This document shows, one piece after another, positions 1 through 40,529 of a DNA stretch of 40,529 nucleotides. The stretch's first letter is position 1. Each line of letters opens with the position of its first letter. Source of the DNA: Thermococcus sp. JdFR-02 (lineage in GTDB: Archaea; Methanobacteriota_B; Thermococci; Thermococcales; Thermococcaceae); contig MTLP01000032.1 in assembly GCA_002009975.1 (NCBI GenBank), forward strand, positions 127,443 to 167,971. The letters are read 5' to 3'. The notes below the pieces were generated by a model. The model ran no database searches and was not told the DNA's origin. It saw only the letters and a list, made by a program, of their open reading frames with translations. A program made the position numbers and the translations under genes.

Positions 1-164
1 CCTGCCATTAAACCAGTTCCCAAGTGTATAAAACCACTAATCTCAAAACCAATGTAGTGTTGTAGAGGAACACCATTCTCTAACAACTGCTTCAAATCTT
101 CAACTGTTAGAACCTCTTCCACTGGTTTTCTTATAATCAAGTTTAGTCTCTCTTCAATATTCAT
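1..164 (-). CDS. tyrS: Tyrosyl-tRNA synthetase, N-terminal fragment (cut by window edge)
   Basis: Reading the minus strand from ATG 162-164 gives about 54 residues beginning [14 protein letters not shown] and containing the segment [18 protein letters not shown]. This matches the N-terminus of archaeal class I tyrosyl-tRNA synthetase; the HLGTG stretch is the archaeal form of the HIGH signature that binds ATP. The enzyme charges tRNA-Tyr in the cytoplasm. A strong ribosome binding site (GGTGGTGAT on the minus strand, about 165-175) sits directly before the ATG and decides the start. The rest of the gene lies beyond base 1. The start region is divergent from the gene at 409. Confidence 0.93.
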
Positions 165-197
165 AACATCACCACCTTAAGCCAAAGACGTCTTAAC

Positions 198-206
198 CCT
201 TTAAGT
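198..206 (-). promoter_or_regulatory. Putative TATA box of tyrS
   Basis: Minus-strand ACTTAAAGG lies about 37 nt upstream of the tyrS ATG. That would place transcription start near 177 and give a short leader containing the GGTGGTGAT ribosome binding site. Based on pattern and distance only. Confidence 0.45.
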
Positions 207-364
207 CTTTTACGTTAATGTTGAGAGTGAAATACTCGACAAATTTAATTCTAAATCGACTTTCAGATGATTTAAAATTTGACTTTCATATGTTAAGCTC
301 ATTCATGCTCCCTTTAGTAATAATAAAGGCATTTGGGATTATTCTAAGTCAATGGTGTCATAAC

Positions 365-373
365 ATTTATAAC
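365..373 (+). promoter_or_regulatory. Putative TATA box of the CGP-CTERM gene at 409
   Basis: ATTTATAAC is centred about 40 nt before ATG 409, so transcription would start near 394, just ahead of the GGTGA ribosome binding site at 399-403. Upstream, 258-292 holds two copies of GACTTTCA (258 and 281, 23 nt apart) and 311-329 holds a 6-bp inverted repeat CCTTTA/TAAAGG; either could be a regulator site. Confidence 0.45.
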
Positions 374-408
374 TATGATGTTTACTAAAATTTTATTTGG
401 TGAATACC

Positions 409-1548
409 ATGAGGAAGTTTGCCATAATTTTGTTAGTACTAATGTTTTTTGGAGCTTTTAGTTTTGTATTTGCAAGTGCTACAACGGTAGCAGTAGACTT
501 AGCACATGGTGAAAACGACAAATATCTCGCAAGCGATGCTATTGATAGGGATACAAATGAAACTTTAGCACACGGAATTGTTAAGACCATAACAGATGTA
601 AAATGGGGCTATTTTGGCGATCCAACACAAGCAGATGTCCTTGGGATAACACATCTTGGAGAAAAGATAACTGCAGATGCTTTAAAGAATGTTGACGTAT
701 TAATTATTGGACAGCCTTCAAGTCCCTTTGAACCAGATGAAGTCCAAGCAATTGCTGAGTGGTTTAAGCAGGGTGGAAAGGTCCTTTGGGTTGCTGGAGA
801 TAGCGACTATGGTAGCGGTGTTCAAGTCCAAGATGTTGTAAACTCAATTCTTGATCAATTAGGTGTCGGCAAGTTAAGACTTGACCTCTGTTCAGTTGAA
901 GACCCAGTTAGCAATGCGGGTAGGGGTTATAGAGTAGTCGGTGTTGCCAACCCAGATGAAAACACACCAGGAAGAGCATTAATAGTTTCAGGATTCACAA
1001 AAGGTGGAAAGGTTCTCTATCACGGTCCAGGTGTAGTTGCATGGGTAGATGAGAACGGAAACTGGCAACAATTAGTTGATGGGAACGTTCCAGAGAATGT
1101 TTACAGAATCGTCAAGACAACAGAAAACGGACAAATCGTTGAGAACAACGACCCACCAGCTTACGCCTACTTAGCTGGTGATACTGGAGTTTTCACACTC
1201 CTAGCAGCTGAAGTTATTAAATTTGGAGACAAGCAAAGCGTGTTAATCGTTAGCGGTGAATCACCCTATGGTGACTACGAGCCAACATGGTCACCAAAGT
1301 ATCACGGAGTTCCATTGGATGGTCCAGTCTTCGTTAGCAATATACTTCACTGGGCAATAGAACAAGCAAGCAAAGTTGAGCAACCAATCCCAACAGTAAC
1401 TGTTACCGAAACCGTAACCAAGACCGTCACTGAGACAGCCACCGAGACAGTAACAGAAACAGTCGAAGCTCCAGCTAAGGGTGTTTGTGGTCCTGCTGCA
1501 TTGCTTGGACTAGCACTAATACCACTGCTTCTAAGAAGAAAGAAGTGA
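409..1548 (+). CDS. CGP-CTERM surface protein with GldG/IFT52-like domain
   Basis: This 379-residue protein has an N-terminal signal peptide (residues 1 to about 22), a globular domain, a Thr/Glu-rich stalk (about 331-358) and a C-terminal tail starting CGPAALLG at residue 360, followed by a hydrophobic segment and RRKK. That tail is the CGP-CTERM sorting signal known from Thermococcales, so the protein is probably anchored outside the cell. The globular part contains NVDVLIIGQPSSPFEPDE and GGKVLWVAGDSDYG, which resembles the Rossmann-like (class I glutamine amidotransferase-like) domain of DUF4350/GldG/IFT52 proteins; no catalytic Cys is evident. I chose ATG 409 over an upstream TTG at 397 because GGTGA at 399-403 fits it. 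It precedes an ABC import operon and may help capture the solute, which is inference. Confidence 0.8.
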   Translation: MRKFAIILLVLMFFGAFSFVFASATTVAVDLAHGENDKYLASDAIDRDTNETLAHGIVKTITDVKWGYFGDPTQADVLGITHLGEKITADALKNVDVLIIGQPSSPFEPDEVQAIAEWFKQGGKVLWVAGDSDYGSGVQVQDVVNSILDQLGVGKLRLDLCSVEDPVSNAGRGYRVVGVANPDENTPGRALIVSGFTKGGKVLYHGPGVVAWVDENGNWQQLVDGNVPENVYRIVKTTENGQIVENNDPPAYAYLAGDTGVFTLLAAEVIKFGDKQSVLIVSGESPYGDYEPTWSPKYHGVPLDGPVFVSNILHWAIEQASKVEQPIPTVTVTETVTKTVTETATETVTETVEAPAKGVCGPAALLGLALIPLLLRRKK

Positions 1549-1565
1549 AATTTCTCCCTTTCAAT

Positions 1566-1585
1566 CCTTTATTTTTAACATTTTC
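1566..1585 (+). terminator. Putative T-rich terminator after the CGP-CTERM gene
   Basis: A T-rich tract (CTTTATTTTTAACATTTTC) lies 18-37 nt after the stop codon. Archaeal terminators are commonly oligo-T tracts without a hairpin. It is followed at once by a new TATA box, suggesting separate transcription of the binding-protein gene. Confidence 0.4.
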
Positions 1586-1594
1586 ATGAAACAA

Positions 1595-1605
1595 AAATTT
1601 AAAGA
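1595..1605 (+). promoter_or_regulatory. Putative TATA box of the ABC binding-protein operon
   Basis: AAATTTAAAGA is centred about 40 nt before the GTG start at 1640. It would place transcription start near 1626, immediately before the ribosome binding site AGAGGTGATT (1626-1635). Confidence 0.5.
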
Positions 1606-1639
1606 GCTTTTTGTTAAACTTCATCAGAGGTGATTAACG

Positions 1640-3082
1640 GTGAAGAAAAACCTCGCTTTGCCTATAATTATGCTACTTTTGGTTAGTGTCATTGCAGGAT
1701 GTATTGGGGGAGGTGAAACTCCCACTACAACAACACCTGGAACTTCCGAAACAACTGCTTCAACAACCCCCACTGAAGAAATAAAGAGAGAGCCAACAAA
1801 GCTCGTGATTTTAACAAGACATGATACCACAATCCAGATGTTGGTGAAACAACAGTTTCTAAAAAGCGAAATCGCGAAAAAATACAACATAGTTGACCTA
1901 ATATTTAGAAATGCTCCTGCATCACAATGGAAAGTTTTCATTGAGAGAGGACAAGCTGACATAGGTTGGGGTGGAGGACCAACGCTCTTTGATGACCTCT
2001 TTAAGCAAGGATACCTAGCTCCAATTGACGATCCTCAAGTTTTGGGACTACTCGGTACTGACATACAGGAGAGCATTGCTGGAATGCCAATGGTAAGGAA
2101 AGGAGATGATGGAAAAGTTTATTGGATTGCCGCAGCATTGTCTTCCTTTGGTTTCACAATCAACAAGGATGTTTTAGCTAGATGGAACTTACCAGCTCCA
2201 GAAAAGTGGGAAGACATAGCAAGTGAAACCTTTGCCATTGATCCCCCACAAGTTGGAATTGCTGATCCAACAAGAAGTACCTCAAACACAAGGATTTACC
2301 AGATTATCCTCCAAGCCTTTGGATGGGAAGAAGGTTGGAAGGTATTAACAATAATCGCGGCAAATTCAAAGATTTATGACGCAAGTGATGCAGTTAGAGA
2401 AGCTGTAATTGCTGGAGATATAGCGGTTGGAAATACGATTGACTTCTATGGTTACACTGCAATGAAGCTCAACCCATCTTGTGTCTATGTAGTTCCAAAA
2501 GGAGAGAGTGTCATCAATGGTGACCCCATTGCTCTGTTAAAGAGTACAAGAAATAAAGAAGCAGCACAGGCATTCATTTATTGGGTATTAACCGAAGGAC
2601 AAAAAGTTTGGTTAGATGAGAACATTAACAGAATGCCAGTCAATCCAAAGATATTTGACACACCAGAAGGGCAAAAGAGACCAGATTTGAAGAAAGCTTA
2701 TGAGTTAACACTAAAGACTCAAGGAATTCAATTTGATGATGCAAAAGCTTTAGCAACTGAGAAAGCTTTGCAATACTACTTTAAGGCTACCTTGGTTGAT
2801 GCAAGCCAAGAACTACACAGAGCATGGGTTGCATTGGTTAAAGCTTACAAGCAAGGTAAGATAAGTAAGGACAGATATGAGCAATTAAGGGCTATGCTCC
2901 TAGAACCCATAAAGTTTAAAGACCCAGACACCGGTAAAATCGTGACTTTCACAGAAGAATATGCGGCAAAGATAAATGATAGACTAGTTAAGGATGCTTC
3001 ATTTAAAGACCAATTAATGCAAGAATGGAGAGATGCTGCAAGAGAAAAATACAATAGAGTATTAGCGGAGGTGCAAGGATGA
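1640..3082 (+). CDS. ABC transporter substrate-binding lipoprotein (AfuA/iron-type family)
   Basis: This 480-residue protein starts with a lipoprotein signal; the lipobox is VIAGC with Cys21, followed by a Gly/Thr-rich linker. The mature part has the layout of type II periplasmic binding proteins of the iron/anion (AfuA, FbpA, PhnS-like) group: a first lobe with LVILTRHDTTIQMLVKQQF, then GQADIGWGGGPTLFDDL, and hinge-like segments such as VYWIAAALSSFGFTINKDVL. The GTG start is chosen because AGAGGTGATT ends a few bases upstream. It overlaps the permease gene by 4 nt (ATGA), so the two are translationally coupled. The ligand cannot be told from sequence; iron, phosphorylated compounds or other small anions are possible. 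The surface phosphoesterase further down the locus favours a phosphorus-containing solute (inference). Confidence 0.88.
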   Translation: MKKNLALPIIMLLLVSVIAGCIGGGETPTTTTPGTSETTASTTPTEEIKREPTKLVILTRHDTTIQMLVKQQFLKSEIAKKYNIVDLIFRNAPASQWKVFIERGQADIGWGGGPTLFDDLFKQGYLAPIDDPQVLGLLGTDIQESIAGMPMVRKGDDGKVYWIAAALSSFGFTINKDVLARWNLPAPEKWEDIASETFAIDPPQVGIADPTRSTSNTRIYQIILQAFGWEEGWKVLTIIAANSKIYDASDAVREAVIAGDIAVGNTIDFYGYTAMKLNPSCVYVVPKGESVINGDPIALLKSTRNKEAAQAFIYWVLTEGQKVWLDENINRMPVNPKIFDTPEGQKRPDLKKAYELTLKTQGIQFDDAKALATEKALQYYFKATLVDASQELHRAWVALVKAYKQGKISKDRYEQLRAMLLEPIKFKDPDTGKIVTFTEEYAAKINDRLVKDASFKDQLMQEWRDAAREKYNRVLAEVQG

Positions 3083-4914
3083 GAATAAGCAAATGGAGTG
3101 AAAAACTCTTTGGGACTCCCTTGTTTGAGCCCCTTGTTGCCTTTTCTTTTCTATTTCCGTTATTGTACTTAGTTGTGTTTTTAATTGTTCCCGTCTTAGC
3201 AATGCTTTTTATAGCCTTCACCTATGAAGGTAATTTCTCACTTCACTGGTTTAAAAGCATCTTAGGATCAAGCTATTACATACAGCTCCCTCCACAGGGA
3301 GATTTTGTTACTAAACAGGTAACCGCGACTGGTGAGACCATATATTTAATTAGGGGAATAGATTTTGGGGTTATAATCAACTCCTTAGTCGTCGCATTCT
3401 TTGTAACTCTATTGGCTTCATTAATAGGAACCATCTTCGCATTTGTGATGGCAAGATATGATTTTAAAGGAAAGAACTTCTTTAGAATTGCCTTGTTTAT
3501 TCCCCTTTTAGTCACTCCCTTTGTGAACGCATATGTAATTAAAAGAATGTTCATAGAATATGGTCTTGTGAATTTCATCCTTCATGACATCTTCCAAATT
3601 CCCTTTAGGATTAAAATAGATGGTTTAGTTGGTGTTGCCTTAGCTCAGGCAATGGCTTACTATCCAATAGTTTATCTAAACGCTTATGCAAGCTTCATTA
3701 ACATAGACCCAACTTTGGAGGAACAAGCAGAGAACTTGGGAAGTAAGAGCTTTCACTTATTTAGAACAGTGACATTTCCCTTAGCTCTGCCTGGCATAGC
3801 GGCTGGAGCAACCTTAGTATTTATATTCAGTTTGGAAGACCTAGCAGCTCCAATAGTTTTCCATGGTGATCCTTTAGCAAAGAAATTGATGTCATTCCAA
3901 ATATTTAGCAAATTCATCAGCGAATTTGGTGAAAGAAGTCCAGAAATAGCTGCTTTATCAATTATTATGCTCACTTTAGCCATTCTAGCGTTCTTAGGCA
4001 TTAGAAAATACGTTAGCCTAAGGCAGTATGCGATGCTCAGCAAAGGTGGAAGATGGAAACCAAGGGTAAGTGACCCAAGACCATGGCAGAAGGTTATAAT
4101 TTACGTGCTTTTATTGCCACTCTTATTGTTCACAATATTTCCACAAATCGGCGTTGTTCTCCTAGCTTTCTCAAAGCAATGGAGTGTTACAGTTCTACCA
4201 CACGGTTTCACCACAAACTACATCAAAGAGATGATAATAAATCCAGACGTTAGAAGATATATTGTAAACAGCTTAGTCTATTCAGGTTCAGCAGTCATTT
4301 TAATAATCTTGCTTGCAGTAACCTCTTCATACGCTGCTGGAAGATTTAAAGGCGCATTAAGTCCAGTGTTGGAAAGTATCGTCATATTGCCAATTGCCGT
4401 TCCAGGTATAGTTGTTGCCATGGGATACTTTTACTTCTTCTCAAACCTATTCCCCAACACAATCTTAGACCCAGTGAGCATTACATTTAATCCAGCATTC
4501 GTGCTCATACTTTCCTATTCAATTAGAAGACTCCCATTCGCAGCACGTTCTGTCTATGCTGGATTGCAACAAGTGCACGTGTCATTAGAGGAATCATCTC
4601 TAAACCTTGGTGCATCGAGATGGAAAACTATAACTGGAATACTGCTACCATTAATTTCGCTGAACGTCTTTGGCGGTGGAATGCTAAGCTTTGTCTATGC
4701 GATGAGCGAGACAAGTACAAGTATTACCCTAGGTTCGATTGCAATAGAAAAAGCTCCAATAACGGCGTTTATGAAAGATATAATGCTCTCAGCGGCAGGA
4801 AGTGTTAATATTGCGGCAGCGTTGGGTGTGCTGTTAATTACAGTCCAAATAATTTCAATAGTTGTTGTTAACATAATAACCAAGCAAAGATATGCCTTCA
4901 TAGGTTTAACATGA
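3079..4914 (+). CDS. ABC transporter permease, two fused permease domains
   Basis: This 611-residue integral membrane protein contains two binding-protein-dependent transport permease domains in one chain, as in AfuB/FbpB-type transporters. Each half carries an EAA-like loop that contacts the ATPase: LEEQAENLGSKSFHLFRTVTFPLALPG in the first half and LEESSLNLGASRWKTITGILLPL in the second (both abbreviated matches to the EAA...G motif). About 12 hydrophobic segments are visible. A ribosome binding site GGAGGTG is at 3067-3073, within the end of the binding-protein gene. The fusion means one chain can supply the whole transmembrane channel, with the ATPase encoded 9 nt downstream. Substrate is unknown for the same reason as for the binding protein. 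Confidence 0.9.
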   Translation: MRISKWSEKLFGTPLFEPLVAFSFLFPLLYLVVFLIVPVLAMLFIAFTYEGNFSLHWFKSILGSSYYIQLPPQGDFVTKQVTATGETIYLIRGIDFGVIINSLVVAFFVTLLASLIGTIFAFVMARYDFKGKNFFRIALFIPLLVTPFVNAYVIKRMFIEYGLVNFILHDIFQIPFRIKIDGLVGVALAQAMAYYPIVYLNAYASFINIDPTLEEQAENLGSKSFHLFRTVTFPLALPGIAAGATLVFIFSLEDLAAPIVFHGDPLAKKLMSFQIFSKFISEFGERSPEIAALSIIMLTLAILAFLGIRKYVSLRQYAMLSKGGRWKPRVSDPRPWQKVIIYVLLLPLLLFTIFPQIGVVLLAFSKQWSVTVLPHGFTTNYIKEMIINPDVRRYIVNSLVYSGSAVILIILLAVTSSYAAGRFKGALSPVLESIVILPIAVPGIVVAMGYFYFFSNLFPNTILDPVSITFNPAFVLILSYSIRRLPFAARSVYAGLQQVHVSLEESSLNLGASRWKTITGILLPLISLNVFGGGMLSFVYAMSETSTSITLGSIAIEKAPITAFMKDIMLSAAGSVNIAAALGVLLITVQIISIVVVNIITKQRYAFIGLT

Positions 4915-4923
4915 GGTGAGATT

Positions 4924-5988
4924 ATGGTTGAAGTCAAACTCAAAGATGTTGTCAAAACCTTTGGAGAAACAGTTGCGTTAAAGGGAGTAGATTTAGAAAT
5001 AAAGCATGGAGAGCTATTTACATTGCTTGGACCTAGTGGTTGTGGTAAGTCAACTACTTTGAGAATCATAGCTGGTTTAGATTTCCCAGACAGGGGAGAA
5101 ATATGGTTTGACGACAGTGAAGTGACATATCTAAGCTCAAGCGAGAGAGGAGCAGTTTTGGTTTTCCAAAACTATGCGTTATGGCCCCATATGACAGTTT
5201 ATGACAACATAGCCTATGGTTTGAAAGTCAGGAAGCTTCCTAAGAGTGAAATAGATAAAAAAGTCAGATGGGCTTTGGAATTAGTTAAACTCGAAGGTTT
5301 TGAGGATAGATACCCAACACAGCTAAGTGGTGGACAGCAGCAGAGAGTTGCAATTGCTAGAGCCTTAGTTGTCGAACCAAAGCTTCTCCTTTTAGACGAA
5401 CCTCTCTCAAACTTAGATGCAAAGCTTAGGCTCGAAATGCGTTCAGAGATTAGGAGAATTCAAAGAGAGCTTGGAATCACCGTTATATACGTTACCCACG
5501 ACCAAGAGGAAGCAATGGCAATAAGCGATAGAATCGCTGTGATGAACATTGGAAATATTGAGCAAGTTGGAACACCTAGAGAAATCTACGAACAACCAAG
5601 AACAGAATTTGTCGCATCATTTATGGGTAAAACCAACGTTATTCCAGCTAAAGTGGTTGAAAGAGAGGAGAATAAGGTTACTGTTGAGTTTGAAAGCTTT
5701 AGACTTGATGGACTAACATACAACGAAAAGAACGACAATGTGGTCATAGTTATTAGACCAGAGCGTATAAGCTTACATCCAATAGAAAATGCGGTTACTT
5801 TAACGGGCAAAGTTGATCTTATAGAATACTATGGATTCTTCATTGAAATCGTTGGCCTCTTTGGAGAAAAGAGGATCATAGCAAGAACAATAAGTGACAA
5901 GGACATTAAAGGTTTAAAACCTCAAGGAGAGGTTACCTTCTATATTAACAGGGAAGACATATTAGTTTTGCCAAGACAACAGCTATAA
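4924..5988 (+). CDS. ABC transporter ATP-binding protein (AfuC/PotA/MalK family)
   Basis: This 354-residue ATPase powers the permease encoded just upstream. Walker A is GPSGCGKST (residues 36-44), the Q-loop is FQNYALWPHMTV, the ABC signature is LSGGQQQR, Walker B is LLLLDEP followed by LSNLDA, and the H-loop is VTHDQEEA. After about residue 235 comes a TOBE-type C-terminal domain, as in iron, polyamine, sulfate and sugar importers. The start ATG 4924 has GAGGTGAG a few bases upstream. Family resemblance alone does not separate iron from other anion importers. Confidence 0.93.
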   Translation: MVEVKLKDVVKTFGETVALKGVDLEIKHGELFTLLGPSGCGKSTTLRIIAGLDFPDRGEIWFDDSEVTYLSSSERGAVLVFQNYALWPHMTVYDNIAYGLKVRKLPKSEIDKKVRWALELVKLEGFEDRYPTQLSGGQQQRVAIARALVVEPKLLLLDEPLSNLDAKLRLEMRSEIRRIQRELGITVIYVTHDQEEAMAISDRIAVMNIGNIEQVGTPREIYEQPRTEFVASFMGKTNVIPAKVVEREENKVTVEFESFRLDGLTYNEKNDNVVIVIRPERISLHPIENAVTLTGKVDLIEYYGFFIEIVGLFGEKRIIARTISDKDIKGLKPQGEVTFYINREDILVLPRQQL

Positions 5989-6019
5989 CCTTCTCTTTAC
6001 CCATTATTTTGGTGATTTT

Positions 6020-6628
6020 ATGAAGGATATTTTTGAAGAGGGAAAAGTATACGAAGTTTTGCTTGTTACCAAGAGCAATGTAACCCCCATTGGAGTTGTT
6101 AGAAAGGGCAATAAATTTCATTTTAAGCTCTTTGGTGGGAAAAGCTTTCAGGAGATTAAAAATTCACCTTTTGCTGTACTTCATGTAATTCAGGATGTTG
6201 AGCTTTTAATCAAAGCAGCTTTGAACATGGAGTTAAATATAGAGTTTGAAGATGCAAAAACAGTTCCAATCAAGAGAATTAAAGGAATGCCAGCTACAAT
6301 TGAGGGTAAAGTGGAATGGAAAGAAGAGCAGTGGAAAGATGAACTTGGAGAAACGAAAGTTCTAAGTTGTGTTTTAACTCCCACATATCAGGAGATGTCT
6401 CTTATTCCAATAAAACCTCTAAGCAGGGCAGATTACGCACTTTTAGAGATGGGAGTTCTTTTGACTAGACTTTTTGTTGCTACAAGGAAGAATAAGGTTG
6501 ATCTTGCGAGGAAGATATATTCAAAAATTTGGGAAAACTATCAGCTTTACAAGCATTTAGGTGGAAAAAGTGAACTTGCTGAAAAAATTATCGGTCTAAG
6601 TGTGATTTCCGTGAGATGGAACACATAA
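6020..6628 (+). CDS. DUF447 family protein (FMN-binding split-barrel-like)
   Basis: This 202-residue cytoplasmic protein starts KDIFEEGKVYEVLLVTKSN, followed by PIGVVRKGNKFHFKLFGG, a layout I recognise as DUF447, an archaeal family related to flavin-reductase/split-barrel proteins. No enzyme activity is firmly established for the family. The ribosome binding site GGTGA (6011-6015) fits ATG 6020. It lies 31 nt after the transporter ATPase and could be co-transcribed with it; its C-terminus is a helical segment (about 135-200). A link to the transported solute is suggested only by position. Confidence 0.7.
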   Translation: MKDIFEEGKVYEVLLVTKSNVTPIGVVRKGNKFHFKLFGGKSFQEIKNSPFAVLHVIQDVELLIKAALNMELNIEFEDAKTVPIKRIKGMPATIEGKVEWKEEQWKDELGETKVLSCVLTPTYQEMSLIPIKPLSRADYALLEMGVLLTRLFVATRKNKVDLARKIYSKIWENYQLYKHLGGKSELAEKIIGLSVISVRWNT

Positions 6629-6683
6629 TGTCAATCTTTAAACGCTTGTTATTGATTTATTCACAAATTTGTGTTGGAGTAAG

Positions 6684-6696
6684 GTTTTATATTTTA
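6684..6696 (+). promoter_or_regulatory. Putative TATA box of the metallophosphoesterase gene
   Basis: GTTTTATATTTTA is centred about 37 nt before ATG 6727, which would put transcription start near 6714 at the GGTGG ribosome binding site. It supports the shorter start at 6727 rather than an in-frame ATG at 6616. Confidence 0.5.
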
Positions 6697-6726
6697 ACAA
6701 CGCAATTTTTCTTTTGGTGGTATCTA

Positions 6727-8727
6727 ATGAGAAAGGCACTTGCATTGCTTTTGGTGTTTATGACTTTCTCTTTAATTCAAGTGGTTCCAATAAAAGCAGA
6801 AGTTTTTCCAATGGATGTTGTGACTTTCCCTGCTACCGGAAGTCCAGCAATAGCAAAGCCTGGAGAGACGATAACATTACAAGTAGCGGAAGGCGTCGAG
6901 ATAACTTCACTTTCGATAATCTCAATCCTAAATGGTCCCTATGAACTTCCAATAGTTAAAAAAGAAGGCACTAGTATAATAGCTAAAATACCAGAAAATG
7001 TTGTTCCAGATGCATACTTCCTGCAAGTTAAGTCAAATAAAGGGGAAGTCATAATTCCCAATGGTGTTTGGGTTCTTGAAGAATATCCAAAGGTTCTCAG
7101 GATTGCACATGGAAGTGACTTACACGTGACAAGTGGAGCAAAAGTCGGTTATGTGAAGGGAGAGCAGTTCTGTAGAAGCATCTTCAAATGTGGAGAAGGT
7201 GCAATTCCACTAAATAGCTACGTAGCAACAGACAGCTTTTACACATACTGGGCAATGAAAGATGTGGATGTTATTGTAGCAACTGGAGATGTTGTAGATA
7301 CAGCTGGTGATTCAAAAGGATACCAATTACTTGTAGATACTATTGAAAATGCTGTTGCTGCTGGAAAGCCAGTCATAGTCATAAAAGGAAACCACGATGA
7401 TCCACCCCAGTACTATGCAAAGCTTATTGGTCCAAAATACTTTAATCTGACAATTGGAAAGTTCTTAATTATTGGACTAGATAGCAGAGGAGAAGAAGCT
7501 CATCCAGATATGGCTCAGTTAAACTGGATGGAAAAAGTTTTGGAAGCTAATCCAGACAAAATACCCATTATTTTGGTACATCATCCCTATTGGTACACAA
7601 CTCCAGAAGGAAGAAGTGGAAAGATTGAAGGATACAGCGTCTTTGATGATTGGGAAACAATTGCCCCATGGGTAAGCTGGTATTGGATCGGAGGTCCTGA
7701 GAGAAAAAGTGAGGACATTGCAAAGCGTTTCTTGGAGGATGTTGAGAAATACAACATCAAACTTGTCTTATCTGGTCACGTTCACGCAGATTATGTACAA
7801 GTTTACATTGACAAGAATGGAAATAAGCACTGGTTTGTCACTTCAACTACAACTGGAGCACCAGATAAGAGAGAAGAAAACAATTGGTACGGTTCAAGAA
7901 TAGTTGAGATCGACGAGGAAGGAAATGTGAGATTGCCAGGAATTGAAGAGATGTTTGGAACAATATTTGGACCTTTAAGCTCTTATCCAGTTCCTCAAGA
8001 GTTCATGGTAATTAGAAAGACAAGCGACTTTGGATCAGCGGTTAAGTTCATAAACGGATTAGAGGAAATCAGCGGAAAATTTGTTTTGGTTGTTCCAGAG
8101 GGAGCAAAAGTTGATGACTCTGCTACAACTGTAAAATACAAGGTCTTAGGAGAAAGGACAATTGGAGATAAGCACTACATGCTCTTTGAGATAACGATTC
8201 CAAAGGGAGAGAGCCAATTGGTTGTTAGCAAAGGAAAGGACACCAAAAAACCAGAGATTAGCATAGCTTACACCTCCCCATCAAAACCAGTAAAAGGAAG
8301 ACCCTTCAAGGTTTACTTTAAAGCAACGGATAATTTAGGAATAAAGGATGTCTACATTGAAATTGAAGTAAACGGAGAGGTTAAGAGATATCCGGGAGAA
8401 CCAACAAAAGGAGATCCAAAGGGAGAATTCTTCCTAGCCCAAGTACCTGGCGTTAAGTCAGATAAATACATAATAAGAGCCGTCGCAATAGACTTCTATG
8501 GAAATAAAGCCACTGCAGAAAAGGGAATAGGAATGGAAGTAACAACTACAACGACGGCAAAACCAGAGCAAACCGTGACTGAGACAGTAACTGAGACGGT
8601 TACCGAAACTACGACTACAACTACAACGGTTACTGAAACTACAACAGTTCCAGCTAAGGGTGTTTGTGGTCCTGCTGCATTGCTTGGACTAGCACTAATA
8701 CCACTACTCCTAAGAAGAAAGAAGTGA
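6727..8727 (+). CDS. Secreted calcineurin-like metallophosphoesterase with CGP-CTERM tail
   Basis: This 666-residue protein has a signal peptide (1 to about 24), an N-terminal beta domain, a calcineurin-like phosphoesterase domain (about 125-380), an Ig-like domain (about 510-610), a Thr-rich stalk and the CGP-CTERM tail (Cys647). Metal-site motifs are complete: SDLH (130-133), GDVVD (from 187), GNHDD (from 221), HH (285-286) and GHVH (350-353). It should hydrolyse phosphate esters at the cell surface. ATG 6727 is preferred over in-frame ATG 6616 because GGTGG (6716-6720) and a TATA box precede it, and the signal peptide begins there. It ends only 5 nt from the convergent helicase gene. Its last 79 bases are nearly identical to those of the gene at 409. 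Exact substrate unknown. Confidence 0.88.
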   Translation: MRKALALLLVFMTFSLIQVVPIKAEVFPMDVVTFPATGSPAIAKPGETITLQVAEGVEITSLSIISILNGPYELPIVKKEGTSIIAKIPENVVPDAYFLQVKSNKGEVIIPNGVWVLEEYPKVLRIAHGSDLHVTSGAKVGYVKGEQFCRSIFKCGEGAIPLNSYVATDSFYTYWAMKDVDVIVATGDVVDTAGDSKGYQLLVDTIENAVAAGKPVIVIKGNHDDPPQYYAKLIGPKYFNLTIGKFLIIGLDSRGEEAHPDMAQLNWMEKVLEANPDKIPIILVHHPYWYTTPEGRSGKIEGYSVFDDWETIAPWVSWYWIGGPERKSEDIAKRFLEDVEKYNIKLVLSGHVHADYVQVYIDKNGNKHWFVTSTTTGAPDKREENNWYGSRIVEIDEEGNVRLPGIEEMFGTIFGPLSSYPVPQEFMVIRKTSDFGSAVKFINGLEEISGKFVLVVPEGAKVDDSATTVKYKVLGERTIGDKHYMLFEITIPKGESQLVVSKGKDTKKPEISIAYTSPSKPVKGRPFKVYFKATDNLGIKDVYIEIEVNGEVKRYPGEPTKGDPKGEFFLAQVPGVKSDKYIIRAVAIDFYGNKATAEKGIGMEVTTTTTAKPEQTVTETVTETVTETTTTTTTVTETTTVPAKGVCGPAALLGLALIPLLLRRKK

Positions 8728-8732
8728 TTTTC

Positions 8733-10649
8733 CTATCTTTCTTCTTTATAAAATCTTTTTAGCAATAGCTTCATCTTTTCTAAGGTTACAACCCTCATAG
8801 AGTCAAGCATCCAATCCGGTAAATCCTTCTTTATTGACCTCCACAAAAGGCGATAGTCCAAAACTATTATTGCTCCCCTTTCTTCTTCACTTCTATGCAC
8901 CCTACCAGCGGCTTGAACCAATTTTCTATGAGCTGGAAGATAGTAACCATAATATCTACCTTTTCCAGGGAATTTCTTTTCAAAATACCTTATCTGGGCT
9001 TGAACTCTTGGAGTAGGTCTTGCATAGGGAATCCCAACCAAAATCACACCATTCATCTCATCTCCACTATAATCTTGTCCCTCACTATTTCTACCACCAG
9101 TAACACCCAACAAAACACCACCATCTCTTTTAGACTCCTCTTTAAACGCTTTAACCAAGAGATCATTTTCTTTTGAGGTTGCGTTCTTTTTTTCGATAAA
9201 GACTTTTTTCCCAACTTCCTCCTCTATTCTTAGATGTAAATTAACTGAGATTAATCCCTCTAAAACTTCATAAGAAGCTGTAAATACTCCAACATTCTTT
9301 GGAATTATTTTTGCAGCTTCGATTATGTAATTGGACAATTTTCTGTACAATTCCAAGTTTCTTTCCTCACCTCTCGTTGAAACATCCTTAGCAACTAAAA
9401 CAATTGCATTTTCTTTCTTTACCATTCTTGGAAACTTCTTTAGCTTAGCCTTTATCCCCATTATGTCTGAAAATGCTTCTAAAGGTGTTAAAGTTCCAGA
9501 CATAAATATTGCCGACTGGACGTTTTCTACAAACTCCAAAGCTTTTGAAGGATCCAAAGCCACTAACTCCAAAGAAAAGCCTCCATTAATCTTACTCATT
9601 ATAAACAGGTAATCTTCCCTTCCAATAACAGAGAGCCAATTTACCAAAAATTCTGCTGTCCTTCCAATGTAAGACCTTGGAGGCTTGTTCTTTTCTATCT
9701 TATCTTCCCTAACAGCATCTCCAACCTCAAGCATTGTGTTTAAGAATCGAATCAAAAACTTCTCATCAATTCCTAAAATGTCAAAAACGTGCATAAAAAT
9801 ACTTTCTGGTAAAATTGGGGTTTCAGTTATATCCCTATCTTTAAGCTTTTCGTCGTAAAGATTTTCAAGACCTTTAAGAAAAATGCTCAAAAAATTAGCT
9901 ATCTCATGTTCCTTATACTGTTCAGCTTCTTTTATTGCCCTTAAAATGCTGATAACACTTAGTTTATCGCTTAGAGCTTCAATAGCTTGATTTGGTAAAT
10001 TGTGAGCTTCATCAAAAATGACTATCAAGTCCGACAAATCAAGGTCAAAATACCTCAGGAAGTTCTCTCTAATTGGGGGGCTTATCATGTAAAGATAACT
10101 CGCCACTATCACATTTGCCTTTAGCGCAATCTTGCGCGTTAGCTCGTAAGGGCAGAACTCTAAAAGTTGGGAATACTTTAAAACCTCAATTGGCTCTGAA
10201 GGATTTCCCAAGAAGTAGTTAGCAATCTCCTCAAACTCTTCCTTCTTCTTTTTGACATTCTCGTAGAATGGACACTTCTTGAGCTTCTTTAAATTTTTAC
10301 AAACTATCATAGCATTGTATGCGTCGGGAGCAAAGTTGAGTATGTACTGATGAAGACACAAATCTTTTCGGCTCCTAAGCGCTACCCCACCTATAGGATT
10401 CTTTTTGTTTATGGCTTTCAGCTCCTCAATAACCCTATCCATCTGCTTATGCGTCCTTGCTAAATAGAGAACTTTGTATCCCAAGCTTAGAGCATAGGGC
10501 AAAACACCGGCTAAAACACTGATCGTCTTTCCAAAACCTGTAGGAGCTTCAATAATCACGTTTTCTCCATTTCTAACTACCTCATCAACTAACTTGATGA
10601 ACTCTTCTTGGTTCGGTCTTAACGTTGGATATGGGAAATAATCGCTCAT
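8733..10649 (-). CDS. XPD/Rad3-family ATP-dependent DNA helicase with Fe-S cluster
   Basis: This 638-residue superfamily 2 helicase has Walker A APTGFGKT (residues 35-42) and DEAH box DEAHNL (from 213). Four cysteines, Cys98, Cys117, Cys126 and Cys166, are spaced as in the 4Fe-4S domain of XPD, FancJ and DinG helicases. C-terminal motifs include FMSGTLTP, TGGRNSEGQDY and QAAGRVHRSEEERG (motif VI, arginine finger). The family unwinds DNA 5' to 3' and acts in repair; archaeal copies are usually single-subunit. The start ATG has GTGAG a few bases upstream. It is convergent with the phosphoesterase gene, leaving almost no intergenic space, and divergent from a small membrane protein gene. Confidence 0.92.
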   Translation of the reverse strand: MSDYFPYPTLRPNQEEFIKLVDEVVRNGENVIIEAPTGFGKTISVLAGVLPYALSLGYKVLYLARTHKQMDRVIEELKAINKKNPIGGVALRSRKDLCLHQYILNFAPDAYNAMIVCKNLKKLKKCPFYENVKKKKEEFEEIANYFLGNPSEPIEVLKYSQLLEFCPYELTRKIALKANVIVASYLYMISPPIRENFLRYFDLDLSDLIVIFDEAHNLPNQAIEALSDKLSVISILRAIKEAEQYKEHEIANFLSIFLKGLENLYDEKLKDRDITETPILPESIFMHVFDILGIDEKFLIRFLNTMLEVGDAVREDKIEKNKPPRSYIGRTAEFLVNWLSVIGREDYLFIMSKINGGFSLELVALDPSKALEFVENVQSAIFMSGTLTPLEAFSDIMGIKAKLKKFPRMVKKENAIVLVAKDVSTRGEERNLELYRKLSNYIIEAAKIIPKNVGVFTASYEVLEGLISVNLHLRIEEEVGKKVFIEKKNATSKENDLLVKAFKEESKRDGGVLLGVTGGRNSEGQDYSGDEMNGVILVGIPYARPTPRVQAQIRYFEKKFPGKGRYYGYYLPAHRKLVQAAGRVHRSEEERGAIIVLDYRLLWRSIKKDLPDWMLDSMRVVTLEKMKLLLKRFYKEER

Positions 10650-10720
10650 GTTCTCACATAGAAAAAGTTATTAATTAAAGGGATTTTATATTTTTCCCAA
10701 GAACGAATGGAGGCTTAAAT

Positions 10721-12011
<1,291 letters not shown>

Positions 12012-12062
12012 TTAGATGTTCATCTTAATGGTCGAGTTGGAAATATTTAAAGGTTTAGGTGA

Positions 12063-12488
12063 ATGAAAGAAAAATATAAGACCTCAGACGTCAAACTAAA
12101 ACACATGAAACAGAGAGAAGCAACTGGAATATTAATCACAATTCTCTGGATCCCTATGGTATATCTTCTGAAAGACACAAATTGGTTTCTTCCTTTACTA
12201 TCATTCCCTTTTACAGTTATACTCGCCCTTCTTGTTCTAAAGGAATTTCAAGTTAGATATAAGCTCTTTTTTACAGGAGTAATCATCTCTTATTTAATAT
12301 CCATAATCCTATGGATAGGTCGAGAATATAATCATATCAAGACCTTAATCAGCCACGATCTTGATGATGCCCTCTCCTTGCTTTTTGGAACCTCTCTAGT
12401 TTTGGCTTTTTATGTCTTCTTATTCTTTATTGGATGGGTGATTTATGCGCTTAAATTTGAGGAAAAATCCCAAAATTTTAAATCTTAA
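12063..12488 (+). CDS. Predicted membrane protein of unknown function
   Basis: This 141-residue protein has four likely membrane helices (about 20-37, 41-60, 66-85 and 104-130). It starts with a Lys-rich cytoplasmic segment and ends in a short charged tail. I do not recognise the family. The GGTGA just before ATG 12063 is too close to act as a normal ribosome binding site; a later ATG at 12105 is possible, as is translation from a very short leader. It is divergent from the TET peptidase gene and 17 nt upstream of sfsA, with which it may be co-transcribed. Confidence 0.55.
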   Translation: MKEKYKTSDVKLKHMKQREATGILITILWIPMVYLLKDTNWFLPLLSFPFTVILALLVLKEFQVRYKLFFTGVIISYLISIILWIGREYNHIKTLISHDLDDALSLLFGTSLVLAFYVFLFFIGWVIYALKFEEKSQNFKS

Positions 12489-12505
12489 AAAACCATTTAG
12501 TTTTT

Positions 12506-13195
12506 ATGTTGCTGAAGCTTCCAATAATTGACTGTGTCTTTCTTGAGAGAATTAACCGCTTTGTTGCCTTAATAAAGATCAATGGGAAAGTTAAGAGAGC
12601 CTTAATCACAAATACCGGTCGTTTAGAGAAATTTATGGTTAAAGGGAGAAAGGCTTTTTGCATGCCAAAGCAAGGCGGAAAAACAGAGTTTATTCTAATT
12701 GGATTTGATGAGGGAGAAAAAGGAGCCATAATAGACACGAGAACCCAAGCAAAAGCCTTTGAAAAAGCCGTTGAGATGGGTTTGATCACTTGGCTTAAAA
12801 ACTGCAAAATAAAGCATAAAGAGGTTAAAATTGGAAGTTCTCGCTTGGATTATTTGTTGGAATGTAATGGGGAAGAGATTTGGGTTGAAATGAAAAGTGC
12901 GGTATTGCGTGAAGGGGAATATGCAATGTACCCAGATTGCCCAAGTATTAGAGGACAAAAGCACATAAAGGAGTTGATTACCCTAAAGGAACAGGGAAAG
13001 AAAGCAATGATTCTATTTATATGTGCATTGCCAAATGTGAAAAAGTTTAAACCCTACGAAAAGGGAGATCCAGAAATTGCAAAGCTTTTAAGATTAGCAA
13101 AGAAGAAGGGTGTTGAAATTAGGGCAATTGGAATTAGTCTTTTGCCAAGTGGAGAGGTTGTTTTAGAGAATGAAAACTTAGAAGTTGAGGTTTAG
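12506..13195 (+). CDS. sfsA: SfsA family protein, predicted nucleic-acid-binding nuclease
   Basis: This 229-residue protein matches SfsA over its full length. The N-terminal OB-like part contains RFVALIKINGK and HxNTGR-like NTGRLEKF. The C-terminal restriction-endonuclease-like part contains SRLDYLL, WVEMKSAVL and PDCPSIRGQKHI, the D...ExK core expected for a metal-dependent nuclease. Bacterial SfsA was named for an effect on maltose metabolism and binds DNA; archaeal function is not well defined. The stop is 4 nt before the next gene's start, so the two form an operon. Confidence 0.88.
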   Translation: MLLKLPIIDCVFLERINRFVALIKINGKVKRALITNTGRLEKFMVKGRKAFCMPKQGGKTEFILIGFDEGEKGAIIDTRTQAKAFEKAVEMGLITWLKNCKIKHKEVKIGSSRLDYLLECNGEEIWVEMKSAVLREGEYAMYPDCPSIRGQKHIKELITLKEQGKKAMILFICALPNVKKFKPYEKGDPEIAKLLRLAKKKGVEIRAIGISLLPSGEVVLENENLEVEV

Positions 13196-13199
13196 AGAG

Positions 13200-14078
13200 A
13201 TGGTTATTGTTAAAGGCATTGGCTTGGACAGCTCTTCAAAAATTGCCTTTCAAAGTCACGCTCATACTGACCATTTTGTTAGCGGAAGACTTATTATAGC
13301 TACAAAAGCAACGAAATATTTAAGCCACTTAAGAAAAGGTGGCTTCTACAAGGTTTATCCTTTCAATAAGAGCTTTTATATTGGTGATTACAAAGCTAAG
13401 CTATTACCTGCAGGACATATGTTAGGTTCTGCACAAATTTATATTGAGTTTGACGAATTCTCACTCTTATATACAGGGGATGTAAAATGGTTTAAGCTTA
13501 GAACCGCAGAGAAAAGTTGTTTTAGAAAAGCAGATGTCCTGATGATTGAAGCAACATACGGTGTACCAATGTTCAATTTTCCAACTCCAAGAGAAGCTGA
13601 GAAAAAGTTAATTGCCTTTGTTGAGGAAGCCTTAGACAGGGAAAAGACACCAACACTCTATGCAAATCAAGTTGGAAAGGCTCAAGAGCTTTTAAAAATT
13701 CTCGATATTCATGGTTATTCTGTCAAGGCTTCAAGACAAATAGTGAAGTTTGCAAAGGTTTACGAAAAGTTCTGGATAAAATTTAACAATATCTCAAAAG
13801 ATGGGGAGGTTACTTTGAGAGGTGTGAAAACTCAAAAACCTGAGAATTCTCTTTCTCCTTCCGAGCTTTATGTCTCTGGCTTTGGTCAATTAAAGTTAAG
13901 CAACCATGCAGATTTCTGGGAATTGATGAGAATCATTGAAAAAGTTAAGCCCAAAAAAATATACACTCTCTATGGCTACGCTGAAGAATTTGCGAGGTTA
14001 TTAAGGGGATTGGGATACAATGCAGAATCTTTACGTAATGATGCGTTACCACTAAATATTTATCCCTTTAAAGGATAA
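13200..14078 (+). CDS. Metallo-beta-lactamase-fold protein, exonuclease/CPSF-like
   Basis: This 292-residue protein has the metal-binding signature HAHTDH near residue 24, an invariant GHMLGSAQ, the metal-ligand YTGDVKW and a C-terminal SNHADFWEL. This set is typical of the beta-CASP-related mRNA processing and DNA repair exonuclease group (Artemis/CPSF/SNM1-like), here in a compact archaeal form. It likely hydrolyses RNA or DNA in the cytosol. I chose ATG 13200 rather than TTG 13185 because GAGG at 13187-13190 lies at a normal distance. Its start is coupled to the end of sfsA, which also looks like a nuclease, so the pair may process nucleic acids together (inference). Confidence 0.8.
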   Translation: MVIVKGIGLDSSSKIAFQSHAHTDHFVSGRLIIATKATKYLSHLRKGGFYKVYPFNKSFYIGDYKAKLLPAGHMLGSAQIYIEFDEFSLLYTGDVKWFKLRTAEKSCFRKADVLMIEATYGVPMFNFPTPREAEKKLIAFVEEALDREKTPTLYANQVGKAQELLKILDIHGYSVKASRQIVKFAKVYEKFWIKFNNISKDGEVTLRGVKTQKPENSLSPSELYVSGFGQLKLSNHADFWELMRIIEKVKPKKIYTLYGYAEEFARLLRGLGYNAESLRNDALPLNIYPFKG

Positions 14079-14086
14079 TTAAGTTT

Positions 14087-14503
14087 ATGAAACGTAATTT
14101 GTTAAAGGGCTATAATGCAAGAAAAAACAGGTACCTTCTCCTTATGATTATTAGGAATAAGCGTAGAGTAATTAGGAAAAGGGAACTAGTATTTGAGATG
14201 AAGCTTCAAAAGATGCTTGATATTATAGATGCTGTAGAAAACTGGGTTGAAGTTGCAGATATCGATAATTCACTTAAATTAATGTTTCTACATTTTCTTC
14301 GAAGCTTTACCAGTAAAATTTCAACTTTTACATACAGAGATACTGCAAAAAATCTTTTTTATTTTGAGTTGAAAGATTTAGAACGCAAATTAGACTCCTT
14401 GGCAGATAAGATATCTCAAAAAAGTCCCTTCTTTAAAACCCTGTATTTTAGGCTTAAATTAGCTCTGGATGAGTTTTATAAAGAGTTTGGCATAGAGAGA
14501 TAG
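14087..14503 (+). CDS. Helical protein of unknown function
   Basis: This 138-residue product has a very basic N-terminus (RNKRRVIRKRE) and then amphipathic helices, with hydrophobic residues spaced as in a small helical bundle (LQKMLDIIDAVENWVEVADIDNS onward). I do not recognise it. It lies 8 nt after the exonuclease-like gene and just upstream of the KaiC-like operon. The ribosome binding site is weak; a second in-frame ATG at about 14200 after TATTTGAG could be the true start, which would give a protein of about 100 residues. A TATA-like CTTAAATAG near 14509 separates it from the KaiC gene. Confidence 0.5.
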   Translation: MKRNLLKGYNARKNRYLLLMIIRNKRRVIRKRELVFEMKLQKMLDIIDAVENWVEVADIDNSLKLMFLHFLRSFTSKISTFTYRDTAKNLFYFELKDLERKLDSLADKISQKSPFFKTLYFRLKLALDEFYKEFGIER

Positions 14504-14550
14504 GTATTCTTAAATAGTAATATTGACCAAGATACAGTTGGTGAGAATTC

Positions 14551-15909
14551 GTGAAAAGCGGAATCAAATTCTTTGATGAAAATATCGTAAAAGATGGGTT
14601 TCCAGAAGGATCACTAATTCTGATTGCTGGAGAACCAGGGGCAGGAAAAACAATTTTTGCTTCTACATTTGTTTATAACGGAATGGCAAAATTCGGAGAG
14701 AAAGGGATTTACGTTTCACTTGCAGAGACAAAAGAAGACTACTATGAAGAAATGAAAAAGCTTGGGATGGATTTTGAAAAGTTTGAAAAAGAAGGCCTCT
14801 TCAAATTTATTGATCTCGTTACTGTAACCTCTGAAACTATTGAAAAAGAGATTGAGCTTATAATGAAGGAGATTATAACTTTCCAACCAAAGAGAATAGT
14901 TATTGATCCTATAAGTGCTTTTGCACAACTTTTGGGTGCTGAAAAAACGAGAATCTTTCTTCATACAACCTTAGGACGTTTTATTAAAGCTTATAACACT
15001 GTCACCTTTTTAATTGCTGAAAAACCGCTTGGGAGAGAAGTTATTGGATATGGCGTTGAAGAATTCATTGTTGATGGCGTGATTATACTTAAATATATCA
15101 AAATGGGAGAAATAACCAGAAGGGTCATGGAAATTCCAAAAATGAGGAAAAGAGATATTGAGAGAGCTCAATACGAATATGCAATAACAAATGAAGGTAT
15201 TGAATTCTTAGCTGTTCCAGAGCTTATTAGGGGAGAGAAAGAAGCATCCATGGAAAAAGTAACCACAGGAATCAAAAAATTAGATGAGCTTTTGGAGGGT
15301 GGTGTTTATAAAGGCTCCATAACTCTTTTTGTTGGAATGACGGGTACGGGAAAAACCACCTTTGGTTTGCATTTTGTAATAGCAAATGCTCTCCAAGGGC
15401 GAAAAGCAGCTTATGTATCATTTGAAGAGCCAATAGGGCAGGTAATAAGGACAGCAAAAAACTATGGGATGCCAATTGATGAGCTTTTAAAACAAAACTT
15501 AAAGATGTTTAGCTGGGTTCCAGAGGCAAGAACACCAGTTTACACCTTCCTAAAACTTAGAAGGATAATAGAAGAATTTGAACCAGAAATTCTCGTCATT
15601 GAAAGTTTAACTGCTTTAAGAGAACATATGGACGAAAAAGAACTGATAAAGATGATTCGCTATCTTAATTTGCTTGTAAAAGAGCACGACATAGCCGTTT
15701 ACATAACTCTAAATGCAGAGACAGACTTTGAAACAGTTCCATTTACAAAAGCAAGCACATTGTCAGACAATATAATCGGCTTAAAATACGTGATTAAAGG
15801 AGATTCTATAGAACGCAGACTTGCAATAATTAAGTCAAGAGGTTCAAATCACTCAAGGAAGATTTACAAATACGAGATTACCGATAAGGGGGTGGTAATT
15901 TATGAATGA
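14551..15909 (+). CDS. KaiC-like ATPase with two RecA domains
   Basis: This 452-residue protein is a tandem of two RecA/KaiC domains. Domain 1 has Walker A GEPGAGKT (27-34) and Walker B-like RIVIDPISA. Domain 2 has Walker A GMTGTGKT (262-269), the KaiC-type acidic pair in VSFEEPIGQ and ILVIESLTA. Domain 1 has only one acidic residue at the equivalent place (SLAETKED). Archaeal KaiC-like ATPases are thought to act as signal-transduction hubs controlling motility, stress and other outputs rather than a clock. The GTG start fits GGTGA at 14540-14544. It overlaps the next gene by 8 nt and is followed by a DUF257 gene, so the three probably act together. Confidence 0.9.
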   Translation: MKSGIKFFDENIVKDGFPEGSLILIAGEPGAGKTIFASTFVYNGMAKFGEKGIYVSLAETKEDYYEEMKKLGMDFEKFEKEGLFKFIDLVTVTSETIEKEIELIMKEIITFQPKRIVIDPISAFAQLLGAEKTRIFLHTTLGRFIKAYNTVTFLIAEKPLGREVIGYGVEEFIVDGVIILKYIKMGEITRRVMEIPKMRKRDIERAQYEYAITNEGIEFLAVPELIRGEKEASMEKVTTGIKKLDELLEGGVYKGSITLFVGMTGTGKTTFGLHFVIANALQGRKAAYVSFEEPIGQVIRTAKNYGMPIDELLKQNLKMFSWVPEARTPVYTFLKLRRIIEEFEPEILVIESLTALREHMDEKELIKMIRYLNLLVKEHDIAVYITLNAETDFETVPFTKASTLSDNIIGLKYVIKGDSIERRLAIIKSRGSNHSRKIYKYEITDKGVVIYE

Positions 15910-16201
15910 AGCTCAAAACGTTGTCATTAAAGCCGTCATTTATGCAATAGAAAAAGCCGACCCTACACTCAAAAATCTTTTGGAGTTTCATTTAAAGAGC
16001 ACAACAGGGAAAGGATTTGAATTAGCTTATGAAAATCCAGAAGAATTTAAGAGAAGTGTTTCTAAGCTCTTTGGAGAGTACAGTGGAAGGTTATTGGAGA
16101 TGCTCATTATAGGTTACTTCAAAGAAAATGTTGGACTTAAGGGAGATGTAAACAACTTAGAAGAGCTTGTTGTTTACCTCAAAAAGATATATGGTGAGTA
16201 A
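15902..16201 (+). CDS. NitrOD5-like (DUF3227) small protein
   Basis: This 99-residue protein is all-helical, with NPEEFKRSVSKLFGEYSGRLLEMLIIGYF in its second half. It resembles the NitrOD5/DUF3227 output domain that in archaea is often linked with KaiC-like ATPases. No catalytic residues are apparent, so it is more likely a protein-interaction or sensor domain. It overlaps the KaiC-like gene by 8 nt and lies directly upstream of the DUF257 gene; the ribosome binding site GGGGGTGG lies inside the end of the KaiC gene. The family call is from memory and moderately secure. Confidence 0.65.
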   Translation: MNEAQNVVIKAVIYAIEKADPTLKNLLEFHLKSTTGKGFELAYENPEEFKRSVSKLFGEYSGRLLEMLIIGYFKENVGLKGDVNNLEELVVYLKKIYGE

Positions 16202-16202
16202 A

Positions 16203-16901
16203 GTGCAGTCCAATCCATTAGACATTGTAGCAGCATCTTCTAAGAGGATAACCCCAACTCTTATTCAGTATGAAGTCGGAAGCGAGGTTGAAATTATAAT
16301 TTTTAACCTACTCTCAGAACTCAAGAAATCCTATGAAAAGATAATAATAGTTTCATTCTACGATGCATATGCAACACTTTTGAGATATCTGAACAGTGTC
16401 TTCAATCCCCAAAATGTTCAGGAGGTTTTTGATGATGTTTATTTGGTCTCAATAAGCCCTCTTCTTGAAGTGAATTTAAAGCCCAATGATGTGATAAAAG
16501 CCGACCAGCATGAAATAATCTCTGGAAGACTTTTTGAGATTACAGGATTAATAGAAGAAAAATCCTTAATCCTGATCTTAGGTCCCGACTTTTTTGGCAT
16601 CAAGATTGGAAAGGATTCATTAATAGAACTCGTACCATCCCTAATGACCACTTTAAGCAGAAAGAAGGACCTCAACATAATAATAACGCTAAATATCAAA
16701 ATTTTTCCAGAGAACATAATTGAGATAATAAACAGTTTTGCATTTAACGTTATCAAACTAGGAGTTGAGGTGAGTAATTCCAAAATTAAACGCCAAATGA
16801 CCATTTTAAGGAGTGTTTTTCTCGAATACAATCTTAAAAGATGGTACTATAAACTTTTAGGCAAAACTTTAATTTTTACCCCCGCTTTTTCAGAGGACTA
16901 A
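16203..16901 (+). CDS. DUF257 protein, degenerate KaiC/RecA-like domain
   Basis: This product of about 232 residues has the core fold pattern of a single KaiC/RecA domain but lacks a P-loop: where Walker A should be, it reads TLIQYEVGSEVEI. Later strands fit the family, for example KIIIVSFYD and LILILGPDF. This is the pattern of DUF257, a Thermococcales-specific family. It probably does not hydrolyse ATP and may be a regulatory partner of the active KaiC-like protein encoded two genes upstream. The start is uncertain: GTG 16203 follows GGTGAG by 4 nt, while in-frame ATG 16191 has no clear ribosome binding site. Confidence 0.7.
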   Translation: MQSNPLDIVAASSKRITPTLIQYEVGSEVEIIIFNLLSELKKSYEKIIIVSFYDAYATLLRYLNSVFNPQNVQEVFDDVYLVSISPLLEVNLKPNDVIKADQHEIISGRLFEITGLIEEKSLILILGPDFFGIKIGKDSLIELVPSLMTTLSRKKDLNIIITLNIKIFPENIIEIINSFAFNVIKLGVEVSNSKIKRQMTILRSVFLEYNLKRWYYKLLGKTLIFTPAFSED

Positions 16902-16903
16902 TT

Positions 16904-16913
16904 TTTTAAGCAC
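16904..16913 (+). terminator. Putative oligo-T terminator of the KaiC-like operon
   Basis: A run of six T residues (ATTTTTTAAG) follows the DUF257 stop codon by a few bases, and a second run (CTTCTTTTTTACC) begins near 16916. This is consistent with archaeal termination ahead of the separate deoxyhypusine synthase gene. Confidence 0.4.
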
Positions 16914-16953
16914 TCTTCTTTTTTACCTATATAACCAACTAGGGGTGATGTTC

Positions 16954-17925
16954 ATGGAGGTTAATCTAAATGAGCAGAAGGTTGTTAAAGACATTAAAAT
17001 TGAGAAAGGAATGAATGTTAATCAGATTACAAAGCAACTTTATGAAAGCGGGGGCTTTGTTGCAAAGAAATTTGGCTTAGCTGTAGAGATTCTCGAGAGA
17101 ATGGTAAAAGATGAAAACACGTTTAGATTTTTGAGCTTTCCAGCTTGTATAATGGCAACAGGAACGAGAGGAATTATAGTTGAACTCATTAAGAAGAGAC
17201 TCTTTAATGCTGTAATAACGACATGTGGAACCTTAGATCACGACTTAGCTCGCTTATGGAAGCCCTATTATCATGGCTCATTCTTAATGGATGATAGAGA
17301 ACTTCACAAGCAGGGAATTAATCGTTTAGGAAACGTATTAGTTCCAAACGACAGCTATTGGGTAGTTGAGGAAAAACTTCAAAATATACTCCAAGAAATC
17401 TATGATGAAGGAAAGAGAAGGTTAGCTACTTACGAGTTAATTTGGGAAATAGGAAGGCGATTGGAAAATGAAAAAGGAAAGGAGAACAGCTTGATATATT
17501 GGGCTTATAAGAACAGGATTCCAGTTTTCGTGCCGGGAATTACAGATGGTGCAGTTGGATATCAAATTTGGCTCTTTGCTCAAGATAAGAGTGATTTCAT
17601 CATTGATGTTTTTAAAGATGAGAGCAAGTTGGACGAGATAATGGCAACTCTTGATAGGGAAAACAAAAAAAGCGGCGCTTTGATGATAGGTGGTGGAATA
17701 AGCAAGCATCATACAATTTGGTGGAACCAGTTCTACAAAGAAGGCTTGGATTACGCTGTTTACATAACAACAGCCGTTGAATGGGATGGCTCATTAAGCG
17801 GAGCAAGAATAAGGGAAGCTGTATCTTGGGGTAAAGTTAAGGAAGACGCAAGATACGTTACTGTTGAAGGAGATGCAACACTCTTATTACCATTCATGAT
17901 CGCCGCCCTTTTGGAAAGGCTCTAA
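16954..17925 (+). CDS. Deoxyhypusine synthase
   Basis: This 323-residue enzyme transfers the aminobutyl group of spermidine to a lysine of initiation factor aIF5A, the first step of hypusine formation. The family's NAD-binding motifs TTCGTLDHDLARLW, VPGITDGAVGYQIW and the C-terminal WDGSLSGARIREAVSWGK are present, with the catalytic lysine at about residue 294. ATG 16954 is chosen because GGGGTGAT (16942-16949) is correctly placed; a GTG at 16945 would bury that site. It is followed by a 370-nt non-coding stretch containing hairpins and a repeat-like element. Confidence 0.95.
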   Translation: MEVNLNEQKVVKDIKIEKGMNVNQITKQLYESGGFVAKKFGLAVEILERMVKDENTFRFLSFPACIMATGTRGIIVELIKKRLFNAVITTCGTLDHDLARLWKPYYHGSFLMDDRELHKQGINRLGNVLVPNDSYWVVEEKLQNILQEIYDEGKRRLATYELIWEIGRRLENEKGKENSLIYWAYKNRIPVFVPGITDGAVGYQIWLFAQDKSDFIIDVFKDESKLDEIMATLDRENKKSGALMIGGGISKHHTIWWNQFYKEGLDYAVYITTAVEWDGSLSGARIREAVSWGKVKEDARYVTVEGDATLLLPFMIAALLERL

Positions 17926-17956
17926 TGCAAAAGAGGAGAAGGAGTTATCTCTTTTA

Positions 17957-17975
17957 ATGGGGCTAATGCCCCCAT
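17957..17975 (+). other. Hairpin in the 3' region of the deoxyhypusine synthase gene
   Basis: GGGGC (17959-17963) and GCCCC (17968-17972) form a perfect 5-bp GC stem around the loop TAAT. A weaker AAAAGAG/CTCTTTT pair lies just upstream (about 17929-17955). Together they form a structured 3' untranslated region or a processing signal. No oligo-T tract typical of an archaeal terminator follows directly. Confidence 0.5.
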
Positions 17976-18096
17976 ATTCCCCACAAATTTTTGGGACATA
18001 AAAAGGGCTTGCTTTAAAATGAAAAGTTGAAAATAACACATAGAATGGATTTAAAACGGAACACAAATTAAGCAAACTAATTCTAAAAAACTAACT

Positions 18097-18192
18097 TTGA
18101 TCAAACTTTTACTTAGCAAAAGTTTGTTAAGAAGGGGGTAATAACCCGCCCAAGTTCATTGAATCCTCCTTCGGAGGTACTCCCCGGGCATT
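18097..18192 (-). repeat. Structured intergenic element, probably a dispersed Thermococcus repeat
   Basis: This stretch combines a perfect 9-bp inverted repeat, CAAACTTTT (18102-18110) and AAAAGTTTG (18118-18126) with a 7-nt loop, and a GC-rich block (18134-18189) in an AT-rich gap. In that block CCTCC (18165-18169) pairs with GGAGG (18173-18177), and GCCC (18148-18151) pairs with GGGC (18186-18189). From memory the same combination recurs between genes in other Thermococcus genomes, but only one copy is present here and I cannot search. On the minus strand AAGGAGGATTCA precedes a ten-codon reading frame, MNLGGLLPPS. It may be a small RNA, a mobile-element remnant or a 3' processing element. 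There is no protein of normal size. Confidence 0.55.
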
Positions 18193-18226
18193 TTATAATT
18201 ATGTGTCATTACTAAAAAGCATTTCG

Positions 18227-18244
18227 CTTCAACTTGCCTTGAAG
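18227..18244 (+). other. Small inverted repeat upstream of the DUF4349 gene
   Basis: CTTCAA (18227-18232) and TTGAAG (18239-18244) form a perfect 6-bp inverted repeat around CTTGCC. It lies just upstream of the TATA-like TTCTTAAATCC (18253-18263) that probably serves the gene at 18296, so it could be a regulator site. Confidence 0.35.
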
Positions 18245-18295
18245 TTTTAGGAATTCTTAAATCCAATGAGAAAAATATAACAAATGGGGATAATT

Positions 18296-19198
18296 ATGAG
18301 AAAGAGATTCTATGTGAGTGTGTTAATTTTGATAATTCTTGCATTAGCTTTTGTTATAGGGAATTATTTTGGAGGTGTTAAGGAGAGCCCTTATGAAAGC
18401 TATTCTGATCAAATTTATACTCCAGCAGCAAAGAAGGGCTTGAGTTTTGAAATTCTTCCTCAAAAACAAGTTCAATACACACCAACAGCTACGCTTGCAA
18501 CTCCCGAATACAAGCAAGTTACAAGTGAAGTATTGGTTCAAAGGCTTAAGAAGGATTACTACATAACAATCCAAGACGATGATCCAATAAGCGTTGCAGA
18601 AGCGATAAAGGAAAAGGTTTCTTCCTTAAACGGATATGTAATAACAGAAGAACTCAGCAAAAGTAAAAGCTTAACAGTCTATTACCTTGAATTTAGAATA
18701 CCAAATGATGCCGCAAGCGAAGAAGAAATGGGAACTTTGTTAAAAAGTTTCAACGTTAGAGAGCTTAGACTTGAAAGTGAAGACGTTACAAGCAGATATA
18801 ATCAAATTATTGCAGAAATTCAAAGCTTGGAAGAGGAGTTAAAGCATTTGCAGGAGTTTTACAGCAAAGCTGAAGATGTAAATGACTTAATGAACATTGA
18901 AAAAAGGATAAGCGAAGTTAACTCTCGTTTGAACTACTTGTATCTGCAAAAAGATTATTATGAAAAAGTCACCGACTACATCACGTATCATGTTAGAATT
19001 GAAAGCAGAGAAGAGCCTGTTTTTGAGGCTGAACTTAACCTCATGAAAACTATATATCAGGCAGTTTATGCATTAATACTTATAATTAGAGGGTTAATTG
19101 CATTAACCATAATATCCCTGCCATTTGTAGGGCTTTATCTCCTTGGAAAAACGATATACAAAAAATACTACAAAGCTATCCAAAAAGAAAAGGAGTGA
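18296..19198 (+). CDS. DUF4349 membrane protein with coiled coil
   Basis: The protein of about 300 residues has an N-terminal membrane anchor (RKRFYVSVLILIILALAFVI), an extracytoplasmic domain, a coiled coil (about 165-225, DVTSRYNQIIAEIQSLEEEL), and a C-terminal membrane helix (about 255-285) with a basic cytoplasmic tail. The DVTSRYxQI...IEKRISEVNSRL pattern is that of DUF4349, a family of membrane-anchored proteins of unknown function. I favour ATG 18296 (preceded by GGGGAT); ATG 18284 is possible as a leaderless start because TTCTTAAATCC is 25 nt upstream of it. The stop codon is just before the JAMM gene, with which it forms an operon. Confidence 0.78.
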   Translation: MRKRFYVSVLILIILALAFVIGNYFGGVKESPYESYSDQIYTPAAKKGLSFEILPQKQVQYTPTATLATPEYKQVTSEVLVQRLKKDYYITIQDDDPISVAEAIKEKVSSLNGYVITEELSKSKSLTVYYLEFRIPNDAASEEEMGTLLKSFNVRELRLESEDVTSRYNQIIAEIQSLEEELKHLQEFYSKAEDVNDLMNIEKRISEVNSRLNYLYLQKDYYEKVTDYITYHVRIESREEPVFEAELNLMKTIYQAVYALILIIRGLIALTIISLPFVGLYLLGKTIYKKYYKAIQKEKE

Positions 19199-19203
19199 AT
19201 TTA

Positions 19204-19605
19204 ATGAGAGTTGAACTTAAATTCTATCATTTGGAGGAGATACTTAAAAAAGCCAAGGAAAGTAAAATTGAGATCTGCGGATTTCTTCTCGGGCAAAAGA
19301 AAGGAGAAAGTGTCATAATAGAGGAAATAGCTTTTGCTGAGAACAAACTCAACTCACCAGTTGAATTTGAAATTGATCCATTAGAAATCGTGAAAATTCT
19401 CGATTACGCAGATAAAAAAGGTCTTGAACCTGTTGGCTTGTTCCATTCTCATTTATGTAAACCAATACCTTCTGGAAAAGACATTAAAGGCATGAAAAAC
19501 TGGAGAAACATTTGGTTAATAGTTGACAATAGGGGAAATTATGGAGCTTTTGTTTTAAATAAAAACAATAAAATAAAAGAAGTTGAAATTTTAATAAAGA
19601 AGTGA
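19204..19605 (+). CDS. JAMM/MPN+ metalloprotease-like protein
   Basis: This 133-residue protein has the JAMM zinc-site arrangement: Glu23 in EICGFLLG, then FHSHLCKPIPSGKD with His81, His83, Ser90 and Asp93. Archaeal members remove ubiquitin-like SAMP proteins from their targets. The spacing between His83 and Ser90 is six residues, one fewer than the usual seven, and a Cys replaces the usual Pro after HSH+1; activity is likely but not certain. ATG 19204 is chosen because GGAGTGA (about 19191-19197), spanning the end of the DUF4349 gene, serves as its ribosome binding site. Confidence 0.82.
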   Translation: MRVELKFYHLEEILKKAKESKIEICGFLLGQKKGESVIIEEIAFAENKLNSPVEFEIDPLEIVKILDYADKKGLEPVGLFHSHLCKPIPSGKDIKGMKNWRNIWLIVDNRGNYGAFVLNKNNKIKEVEILIKK

Positions 19606-19650
19606 AAAACTTTTAAGATATAAAAGACAAACTATGTTCCTGGTGAAATT

Positions 19651-20145
19651 ATGGATCCAAAAGCGAAGGATGCGATGATGATGCTAAAAAATTCATCGCC
19701 AGAAGTCATAATAAGCTGTGTAATAATAAATGAAACAAAGGAAATGGAACTGTATAAAATGCTTTCTCATATTGCGCCTGAAGTAGACGGAGCAATCTTT
19801 TTTTCTGGACTCTCAAAAGAAGTTAAAAGAGTAAAGGAATTCTTAGAGAAAGTTTACGGCAATCTTTTTCCAGAAATTGATATTGTGGAAGATGTTCCAA
19901 CTCCGGTCAATCTCATAAATCCCGAGGAGTATTTGGAGGTTGAGAGTTATGAGAGTCTTCTCCATGCTCTTCTGGATGTTGAAGAAGAGGTGGTAAGATT
20001 TTATAGGGAACTTTCAGGAAGTTGTAGTGATAACGATTTAAAGAAGCTTTTGGAGTTCTTATCTCAAATAAAAGAGCGTCATAGAGACCTAATAAGAGCA
20101 GAATATGAGCTATATAAAAAATTAAAAGGAGCTAATCGATCTTAA
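19651..20145 (+). CDS. Ferritin-like/rubrerythrin-like helical protein
   Basis: This 164-residue protein looks like a four-helix bundle of the ferritin-like superfamily: helix 1 about 15-43 (NETKEMELYKML), helix 2 about 53-70, a linker, helix 3 about 100-120 (LLHALLDVEEEVVRFYREL), and helix 4 about 128-158 (IKERHRDLIRAEYEL). Glu and His residues typical of di-iron sites are present in helices 1, 3 and 4, but helix 2 lacks the usual ExxH, so iron binding may be partial. GGTGA about 5 nt before the ATG sets the start. The 3' end overlaps the convergent mobB gene by 14 nt. Family level is an inference from helix pattern. Confidence 0.6.
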   Translation: MDPKAKDAMMMLKNSSPEVIISCVIINETKEMELYKMLSHIAPEVDGAIFFSGLSKEVKRVKEFLEKVYGNLFPEIDIVEDVPTPVNLINPEEYLEVESYESLLHALLDVEEEVVRFYRELSGSCSDNDLKKLLEFLSQIKERHRDLIRAEYELYKKLKGANRS

Positions 20146-20860
20146 TCTCAATCCTACCTTCTCTGTAACCTTTCATCGAAGAAAGCAACCCCCTTATGGT
20201 TTTTTCAACCATTTCCTGAACCCAATCTTTCATGGGTAAAACTTTGCCATCAATTTTGACTGTCACCTTAGGCTTTGAACTCAAAACAACACAATCTTTG
20301 AGGGTCTTTTCTCCTTTAACAATTAGTTTAGCCATGTTATAACAATCAAAGCCGCACATATGGCAATCAATATTTGGAAGAATAAACCCCCTTTTCTCAA
20401 TTAAATCTGCAAGTGCTTCTGGTTTTGTTAGAGCGTTTATTATTGGCAAACCTCTAACTTCACCTTCCATTTCATTAGCGAAGACTCCACTGACGGCTAT
20501 TGCCAATTCATCATATAATTCTTCAATGTCCTGCTTGTTTCTTGCACAAATTATTTTTGGAACATGTTTAATGGATTTAAATCCCTCTAAGAGCAAGAAA
20601 TCAACATCAGGCATCATAGAAAGGAAACCATTCAGGTCTCTGTTTTTAAAAAGTAATGCCTCTGTATCATTGGCTTTAACTAAAACGTAGTCAGCTATCT
20701 GGTTAAAGCGCCAAGTATCTGATCCTTCCCTATCAAAATTGGCATGCATACTTTTTGCTATCCCAACTCTATAACCTCGCTCCGTCAAAACCTTTGCAAC
20801 TTTTTCAATAACAACAGTTTTTCCACTTTTTTTGAATCCCACAAAAGCAACAGCCTTCAT
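20132..20860 (-). CDS. mobB: MobB-like molybdopterin-guanine dinucleotide protein with C-terminal Cys cluster
   Basis: This 242-residue protein begins with a MobB-type P-loop GFKKSGKT (about 8-15), followed by YRVGIAKSMHANFDREGSDTWRF and the conserved LLLEGFKS. MobB assists nucleotide attachment to molybdopterin or tungstopterin, the cofactor of Thermococcales aldehyde oxidoreductases. After about residue 160 comes an added segment with CHMCGFDC and a further Cys (LKDCVVL), which looks like an iron-sulfur or zinc binding module seen on some archaeal MobB proteins. It lies 9 nt downstream of the Sm-like gene and is probably co-transcribed with it. Confidence 0.85.
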   Translation of the reverse strand: MKAVAFVGFKKSGKTVVIEKVAKVLTERGYRVGIAKSMHANFDREGSDTWRFNQIADYVLVKANDTEALLFKNRDLNGFLSMMPDVDFLLLEGFKSIKHVPKIICARNKQDIEELYDELAIAVSGVFANEMEGEVRGLPIINALTKPEALADLIEKRGFILPNIDCHMCGFDCYNMAKLIVKGEKTLKDCVVLSSKPKVTVKIDGKVLPMKDWVQEMVEKTIRGLLSSMKGYREGRIEIKID

Positions 20861-20869
20861 TTAATCACC

Positions 20870-21094
20870 TCACTCTAACAGCATTAACCAGTTCATATCA
20901 TCAATTTTGACAATTAGGGCTTTCCCTTTATTACCCGCTATGTCAATGACATCTTCCAAAACCAGTATTTCCTCGTCAAATTCTTTTAAAATTCCTGTGA
21001 AAATATGATCACTATTAACTGAAACAGCAACCTTTTTTCCCACCCACCCCTTTAAAGTCTCATCAAGTAGAAAGGTCTTCACTTCTTCAACCAT
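20870..21094 (-). CDS. Small Sm-like (LSM-fold) protein
   Basis: This 74-residue protein has the five-strand Sm-like pattern: a short N-terminal helix (VEEVKTFLLDETL), then WVGKKVAVSVNSDHIFTGILKEFDEEILVLEDV and a second Sm motif-like KALIVKIDDMNWLML. Sm-like folds bind RNA or small ligands; this one is divergent from the canonical archaeal Lsm with its IRG motif, so RNA binding is uncertain. ATG 21094 is preferred over GTG 21103 because GGTGG is about 7 nt upstream. It precedes mobB in the same operon and is divergent from a box C/D sRNA gene. Confidence 0.7.
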   Translation of the reverse strand: MVEEVKTFLLDETLKGWVGKKVAVSVNSDHIFTGILKEFDEEILVLEDVIDIAGNKGKALIVKIDDMNWLMLLE

Positions 21095-21124
21095 TCTCAC
21101 CACCTTGCTAAGATTAGCATAAAA

Positions 21125-21134
21125 GGATTTAAAG
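21125..21134 (+). promoter_or_regulatory. Putative TATA box of the box C/D sRNA
   Basis: GGATTTAAAG is centred about 25 nt upstream of 21155, which is two bases before the C box. This is the spacing expected for archaeal transcription of the sRNA as an independent unit. Confidence 0.6.
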
Positions 21135-21154
21135 TTGTTTGTTTGAATAAAATT

Positions 21155-21208
21155 TAGTGATGAACCTTTGACATGCTGAGTAGTGATGAATACGGGAGTG
21201 TCTGATCA
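21155..21208 (+). ncRNA. Box C/D guide sRNA candidate
   Basis: All four boxes match the archaeal consensus: C box GTGATGA (21157-21163), D' box CTGA (21176-21179), C' box GTGATGA (21183-21189) and D box CTGA (21202-21205). Both guides are exactly 12 nt (21164-21175 and 21190-21201), and the D'-C' spacer is 3 nt, as in Pyrococcus and Thermococcus sRNAs. The D+5 and D'+5 rules predict 2'-O-methylation of a U within target ACACUCCCGUAU (D guide) and of a U within CAUGUCAAAGGU (D' guide). A TATA box lies at the right distance. The RNA ends against the stop codon of the convergent mptE gene. I could not check the targets against rRNA. Confidence 0.88.
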
Positions 21209-21901
21209 AATTTTAATAATCTTTGCTTTTCCATTTTTTTCAAGCCAATCTAAGAGTTTTTGGGCAAATTCAAACTTTTTCCTCTTAGTTTCCCATATTG
21301 GAACATGATTTGAGAAATTGGGCTTACTCCACTTCCCAACTATTTCACCAAAATCAAAACCTATTAGATAAATTTCTTTAGCACCCAAGGCTTCAGCTAA
21401 GAAAGCGGCTCTATCCCCATCTGTAAAACCGCCAAAGTTGTAAATTATGTCTAAAGGCTCAGTTTGGCAAGTTCCAAGAACATTTTTGAGCCTTGGAACA
21501 AGAGCTCTAAGCTTTTCAATATTATCACCATGAGCATGAACCACAACAAACGCTCCTAACTCATTTGCTTCCTTTATATCTTCAAAACGCCCATCTAAAT
21601 CGGTGACAATTATGTGGGGAGTTAAGCCATATTCAAGAAGAGCAGAGGTTGCACCATCAGCAGCAATAAAAGTTCCTTCTTCAAAGTTATAACACTTTAA
21701 TGCATCTTCTAAGCTTGGAGCGGCACCAAAAATATAAACATTCCCTTTAATGACACGCTTAAGAGTTTCAGCATCTATATAATTCTGATTTTCGATTAGA
21801 AGCTCTCTCAATATGAAAGATGCTTCTCTATCCTCCTTTGAGTTAAATCCCATAACCCTTACAATCTCGTCGTAAAATGGTTTCCATTCTTTCCATCTCA
21901 T
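21206..21901 (-). CDS. mptE: 6-hydroxymethyl-7,8-dihydropterin pyrophosphokinase, archaeal MptE type
   Basis: This 231-residue enzyme is of the archaeal COG1634/DUF115 group that diphosphorylates 6-hydroxymethyl-dihydropterin in pterin cofactor synthesis. Motifs are IFGAAPSLEDAL (nucleotide-binding Gly-rich loop), FIAADGATSALL, IIVTDLDGRFEDI, FVVVHAHGDN, FGGFTDGDRAAF and IYLIGFDFG. I start at ATG 21901 (MRWKEWKP), the usual family N-terminus; the longer in-frame reading that begins at 22150 runs across the divergent promoter region and into the neighbouring gene. No ribosome binding site precedes the ATG, but a TATA box lies 25 nt upstream, so the mRNA is probably leaderless. Confidence 0.88.
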   Translation of the reverse strand: MRWKEWKPFYDEIVRVMGFNSKEDREASFILRELLIENQNYIDAETLKRVIKGNVYIFGAAPSLEDALKCYNFEEGTFIAADGATSALLEYGLTPHIIVTDLDGRFEDIKEANELGAFVVVHAHGDNIEKLRALVPRLKNVLGTCQTEPLDIIYNFGGFTDGDRAAFLAEALGAKEIYLIGFDFGEIVGKWSKPNFSNHVPIWETKRKKFEFAQKLLDWLEKNGKAKIIKI

Positions 21902-21918
21902 GTTCTTAAATTTAGCAT

Positions 21919-21931
21919 TACTTTTTAAATT
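21919..21931 (-). promoter_or_regulatory. TATA box of mptE, leaderless transcript
   Basis: Minus-strand AAATTTAAAAAGT is centred about 25 nt upstream of ATG 21901. That spacing puts the first transcribed base at or next to the start codon, and explains the lack of a ribosome binding site. Confidence 0.55.
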
Positions 21932-22006
21932 TGCTTTGTTTATTTGGTACCATCTTGAATCCATTAAATGCTCAAATTTGTTACTTTTAACATAATTATG
22001 TTGAAA

Positions 22007-22017
22007 AAATTTAAATC
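22007..22017 (+). promoter_or_regulatory. Putative TATA box of the peptide ABC operon
   Basis: AAATTTAAATC is centred about 41 nt before ATG 22053, giving transcription start near 22036 and a short leader with ribosome binding site GGTGA (22041-22045). Confidence 0.5.
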
Positions 22018-22052
22018 CATCAATGCTCTTTACTACTCTTTGGTGAACTAAT

Positions 22053-23624
22053 ATGAAGAAGCCAGTACTTTCTTTGTTCTTAGTTAGCTTGTTTGTACTT
22101 GCAGTTGTTGCCAGTGGGTGTATTGGTGGAAAAGAAACAACACCTACCACAACTACAGGATATGCCGAACAAATAGTGATTGGTGTTACTGATAAAGTTA
22201 CAGATTTAGATCCAGCAAATGCATATGATTTCTATACGTGGGAAGTTTTGAACAACGTTATGGAGGGTTTAGTAAAATATAAGCCCGGAACCTTAGAGAT
22301 TGAACCTGCTTTAGCTGAAAAATGGGAGGTAAGTGAAGACTCCAAAGTTTGGACGTTCTATCTAAGAAAAGATGCTAAATTTGCAGATGGAACACCTCTA
22401 AAGGCTCAAGATGTTGTTAGAAGCATTGAAAGAGTTATGAAAATTAACGGAGACCCAGCATGGTTAGTTACAGACTTTGTTGAAAAAGTGGAAGCAAAAG
22501 ATGATTATACCGTTGTGTTCTACTTGAAAGACTCCATATCCTACTTCTTAGCCTTGTTAACAACTCCCCCCTACTTCCCTGTACATCCAAATTATAAACC
22601 AGACGCTATTGATTCAGATCAAACAGCTGGAGGAGCTGGACCATATAAGATCGCAAAGTGGGTCAGAGATGAAGAGTTAGTTTTAGAGGTTAATCCAAAC
22701 TATTACGGTGAGAAGCCAAAGACTCAAAAGATTATTATCAAATTCTATAGAGATGCCTCAACTATGAGATTAGCCCTTCAAAATGGAGAAATAGACATAG
22801 CTTGGAGAACTTTAAGACCAACTGACATTGAGAGCATAAAGAAAGAAGGGAAGTTCAGTGTTATTGAAGTTCCTGGAGGTTTCATAAGATATCTATGTTT
22901 AAACACTCAAAAAGACCCAACTAAAGATGTAAAAGTCAGACAAGCCCTAGCAGCAGCAATTGATAGGCAAGATATTTCAAACAAAGTGTTTAAAGGAACT
23001 GTTGAGCCATTGTACAGCTTGATTCCAAACGGAATGTGGTCACACATCGATGTATTCAAAGAGAAATATGGTGATGCAAACGTTGACTTAGCAAAGAAAC
23101 TCCTAAAGGAAGCTGGCTATGATGAGAACAATCCACTTCAAATAGAACTTTGGTACACTCCAACTCACTATGGTGACACAGAGGCAGATTTAGCCCAAGT
23201 GTTAAAGGAACAATGGGAGAACACTGGAGTGATTAAAGTTGAGATAAAGAGTGCTGAATGGGGAACCTACGTTGACTACGCGAGAAAAGGTCAAATGATG
23301 GTGTATCTTTTAGGTTGGTATCCAGACTACTTAGACCCCGATGACTATACAACACCCTTCCTAAAGAGTGGCGCCAATAAGTGGACTGGGACTGGATACA
23401 GCAACCCAACTATGGATGAAATACTAACAAAAGCTCAAACAATTGTTGATCAAAAAGAGAGAGCTAAGTTCTATGAACAAGCTCAAAAAATCTTAGCTGA
23501 AGATGTTCCATTTATCCCATTAATACAAGGAAAACTCTACGTTGTCACAAGTCCAAAGGTTAAGGGAGTTGTCATTGGCCCAGACATGATCTTTAAGTAC
23601 TACACCCTCTATAAAGAGGCTTGA
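22053..23624 (+). CDS. Peptide ABC transporter substrate-binding lipoprotein (family 5)
   Basis: This 523-residue protein has a lipoprotein signal (VVASGC, Cys23) and a Thr-rich linker, followed by a family 5 extracellular binding domain of the DppA/OppA type. Recognisable parts are LDPANAYDFYTWEVLNNVMEGLV, the family hallmark WTFYLRKDAKFADGTPLKAQDVV and the late GWYPDYLDPDDYTTPF. It binds oligopeptides, or possibly oligosaccharides, at the cell surface; some archaeal family 5 proteins bind sugars, so peptide is likely but not certain. It is the first gene of a five-gene operon and is separated from the permeases by a T-rich tract. Confidence 0.92.
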   Translation: MKKPVLSLFLVSLFVLAVVASGCIGGKETTPTTTTGYAEQIVIGVTDKVTDLDPANAYDFYTWEVLNNVMEGLVKYKPGTLEIEPALAEKWEVSEDSKVWTFYLRKDAKFADGTPLKAQDVVRSIERVMKINGDPAWLVTDFVEKVEAKDDYTVVFYLKDSISYFLALLTTPPYFPVHPNYKPDAIDSDQTAGGAGPYKIAKWVRDEELVLEVNPNYYGEKPKTQKIIIKFYRDASTMRLALQNGEIDIAWRTLRPTDIESIKKEGKFSVIEVPGGFIRYLCLNTQKDPTKDVKVRQALAAAIDRQDISNKVFKGTVEPLYSLIPNGMWSHIDVFKEKYGDANVDLAKKLLKEAGYDENNPLQIELWYTPTHYGDTEADLAQVLKEQWENTGVIKVEIKSAEWGTYVDYARKGQMMVYLLGWYPDYLDPDDYTTPFLKSGANKWTGTGYSNPTMDEILTKAQTIVDQKERAKFYEQAQKILAEDVPFIPLIQGKLYVVTSPKVKGVVIGPDMIFKYYTLYKEA

Positions 23625-23626
23625 GC

Positions 23627-23651
23627 TTTTCTTTTCTTTATCTTTCTTCTT
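23627..23651 (+). terminator. T-rich tract between binding-protein and permease genes
   Basis: A pyrimidine tract of mostly T follows the binding-protein stop codon. Partial termination here would give more binding protein than permease, a common need in ABC operons. No new TATA box is obvious before the permease gene, so read-through is expected. Confidence 0.4.
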
Positions 23652-23674
23652 ATCAAAACCTACGGGTGGTTTAA

Positions 23675-24694
23675 ATGGCGAGGGGAGTTGGAAGTTACAT
23701 AATAATAAGAGGTTTAATGATCATTCCCACGATTTTGATCCTCTATACAATTGTATTCATCTTTTTAAGAATTTTACCTGGTGATCCTATTTTAGCTGTT
23801 GTTGGAACTAAAAATATTCCTCCCGAGCAGTTAGCCCACTTAAGAGCTATGGCTGGTCTTGATAAGCCATTATATGTACAATATTTTGATTACCTCTTTA
23901 GGATGATTAGAGGTGATTTTGGAGTTACATTAGCTTTCCCACAAGGAAAGCCCGTTTGGGAATACTTAAAGCTCAGATTTCCCGCAACCTTGGAATTAAC
24001 TATCTTCTCGTTCACAGTTAGTGTGTTGTTGGGTTTAATAACCGGTGTAATTGCTGCTAAAAATAAGGGAACAAAGATTGACACATCTATGCGGATTTAC
24101 AGCATAGTTGCGTATACCCTTTTTATTCCATGGTTTGGTATGATGCTTCAATATTTATTTGGAGTTCACTTCCATCTCTTGCCAACTTCTGGAAGAATTG
24201 ACCCTGGAATAGATTTGCAAAGAATAACTGGTCTCTATGTTTTGGATAGCATTTTAACAGGCAACTGGGAAGCATTTACAAGTGCAATAAGACACTTAGT
24301 TTTGCCAAGCATAACCTTAGGAATGGTTTTGAGTGGAGCATATACAAGGTTGGTCAGGAACAACATGGTAGATGTTTTGAGCCAAGATTTCATACGCTCC
24401 TACCATGCGAGAGGTGTTAAGCACTGGAAAGTGACCCTCTATGCTCTAAAAAATGCGTTTATTCCAGTGATAACTTTAATGGGGCTTCAATTCGCAATCC
24501 TCTTAGGTGGTGCAGTTTTAACAGAAACTACATTTAGTTGGCCCGGAATGGGGACATTCATAGTGGATAGAATTGATTATAGAGATTACAATGCTATTCA
24601 GGGTGCAGTTGTTTTCTTTGCATTCTTCGTGGGCTTGATAAGCTTAGTGGTTGACGTGATTTATGCTCTCCTTGATCCAAGGGTGAAGTATTGA
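23675..24694 (+). CDS. Peptide ABC transporter permease, DppB/OppB type
   Basis: This 339-residue membrane protein has an N-terminal helix (about 7-30), the conserved PGDPI and a permease domain with about five further helices. Its EAA-type loop for ATPase contact is in SYHARGVKHWKVTLYALKNAFIPVITLMG (abbreviated as ARG...KNA), followed by the LGGAVLTETTFSWPGMG hallmark of DppB. The ribosome binding site GGGTGG is 5 nt before ATG 23675. It pairs with the DppC-type permease encoded 10 nt downstream. Confidence 0.93.
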   Translation: MARGVGSYIIIRGLMIIPTILILYTIVFIFLRILPGDPILAVVGTKNIPPEQLAHLRAMAGLDKPLYVQYFDYLFRMIRGDFGVTLAFPQGKPVWEYLKLRFPATLELTIFSFTVSVLLGLITGVIAAKNKGTKIDTSMRIYSIVAYTLFIPWFGMMLQYLFGVHFHLLPTSGRIDPGIDLQRITGLYVLDSILTGNWEAFTSAIRHLVLPSITLGMVLSGAYTRLVRNNMVDVLSQDFIRSYHARGVKHWKVTLYALKNAFIPVITLMGLQFAILLGGAVLTETTFSWPGMGTFIVDRIDYRDYNAIQGAVVFFAFFVGLISLVVDVIYALLDPRVKY

Positions 24695-24704
24695 GGTGAT
24701 TTAA

Positions 24705-25553
24705 ATGGAGATCATAACTAAAATTGTGCATCCAATTTTTGAGAAAAAGCCTGGAAGAGGGCTTTTAATTTTTGGTTTAGCAATTGTGATCATAGTGATT
24801 TTAATGGCAATTTTTGCTCCACTTATAGCTCCATATGATCCAACTAAAACAAGCGATGATTCTTTTCAACCCCCAAGTGCTGAGCATTTAATGGGGACAA
24901 ACAGGTTAGGACAAGACGTTTTCTCAAGGATCGTTTGGGGTTCAAGAATAGTTCTTTATGTTGTTTTTATCGCAACCCTGCTTTCAATGAGCATAGGAAT
25001 TCCCCTTGGACTAATATCTGGTTATCATGGCGGAAAAATCGATAGAGCTTTAAGTATCATAATGGACAGCATCTATGCATTCCCTGCATTAATTTTAGCT
25101 ATAGTTATTGCTGTAGTCCTTGGTCCAAGCCCTATAAACACGGCAATAGCAATCTCATTTGTTTACGTTCCAACTTACTTTAGAATGGTTAGGGGACAGA
25201 CCTTAAGTTTAAAGGAACAACTATTTGTTGAAGCAGCAAGAGCAATTGGTGCAAGGGACAAGGAAATAATGGTGAAATATATATTGCCAAACTTAGCTCC
25301 AACCGTTTTGGTTGTGTTTACATTAAGTGTTGCAGATGCTATTTTAACAGAAGCTGGATTAAGCTTTCTAGGTTTATCCGTAACTCCTCCAACGCCAGAC
25401 TGGGGATACGATCTTAGGGTAGGACAACCATTCCTTTTGGATGGCTATTGGTGGTTAGTATTTTTCCCTGGAGCTATGATCATGCTTTTAGCAATGGCGT
25501 TCGCTTTGATAGGGGAGGCTTTAAGCGAAAGGATTTCCTTAGCAACGAGGTGA
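24705..25553 (+). CDS. Peptide ABC transporter permease, DppC/OppC type
   Basis: This 282-residue membrane protein opens with a cytoplasmic stretch and a first helix (about 20-41), then APYDPTKTSDDSFQPPSAEHLMGTNRLGQDVFSRIVWG, the DppC signature (positions about 42-78). The EAA loop is EAARAIGARDKEIMVKYILPNLAPT and the end of the domain is LTEAGLSFLGLS. GAGGTGATT precedes ATG 24705 at normal spacing. It forms the second half of the transmembrane channel. Confidence 0.93.
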   Translation: MEIITKIVHPIFEKKPGRGLLIFGLAIVIIVILMAIFAPLIAPYDPTKTSDDSFQPPSAEHLMGTNRLGQDVFSRIVWGSRIVLYVVFIATLLSMSIGIPLGLISGYHGGKIDRALSIIMDSIYAFPALILAIVIAVVLGPSPINTAIAISFVYVPTYFRMVRGQTLSLKEQLFVEAARAIGARDKEIMVKYILPNLAPTVLVVFTLSVADAILTEAGLSFLGLSVTPPTPDWGYDLRVGQPFLLDGYWWLVFFPGAMIMLLAMAFALIGEALSERISLATR

Positions 25554-25558
25554 GCAAA

Positions 25559-26530
25559 ATGAAAACAATAATTGATGTTAAAAATCTCAGCATTTATTAT
25601 TATACCTTAGCTGGAATTGTTAGGGCGGTTGAAAATGTATCCTTTAGTATAGGAGAAAAGGAATGGGTTAGCTTTGTTGGAGAGAGCGGTAGTGGAAAAT
25701 CAACAGTAGCCTATGCAATTCTTAACTTAGTACCCTCTCCAGGAAAAATTGTTAATGGAAAAGTTGTCTTTAATGGGAAAAACCTATTAGAGCTTGATGA
25801 AGAAGAAATGCGGCAGATTAGGGGAAAAGAGATAAGCATGGTGTTCCAAGATCCAATGACAAGCCTAGATCCTTTAAGAAAAGTTGGAGACCAGATAGCA
25901 GAGGTTTTAATAGAACATGGAGCTGAGAAGGAAGAAGCATTTGAAAGGGCAAAGGAGCTTTTGAGGATGGTTAACCTCCCAGAAGATAGAATAAACTACT
26001 ATCCTCACCAACTCAGTGGAGGTCAAAGGCAAAGGGTTGCAATTGCGATGGCTATGGCTTTCCATCCAAAGCTCCTTATAGCAGACGAACCAACAACGGC
26101 TTTAGATGTTATAGTTCAAGACTCTATAATGGACTTAATTGCAACATTAAAGTCCAAAGGGACAAGTATTTTCTTTGTTACCCACGATATCTCCTTAGCT
26201 GCTGAGAGGAGCGATAAAATAGCCGTAATGTATGCAGGGAAATTGGTTGAATTTGGAAAGGTTGAACAAATACTTGATAATCCTTTGCATCCTTACACAA
26301 AAGCTTTGCTTGAAAGTGTTCCAGATGTGTGGAGCGAAAGGAAAGTTAGTGCTATCCCTGGCTATCCACCAGATTTAAGGAATCCACCAAAAGGATGTCG
26401 TTTCCATCCGAGATGTACAATCTTCAAGATAAAGAAAGAGCTTCACGGAATATGCAACGAGTTAGAGACAGAACTAATTGAAGTAGAAAAAGATCACTTT
26501 GTTGCCTGCCACCTTTATAGGAGGAGATGA
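25559..26530 (+). CDS. Peptide ABC transporter ATP-binding protein, DppD/OppD type
   Basis: This 323-residue ATPase has Walker A GESGSGKST, Q-loop VFQDPMTSLDP, signature LSGGQRQR, Walker B LLIADEPTTALD and H-loop VTHDISLA. Its C-terminal oligopeptide-transporter extension contains the typical NPPKGCRFHPRC with a further Cys (GICN). ATG 25559 follows GAGGTGAG; an in-frame ATG at 25448 inside the DppC gene is not used. It overlaps the start of the next ATPase region and works with it as a heterodimer. Confidence 0.93.
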   Translation: MKTIIDVKNLSIYYYTLAGIVRAVENVSFSIGEKEWVSFVGESGSGKSTVAYAILNLVPSPGKIVNGKVVFNGKNLLELDEEEMRQIRGKEISMVFQDPMTSLDPLRKVGDQIAEVLIEHGAEKEEAFERAKELLRMVNLPEDRINYYPHQLSGGQRQRVAIAMAMAFHPKLLIADEPTTALDVIVQDSIMDLIATLKSKGTSIFFVTHDISLAAERSDKIAVMYAGKLVEFGKVEQILDNPLHPYTKALLESVPDVWSERKVSAIPGYPPDLRNPPKGCRFHPRCTIFKIKKELHGICNELETELIEVEKDHFVACHLYRRR

Positions 26531-26532
26531 AA

Positions 26533-27522
26533 ATGAGTGAGCTCTTGAGAGTTGAGCATCTTAAGAAGTATTTCCCTGTAAAACGAAGCATCTTAGAAGT
26601 TCTAACCAAAAAAGAAGAGAAGTTTGTGAGAGCAGTTGATGATATTAGTTTTAGCATCGAAAGAGGTGAAACCTTAGCTTTAATTGGAGAAAGCGGTTGT
26701 GGTAAAACAACAACTGGAAGGGTTATTTTAAGACTAATTGAGCCAACAGAAGGTAAGATAATCTTTGACGGAATTGATATTACTAAATTAGGAAAAGAAC
26801 AGCTTAGAGAAATAAGAAAAAGGATGCAGATGGTTTTCCAAGATCCATATGCAAGTTTAAGTCCAAGAATGAAGATTGGAGATGCCATAGCACATCCACT
26901 TCTAATTCACGGATTAGCTGATAAAGAAGAAGCTAAAGAATTAGCATTACAAATGCTTAAAAGAGTTGGATTAACGCCAGAAGATGAGTTCTACAACCGT
27001 TATCCTCACCACCTAAGTGGAGGACAAAGACAGAGGGTCGTTATTGCAAGGGCAATGATTCTAAAGCCAGATTTTGTTGTAGCAGATGAAGCGGTTTCAA
27101 TGATCGACGTTTCAATGAGGGCTTCAATTTTAGAACTTCTAGAGAGCTTTAGGGAGGAATACAACTTAACAATGCTTTTCATAACTCACGATATAGCGGT
27201 AGCTAAGCTCATAGCAGATAGAATTGCGGTTATGTATCTAGGTAAAATCGTGGAAATTGGACCAACAGATGAAGTTTTGAATAATCCAGCACACCCATAT
27301 ACTTTAGCGCTAATTCAAGCTGTGCCTTCAATCGTTAAACGGGAAAAGAAGAAGATGATCGAGATTACCGGTGAAGTTCCAAATGCTGTAAATCCACCGA
27401 GTGGCTGTAGATTCCACCCAAGATGTCCCTTTGCAGATGAACTTTGTAAAACTAAGGAGCCAGAGCTAATCGAGATTGGCAAAAATCACTTTGTTGCTTG
27501 TCACCATCCCGTAAAAGATTAA
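26533..27522 (+). CDS. Peptide ABC transporter ATP-binding protein, DppF/OppF type
   Basis: This 329-residue ATPase is the second nucleotide-binding subunit. Walker A is GESGCGKTT, Q-loop VFQDPYASLSP, signature LSGGQRQR, Walker B FVVADEAVSMID, and the H-loop is ITHDIAVA. In Walker B the usual DEP is DEA, which is also seen in other DppF-type subunits from archaea. The C-terminal oligopeptide extension NPPSGCRFHPRC is present. ATG 26533 has GGAGG (26520-26524) 8 nt upstream, a better distance than in-frame ATG 26527, which overlaps the preceding stop codon. The 3' end overlaps the convergent Mut7-C gene by 4 nt. Confidence 0.93.
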   Translation: MSELLRVEHLKKYFPVKRSILEVLTKKEEKFVRAVDDISFSIERGETLALIGESGCGKTTTGRVILRLIEPTEGKIIFDGIDITKLGKEQLREIRKRMQMVFQDPYASLSPRMKIGDAIAHPLLIHGLADKEEAKELALQMLKRVGLTPEDEFYNRYPHHLSGGQRQRVVIARAMILKPDFVVADEAVSMIDVSMRASILELLESFREEYNLTMLFITHDIAVAKLIADRIAVMYLGKIVEIGPTDEVLNNPAHPYTLALIQAVPSIVKREKKKMIEITGEVPNAVNPPSGCRFHPRCPFADELCKTKEPELIEIGKNHFVACHHPVKD

Positions 27523-27992
27523 CTCCGTTTATTCTTATTTCTCAGCTTTCTATCAATCTTTATCATCTCGTTCCATTGTCTGCCGGGCCAATAAATTTGA
27601 CCACATTTTGTGCACACATAGAATTCATCATACTTCGCATAGACGTTATGCGGTACTTTAGATTTAATCTCCTCTTTTTCAGCTTTTCTTATTAAACCAT
27701 TACACTTCGGACATCTTGCATTTGGTGGAAAAAGCTCCTCAAAAGTAAAGCCAAAATTTTTGAGCTCTTCAAACTGTTCTTCAAGCTTGTTTGAGCGTAA
27801 AAGAATGACTCTTCTGCTCCTTTCAGCGAGTCCGCTATCTCTCGTTAGAATTAATCTATCTTCCTCCTCCGCTATCTTTAAAATCTCGTCATCATCAACT
27901 AAGCCATAGATAACATCATAACCATAAAGTCTTAACCATCTAGCCAATCTTCCAAGCATTGCATCAGCTATCAGTTTTGGTTTCATTCTCAT
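27519..27992 (-). CDS. Mut7-C family PIN-like RNase with zinc ribbon
   Basis: This protein of about 157 residues matches Mut7-C (DUF82): an N-terminal PIN-like domain with FxADAMLGRLARWLRLYGYD-type sequence (starting KLIADAMLG), acidic LVDDDEIL and LILTRDSGLA, then a C-terminal zinc ribbon with CPKC and CTKC pairs. It probably cleaves RNA, in a role not yet defined for archaea. The start may be ATG 27992 or ATG 27986; neither has a good ribosome binding site. It lies divergent from the nitroreductase gene. Confidence 0.85.
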   Translation of the reverse strand: MRMKPKLIADAMLGRLARWLRLYGYDVIYGLVDDDEILKIAEEEDRLILTRDSGLAERSRRVILLRSNKLEEQFEELKNFGFTFEELFPPNARCPKCNGLIRKAEKEEIKSKVPHNVYAKYDEFYVCTKCGQIYWPGRQWNEMIKIDRKLRNKNKRS

Positions 27993-28084
27993 CAAAAATA
28001 TTGGTTTGTCTTTAAGCTAAAAAGCTCTTTTGGTAAAGGCTAAAATATTAAAATTTGAAGCACAGAGTTTATCAAGTGATGAAA

Positions 28085-28672
28085 ATGATACTGAAATTAG
28101 CCAAGAAAAGAAAGACTGTTAGAAAGTTTAAACAAGAAAATGTTCCTGTTGAAAAACTTTTAAAATGTATTGAAATTGCAAAAGAGGCTCCTTCTGGAAT
28201 GAATGCTCAACCATGGCATTTTCTGATAGTCAGTGACCCAATAGTTAAGGCAAATATAAGAAGGATGTGTGAAGATGGTGAAAAGACTTTTTATGAAAGG
28301 GTTAAAGGAGAGTTGGGAGAATGGCTTAAAGATAAAGGATTTACTTGGAAAAAGCCGTTCTTAGAGGAAGCACAGCTTTTGCTTTTAGTGTTCTCCTACA
28401 CAAAGGCTCCATATTCAAAGGAGTCAACTTGGTTAGCTATTGGATACCTTTTGCTTGCCCTTGAAGAAGAGGGATTAGGAACAGTTACATATACTCCATC
28501 AAATCCAGGAGAAATTGCAAAATTAGTGGGGGCACCAAAAGAATATAGGCTTGAGACAATTCTGCCCATCGGTTATCCTAACGATAAAAAGCCCAAAGAG
28601 CCTAGGAAAAATCTTGAAGAGATTGTGAGTATGAACAAATTTGAGAATAACATTCAGCCCTTATTCCATTAA
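28085..28672 (+). CDS. Nitroreductase-family flavoprotein
   Basis: This 195-residue protein has the nitroreductase fold: KRKTVRKFKQENVP (FMN phosphate-binding arginines), APSGMNAQPWHFLIV, and the late LPIGYPNDKKP. These enzymes use FMN and NAD(P)H to reduce varied substrates in the cytoplasm; the physiological substrate here is unknown. ATG 28085 is chosen because AGTGAT (28075-28080) is at the proper distance; earlier in-frame starts at 28055 and 28079 fit less well. A TATA-like AAAATATTAAAA lies near 28041. The 3' end overlaps the convergent phosphatase gene by 12 nt. Confidence 0.85.
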   Translation: MILKLAKKRKTVRKFKQENVPVEKLLKCIEIAKEAPSGMNAQPWHFLIVSDPIVKANIRRMCEDGEKTFYERVKGELGEWLKDKGFTWKKPFLEEAQLLLLVFSYTKAPYSKESTWLAIGYLLLALEEEGLGTVTYTPSNPGEIAKLVGAPKEYRLETILPIGYPNDKKPKEPRKNLEEIVSMNKFENNIQPLFH

Positions 28673-29107
28673 AAATCTCTCAAATTTTCTCAAAATTTCT
28701 ATCTGTTCTTCAGTTTCAACAGCTGAAGGCTTAAAACTCCTCACTGTAATTATTGCATCTCTCCAACTTAAACCCCTATAATAAATAAGATAAGCAGATG
28801 CTATCGTTCCACTTCTCCCGCTTCCGCCTAAGCAGTGAATTAGAACTTTCTTTCCTCTCTTAGCTCTTTCATGAATCCATTTAACTATTTCATAGAGTTG
28901 CTCTAAAGTTGGTGCACTGAAATCTTCTATCGGCGAGTATAGAACTTCAACTCCATATTTTTCCCACTCTTTCAAATCGTACTCAAGCTCATACTCATAA
29001 GTAAGCACAACAACTGCCTGAAATTCCCTAGCCAGCTCTGGAATCTCTTCTTTATAGGGCATAGGTGAAAATGCAACATTTTTAGTTATGAATTTTGGAT
29101 AGACCAT
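28661..29107 (-). CDS. Dual-specificity protein tyrosine phosphatase (Tk-PTP-like)
   Basis: This 148-residue protein has the phosphatase loop HCLGGSGRSG, with nucleophile Cys92 and Arg98, and a likely general acid Asp62 in EDFSAPT. Size and sequence are close to the Thermococcus kodakarensis phosphatase that removes phosphate from Tyr and Ser in proteins. ATG 29107 is favoured by GTGAT about 5 nt upstream; ATG 29113 and GTG 29116 are alternatives. It is the last gene of a minus-strand operon with nadM and the SAM hydroxide adenosyltransferase, being coupled to the nadM stop codon. Confidence 0.9.
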   Translation of the reverse strand: MVYPKFITKNVAFSPMPYKEEIPELAREFQAVVVLTYEYELEYDLKEWEKYGVEVLYSPIEDFSAPTLEQLYEIVKWIHERAKRGKKVLIHCLGGSGRSGTIASAYLIYYRGLSWRDAIITVRSFKPSAVETEEQIEILRKFERFLME

Positions 29108-29115
29108 AATCATCA

Positions 29116-30452
<1,337 letters not shown>

Positions 30453-30493
30453 TTATTAAGCGGTAACCCTTAAAGCCTTTTGGAGGTGGAGAG

Positions 30494-30925
30494 ATGATAA
30501 TCCTAATTTATCACAACATTAATGCCACTCGCAAACTTGAAGAGATGACCAAGATAGCCTTCGGTTTTGATGTTGATTTGTTTGTAGTTTCAAAGCCAAC
30601 GGGTTCTGCTGCTCAATCGGGAGTACCAGAAATCCACAAGCAAGCTTTTAGAAAGGGAAAGAATATTTTGATTGTTGGTGATTTGCGTGATGCTATTGAA
30701 CTGATTCAACCAGATGAAATTTATACGATAACAAAATTTGGAGAAAAACCAAACTTTGAAGAACTTAGAGAGAAAGCTAAGGAAAAGAAAGTTGTGTTTG
30801 TTTTTGGAGGAACTGAGCCGGGGTTATCAAAGAAAGAGATTGAGCTTGGGAAGCCTATAAACATAAAATGGGAAATCGGAGAAATTGGAGAAGCTGCAAT
30901 ACTCCTTTATGAACTCAAAAGGTGA
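30494..30925 (+). CDS. DUF2122 protein, SPOUT-like (annotated elsewhere as RecB-family nuclease)
   Basis: This 143-residue protein has an alpha/beta layout with VVFVFGGTEPGLSKKEIE near residues 100-117, which resembles the knotted SAM-binding region of SPOUT methyltransferases, and VVSKPTGSAAQSGVPEIHK earlier. It matches my memory of DUF2122/COG4080, which databases variously call RecB-like nuclease or SpoU-like methylase. Function is therefore open. GAGGTGG precedes ATG 30494. Its end overlaps the ribosome binding site of the next gene, which is probably in the same operon. Confidence 0.7.
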   Translation: MIILIYHNINATRKLEEMTKIAFGFDVDLFVVSKPTGSAAQSGVPEIHKQAFRKGKNILIVGDLRDAIELIQPDEIYTITKFGEKPNFEELREKAKEKKVVFVFGGTEPGLSKKEIELGKPINIKWEIGEIGEAAILLYELKR

Positions 30926-30930
30926 GCATT

Positions 30931-32535
30931 TTGAAAAAGATTGTATCTCTTTTATTAATATTAATCATAATCGCATCGGGTTGCTTAGTAAAACAGCCCG
31001 CTGAGGTTAGATTTGAGATAGATAAAAAAATCGTGCAAACTGGAGAAACATTCCATTTAATCGTAACTATAAACAATACTGGAAAAGTTGCGTTTATTAA
31101 AATGGAGGATTTAATAGAGCTACCAGAGGGATTCACTATTCTGCAATCCCCTTCATTTCCAAGTCCTTTGAAAGTTGGTGATGTAACAGAGTTAGTATGG
31201 GTCATAAAAGCCCCCTCCACTCCAGGGGTTTACACAATAAAAGTTCCGCTAAAATTTATTGACGAGTTGAATCGCCCTTGGGGATTCTATCAAGAGTTCA
31301 CAATATCTGTAGTAAAGAAAGGAACTCCACCTCAATATTATGGAAAGCTTGAGGCTTCTTTAAACCTTCCTCAAAAATCAAGTGGAGGTTCTATATTAAA
31401 TGTCACCCTCACTCTAAAAAATAGCGGAAATGCTCCAATTGAGATTAAGGAGATTTCACTCAAACTGCTTGAAGGATTAGTTGTGTTGAATCAGCCTCAA
31501 CTACCTAGGAGCATAGGACCGAACATGAACTATGTGATTACCTACAAGGTTAAAGCGAGCTATCAATACATTTCGGGCTACATAACTGTAATAATAGATT
31601 ACATCGAAAACAACAAAGAAAAAAGGAGAATTGAGAGCCAGTTCTTGGAAATTACATGGAGACCATGGCTAAAACCTAAAGATGTTCTTAAAGAAGCTTA
31701 TGGGGATAAATACGTCTGGATAGAGAATGAGTATCTGGTTGATGGTTATTGGAGTAGCAAGTTTAACTCCACATCATTTGTTAATCTCAACTCATTAAGA
31801 GATTACTCACTTCCTCTTGTTTTAAGCTCTAAGTCTGAATTCGAAGCTGCAAACATAATATACAACTGGATTAAGGAGAACTATAAACTTGGAGATGTCA
31901 CGATAACTTTAGATCCCTTAAGAATTATAGAACAAAGAAAAATAAGCTATGCTGAGAGTCAAATTCTCTTTACAGCTATGATGCGCTCCATAAGTGTGCC
32001 TTCGAGAATAGTCACTTTATACAACGGCAGCGACTGTACCCTAAGACCAATTTCTGAGTTCTATTATGAAAACAGCTGGTATATTGTGGATTTTGAGAAC
32101 AACTTTATTGGAAGTAGGGATGATTATATAGTCACTCCATACTTCCCAAAGATCTATCAGCTTATAACTAAAGAAAATTACAGGATAGTTGCTCAAGCTC
32201 CAGAAGACCTTGAAGGTCATGAACACTTAGAATTAACCCCTGATTATTTAGCAAACCTCAAAGATAGACTAAAATCAAAGGTCGAGAAGAAATTCAACCC
32301 AACTTTGAGACCAAAGTTTACAAAGATGCTTGCTGACATGAGCGAAAATGAACAAATCTTCACGCTATTCTTATTTGCCTCTGCACCAGAGAATGAACTA
32401 AATGAATTGTTTTCAAAGTATGATCCAAAAGAAATTTCCAAGGGAACAAAAACACTTTATGAGTTCTATAAAGATAAGGAATGGCCCGAGAACTTCATTA
32501 AATACTGGTATATCCTTAGGGGGGTTTACAAGTGA
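30931..32535 (+). CDS. Lipoprotein with degenerate transglutaminase-like domain
   Basis: This 534-residue protein has a lipoprotein signal (IIASGC), two NEW3/CARDB-like beta domains (about 25-125 and 140-240; [21 protein letters not shown]), then a transglutaminase-like domain (about 270-400). The latter keeps [17 protein letters not shown] and WYIVDFENN, but the catalytic Cys position is Tyr340 and the catalytic His position is Arg372; only the Asp (387) remains. So it is probably a binding rather than a catalytic domain. TTG 30931 is chosen because GGTGAG (30921-30926) lies 4 nt upstream; GTG 30922 is the alternative. It overlaps the next gene by 4 nt. Confidence 0.7.
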
Positions 32536-33080
32536 TAGTTGTCCTAAGATTAGGACACAGACCTGAGAGGGATAAGAGAATAACAACTCACGTTGCTTTA
32601 ACTGCAAGGGCTTTTGGAGCAGATGGGATAATAATTACAACAAGAGATGAGCATGTAGAAGAGAGCGTCAGAGATGTGATTAAACGCTGGGGAGGACCCT
32701 TTTTTATCGAATTTAACGAAAATTGGAGAAAGATTTTAAGAGAGTGGGACGGAAAGATAGTTCATTTAACCATGTATGGAATACCTGTTGATGAAATTTT
32801 ACCCAAAATAAAAGAGGATATGAAAAAAGGTGAAAACTTGCTAATTGTTGTAGGGGCAGAAAAAGTTCCAAGGGACGTTTATGAGCTTAGTGATTACAAT
32901 GTTGCAATTGGAAACCAGCCTCATAGCGAAGTTGCAGCATTAGCCGTTTTTTTAGACAGACTTTTAGAAGGAAAAGGTCTTAAAAAAGAGTTCAAGGATG
33001 CAAAGGTTAAGATAATACCCCAAGAAAGGGGAAAGAAGGTAATCAGCTTGGAGAGTGAAGAACATGCTGAACAAGTATAG
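32532..33080 (+). CDS. tRNA (cytidine(56)-2'-O)-methyltransferase, Trm56
   Basis: This 182-residue SPOUT methyltransferase adds a 2'-O-methyl group to C56 in the T-loop of archaeal tRNA. The N-terminus [20 protein letters not shown] is characteristic, as are [48 protein letters not shown], the knot region that binds SAM. The GTG start overlaps the stop of the lipoprotein gene (GTGA), with TAGGGGGG upstream. It overlaps the CDP-alcohol phosphotransferase gene by 17 nt. Confidence 0.93.
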
Positions 33081-33624
33081 ACCTCTTGTCAAAGGCTATC
33101 TTGAGGCGATTGTTAAGCCTTTAGCTAAAATCGGGATAACTCCAAACATGCTAACTATAATTGGGCTTTCAATAACTCTAATTGCTTCTTACCTCTTTGC
33201 CTTAGGGGATCAAAGATTGGCAGCTATATTTTTGATATTTGGCTCTTTTATAGATGCATTAGATGGCAGCTTAGCAAGGCTAACTGGAAAAACTTCGAGG
33301 TTTGGAGCATTTTTGGATTCAACTACAGACAGAATAAGCGATGGAGCCGTTCTTTTTGGAATAGCCTATGGAGGATTAGTTAATTGGGAGATTGCATTTA
33401 TTGCTTTAATTGGATTCTATTTGGTTAGTTATGAGCGTTGTAGAGCAGAATTAGCGGGAAGCGGGAGTTTAGCGATAGGAATAGCGGAAAGAGCCGAGAG
33501 GTTGATAATTATAATATTGTTTGCTTTAGTGAAGAGAGTTGAGTTAGGTGTTTACATTGCAACAGCTTTAACTTGGATAACCGCTTTGCAAAGATTAATA
33601 GAAGCAAAGAAAAGGCTTGGCTAG
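33064..33624 (+). CDS. CDP-alcohol phosphotransferase, probable archaetidylinositol phosphate synthase
   Basis: This 186-residue membrane enzyme has the complete family motif spread over residues 64-89: Asp64, Asp67, Gly68, Ala71, Arg72, Gly81, Asp85 and Asp89. About six membrane helices are visible. The enzymes transfer a polar head group to CDP-activated lipid; archaeal members of this size usually make archaetidylinositol phosphate, though glycerol or serine variants are possible. ATG 33064 is preferred over GTG 33055 because AGTGA precedes it at normal spacing. It lies tail to tail with fen, 30 nt apart. Confidence 0.88.
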
Positions 33625-33654
33625 CTTTAATTTCAAAAATCAAAAAAGAAAGTA

Positions 33655-34680
33655 TTATCTCTTCACAAACCAGCTCTCCAATGTAAATTGCCTTCCTGCT
33701 CTAACCGCTTTTTTAAGTCTTTGCAATCCGTTTTTGACTCTTTCTTCACTAAAGTCATGTTCATCGCACAGGAATTTTAGAACTCCTTCCTCATCCGGCA
33801 TTTTCCATTCAAGTTTGTATTCATCAGTGACAGGAGGATTTAGGAAAAACTCTTTAATAGCGTACAAATCAACGTCGCTGTGTTTAATATAAAGTGCAAA
33901 GGGGTCTTTTTTATACTTAACAATCTCTAGAGCTTTTTTTGGTCCGATACCTTTAATTCCACCTGGATTGTAATCTGTTCCAACCAAGATTGCCAGTTCT
34001 ATTAGCTTTTCCCTTGTAATCTTAAGTTCCTTCAAAACTTCTTCCAAAACTATAAGCTCTGGCTTAATCTCAACGTAAATGTCCTTTCCTGGCAATTTTC
34101 TTCTTCCCGTAATTGTAAGGTTTCTAACCAATCTAGGCGTTCCAAACAAAAGAGAGTCGTAATCCTGAGATGCCGATGCCCAAACGTTGCCTTTTAAGAC
34201 CATATAAGCTGCTTGAGCTTCACCCTCACTTGGTGCTTGAACCCAAGGAATCCCCATAAGCTCTAAAAGCTTCTTTGCATCATTGATGAGCTGTTCGTTA
34301 ACCTTTGTAGCCCTTTGAGCGTATTTTTTAGCCTCTTCAAGTTCTCCAGCTGCTAGAGCTTCCTCCCATTTCACTTTAGCCTCTTCTCTCGCTTTCTCCC
34401 TCATTTCCAGTTCCTTCTTTTTGAATTCTGGAGGCTTTCCATCAAATACGTATGCAGGCTTTATCCCTGCTTCCATAAGGTTTATAGTTCTATAAAAAAG
34501 TCCTGATAGGTGAGATGTTATTCTCCCCTTCGAATCCATTAAAGGCGTTCCATCTCTTTGTCTAATCGTAGAGAGAAACTGGTAGACAGCATTAAATGCA
34601 TCAATAGCAATTTTTCTGCCATTGAGATTTTCAATTTCAATCTCTTTTTTAGGAATTAACTCACCAATAGGAACTCCCAT
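33655..34680 (-). CDS. fen: Flap endonuclease 1
   Basis: This 341-residue nuclease removes 5' flaps in lagging-strand synthesis and repair. Active-site acidic residues are present: Asp27 (AIDAFNA), Asp80 (YVFDGKPPE), the Glu pair in SEGEAQA, the Asp pair in [10 protein letters not shown] and Asp in GTDYNPGG. The helix-hairpin-helix [11 protein letters not shown] binds DNA, and the C-terminal RQFTLESWF is a PCNA-interacting motif. GGTGAGG is placed upstream of ATG 34680; that ATG overlaps the stop codon of the PsiE-like gene by 1 nt, so the two are coupled. Confidence 0.96.
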
Positions 34681-35099
34681 TATGCCTCACCCACTTTAAT
34701 ATATAAATATCCCAACACAAATATAAGTACTGCTATTGCAAAGAGCTTTATTGAATCCAACTCTTTAAAATCAGAAGTAACCACAATTTTTTGAATTAGA
34801 GCAACAATTCCAACTTCAAGAATGTGGCTTAAACTTACACGGTGCTGCCTTAGGTAGATAATCAAAATGCGGTAAGTTTCAATTAGTATAATCGTCACAA
34901 GAACATTGGCAACTAAGAATTTTGGCTCCACAACGTTGTATGTAAGCTTAAAGTTCAGATAAATGGAATAAAGAGTTAGGTAGAGTATGAAAAAGAGAAA
35001 TATCATGACGACTAGGTCAAAGGCAACCTCTAACATTTTTCTGAAAACTTTATGAACTTGAGTATATTGAGCTATTTTTTCCTCCTCAATTCTTGTCAT
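34680..35099 (-). CDS. PsiE-like membrane protein
   Basis: This protein of about 139 residues has four membrane helices (about 25-45, 60-78, 95-110 and 118-136) and the segment [33 protein letters not shown], typical of the PsiE (phosphate-starvation-inducible E) family. Its function is not known. I start at ATG 35099 (MTRIEEEK): the longer readings starting at 35126 or 35129 would translate through the C', guide and D boxes of an sRNA encoded on the same strand. ATG 35105 is also possible. The RNA and this gene may come from one transcript. Confidence 0.78.
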
Positions 35100-35157
35100 T
35101 GGCATCAGCCTACCGAAAAGGCTCATCACCCTTCAGTGAGGGGAAGGCTCATCATCA
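35100..35157 (-). ncRNA. Box C/D guide sRNA candidate
   Basis: On the minus strand the boxes are C ATGATGA (35155-35149), D' CTGA (35136-35133), C' GTGATGA (35129-35123) and D CTGA (35108-35105). Guides are 12 nt (35148-35137) and 14 nt (35122-35109) with a 3-nt D'-C' spacer, the standard archaeal geometry. The fifth-base rule predicts methylation of a G in UGAGGGGAAGGC (D' target) and of a C in CCUACCGAAAAGGC (D target). A TATA box at 35178-35186 fits a start at about 35157. The two halves share GATGAGCCTT, so the sRNA looks internally duplicated. Targets could not be checked. Confidence 0.88.
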
Positions 35158-35177
35158 CTTTTACTTTCTGTGTTTAA

Positions 35178-35186
35178 CTTTAAAAC
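35178..35186 (-). promoter_or_regulatory. Putative TATA box of the sRNA and PsiE-like gene
   Basis: Minus-strand GTTTTAAAG is centred near 35182, 25 nt before the expected 5' end of the sRNA at 35157. No separate promoter for the PsiE-like gene is visible, so the same transcript may serve both. Confidence 0.55.
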
Positions 35187-35378
35187 ATTGCTTCCTTAAT
35201 TAGTTTGTGGGCATATGACTCAAAGTGATCTTGGAAAGCTACTGATGACCTGCAAATGCATATAAATTTTGATTCCTCTTCAAAGTTTTCAATTCTTAAT
35301 TTTCATGCATTTTGAAATTGAAGCCTTTTTAGTACTTACTTTTTTTTTCAAAACGAATTTTACTATTATAAATCAAAA
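35187..35378. other. Intergenic stretch without a recognised gene
   Basis: This AT-rich stretch separates the sRNA from the peptidase gene. It holds a T-run (35339-35348), an A/T-rich ATATAAATTT near 35258 that could be a promoter on either strand, and CTACTGATGACC near 35239, which looks like an overlapping D'/C' pair but has no matching C and D boxes. I see no credible protein or RNA gene here. Confidence 0.5.
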
Positions 35379-35388
35379 AATTTAAATA
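35378..35388 (+). promoter_or_regulatory. Putative TATA box of the secreted peptidase gene
   Basis: AAATTTAAATA is centred near 35383, giving transcription start at about 35408 and a leader of about 24 nt with ribosome binding site GGTGAT (35423-35428). Confidence 0.5.
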
Positions 35389-35432
35389 GCATAATAGATA
35401 TAACAGTTATGAAACTTCCTGTGGTGATGTCA

Positions 35433-36626
35433 ATGCAATGGAGGTTGTTCGGTGTTTTGTTACTTGGTTTGTTGGTTTTGAGTTCGTTTGGTAGTGCGGC
35501 AGTGCCAAGTAAGGGAGTTTCTCCAGCACTTGCTGAAAAAGTTGCCAGAAGCTATGTGCAGTGGATTGCTGTCAACATCCCTGACTTTAAAGAGTGGAGG
35601 GATGTAACTCTTGGAAAGCCTGTCACGTATTATTTCCCTAATGGTGAGAAAAGTGCTTATGAATTTGCAGTTTTCAAGAACGGTAAGAGTGTTGGGTTTA
35701 TTCTTGTTTCGGCAAGAAAAGACATGCCTCCAGTTTTGGAGTTTAGCAAAGCAAAACCACCAAGCTGGAAGTTAGAGAAAGTTAAAGAGCTTGCAGAAAA
35801 GAAGGGTTATAAAACTGGGAGACTGCTTTATTATGGAGCACTAACCTACAGCATTGATATTGGAAATGGGAAAGCAATAGGATTAAAAGACATGAAAATG
35901 AGAGAATATCCAATGAAAGTGGAATTAAAATTCAACAAAGAAAAAGCAAGAAGCACAGAATCATACACTTCTCTATCTTTGACTTTATCAACAACTCCTA
36001 TATTTTTAGATGGGAATAGCATAGAAGGAGTGCCCGCATGGACATCAGAAGACGATGGAGGATCGAGTATACAATACCCCAATAATGTGGGTTTAGCATC
36101 AGATCCATGGGATGATTGGGATGGTTGCTCTCCAATAGCTGCTTCAATGGTGATTGCATATTATGAACCCCAATTACGAGATGATTGGAACAGAGAAGCA
36201 ATTATTGATATTCTACACCACACTATGGGTACAGACTATAGCGGAAGTACAGTACCCTGGAACATAGATACAGGGATTGATTGGTTTGATGACGAATATA
36301 ACGACTTACGCAATCAAGGAATAGTAAGTGATCCACTTTATCACACATTTGATGGATCAAATGATTACTATGTTTCTCAGGATGATGTCATTAGAGAAGT
36401 CGACAATAAGCAACCCTTTGTGTTAAACATGTTTCCATATGGTAGTAGCTTAACTGAAGGGCATTCTGTTACAGTAGTGGGATACTCAAGATGGTTATAT
36501 TCAGACGGAACATCCAGCTGGATAGTGATGTATCTTGAAATTCATAATACTTGGGATTATTATGCTACATACATAACATTTGGAGACTGGACTACAGCGG
36601 TAGCAACATATGTAGATGCCTATTGA
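35433..36626 (+). CDS. Secreted C39-like cysteine peptidase with prodomain
   Basis: This 397-residue protein has a signal peptide (1 to about 24), an N-terminal domain of about 150 residues resembling inhibitory propeptides (AYEFAVFKNGKSVGFILVSARKD), and a papain-like catalytic domain. The likely nucleophile is Cys232 (WDGCSPIAASMVIAYYEP), the His is His344 (GHSVTVVGYSR) and the third residue is in IHNTWD. This is the layout of Peptidase_C39_2-type enzymes. I chose ATG 35433 because GGTGAT is 4 nt upstream; ATG 35409 lies at the predicted transcription start and would give eight extra residues. It may degrade environmental protein and supply the peptide importer, which is inference. It has no sorting tail. 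Confidence 0.75.
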   Translation: MQWRLFGVLLLGLLVLSSFGSAAVPSKGVSPALAEKVARSYVQWIAVNIPDFKEWRDVTLGKPVTYYFPNGEKSAYEFAVFKNGKSVGFILVSARKDMPPVLEFSKAKPPSWKLEKVKELAEKKGYKTGRLLYYGALTYSIDIGNGKAIGLKDMKMREYPMKVELKFNKEKARSTESYTSLSLTLSTTPIFLDGNSIEGVPAWTSEDDGGSSIQYPNNVGLASDPWDDWDGCSPIAASMVIAYYEPQLRDDWNREAIIDILHHTMGTDYSGSTVPWNIDTGIDWFDDEYNDLRNQGIVSDPLYHTFDGSNDYYVSQDDVIREVDNKQPFVLNMFPYGSSLTEGHSVTVVGYSRWLYSDGTSSWIVMYLEIHNTWDYYATYITFGDWTTAVATYVDAY

Positions 36627-36683
36627 AAATGTACACCTCTCTTTTTCATTTATTTTTGTTTTAAAAAGTAGGGGTAATAAGCC

Positions 36684-37409
36684 ATGAAAACGGAAACAAA
36701 AAATACAAAGAATAAGAAGAATAAGGATATCCTTGTCATAATAGTCTTGCTATGCGGCATTGTGGTGCCTTTCCTCCTTCAGTATGTATTAATTTTTATA
36801 GCAGAGCTCTTTGGCTTAAGATTATCATTTTTCACAGCTTTTATTATTCCCGCATTAGTCGCTTCGTTGCTCCCAGCATTCTATGCAGAAATTTACATTA
36901 AAGAGTCTGACACTGCAATAAAAGCGTTTACAGCAACATTACTCCTCGCCTTTTTCATACCATTTATACTATCACTTAGAACAGGCCCAAGCCCTCAAGT
37001 GGCAGCTTACCTTACAATATCCCCAAGAGATAGACCCGGCTTTAATTCGCAAAATCATGAATGGCTTGAGGAATATTCATTTCTACCAAAGAACTACAAC
37101 GGCTTATGGGCTGGACAAGTTTCAGATTATTACATAGCAATTTACACTTGGCGGGAAAACATTTTCTTGGGAGAATATCTGTGTAGGAAAGCCTTCAACT
37201 CCGCAGAAAAAGAATTAAAATCCAGGGAGTTTAAAGAAGTAAACCTAACAATTCGGAGAGAAGCCTACAGGAAAGCTATCTTATCAAACAAGACTAGTCT
37301 AGTTTACATCGAATGCTCTAAAAGACTTGGGTATCAAAGACTGATCTTTCTCGTTGGAACAGCCAATAAAACCAAAGAATTTATCGAATTCATTGAAAAT
37401 CTTAGATGA
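36684..37409 (+). CDS. Membrane protein of unknown function
   Basis: This 241-residue protein has a Lys/Asn-rich cytoplasmic N-terminus (about 1-14), three to four membrane helices (about 15-38, 45-68 and 80-97), and an outer or soluble domain of about 140 residues containing WLEEYSFLPKNYNGLWAGQVSDYYIAIYTW and two Cys. I do not recognise it. GGGGTAA precedes the ATG and TTTTAAAAAG at about 36658 is a likely TATA box, so it is transcribed separately from the peptidase gene. Its low-GC composition is similar to that of the peptidase gene; both may be accessory genes. Confidence 0.55.
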   Translation: MKTETKNTKNKKNKDILVIIVLLCGIVVPFLLQYVLIFIAELFGLRLSFFTAFIIPALVASLLPAFYAEIYIKESDTAIKAFTATLLLAFFIPFILSLRTGPSPQVAAYLTISPRDRPGFNSQNHEWLEEYSFLPKNYNGLWAGQVSDYYIAIYTWRENIFLGEYLCRKAFNSAEKELKSREFKEVNLTIRREAYRKAILSNKTSLVYIECSKRLGYQRLIFLVGTANKTKEFIEFIENLR

Positions 37410-37533
37410 TAATATTTTAAATCTGCATTTTTAGGGTTTTCACAATTTCAATAATGTTCTGTCTTTTCTTGTTTCAAATTGGGTAATGATACTTCAACAA
37501 CAATTGTTCAAAACCATGATTTATTTTAACAAG

Positions 37534-37553
37534 TGCCGATAGGACAATCGGCA
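37534..37553. promoter_or_regulatory. Inverted repeat upstream of the acdA promoter
   Basis: TGCCGAT (37534-37540) and ATCGGCA (37547-37553) form a perfect 7-bp inverted repeat with a 6-nt spacer, about 18 nt upstream of the TATA box. It is locally GC-rich in an AT-rich region. The position suits an activator or upstream regulator site, or a structured end of another transcript. Confidence 0.4.
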
Positions 37554-37563
37554 AAATGATAAG

Positions 37564-37597
37564 GGAAAAGTTATAACTATTTTGCTCTAACTTTTCC
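37564..37597. promoter_or_regulatory. acdA core promoter within a perfect 10-bp inverted repeat
   Basis: GGAAAAGTTA (37564-37573) and TAACTTTTCC (37588-37597) are perfect reverse complements 14 nt apart. The left arm runs into the TATA box TTATAAC (37571-37577), and the right arm ends at the expected transcription start (about 37599). A dimeric repressor bound here would block both TFB/TBP and polymerase. The family of regulator is unknown; the sequence does not match the Thermococcales glycolytic motif TATCAC-N5-GTGATA. Confidence 0.5.
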
Positions 37598-37623
37598 TTG
37601 TAAAGCTAACTGAGGTGGAAGAG

Positions 37624-39009
37624 ATGAGCATAGAAGCCCTTTTCAAGCCAAAAAGTATTGCTGTCATAGGTGCATCAGGGAAACCTGGAAAGATAGGTTA
37701 TGCAATCTTGAAGAACTTAATCGAGTATGGCTATGAAGGAAAAATATACGCAGTAAACGTTAAAGGCGGAGAAATAGAGATCAGTGGGAGGAAATTCCAA
37801 GTATACAAAAGTATTTTGGATGTTCCCGATGAAATTGATATGGCTGTTATAGTTGTTCCAGCTAAGTTCGTTCCTCAAGTTGTTGAGGAATGTGGAAAGA
37901 AAGGCGTTAAGGTTTTGCCAATAATTAGCTCAGGGTTTGGTGAACTTGGACCAGAGGGCAAAAAGGTTGAAGAACAATTAGTCGAAACCGCTCACAAGTA
38001 TGGCATGAGAATTCTTGGACCAAACATCTTCGGTGTCGTTTACACACCAACTAAGATAAACGCTACATTCGGTCCTAGAGATGTTTTACCCGGAAAACTT
38101 GCCTTAATATCACAAAGCGGTGCTTTGGGAATAGCTTTAATGGGATGGACAATTCTTGAGAAAGTTGGACTTTCAGCATTAGTTAGTATTGGAAATAAGA
38201 GTGATATCGATGATGCTGACCTTTTAGAGTACTTCAAAGATGATGAAAACACTGGTGCAATTTTAATCTACATGGAAGGAGTCAAGGATGGTAGAAAGTT
38301 CATGGAAGCCGCTAAAGAAGTTAGCAAAAAGAAACCAGTCATTGTTATTAAAGCAGGAAGAAGTGAGAGAGGTGCAAAAGCTGCAGCTTCACATACAGGT
38401 TCATTGGCTGGAGCAGATGCAATTTATACTGCAGCATTTAAGCAAAGCGGTGTCTTGAGAGCTTTAACAATTGGCGAAGCTTTTGATTGGGCAAGAACAC
38501 TAAGCAATTTACCAGAGCCACAAGGAGAGAACGTTGTTATCTTGACAAACGGTGGTGGAATTGGAGTTATGGCAACAGATGCTGCTGAAGAAGAGGGATT
38601 AAAGCTCTATGACAATCTAGAAGAGCTTAAAGTATTTGCAAACCACATGCCACCCTTTGGAAGCTATAAGAACCCAGTTGACTTAACAGGTATGGCAGGC
38701 GCTCAAGCTTATGAGGGTGCTGTTAGAGATGCATTAGCTCACCCAGAGATGCATGCAATAGCCGTTCTTTACTGCCAAACTGCAGTTTTGGATCCAAGAG
38801 ACTTAGCAAGGATCATAATTGAAGAGTATGATAAGAGCGGAAGAAAGAAACCATTGGTTGTTGCAATCGTTGGTGGAATTGAGGCAAAAGAAGCTATTGA
38901 CATATTAAATGAAAACGGCATTCCAGCGTATCCAGAACCAGAGAGAGCTATTAAGTCATTAGCCGCTTTATATAGATGGGAACGCTGGAAGAAGAGCAAG
39001 AAAGCGTGA
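37624..39009 (+). CDS. acdA: Acetyl-CoA synthetase (ADP-forming), alpha subunit
   Basis: This 461-residue subunit converts acetyl-CoA, ADP and phosphate to acetate, CoA and ATP together with a beta subunit encoded elsewhere. It is the main energy-conserving step of sugar and peptide fermentation in these archaea. The CoA-binding domain begins KPKSIAVIGASGKPGKIGYAI, and the phosphorylated histidine is His257 in AASHTGSLAG. From memory the sequence is very close to Pyrococcus furiosus ACS I alpha (acdAI). ATG 37624 is chosen over GTG 37615 because GAGGTGG (37612-37618) is correctly placed. No beta subunit gene is adjacent. The promoter carries two inverted repeats. Confidence 0.95.
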   Translation: MSIEALFKPKSIAVIGASGKPGKIGYAILKNLIEYGYEGKIYAVNVKGGEIEISGRKFQVYKSILDVPDEIDMAVIVVPAKFVPQVVEECGKKGVKVLPIISSGFGELGPEGKKVEEQLVETAHKYGMRILGPNIFGVVYTPTKINATFGPRDVLPGKLALISQSGALGIALMGWTILEKVGLSALVSIGNKSDIDDADLLEYFKDDENTGAILIYMEGVKDGRKFMEAAKEVSKKKPVIVIKAGRSERGAKAAASHTGSLAGADAIYTAAFKQSGVLRALTIGEAFDWARTLSNLPEPQGENVVILTNGGGIGVMATDAAEEEGLKLYDNLEELKVFANHMPPFGSYKNPVDLTGMAGAQAYEGAVRDALAHPEMHAIAVLYCQTAVLDPRDLARIIIEEYDKSGRKKPLVVAIVGGIEAKEAIDILNENGIPAYPEPERAIKSLAALYRWERWKKSKKA

Positions 39010-39010
39010 G

Positions 39011-39037
39011 TTTTTCTTTTAATTTACTTTTAATTTT
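39011..39037 (+). terminator. T-rich terminator after acdA
   Basis: Successive T-runs (TTTTTCTTTT and further) begin 2 nt after the acdA stop codon. This is typical of archaeal intrinsic termination and separates acdA from the phosphoesterase gene. Confidence 0.45.
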
Positions 39038-39084
39038 CCCTAAAACTTTAAAGTTTTGTAGAGATACATAGTTTTGGTGAGTTT

Positions 39085-39783
39085 ATGTTAATCGCTTTAA
39101 TCTCTGACATACACTCTAATTTTGAAGCTTTAGAAGCCGTTTGGAAAGAAATCAAAAAAGCTGACGTGATTTTTTGCATGGGTGACTTAGTGGGCTATGG
39201 AGCAAATCCCAATGAAGTTGTTGAGTTCTTTAAAGAGCAGATGAAAAAAAGAGAGATCCTCTGTGTTCGTGGCAACCATGACAATGCTGTCGCTTTTGGC
39301 ATTGATTGGGGCTTTAATCCCTATGCAAGACTTGCAGTTAGATGGCATCAACAAGTTATGACCACTGAAAATCTAGAATTTTTAAGGAAGTTGCCAATTA
39401 GGGAACTCTTTACTGACGATACTGGAAGAACTTACCTTTTAATTCATGGCTCCCCAAGAGTACCTTTAGACGAATACCTTTTTCCTTGGCTTCCAAGAAG
39501 TGAATTTAGAGATGTTCTAAGCCATATGAAACAAGATGACCTAATAGTTGGGCACACTCACATGCAGATGCTCATTGAGATGGAAGGAAGAAGAATCATT
39601 AACCCTGGAGGAGTAGGACAACCAAGAGATGGAGATTGGAGAGCAGCTTATGCTTTCATTGATACAGAAACTCAAGAAGTAGAGTTTAAAAGGGTCGAAT
39701 ATGACATAGACAAAGCAGTGAAAAAGATAATAAACGCTGGATTACCTGAATTCTTAGCCTATAGGCTTTATGAGGGATATTAA
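39085..39783 (+). CDS. Metallophosphoesterase, YfcE/MJ0936-like
   Basis: This 232-residue cytoplasmic phosphoesterase has the standard di-metal motifs: SDIHSN (7-12), MGDLVGYG, RGNHDNAV, LIHGSPR and VGHTHMQ, followed by INPGGVGQPRD. This order matches archaeal phosphodiesterases related to YfcE and diadenosine tetraphosphatases. It has no signal peptide, unlike the metallophosphoesterase at 6727. GGTGAG precedes ATG 39085 at normal spacing, and a TATA-like CTTTAAAG lies near 39047. Substrate unknown. Confidence 0.9.
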   Translation: MLIALISDIHSNFEALEAVWKEIKKADVIFCMGDLVGYGANPNEVVEFFKEQMKKREILCVRGNHDNAVAFGIDWGFNPYARLAVRWHQQVMTTENLEFLRKLPIRELFTDDTGRTYLLIHGSPRVPLDEYLFPWLPRSEFRDVLSHMKQDDLIVGHTHMQMLIEMEGRRIINPGGVGQPRDGDWRAAYAFIDTETQEVEFKRVEYDIDKAVKKIINAGLPEFLAYRLYEGY

Positions 39784-39813
39784 TCAAAGCAAAGAAAGTG
39801 GGATTAAGTTGCT

Positions 39814-40101
39814 CTATTCCCTCGTAGTGATGCCCCTAAGCTTTGACTTAACTGTCAATCTTGCTGAGTCAATAATTATCACTTCTCCTATGCTTTTTAC
39901 AGCACTAAATGGAATTAAAAGCAATCCTTCATGATCGGTGACAAATTCGCTTGTGTCCAAATCTTCATCTGGTTCTGCAACTATAACCAACAACTCTCCT
40001 GTCTCTTCATCGAAGCTTAAATCGTAAACCCATCCAAGCCTTACACCAGTATCACTAATCAACTCAACATCCCTAAGCTTTGATGCCCTTATCTTTACCA
40101 T
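39814..40101 (-). CDS. PRC-barrel domain protein
   Basis: This 95-residue protein is a single PRC-barrel: VKIRASKLRDVELISDTGVRLGWVYDLSFDEETGELLVIVAEPD, then LLLIPFSAVKSIGEVIII. PRC-barrel folds occur in photosynthetic reaction centres, RimM and archaeal CdvA; single-domain archaeal copies have no settled function but may bind RNA or membrane-associated partners. ATG 40101 is chosen over GTG 40110 because GAGGTG is about 6 nt upstream. It lies divergent from no other gene and is convergent with the phosphoesterase gene, 30 nt apart. Confidence 0.85.
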   Translation of the reverse strand: MVKIRASKLRDVELISDTGVRLGWVYDLSFDEETGELLVIVAEPDEDLDTSEFVTDHEGLLLIPFSAVKSIGEVIIIDSARLTVKSKLRGITTRE

Positions 40102-40224
40102 CGTTTTCACCTCAAAAATTTAAACCACGTAAAATAATCCATCTTTGTGTATAAATTATTTTTCCTTACAGCTTTAAGGGTTTTTATTGAGAATCAACTT
40201 ATGCATTTAAAAGTAAAAGAGAAA

Positions 40225-40529
40225 TTAGCCTGTAAGGTAGTCAATTTTCTCATAGGGTTCTCTCCTTACGGCTTTCTTACTCTCCTCAAAGCTCTTGTAA
40301 TACTCGAGTATATATTTGTCTACGCTTGGTCTTACCTTTTTCAGAGCTTCTTCAAAGTCCCTTCTTTTAACAACAAGACTTCCTAAGAACGCTTCACTTA
40401 GCTCCTCGAATATACCAGCTCTCTTCACTCCTTCTTTTAGTGCTCTTCTCATTGCTGCCATTGCGGCTTCCCTAACCACTGCCGCTAAGTCAGCACCAGT
40501 ATAACCTTCAGTCTTCCTAGCAATTTCTT
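40225..40529 (-). CDS. CDC48/VCP-type AAA+ ATPase, C-terminal fragment (cut by window edge)
   Basis: About 100 C-terminal residues are seen. They begin EIARKTEGYTGADLAAVV and continue with REAAMAAMRRAL, the end of the second AAA+ domain (the GYTGADL sensor-2 region) of archaeal CDC48, followed by the C-terminal helices FEEALKKVRPSV and YYKSFEESKK. The protein is a double-ring unfoldase that extracts and unfolds protein clients. The reading frame runs off the right edge, so no start is visible. It ends at TAA 40225-40227. The gap to the PRC-barrel gene has only A/T-rich promoter-like sequence. Confidence 0.92.
   Translation of the reverse strand, partial: EIARKTEGYTGADLAAVVREAAMAAMRRALKEGVKRAGIFEELSEAFLGSLVVKRRDFEEALKKVRPSVDKYILEYYKSFEESKKAVRREPYEKIDYLTG

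Follow-up and report, generated by a model that had tools for sequence, protein, structure and literature searches.

The putative sRk11 RNA gene of a Thermococcus genome and the tRNA-type palindrome that follows it

The small RNA sRk11 has been known by name since 2011, when Phok et al. (PMC3124441) described it in Pyrococcus abyssi; Table 1 of that paper lists it as a 50-nt RNA on the minus strand with a TATA box and a unique locus (region 197248–197534, 5′ start 197484). According to the same source, sRk11 was conserved in all thermococcal genomes then known, was expressed at about equal level across all growth conditions, and was documented by a Northern blot for P. abyssi; sRk28 was proposed there as preQ1-riboswitch-like. 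In T. kodakarensis, SscA was placed in the 5′ UTR of the aEF1-alpha gene, and eight orphan RNAs known from Pyrococcus were reported to be transcribed as well, their members being given in the supplement (PMC4247193). Among the matches listed for literature naming sRk11, only PMC3124441 concerned the RNA, and the sRk name was absent from the available portions of PMC5316973 and PMC12713403.

The window analysed here was a 40,529-nt stretch of DNA from Thermococcus sp. JdFR-02, of which the interval 18097–18192 consisted of two separate elements side by side, for each of which the minus strand gives the better reading. The initial annotation had described this interval as a GC-rich structured element. 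All stems named in it (CCTCC/GGAGG, GCCC/GGGC and the 9-bp CAAACTTTT/AAAAGTTTG) were present, but the GC-rich description applied to 18134–18189 only, as the palindrome, with arms CAAACTTTT at 18102–18110 and AAAAGTTTG at 18118–18126, was AT-rich. The GC fraction was 0.53 over the 64-nt match of R1, a covariance model of the GC-rich element, and 0.26–0.30 in most adjoining 100-bp windows. The minus strand of 18085–18205 had a fold z of −3.3, with none of 200 shuffles equally stable, and the plus strand one of −1.3 (20/200 shuffles), which was not clearly above chance. BLAST of 18050–18240 against the same genome gave one full match and one match to the palindrome alone, the GC-rich part being single-copy and only the palindrome recurring. 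The features were located as follows (signed positions are relative to the predicted start):

16945–17925, plus strand: deoxyhypusine synthase gene (NF002294, 437 bits; PF01916), convergent with the sRk11 gene
18102–18126, minus strand: tRNA-type palindromic 3′ element, CAAACTTTTGCTAAGTAAAAGTTTG followed by ATCAAAGTT; 25-bp consensus match
18134, minus strand: predicted 3′ end of sRk11, at or just past the C-run, then T-rich 18129–18133
18134–18189, minus strand: putative sRk11 RNA gene (orthologue; model R1, 87 bits), +1 at 18189
18136–18147, minus strand: stem P3, GGGU/ACCC, abutting P1
18148–18189, minus strand: stem P1, GCCC (18189–18186) with GGGC (18151–18148) and 2–3 more pairs inward
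18154–18182, minus strand: internal loop around P2, near-invariant GAG and C-N-AUGA, closing pair at columns 15–31
18165–18177, minus strand: stem P2, CCTCC/GGAGG (18165–18169/18173–18177), with a GA(A/G) triloop
18212–18226, minus strand: predicted BRE/TATA promoter of sRk11, CGAAA at −37 to −33 and CTTTTTAG at −30 to −23
18284–19198, plus strand: DUF4349 gene (PF14257, E 3e-27 over 18299–19198; start may be 18299), divergent from the sRk11 gene

In genome G006, which we identify as P. abyssi GE5, the R1 match lay at 197424–197487 on the minus strand, so that column 4 fell on 197484, the published 5′ start of sRk11. Two further coordinates were checked in this genome: SscA (RF00063) begins at 636803 and is given as 636804 in the paper, and a BLAST match to the sequence preceding the palindrome at L172 was found at 527745–527798 on the minus strand, the published 5′ start of sRk28 being 527798. 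Based on the position of column 4 and these two checks, the element in the window was taken as the orthologue of sRk11, and we consider it highly probable that the minus strand of 18189–18134 is the gene of this ~56-nt noncoding RNA, with the anatomy listed above. Judged from sequence, sRk11 appears to be an RNA of all or nearly all Thermococcales that has its own promoter and starts at the first G of P1. Evidence for the transcript and its 5′ end comes from the P. abyssi publication, and that for sequence, structure, distribution and promoter match from the present analysis. No Rfam family reached its gathering score, the best sub-threshold E-values (0.44–8.8) being chance-like.

Searching 94 Thermococcales genomes with R1 revealed one full copy in each of 92, including all 74 with completeness ≥90% and contamination ≤5%; completeness was 69% and 53% in the two genomes without a match. 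Under stricter filters, none of 21 other genomes of the phylum matched R1 and none of 151 genomes of another archaeal phylum matched a model R2, although an empty answer of this search proves nothing by itself. By BLAST against 61 genomes, the GC-rich part was found in 36, once each save for a partial second match in G030, and these 36 copies aligned without gaps over 64 columns with a mean column identity of 90%. The alignment used below (A2) had 76 rows, namely 75 of the 92 genomes and the partial copy, with 17 genomes outside it. The partial copy (G030, L122:1023–1056, columns 8–41) adjoins a gene with an end like that of the neighbour of sRk11 in g3, and may reflect contamination or transfer. 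In G021, a 99% complete genome, the sole copy found (L113:2986–3045) was diverged (50 bits), its internal loop lacking GA on one side and AG on the other. The statement in the initial annotation that related sequence lies between genes of other Thermococcales was correct (92/94 genomes), but its dispersed repeat of mobile origin was not supported, the GC-rich part having one full copy per genome. The nucleotide search that it proposed, against the same genome and other Thermococcales, found the whole unit not to be repeated, the GC-rich part to be conserved and the palindrome to be recurrent. Although single-copy, the GC-rich part was strongly conserved, and a transcript has been published for P. 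abyssi (PMC3124441).

Standard pairs occupied 99.1% of the cells of P1, P2 and P3 together. For P1, 99.3% of the cells were paired in register 8–41 (3 unpaired cells) and 100% in register 8–40 (none), the A8 that distinguishes them being too rare (6/76 rows) to decide. P2, which is CCGCC/GGCGG in most relatives, showed a compensatory change from G-C to U-A at columns 18–26 in 4 distinct rows, and 98.4% of the P3 cells were paired, one pair being lost in four distinct rows. The best pair, columns 15–31, was A-U in 43 and G-C in 33 of the 76 rows with no exception. The covariance analysis of copies suggested in the initial annotation gave a covariation score of 0.124, compared with 0.086 ± 0.005 in shuffles (0/500 as high), and changes on both sides in three pairs, reached by 7/500 shuffles; these statistics take no account of the relatedness of the rows, and the compensatory changes rest on those three pairs. 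The number of further pair types (13 versus 12.3 in shuffles, 137/500 as high) was not above chance. A structured RNA gene in the intergenic gap, as first suspected, was borne out. A pseudoknot of the G-run (columns 8–11) with the terminal C-run, considered by eye only, was not supported, four rows losing a C without compensation. At 37°C the 56-mer had a predicted energy of −25.2 kcal/mol, compared with −15.2 ± 2.8 kcal/mol for mononucleotide shuffles (0/500 as low). At 85°C, by contrast, the RNA by itself was predicted to be barely stable (−1.2 kcal/mol; 136/500 shuffles as low). Since the fold at 85°C is no better than that of shuffles, sRk11 probably needs protein or ions at growth temperature.

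To survey the promoter, 75 loci were lined up on the first G of GCCC on the minus strand. A or T was found at −27 to −24 in 93–100% of them, A at −33 to −31 in 63–77%, and a pyrimidine at −1 in 90% (T 77%, C 13%), with a TTTA, TTAT or TTAA word between −48 and −20 in 74/75 loci. With the minus strand read as RNA, the 1360 stem cells comprised 1218 Watson-Crick pairs, 132 G-U pairs and 10 mismatches, compared with 138 mismatched cells for the other strand; the G-U cells come mostly from two column pairs, 8–41 and 9–40. The minus strand was assigned because of the BRE/TATA promoter, the compensatory changes and this G-U asymmetry. T-runs after sRk11 were weak, the longest run being only 2 in 14/75 loci.

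The neighbouring genes differ between genera while the RNA stays. In g2, sRk11 is flanked by an IF-2B-family gene and an aminotransferase gene (Pfam labels from G006 only). Elsewhere, as judged by eye, the gene that precedes sRk11 has an end similar to that of this aminotransferase in g6, is ~450 aa long and at variable distance in many g3 loci, and is mostly deoxyhypusine synthase-like in g5, where sRk11 also converges with the aminotransferase-like gene; in the window, sRk11 is opposite in strand to its two neighbours. As promoter and sequence are kept and neighbours are not, sRk11 is best read as trans-acting; most likely it is a housekeeping RNA that forms part of a ribonucleoprotein (RNP). 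One full copy, little changed, persists in 74/74 well-assembled genomes despite a reshuffled neighbourhood, which makes it very likely that the RNA is needed by the cell.

A K-turn bound by L7Ae has a C-G closing pair, a 3-nt loop ending in U, and tandem G.A/A.G pairs. The internal loop of sRk11, C-(N A U)-G A opposite G A-G, fits this pattern in its letters, although the C-helix is irregular; G11 and A12 occurred in 75/76 rows, with a gap in the other, and A34 T35 G36 A37 in 76/76. On this basis we tentatively suggest that the predicted K-turn-like loop might bind L7Ae. Against it, the C-helix has a bulged Y14 and the G021 copy is without the GA and AG bases; the P. abyssi study does not name a K-turn for sRk11 in its available portions (PMC3124441).

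Other functions were weighed against a trans-acting RNP RNA. If sRk11 were a cis-acting element of a neighbouring gene, either a riboswitch-like leader or a 3′ UTR, one would point to g2, where the aminotransferase gene follows on the same strand, and to g6, where a gene with a similar end precedes it; but neighbours and orientations differ in g3, g4, g5 and the window, the genes flanking the window copy are both on the other strand, and the published transcript is 50 nt (PMC3124441, Table 1), making such a role very improbable. A short coding gene from the conserved ATG (MN[LS]GGLLP..) seems next to impossible: ATGAAC is found in 75/76 rows (ATGAGC in one) and in the window GGAGG stands 5 nt before the ATG, but the frames range from 9 to at least 122 codons with 31 different lengths across 75 loci, and single-base indels in the P3 loop (L029, L030 and L121) break the frame and keep the hairpin. 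The coding gene was rejected on these variable lengths and frame-breaking indels.

Many small RNAs elsewhere act by pairing, and the near-invariant unpaired AUGAA and UUAUU segments of sRk11 would suit a small antisense regulator whose loops base-pair with mRNA or rRNA. Such a regulator is nevertheless unlikely, as sRk11 has no long unstructured segment and its pairing with P. abyssi 16S and 23S rRNA scored 25 and 27, compared with up to 34.5 and 36.5 in 20 shuffles each; rRNA as the antisense target was rejected, the best scores lying below those of shuffles.

The second element, at 18102–18126, differed from the 25-bp palindrome consensus by 1 mismatch; even with 3 mismatches allowed, 100 shuffles of the window contained no match. 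It lies 7 nt behind the C-run of sRk11, placed and oriented as expected of a 3′ element of this RNA, and it is of the tRNA type, that is, CAAACTTTT..AAAAGTTTG plus ATCAAA, at most 10 nt behind an RNA 3′ end in the same orientation. By eye, no palindrome was seen behind sRk11 in 35 other sRk11 loci. The core pattern was found in 55/94 genomes, each of which had between 1 and 10 copies, against 0 for the reversed control, and BLAST of the AT part (query about 14–55) against 61 genomes gave 40 separate matches, several in some genomes. In a first sample of 21 of these 40, mostly the best-scoring, a tRNA 3′ end predicted by ARAGORN lay 0–9 nt away in 21/21, including a variant palindrome read by eye (L152), and the far side of the palindrome read GATCAA (GACCAA in L149). 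In a second sample, 20 pattern copies among the matches listed, 14 stood behind an ARAGORN tRNA, one behind a tRNA-like 3′ end recognized by eye (L162), one behind an sRk28-like sequence, and four (L164, L165, L166 and L173) behind no recognised RNA. Our own tRNA-end pattern identified 16/21 and 14/20 loci, but missed some ARAGORN tRNAs and included among the 14 a locus, L173, where another palindrome follows another tRNA; the counts given are those of ARAGORN. In the sRk28-like case (L172:420–524, G077), the sequence before the palindrome is GC-rich and conserved, and in P. abyssi it coincides with sRk28. At L165:501–524 and L166:501–524, the palindromes of two genomes are flanked on one side by similar GC-rich sequence, perhaps a further small RNA without a name, and L135 carries a degenerate second copy with no recognised RNA. 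A stricter three-block pattern occurred 3 times in the genome of the window: after sRk11, after tRNA-Pro and after the 3′ end of a further tRNA; the last copy (L177:1340–1363, contig C19) adjoins an archaeal phage integrase gene (PF16795) and is likely one end of an integrated element. A clear palindrome was seen by eye behind 5/14 sampled tRNAs in G025 and 1/6 in G003, and behind none in G018 (0/6), G006 (0/10) and G000 (0/4); the palindrome is an optional element, and tRNA flanks without it are common.

A dispersed non-autonomous (MITE-like) repeat that spread between genes, as originally proposed, is highly improbable. The palindrome does recur and is an inverted repeat, but the GC-rich part is single-copy, the palindromes of the first sample stand 0–9 nt behind tRNA 3′ ends in one orientation (21/21), unlike scattered insertions, and 14/20 of the second sample also follow tRNAs, with 4/20 behind no recognised RNA. 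For the GC-rich part the mobile repeat was rejected, the whole unit not being multi-copy at unrelated sites; the palindrome is dispersed, but as most examined copies follow tRNA genes, and one sRk28, a 3′-end signal of stable RNA genes is suggested rather than a transposable unit. With TTTT on each strand, it probably, though by no means certainly, ends transcription or marks the RNA 3′ end. A two-sided terminator would be expected to face a convergent gene; the next frame of at least 90 codons was convergent in 13/21 and not in 8/21, and no clear enrichment of convergent genes was observed. It is a serious if lesser possibility that the palindrome is instead a DNA-protein binding site with AAAGTTTG half-sites, or an integrase attachment arm. 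In favour of this, the AAAGTTTG half-site is repeated, with a spacing of 11 bp between two of them, the palindrome is near-perfect and accompanied in several copies by a third half-site in GATCAAAGTTTG, and the copy at L177 has a tRNA 3′ end on one side and the integrase gene on the other; against it, the tRNA genes that precede the copies are of many kinds, and in two cases (the window and L172) the preceding RNA is not a tRNA. No report of such a palindrome was found in the literature searched, which does not prove its absence.

Taken together, sRk11 may be the RNA of a hitherto unrecognised, order-specific housekeeping RNP built on an L7Ae-bound K-turn, and the palindrome a general 3′ signal of stable RNAs in Thermococcales (tRNA, sRk11 and sRk28), possibly a two-sided terminator read by a dedicated protein; as a whole this model is speculative and rather doubtful. 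The predicted start, promoter and fold of sRk11 are now defined in genomes of six genera, among them G029, which we regard as T. kodakarensis, a genetically tractable species; the palindrome, for its part, is a sequence-defined candidate for ending some tRNA and small-RNA transcripts in Thermococcales.

Compared with the H/ACA and C/D guide RNAs of Pyrococcus, sRk11 is likewise short and structured, with a possible K-turn-like element, but it has no ACA box behind P1 and, by eye, no C and D boxes; an H/ACA guide RNA was rejected, the GGG of P3 standing directly behind P1 in 75/76 rows, with a gap in the other. sRk28 and SscA (sRk33) are, like sRk11, single-copy conserved noncoding RNAs of Thermococcales, but differ from it in sequence. 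The closest described system is sRk11 of P. abyssi itself, with which the window element agrees in locus by coordinate, size class, uniqueness, TATA promoter and conservation, whereas the window copy lies in another genus, has different neighbours, and is followed by a tRNA-type palindrome.

Follow-up and report, generated by a model that had tools for sequence, protein, structure and literature searches.

The leader of the psiE-like gene in the window (the whole 40,529-nucleotide stretch of Thermococcus sp. JdFR-02 DNA analysed here) raises the question of whether it carries a guide RNA and, if it does, where the protein behind it begins. With a probability of roughly 0.93, we take the locus to hold a dual-guide archaeal box C/D sRNA that has its own promoter and guides rRNA methylation, followed by psiE with its start at 35099. 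Archaeal C/D sRNAs that overlap the 5′ end of an ORF make up 7% of the genes surveyed, according to the part of Tripp et al. (2017) that is reported in PMC7994747, and in T. kodakarensis 5′ UTRs contain 11 C/D sRNAs and 5′ coding regions another 12 (PMC4247193). The psiE locus resembles these cases in that a coding gene has a guide RNA in its leader and is probably co-transcribed with it. It differs in that the protein start lies just outside the RNA, the overlap being an effect of annotation and not a true coding overlap.

Boxes, guides and the Rfam match

Read on the minus strand, positions 35155–35105 are ATGATGA-GCCTTCCCCTCA-CTGA-AGGG-TGATGA-GCCTTTTCGGTAGG-CTGA, a complete set of C, D′, C′ and D boxes. 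The initial annotation had described a minus-strand box C/D sRNA with four boxes and guides of 12 and 14 nt, and this description is borne out by the letters, by shuffling and by orthologues. From C box to D box the gene spans 35105–35155; the mature RNA probably extends from about 35159 to 35102. The C box (ATGATGA, 35149–35155) matches the consensus RUGAUGA and its core is invariant in alignment A1, which holds 20 sRNA sequences; the search model was built from 20 orthologues. The D′ guide GCCTTCCCCTCA (12 nt, 35137–35148), of which CCTTCCCCTC is invariant in A1, is complementary to 23S rRNA and is followed by the D′ box CTGA (35133–35136), also invariant. The AGGG spacer (35129–35132) between D′ and C′ is short, as is usual in archaeal box C/D sRNAs; the spacers observed measure 3–4 nt. 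The C′ box, TGATGA at 35123–35128 (GTGATGA if 35129 is included), is likewise invariant in A1 and is overlapped by the GTG at 35129 with which the longest psiE ORF starts. The D guide GCCTTTTCGGTAGG (14 nt, 35109–35122) ends in CGGTAGG, invariant in A1, and has a 5′ half that differs among lineages. The D box CTGA (35105–35108), again invariant, forms with its flanks the sequence AGG-C-UGAU, a bulged Shine–Dalgarno-like stretch able to form a duplex with the 16S 3′ end. A C box RUGAUGA, a D box CUGA, internal C′ and D′ boxes and guides of about 10–14 nt characterize archaeal box C/D sRNAs, and all are present here; other C/D genes of this genome have guides of mostly 12 nt.

Two places in the whole window match a strict four-box pattern, 21157 (+) and 35155 (−), and 400 dinucleotide-preserving shuffles of the window contain no match. 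The Rfam family RF00095 (snoPyro_CD, Pyrococcus sRNAs) matches the psiE-leader sRNA from end to end with 43.1 bits (E = 8.9e-8), one of 19 matches to the family in this genome (E below 0.001). The gathering score of RF00095 is 45 bits, which the window copy misses by 1.9 bits because its D guide is altered (14 nt with a rewritten 5′ half, as against 12–13 nt in the orthologues), and Rfam at its curated cut-offs lists nothing for the window. The P. abyssi and P. horikoshii orthologues, in contrast, lie above the cut-off, and all nine orthologues tested pass it (46.2–56.8 bits). We call the psiE-leader sRNA an orthologue from its locus and sequence, not from this cut-off. Folded as a single strand, the leader gives a generic hairpin (z = −2.4), which was not counted as evidence because C/D RNAs are shaped on their proteins.

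The other match to the pattern, at 21157–21208 (+), is a second box C/D sRNA, GTGATGA-ACCTTTGACATG-CTGA-GTAG-TGATGA-ATACGGGAGTGT-CTGA, and scores 33.6 bits against RF00095. Elsewhere in the same genome, locus L102 (G000:C9:34032-34088) is a C/D sRNA whose D′ guide is GCTTCCCCTCAAAG; CTTCCCCTCA is common to this guide and the psiE-leader sRNA.

Orthologues and gene order

Orthologues of the sRNA adjoin psiE in 19 of the 30 psiE loci fetched (the window's own excluded), and of 94 Thermococcaceae genomes searched with an A1-type model, about half have one that scores above 37 bits; at every locus whose surroundings were read they lie near psiE–fen1. A pattern scan over genome contigs returned chiefly chance bacterial matches, together with a few further Thermococcales loci. 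Judged by sequence and position, the psiE-leader RNA is a real guide RNA of a familiar type, conserved across the Thermococcales and orthologous to C/D sRNAs of Pyrococcus; apart from shifting the psiE start, it is fairly ordinary. The sR number given to the Pyrococcus orthologue by Gaspin et al. (2000) was not found in the papers searched.

The gene order is of two types. Layout 1, sRNA–psiE–fen1, is shared by the window's genus, genera g5 and g6, and a few g3 genomes. In layout 2 the sRNA does not precede psiE as it does in the window: in Pyrococcus it lies between psiE and fen1, with its D box right before the fen1 Shine–Dalgarno sequence, and in most other g3 genomes it is upstream of fen1 and overlaps the psiE 3′ end. 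The RNA is therefore conserved in settings where protein-coding is impossible, which shows selection on the RNA, not on a protein. The psiE versions of the two layouts are 24–41% identical to each other, compared with 75–85% within layout 1, and Palaeococcus (L006) has a window-type psiE before fen1 without the sRNA. The psiE slot beside fen1 is filled by two diverged versions, by lineage on different sides of the sRNA; this suggests that one version was replaced by the other at the fen1-adjacent slot. Some more distant Thermococcus copies of the sRNA have decaying boxes, and in L135 (T. kodakarensis) it is reduced to the vestige GGCAGGCTGAGGCAAA upstream of fen1, the 23S target sequence being unchanged. 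A guide RNA has been kept beside fen1 while the neighbouring psiE switched both type and side, with decay in part of Thermococcus, and the locus is a useful case of how guide RNA genes move and die. The species names are those that we take the genomes to represent: G006, P. abyssi; G020, P. horikoshii; G018, T. barophilus; G015, T. litoralis; G029, T. kodakarensis (with locus L135); and G003, Palaeococcus pacificus.

The orthologues also bear on a proposed internal duplication. The initial annotation had pointed to GATGAGCCTT in both halves of the sRNA and suggested that the second half arose by copying of the first; the shared sequence is there, and the origin by copying is ruled out by the orthologues. 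Five of its 10 letters belong to the C or C′ box and the remainder is GCCTT, which in the second half occurs only in the window's lineage, others having GCACAC, GCATAC, ACACAC, GCAATC, GCAACC or GCCTA before CGGTAGG. Orthologue D guides such as GCACACCGGTAGG, GCAATCCGGTAGG and GCCTACGGTAGG have nothing systematic in common with the D′ guide. With the two guides of the orthologues unrelated, copying is rejected; change in the window's lineage would be limited to a few bases in the variable 5′ half of its D guide.

Guide targets in 23S rRNA

Targets were sought in the 23S rRNA of four relatives, own-species rRNA being absent from the assembly. Sites in rRNA had been anticipated for UGAGGGGAAGGC and CCUACCGAAAAGGC; the first has one in 23S, 5′ of the sarcin–ricin loop, while for the second a full-length rRNA site was not found and its CGGTAGG end fits, weakly. 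The D′ guide GCCTTCCCCTCA pairs over 11–12 nt with TGAGGGGAAGGC/T in all four relatives, directly 5′ of the sarcin–ricin loop (2735–2746 in T. barophilus 23S). This match is equalled by 0–4 of 200 shuffled guides (the guide is pyrimidine-rich); the 13-nt D′ guides of other lineages do less well against their own shuffles, 1–22 of 200 being as good. Guided methylation falls on the fifth nucleotide from the box. The 12-nt D′ spacing of the window thus predicts methylation of the equivalent of T. barophilus G2739 and the 13-nt spacing of most relatives that of G2738, a one-nucleotide shift that follows the length of the D′ guide in each lineage. The target G presumably corresponds to about G2640–2641 of E. 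coli.

For the D guide, CGGTAGG pairs with TCTACCG at two places in 23S: one lies 22 nt upstream of the D′ site, the other 51 nt downstream. When the comparison is confined to positions no more than 100 nt from the D′ site, about 2–7% of shuffled guides score equally well; over all rRNA the match is not significant against shuffles. Among the 43 tRNAs of the genome itself, the conserved D guide reaches a best score of 6.5, which is no good site, and the window version only a weak 8.5. These comparisons point only suggestively to a D target at either 23S site. Closely spaced double targets are typical of C/D sRNAs (PMC7994747). In the proposed mechanism the D′ guide would direct 2′-O-methylation of the 23S G just before the sarcin–ricin loop (T. 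barophilus ~2739) and the D guide probably that of a nearby C (~2717 or 2790), adding a predicted methylation pair around helices 93–95, beside the loop.

The RNA might instead be partly degenerate in the window's lineage, with a D′ side that works and a D side that has lost its target. The 5′ half of the D guide has indeed been rewritten and lengthened to 14 nt, and in other lineages the RNA decays or has disappeared, down to the T. kodakarensis vestige in L135. However, all four boxes are preserved, as is the seed CGGTAGG beside the D box, and at the upstream 23S site, 22 nt from the D′ target, the changed half still forms G–U pairs. We regard loss of the D target as unlikely, though deserving of some weight, and prefer a dual-guide sRNA.

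Two contigs of the assembly (G000:C4:1-52 and G000:C28:1-52) open with the identical last 52 nt of 23S rRNA and neither 16S nor 23S was found elsewhere in it, which suggests that two rRNA operons were lost in assembly. In the window, about 2 kb from the guide RNA gene, 32532–33080 (+) encodes aTrm56, a tRNA ribose 2′-O-methyltransferase (Pfam Trm56, 175 bits) and a protein-only methylation enzyme.

Promoter, protein start and the D box

A TATA-like box, TTTTAAA (35179–35185, minus strand), has its end 24 nt ahead of the C-box core; 18 of 18 layout-1 loci have a similar box 23–25 nt ahead of theirs. In T. kodakarensis the TATA box has a median distance of 23 bp from the transcription start site (PMC4247193); by this rule transcription should start approximately at the mature 5′ end of the sRNA and continue into psiE. 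The initial annotation had considered the TATA box rightly placed, which agrees with the spacing kept in the 18 loci, and had thought that the RNA may be cut from the psiE mRNA leader; the position of the promoter supports either release of the RNA from the psiE–fen1 message, whose leader it forms, or competition with that message. We infer that the sRNA is expressed from this promoter of its own, which would put the start site a few nucleotides ahead of the C box, and that the transcript is able to run on into psiE and fen1 (flap endonuclease 1, 33655–34680, minus strand; Pfam XPG_N and XPG_I), which lies downstream in the same operon and is adjacent in relatives of both layouts. L7Ae, Nop5 and fibrillarin would assemble on the C/D and C′/D′ k-turn motifs and shield about 55–60 nt, the remainder being trimmed. 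The sequences themselves establish the boxes, their conservation, the place of the promoter, the D′ complementarity and the protein start, whereas expression, RNP assembly, trimming, methylation and the D target are predicted.

The PsiE-like membrane protein (Pfam PsiE PF06146, 41.6 bits) has 139 aa with its corrected start and is encoded by 34680–35099 (minus strand). The longest psiE ORF, starting at GTG 35129, overlaps the C′ box. An ATG is conserved 5 nt after the D box (6 in L062) in all 18 layout-1 loci and gives a protein of 139–140 aa; in L062 the TGA of the D box is itself an in-frame stop, and in other relatives the frame closes inside the RNA. Within the D box there is another ATG, at 35105; most g6 loci have ATA in its place. 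Taken together, the conserved ATG and the in-frame stops in relatives place the start of the window PsiE at 35099, 5 nt past the D box, from which translation would proceed. The long PsiE is rejected on these stops, above all the one in L062. That the gene start is misplaced if the RNA is missed had been foreseen, and the conserved start at 35099, as opposed to GTG 35129, supports it and corrects the start of the PsiE-like protein across several Thermococcales lineages.

Across the D box, 4 nt ahead of the ATG, AGG-C-UGAU matches the Shine–Dalgarno sequence AGGUGAU except for a single bulged C. Its pairing with the 16S end GAUCACCUCCU is calculated at −9.3 kcal/mol, among about the best 3% of random window 20-mers; the plain GGTGAT of Palaeococcus gives −8.8 kcal/mol. 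The base after the D box is T in 18 of 18 layout-1 loci and G in the other layout. A tentative and rather doubtful proposal is that in layout 1 the D box doubles as the psiE Shine–Dalgarno sequence, each transcript becoming either a guide RNP or a translated psiE–fen1 message; alternatively, the T is merely tolerated. In that case ribosome and C/D RNP could not share one transcript, and maturation of the guide may compete with translation of psiE. Were the proposal true, the locus would act as a simple natural switch that yields either RNA guide or message, and the supply of guide RNA or the level of L7Ae would be linked to how strongly a membrane protein and a replication/repair nuclease are expressed. 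L7Ae represses mRNAs via leader k-turns in Sulfolobus (PMC5539422), and 5′-overlapping C/D genes lower reporter expression in the work of Tripp et al. (2017) as far as PMC7994747 reports it. The Sulfolobus l7ae leader is similar in having a k-turn-forming C/D element near the ribosome-binding site (PMC5539422); the window differs from it in having a whole sRNA with two guides, one of them conserved and complementary to rRNA.

Control in cis could also be the main or only function, L7Ae on the leader k-turns masking the start and repressing psiE–fen1, with little or no free guide. Such a role would fit the D box of layout 1, which overlaps a Shine–Dalgarno-like stretch 4 nt from the start codon, and the Sulfolobus precedent, and the T. 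kodakarensis authors consider that some leader snoRNAs might act in this way (PMC4247193). Yet a conserved D′ guide that fits 23S and two complete k-turns would be superfluous for cis control, and most other Thermococcus genomes carry the RNA over the 3′ end of a different psiE, off start codons; we judge this explanation very improbable. It is scarcely credible that the boxes arose by chance within the coding region of a PsiE extended to GTG 35129 or beyond: the frame is open back to 35129 in the window and further back in several g5 relatives, but its closure in other relatives contradicts the idea, the D-box stop refutes it in L062, and the RNA is conserved where psiE does not follow.

Divergent from the promoter of the sRNA and psiE, 35409–36626 (+) encodes a secreted-looking Peptidase_C39_2-like protein, and in some relatives other sequence is found at that position.
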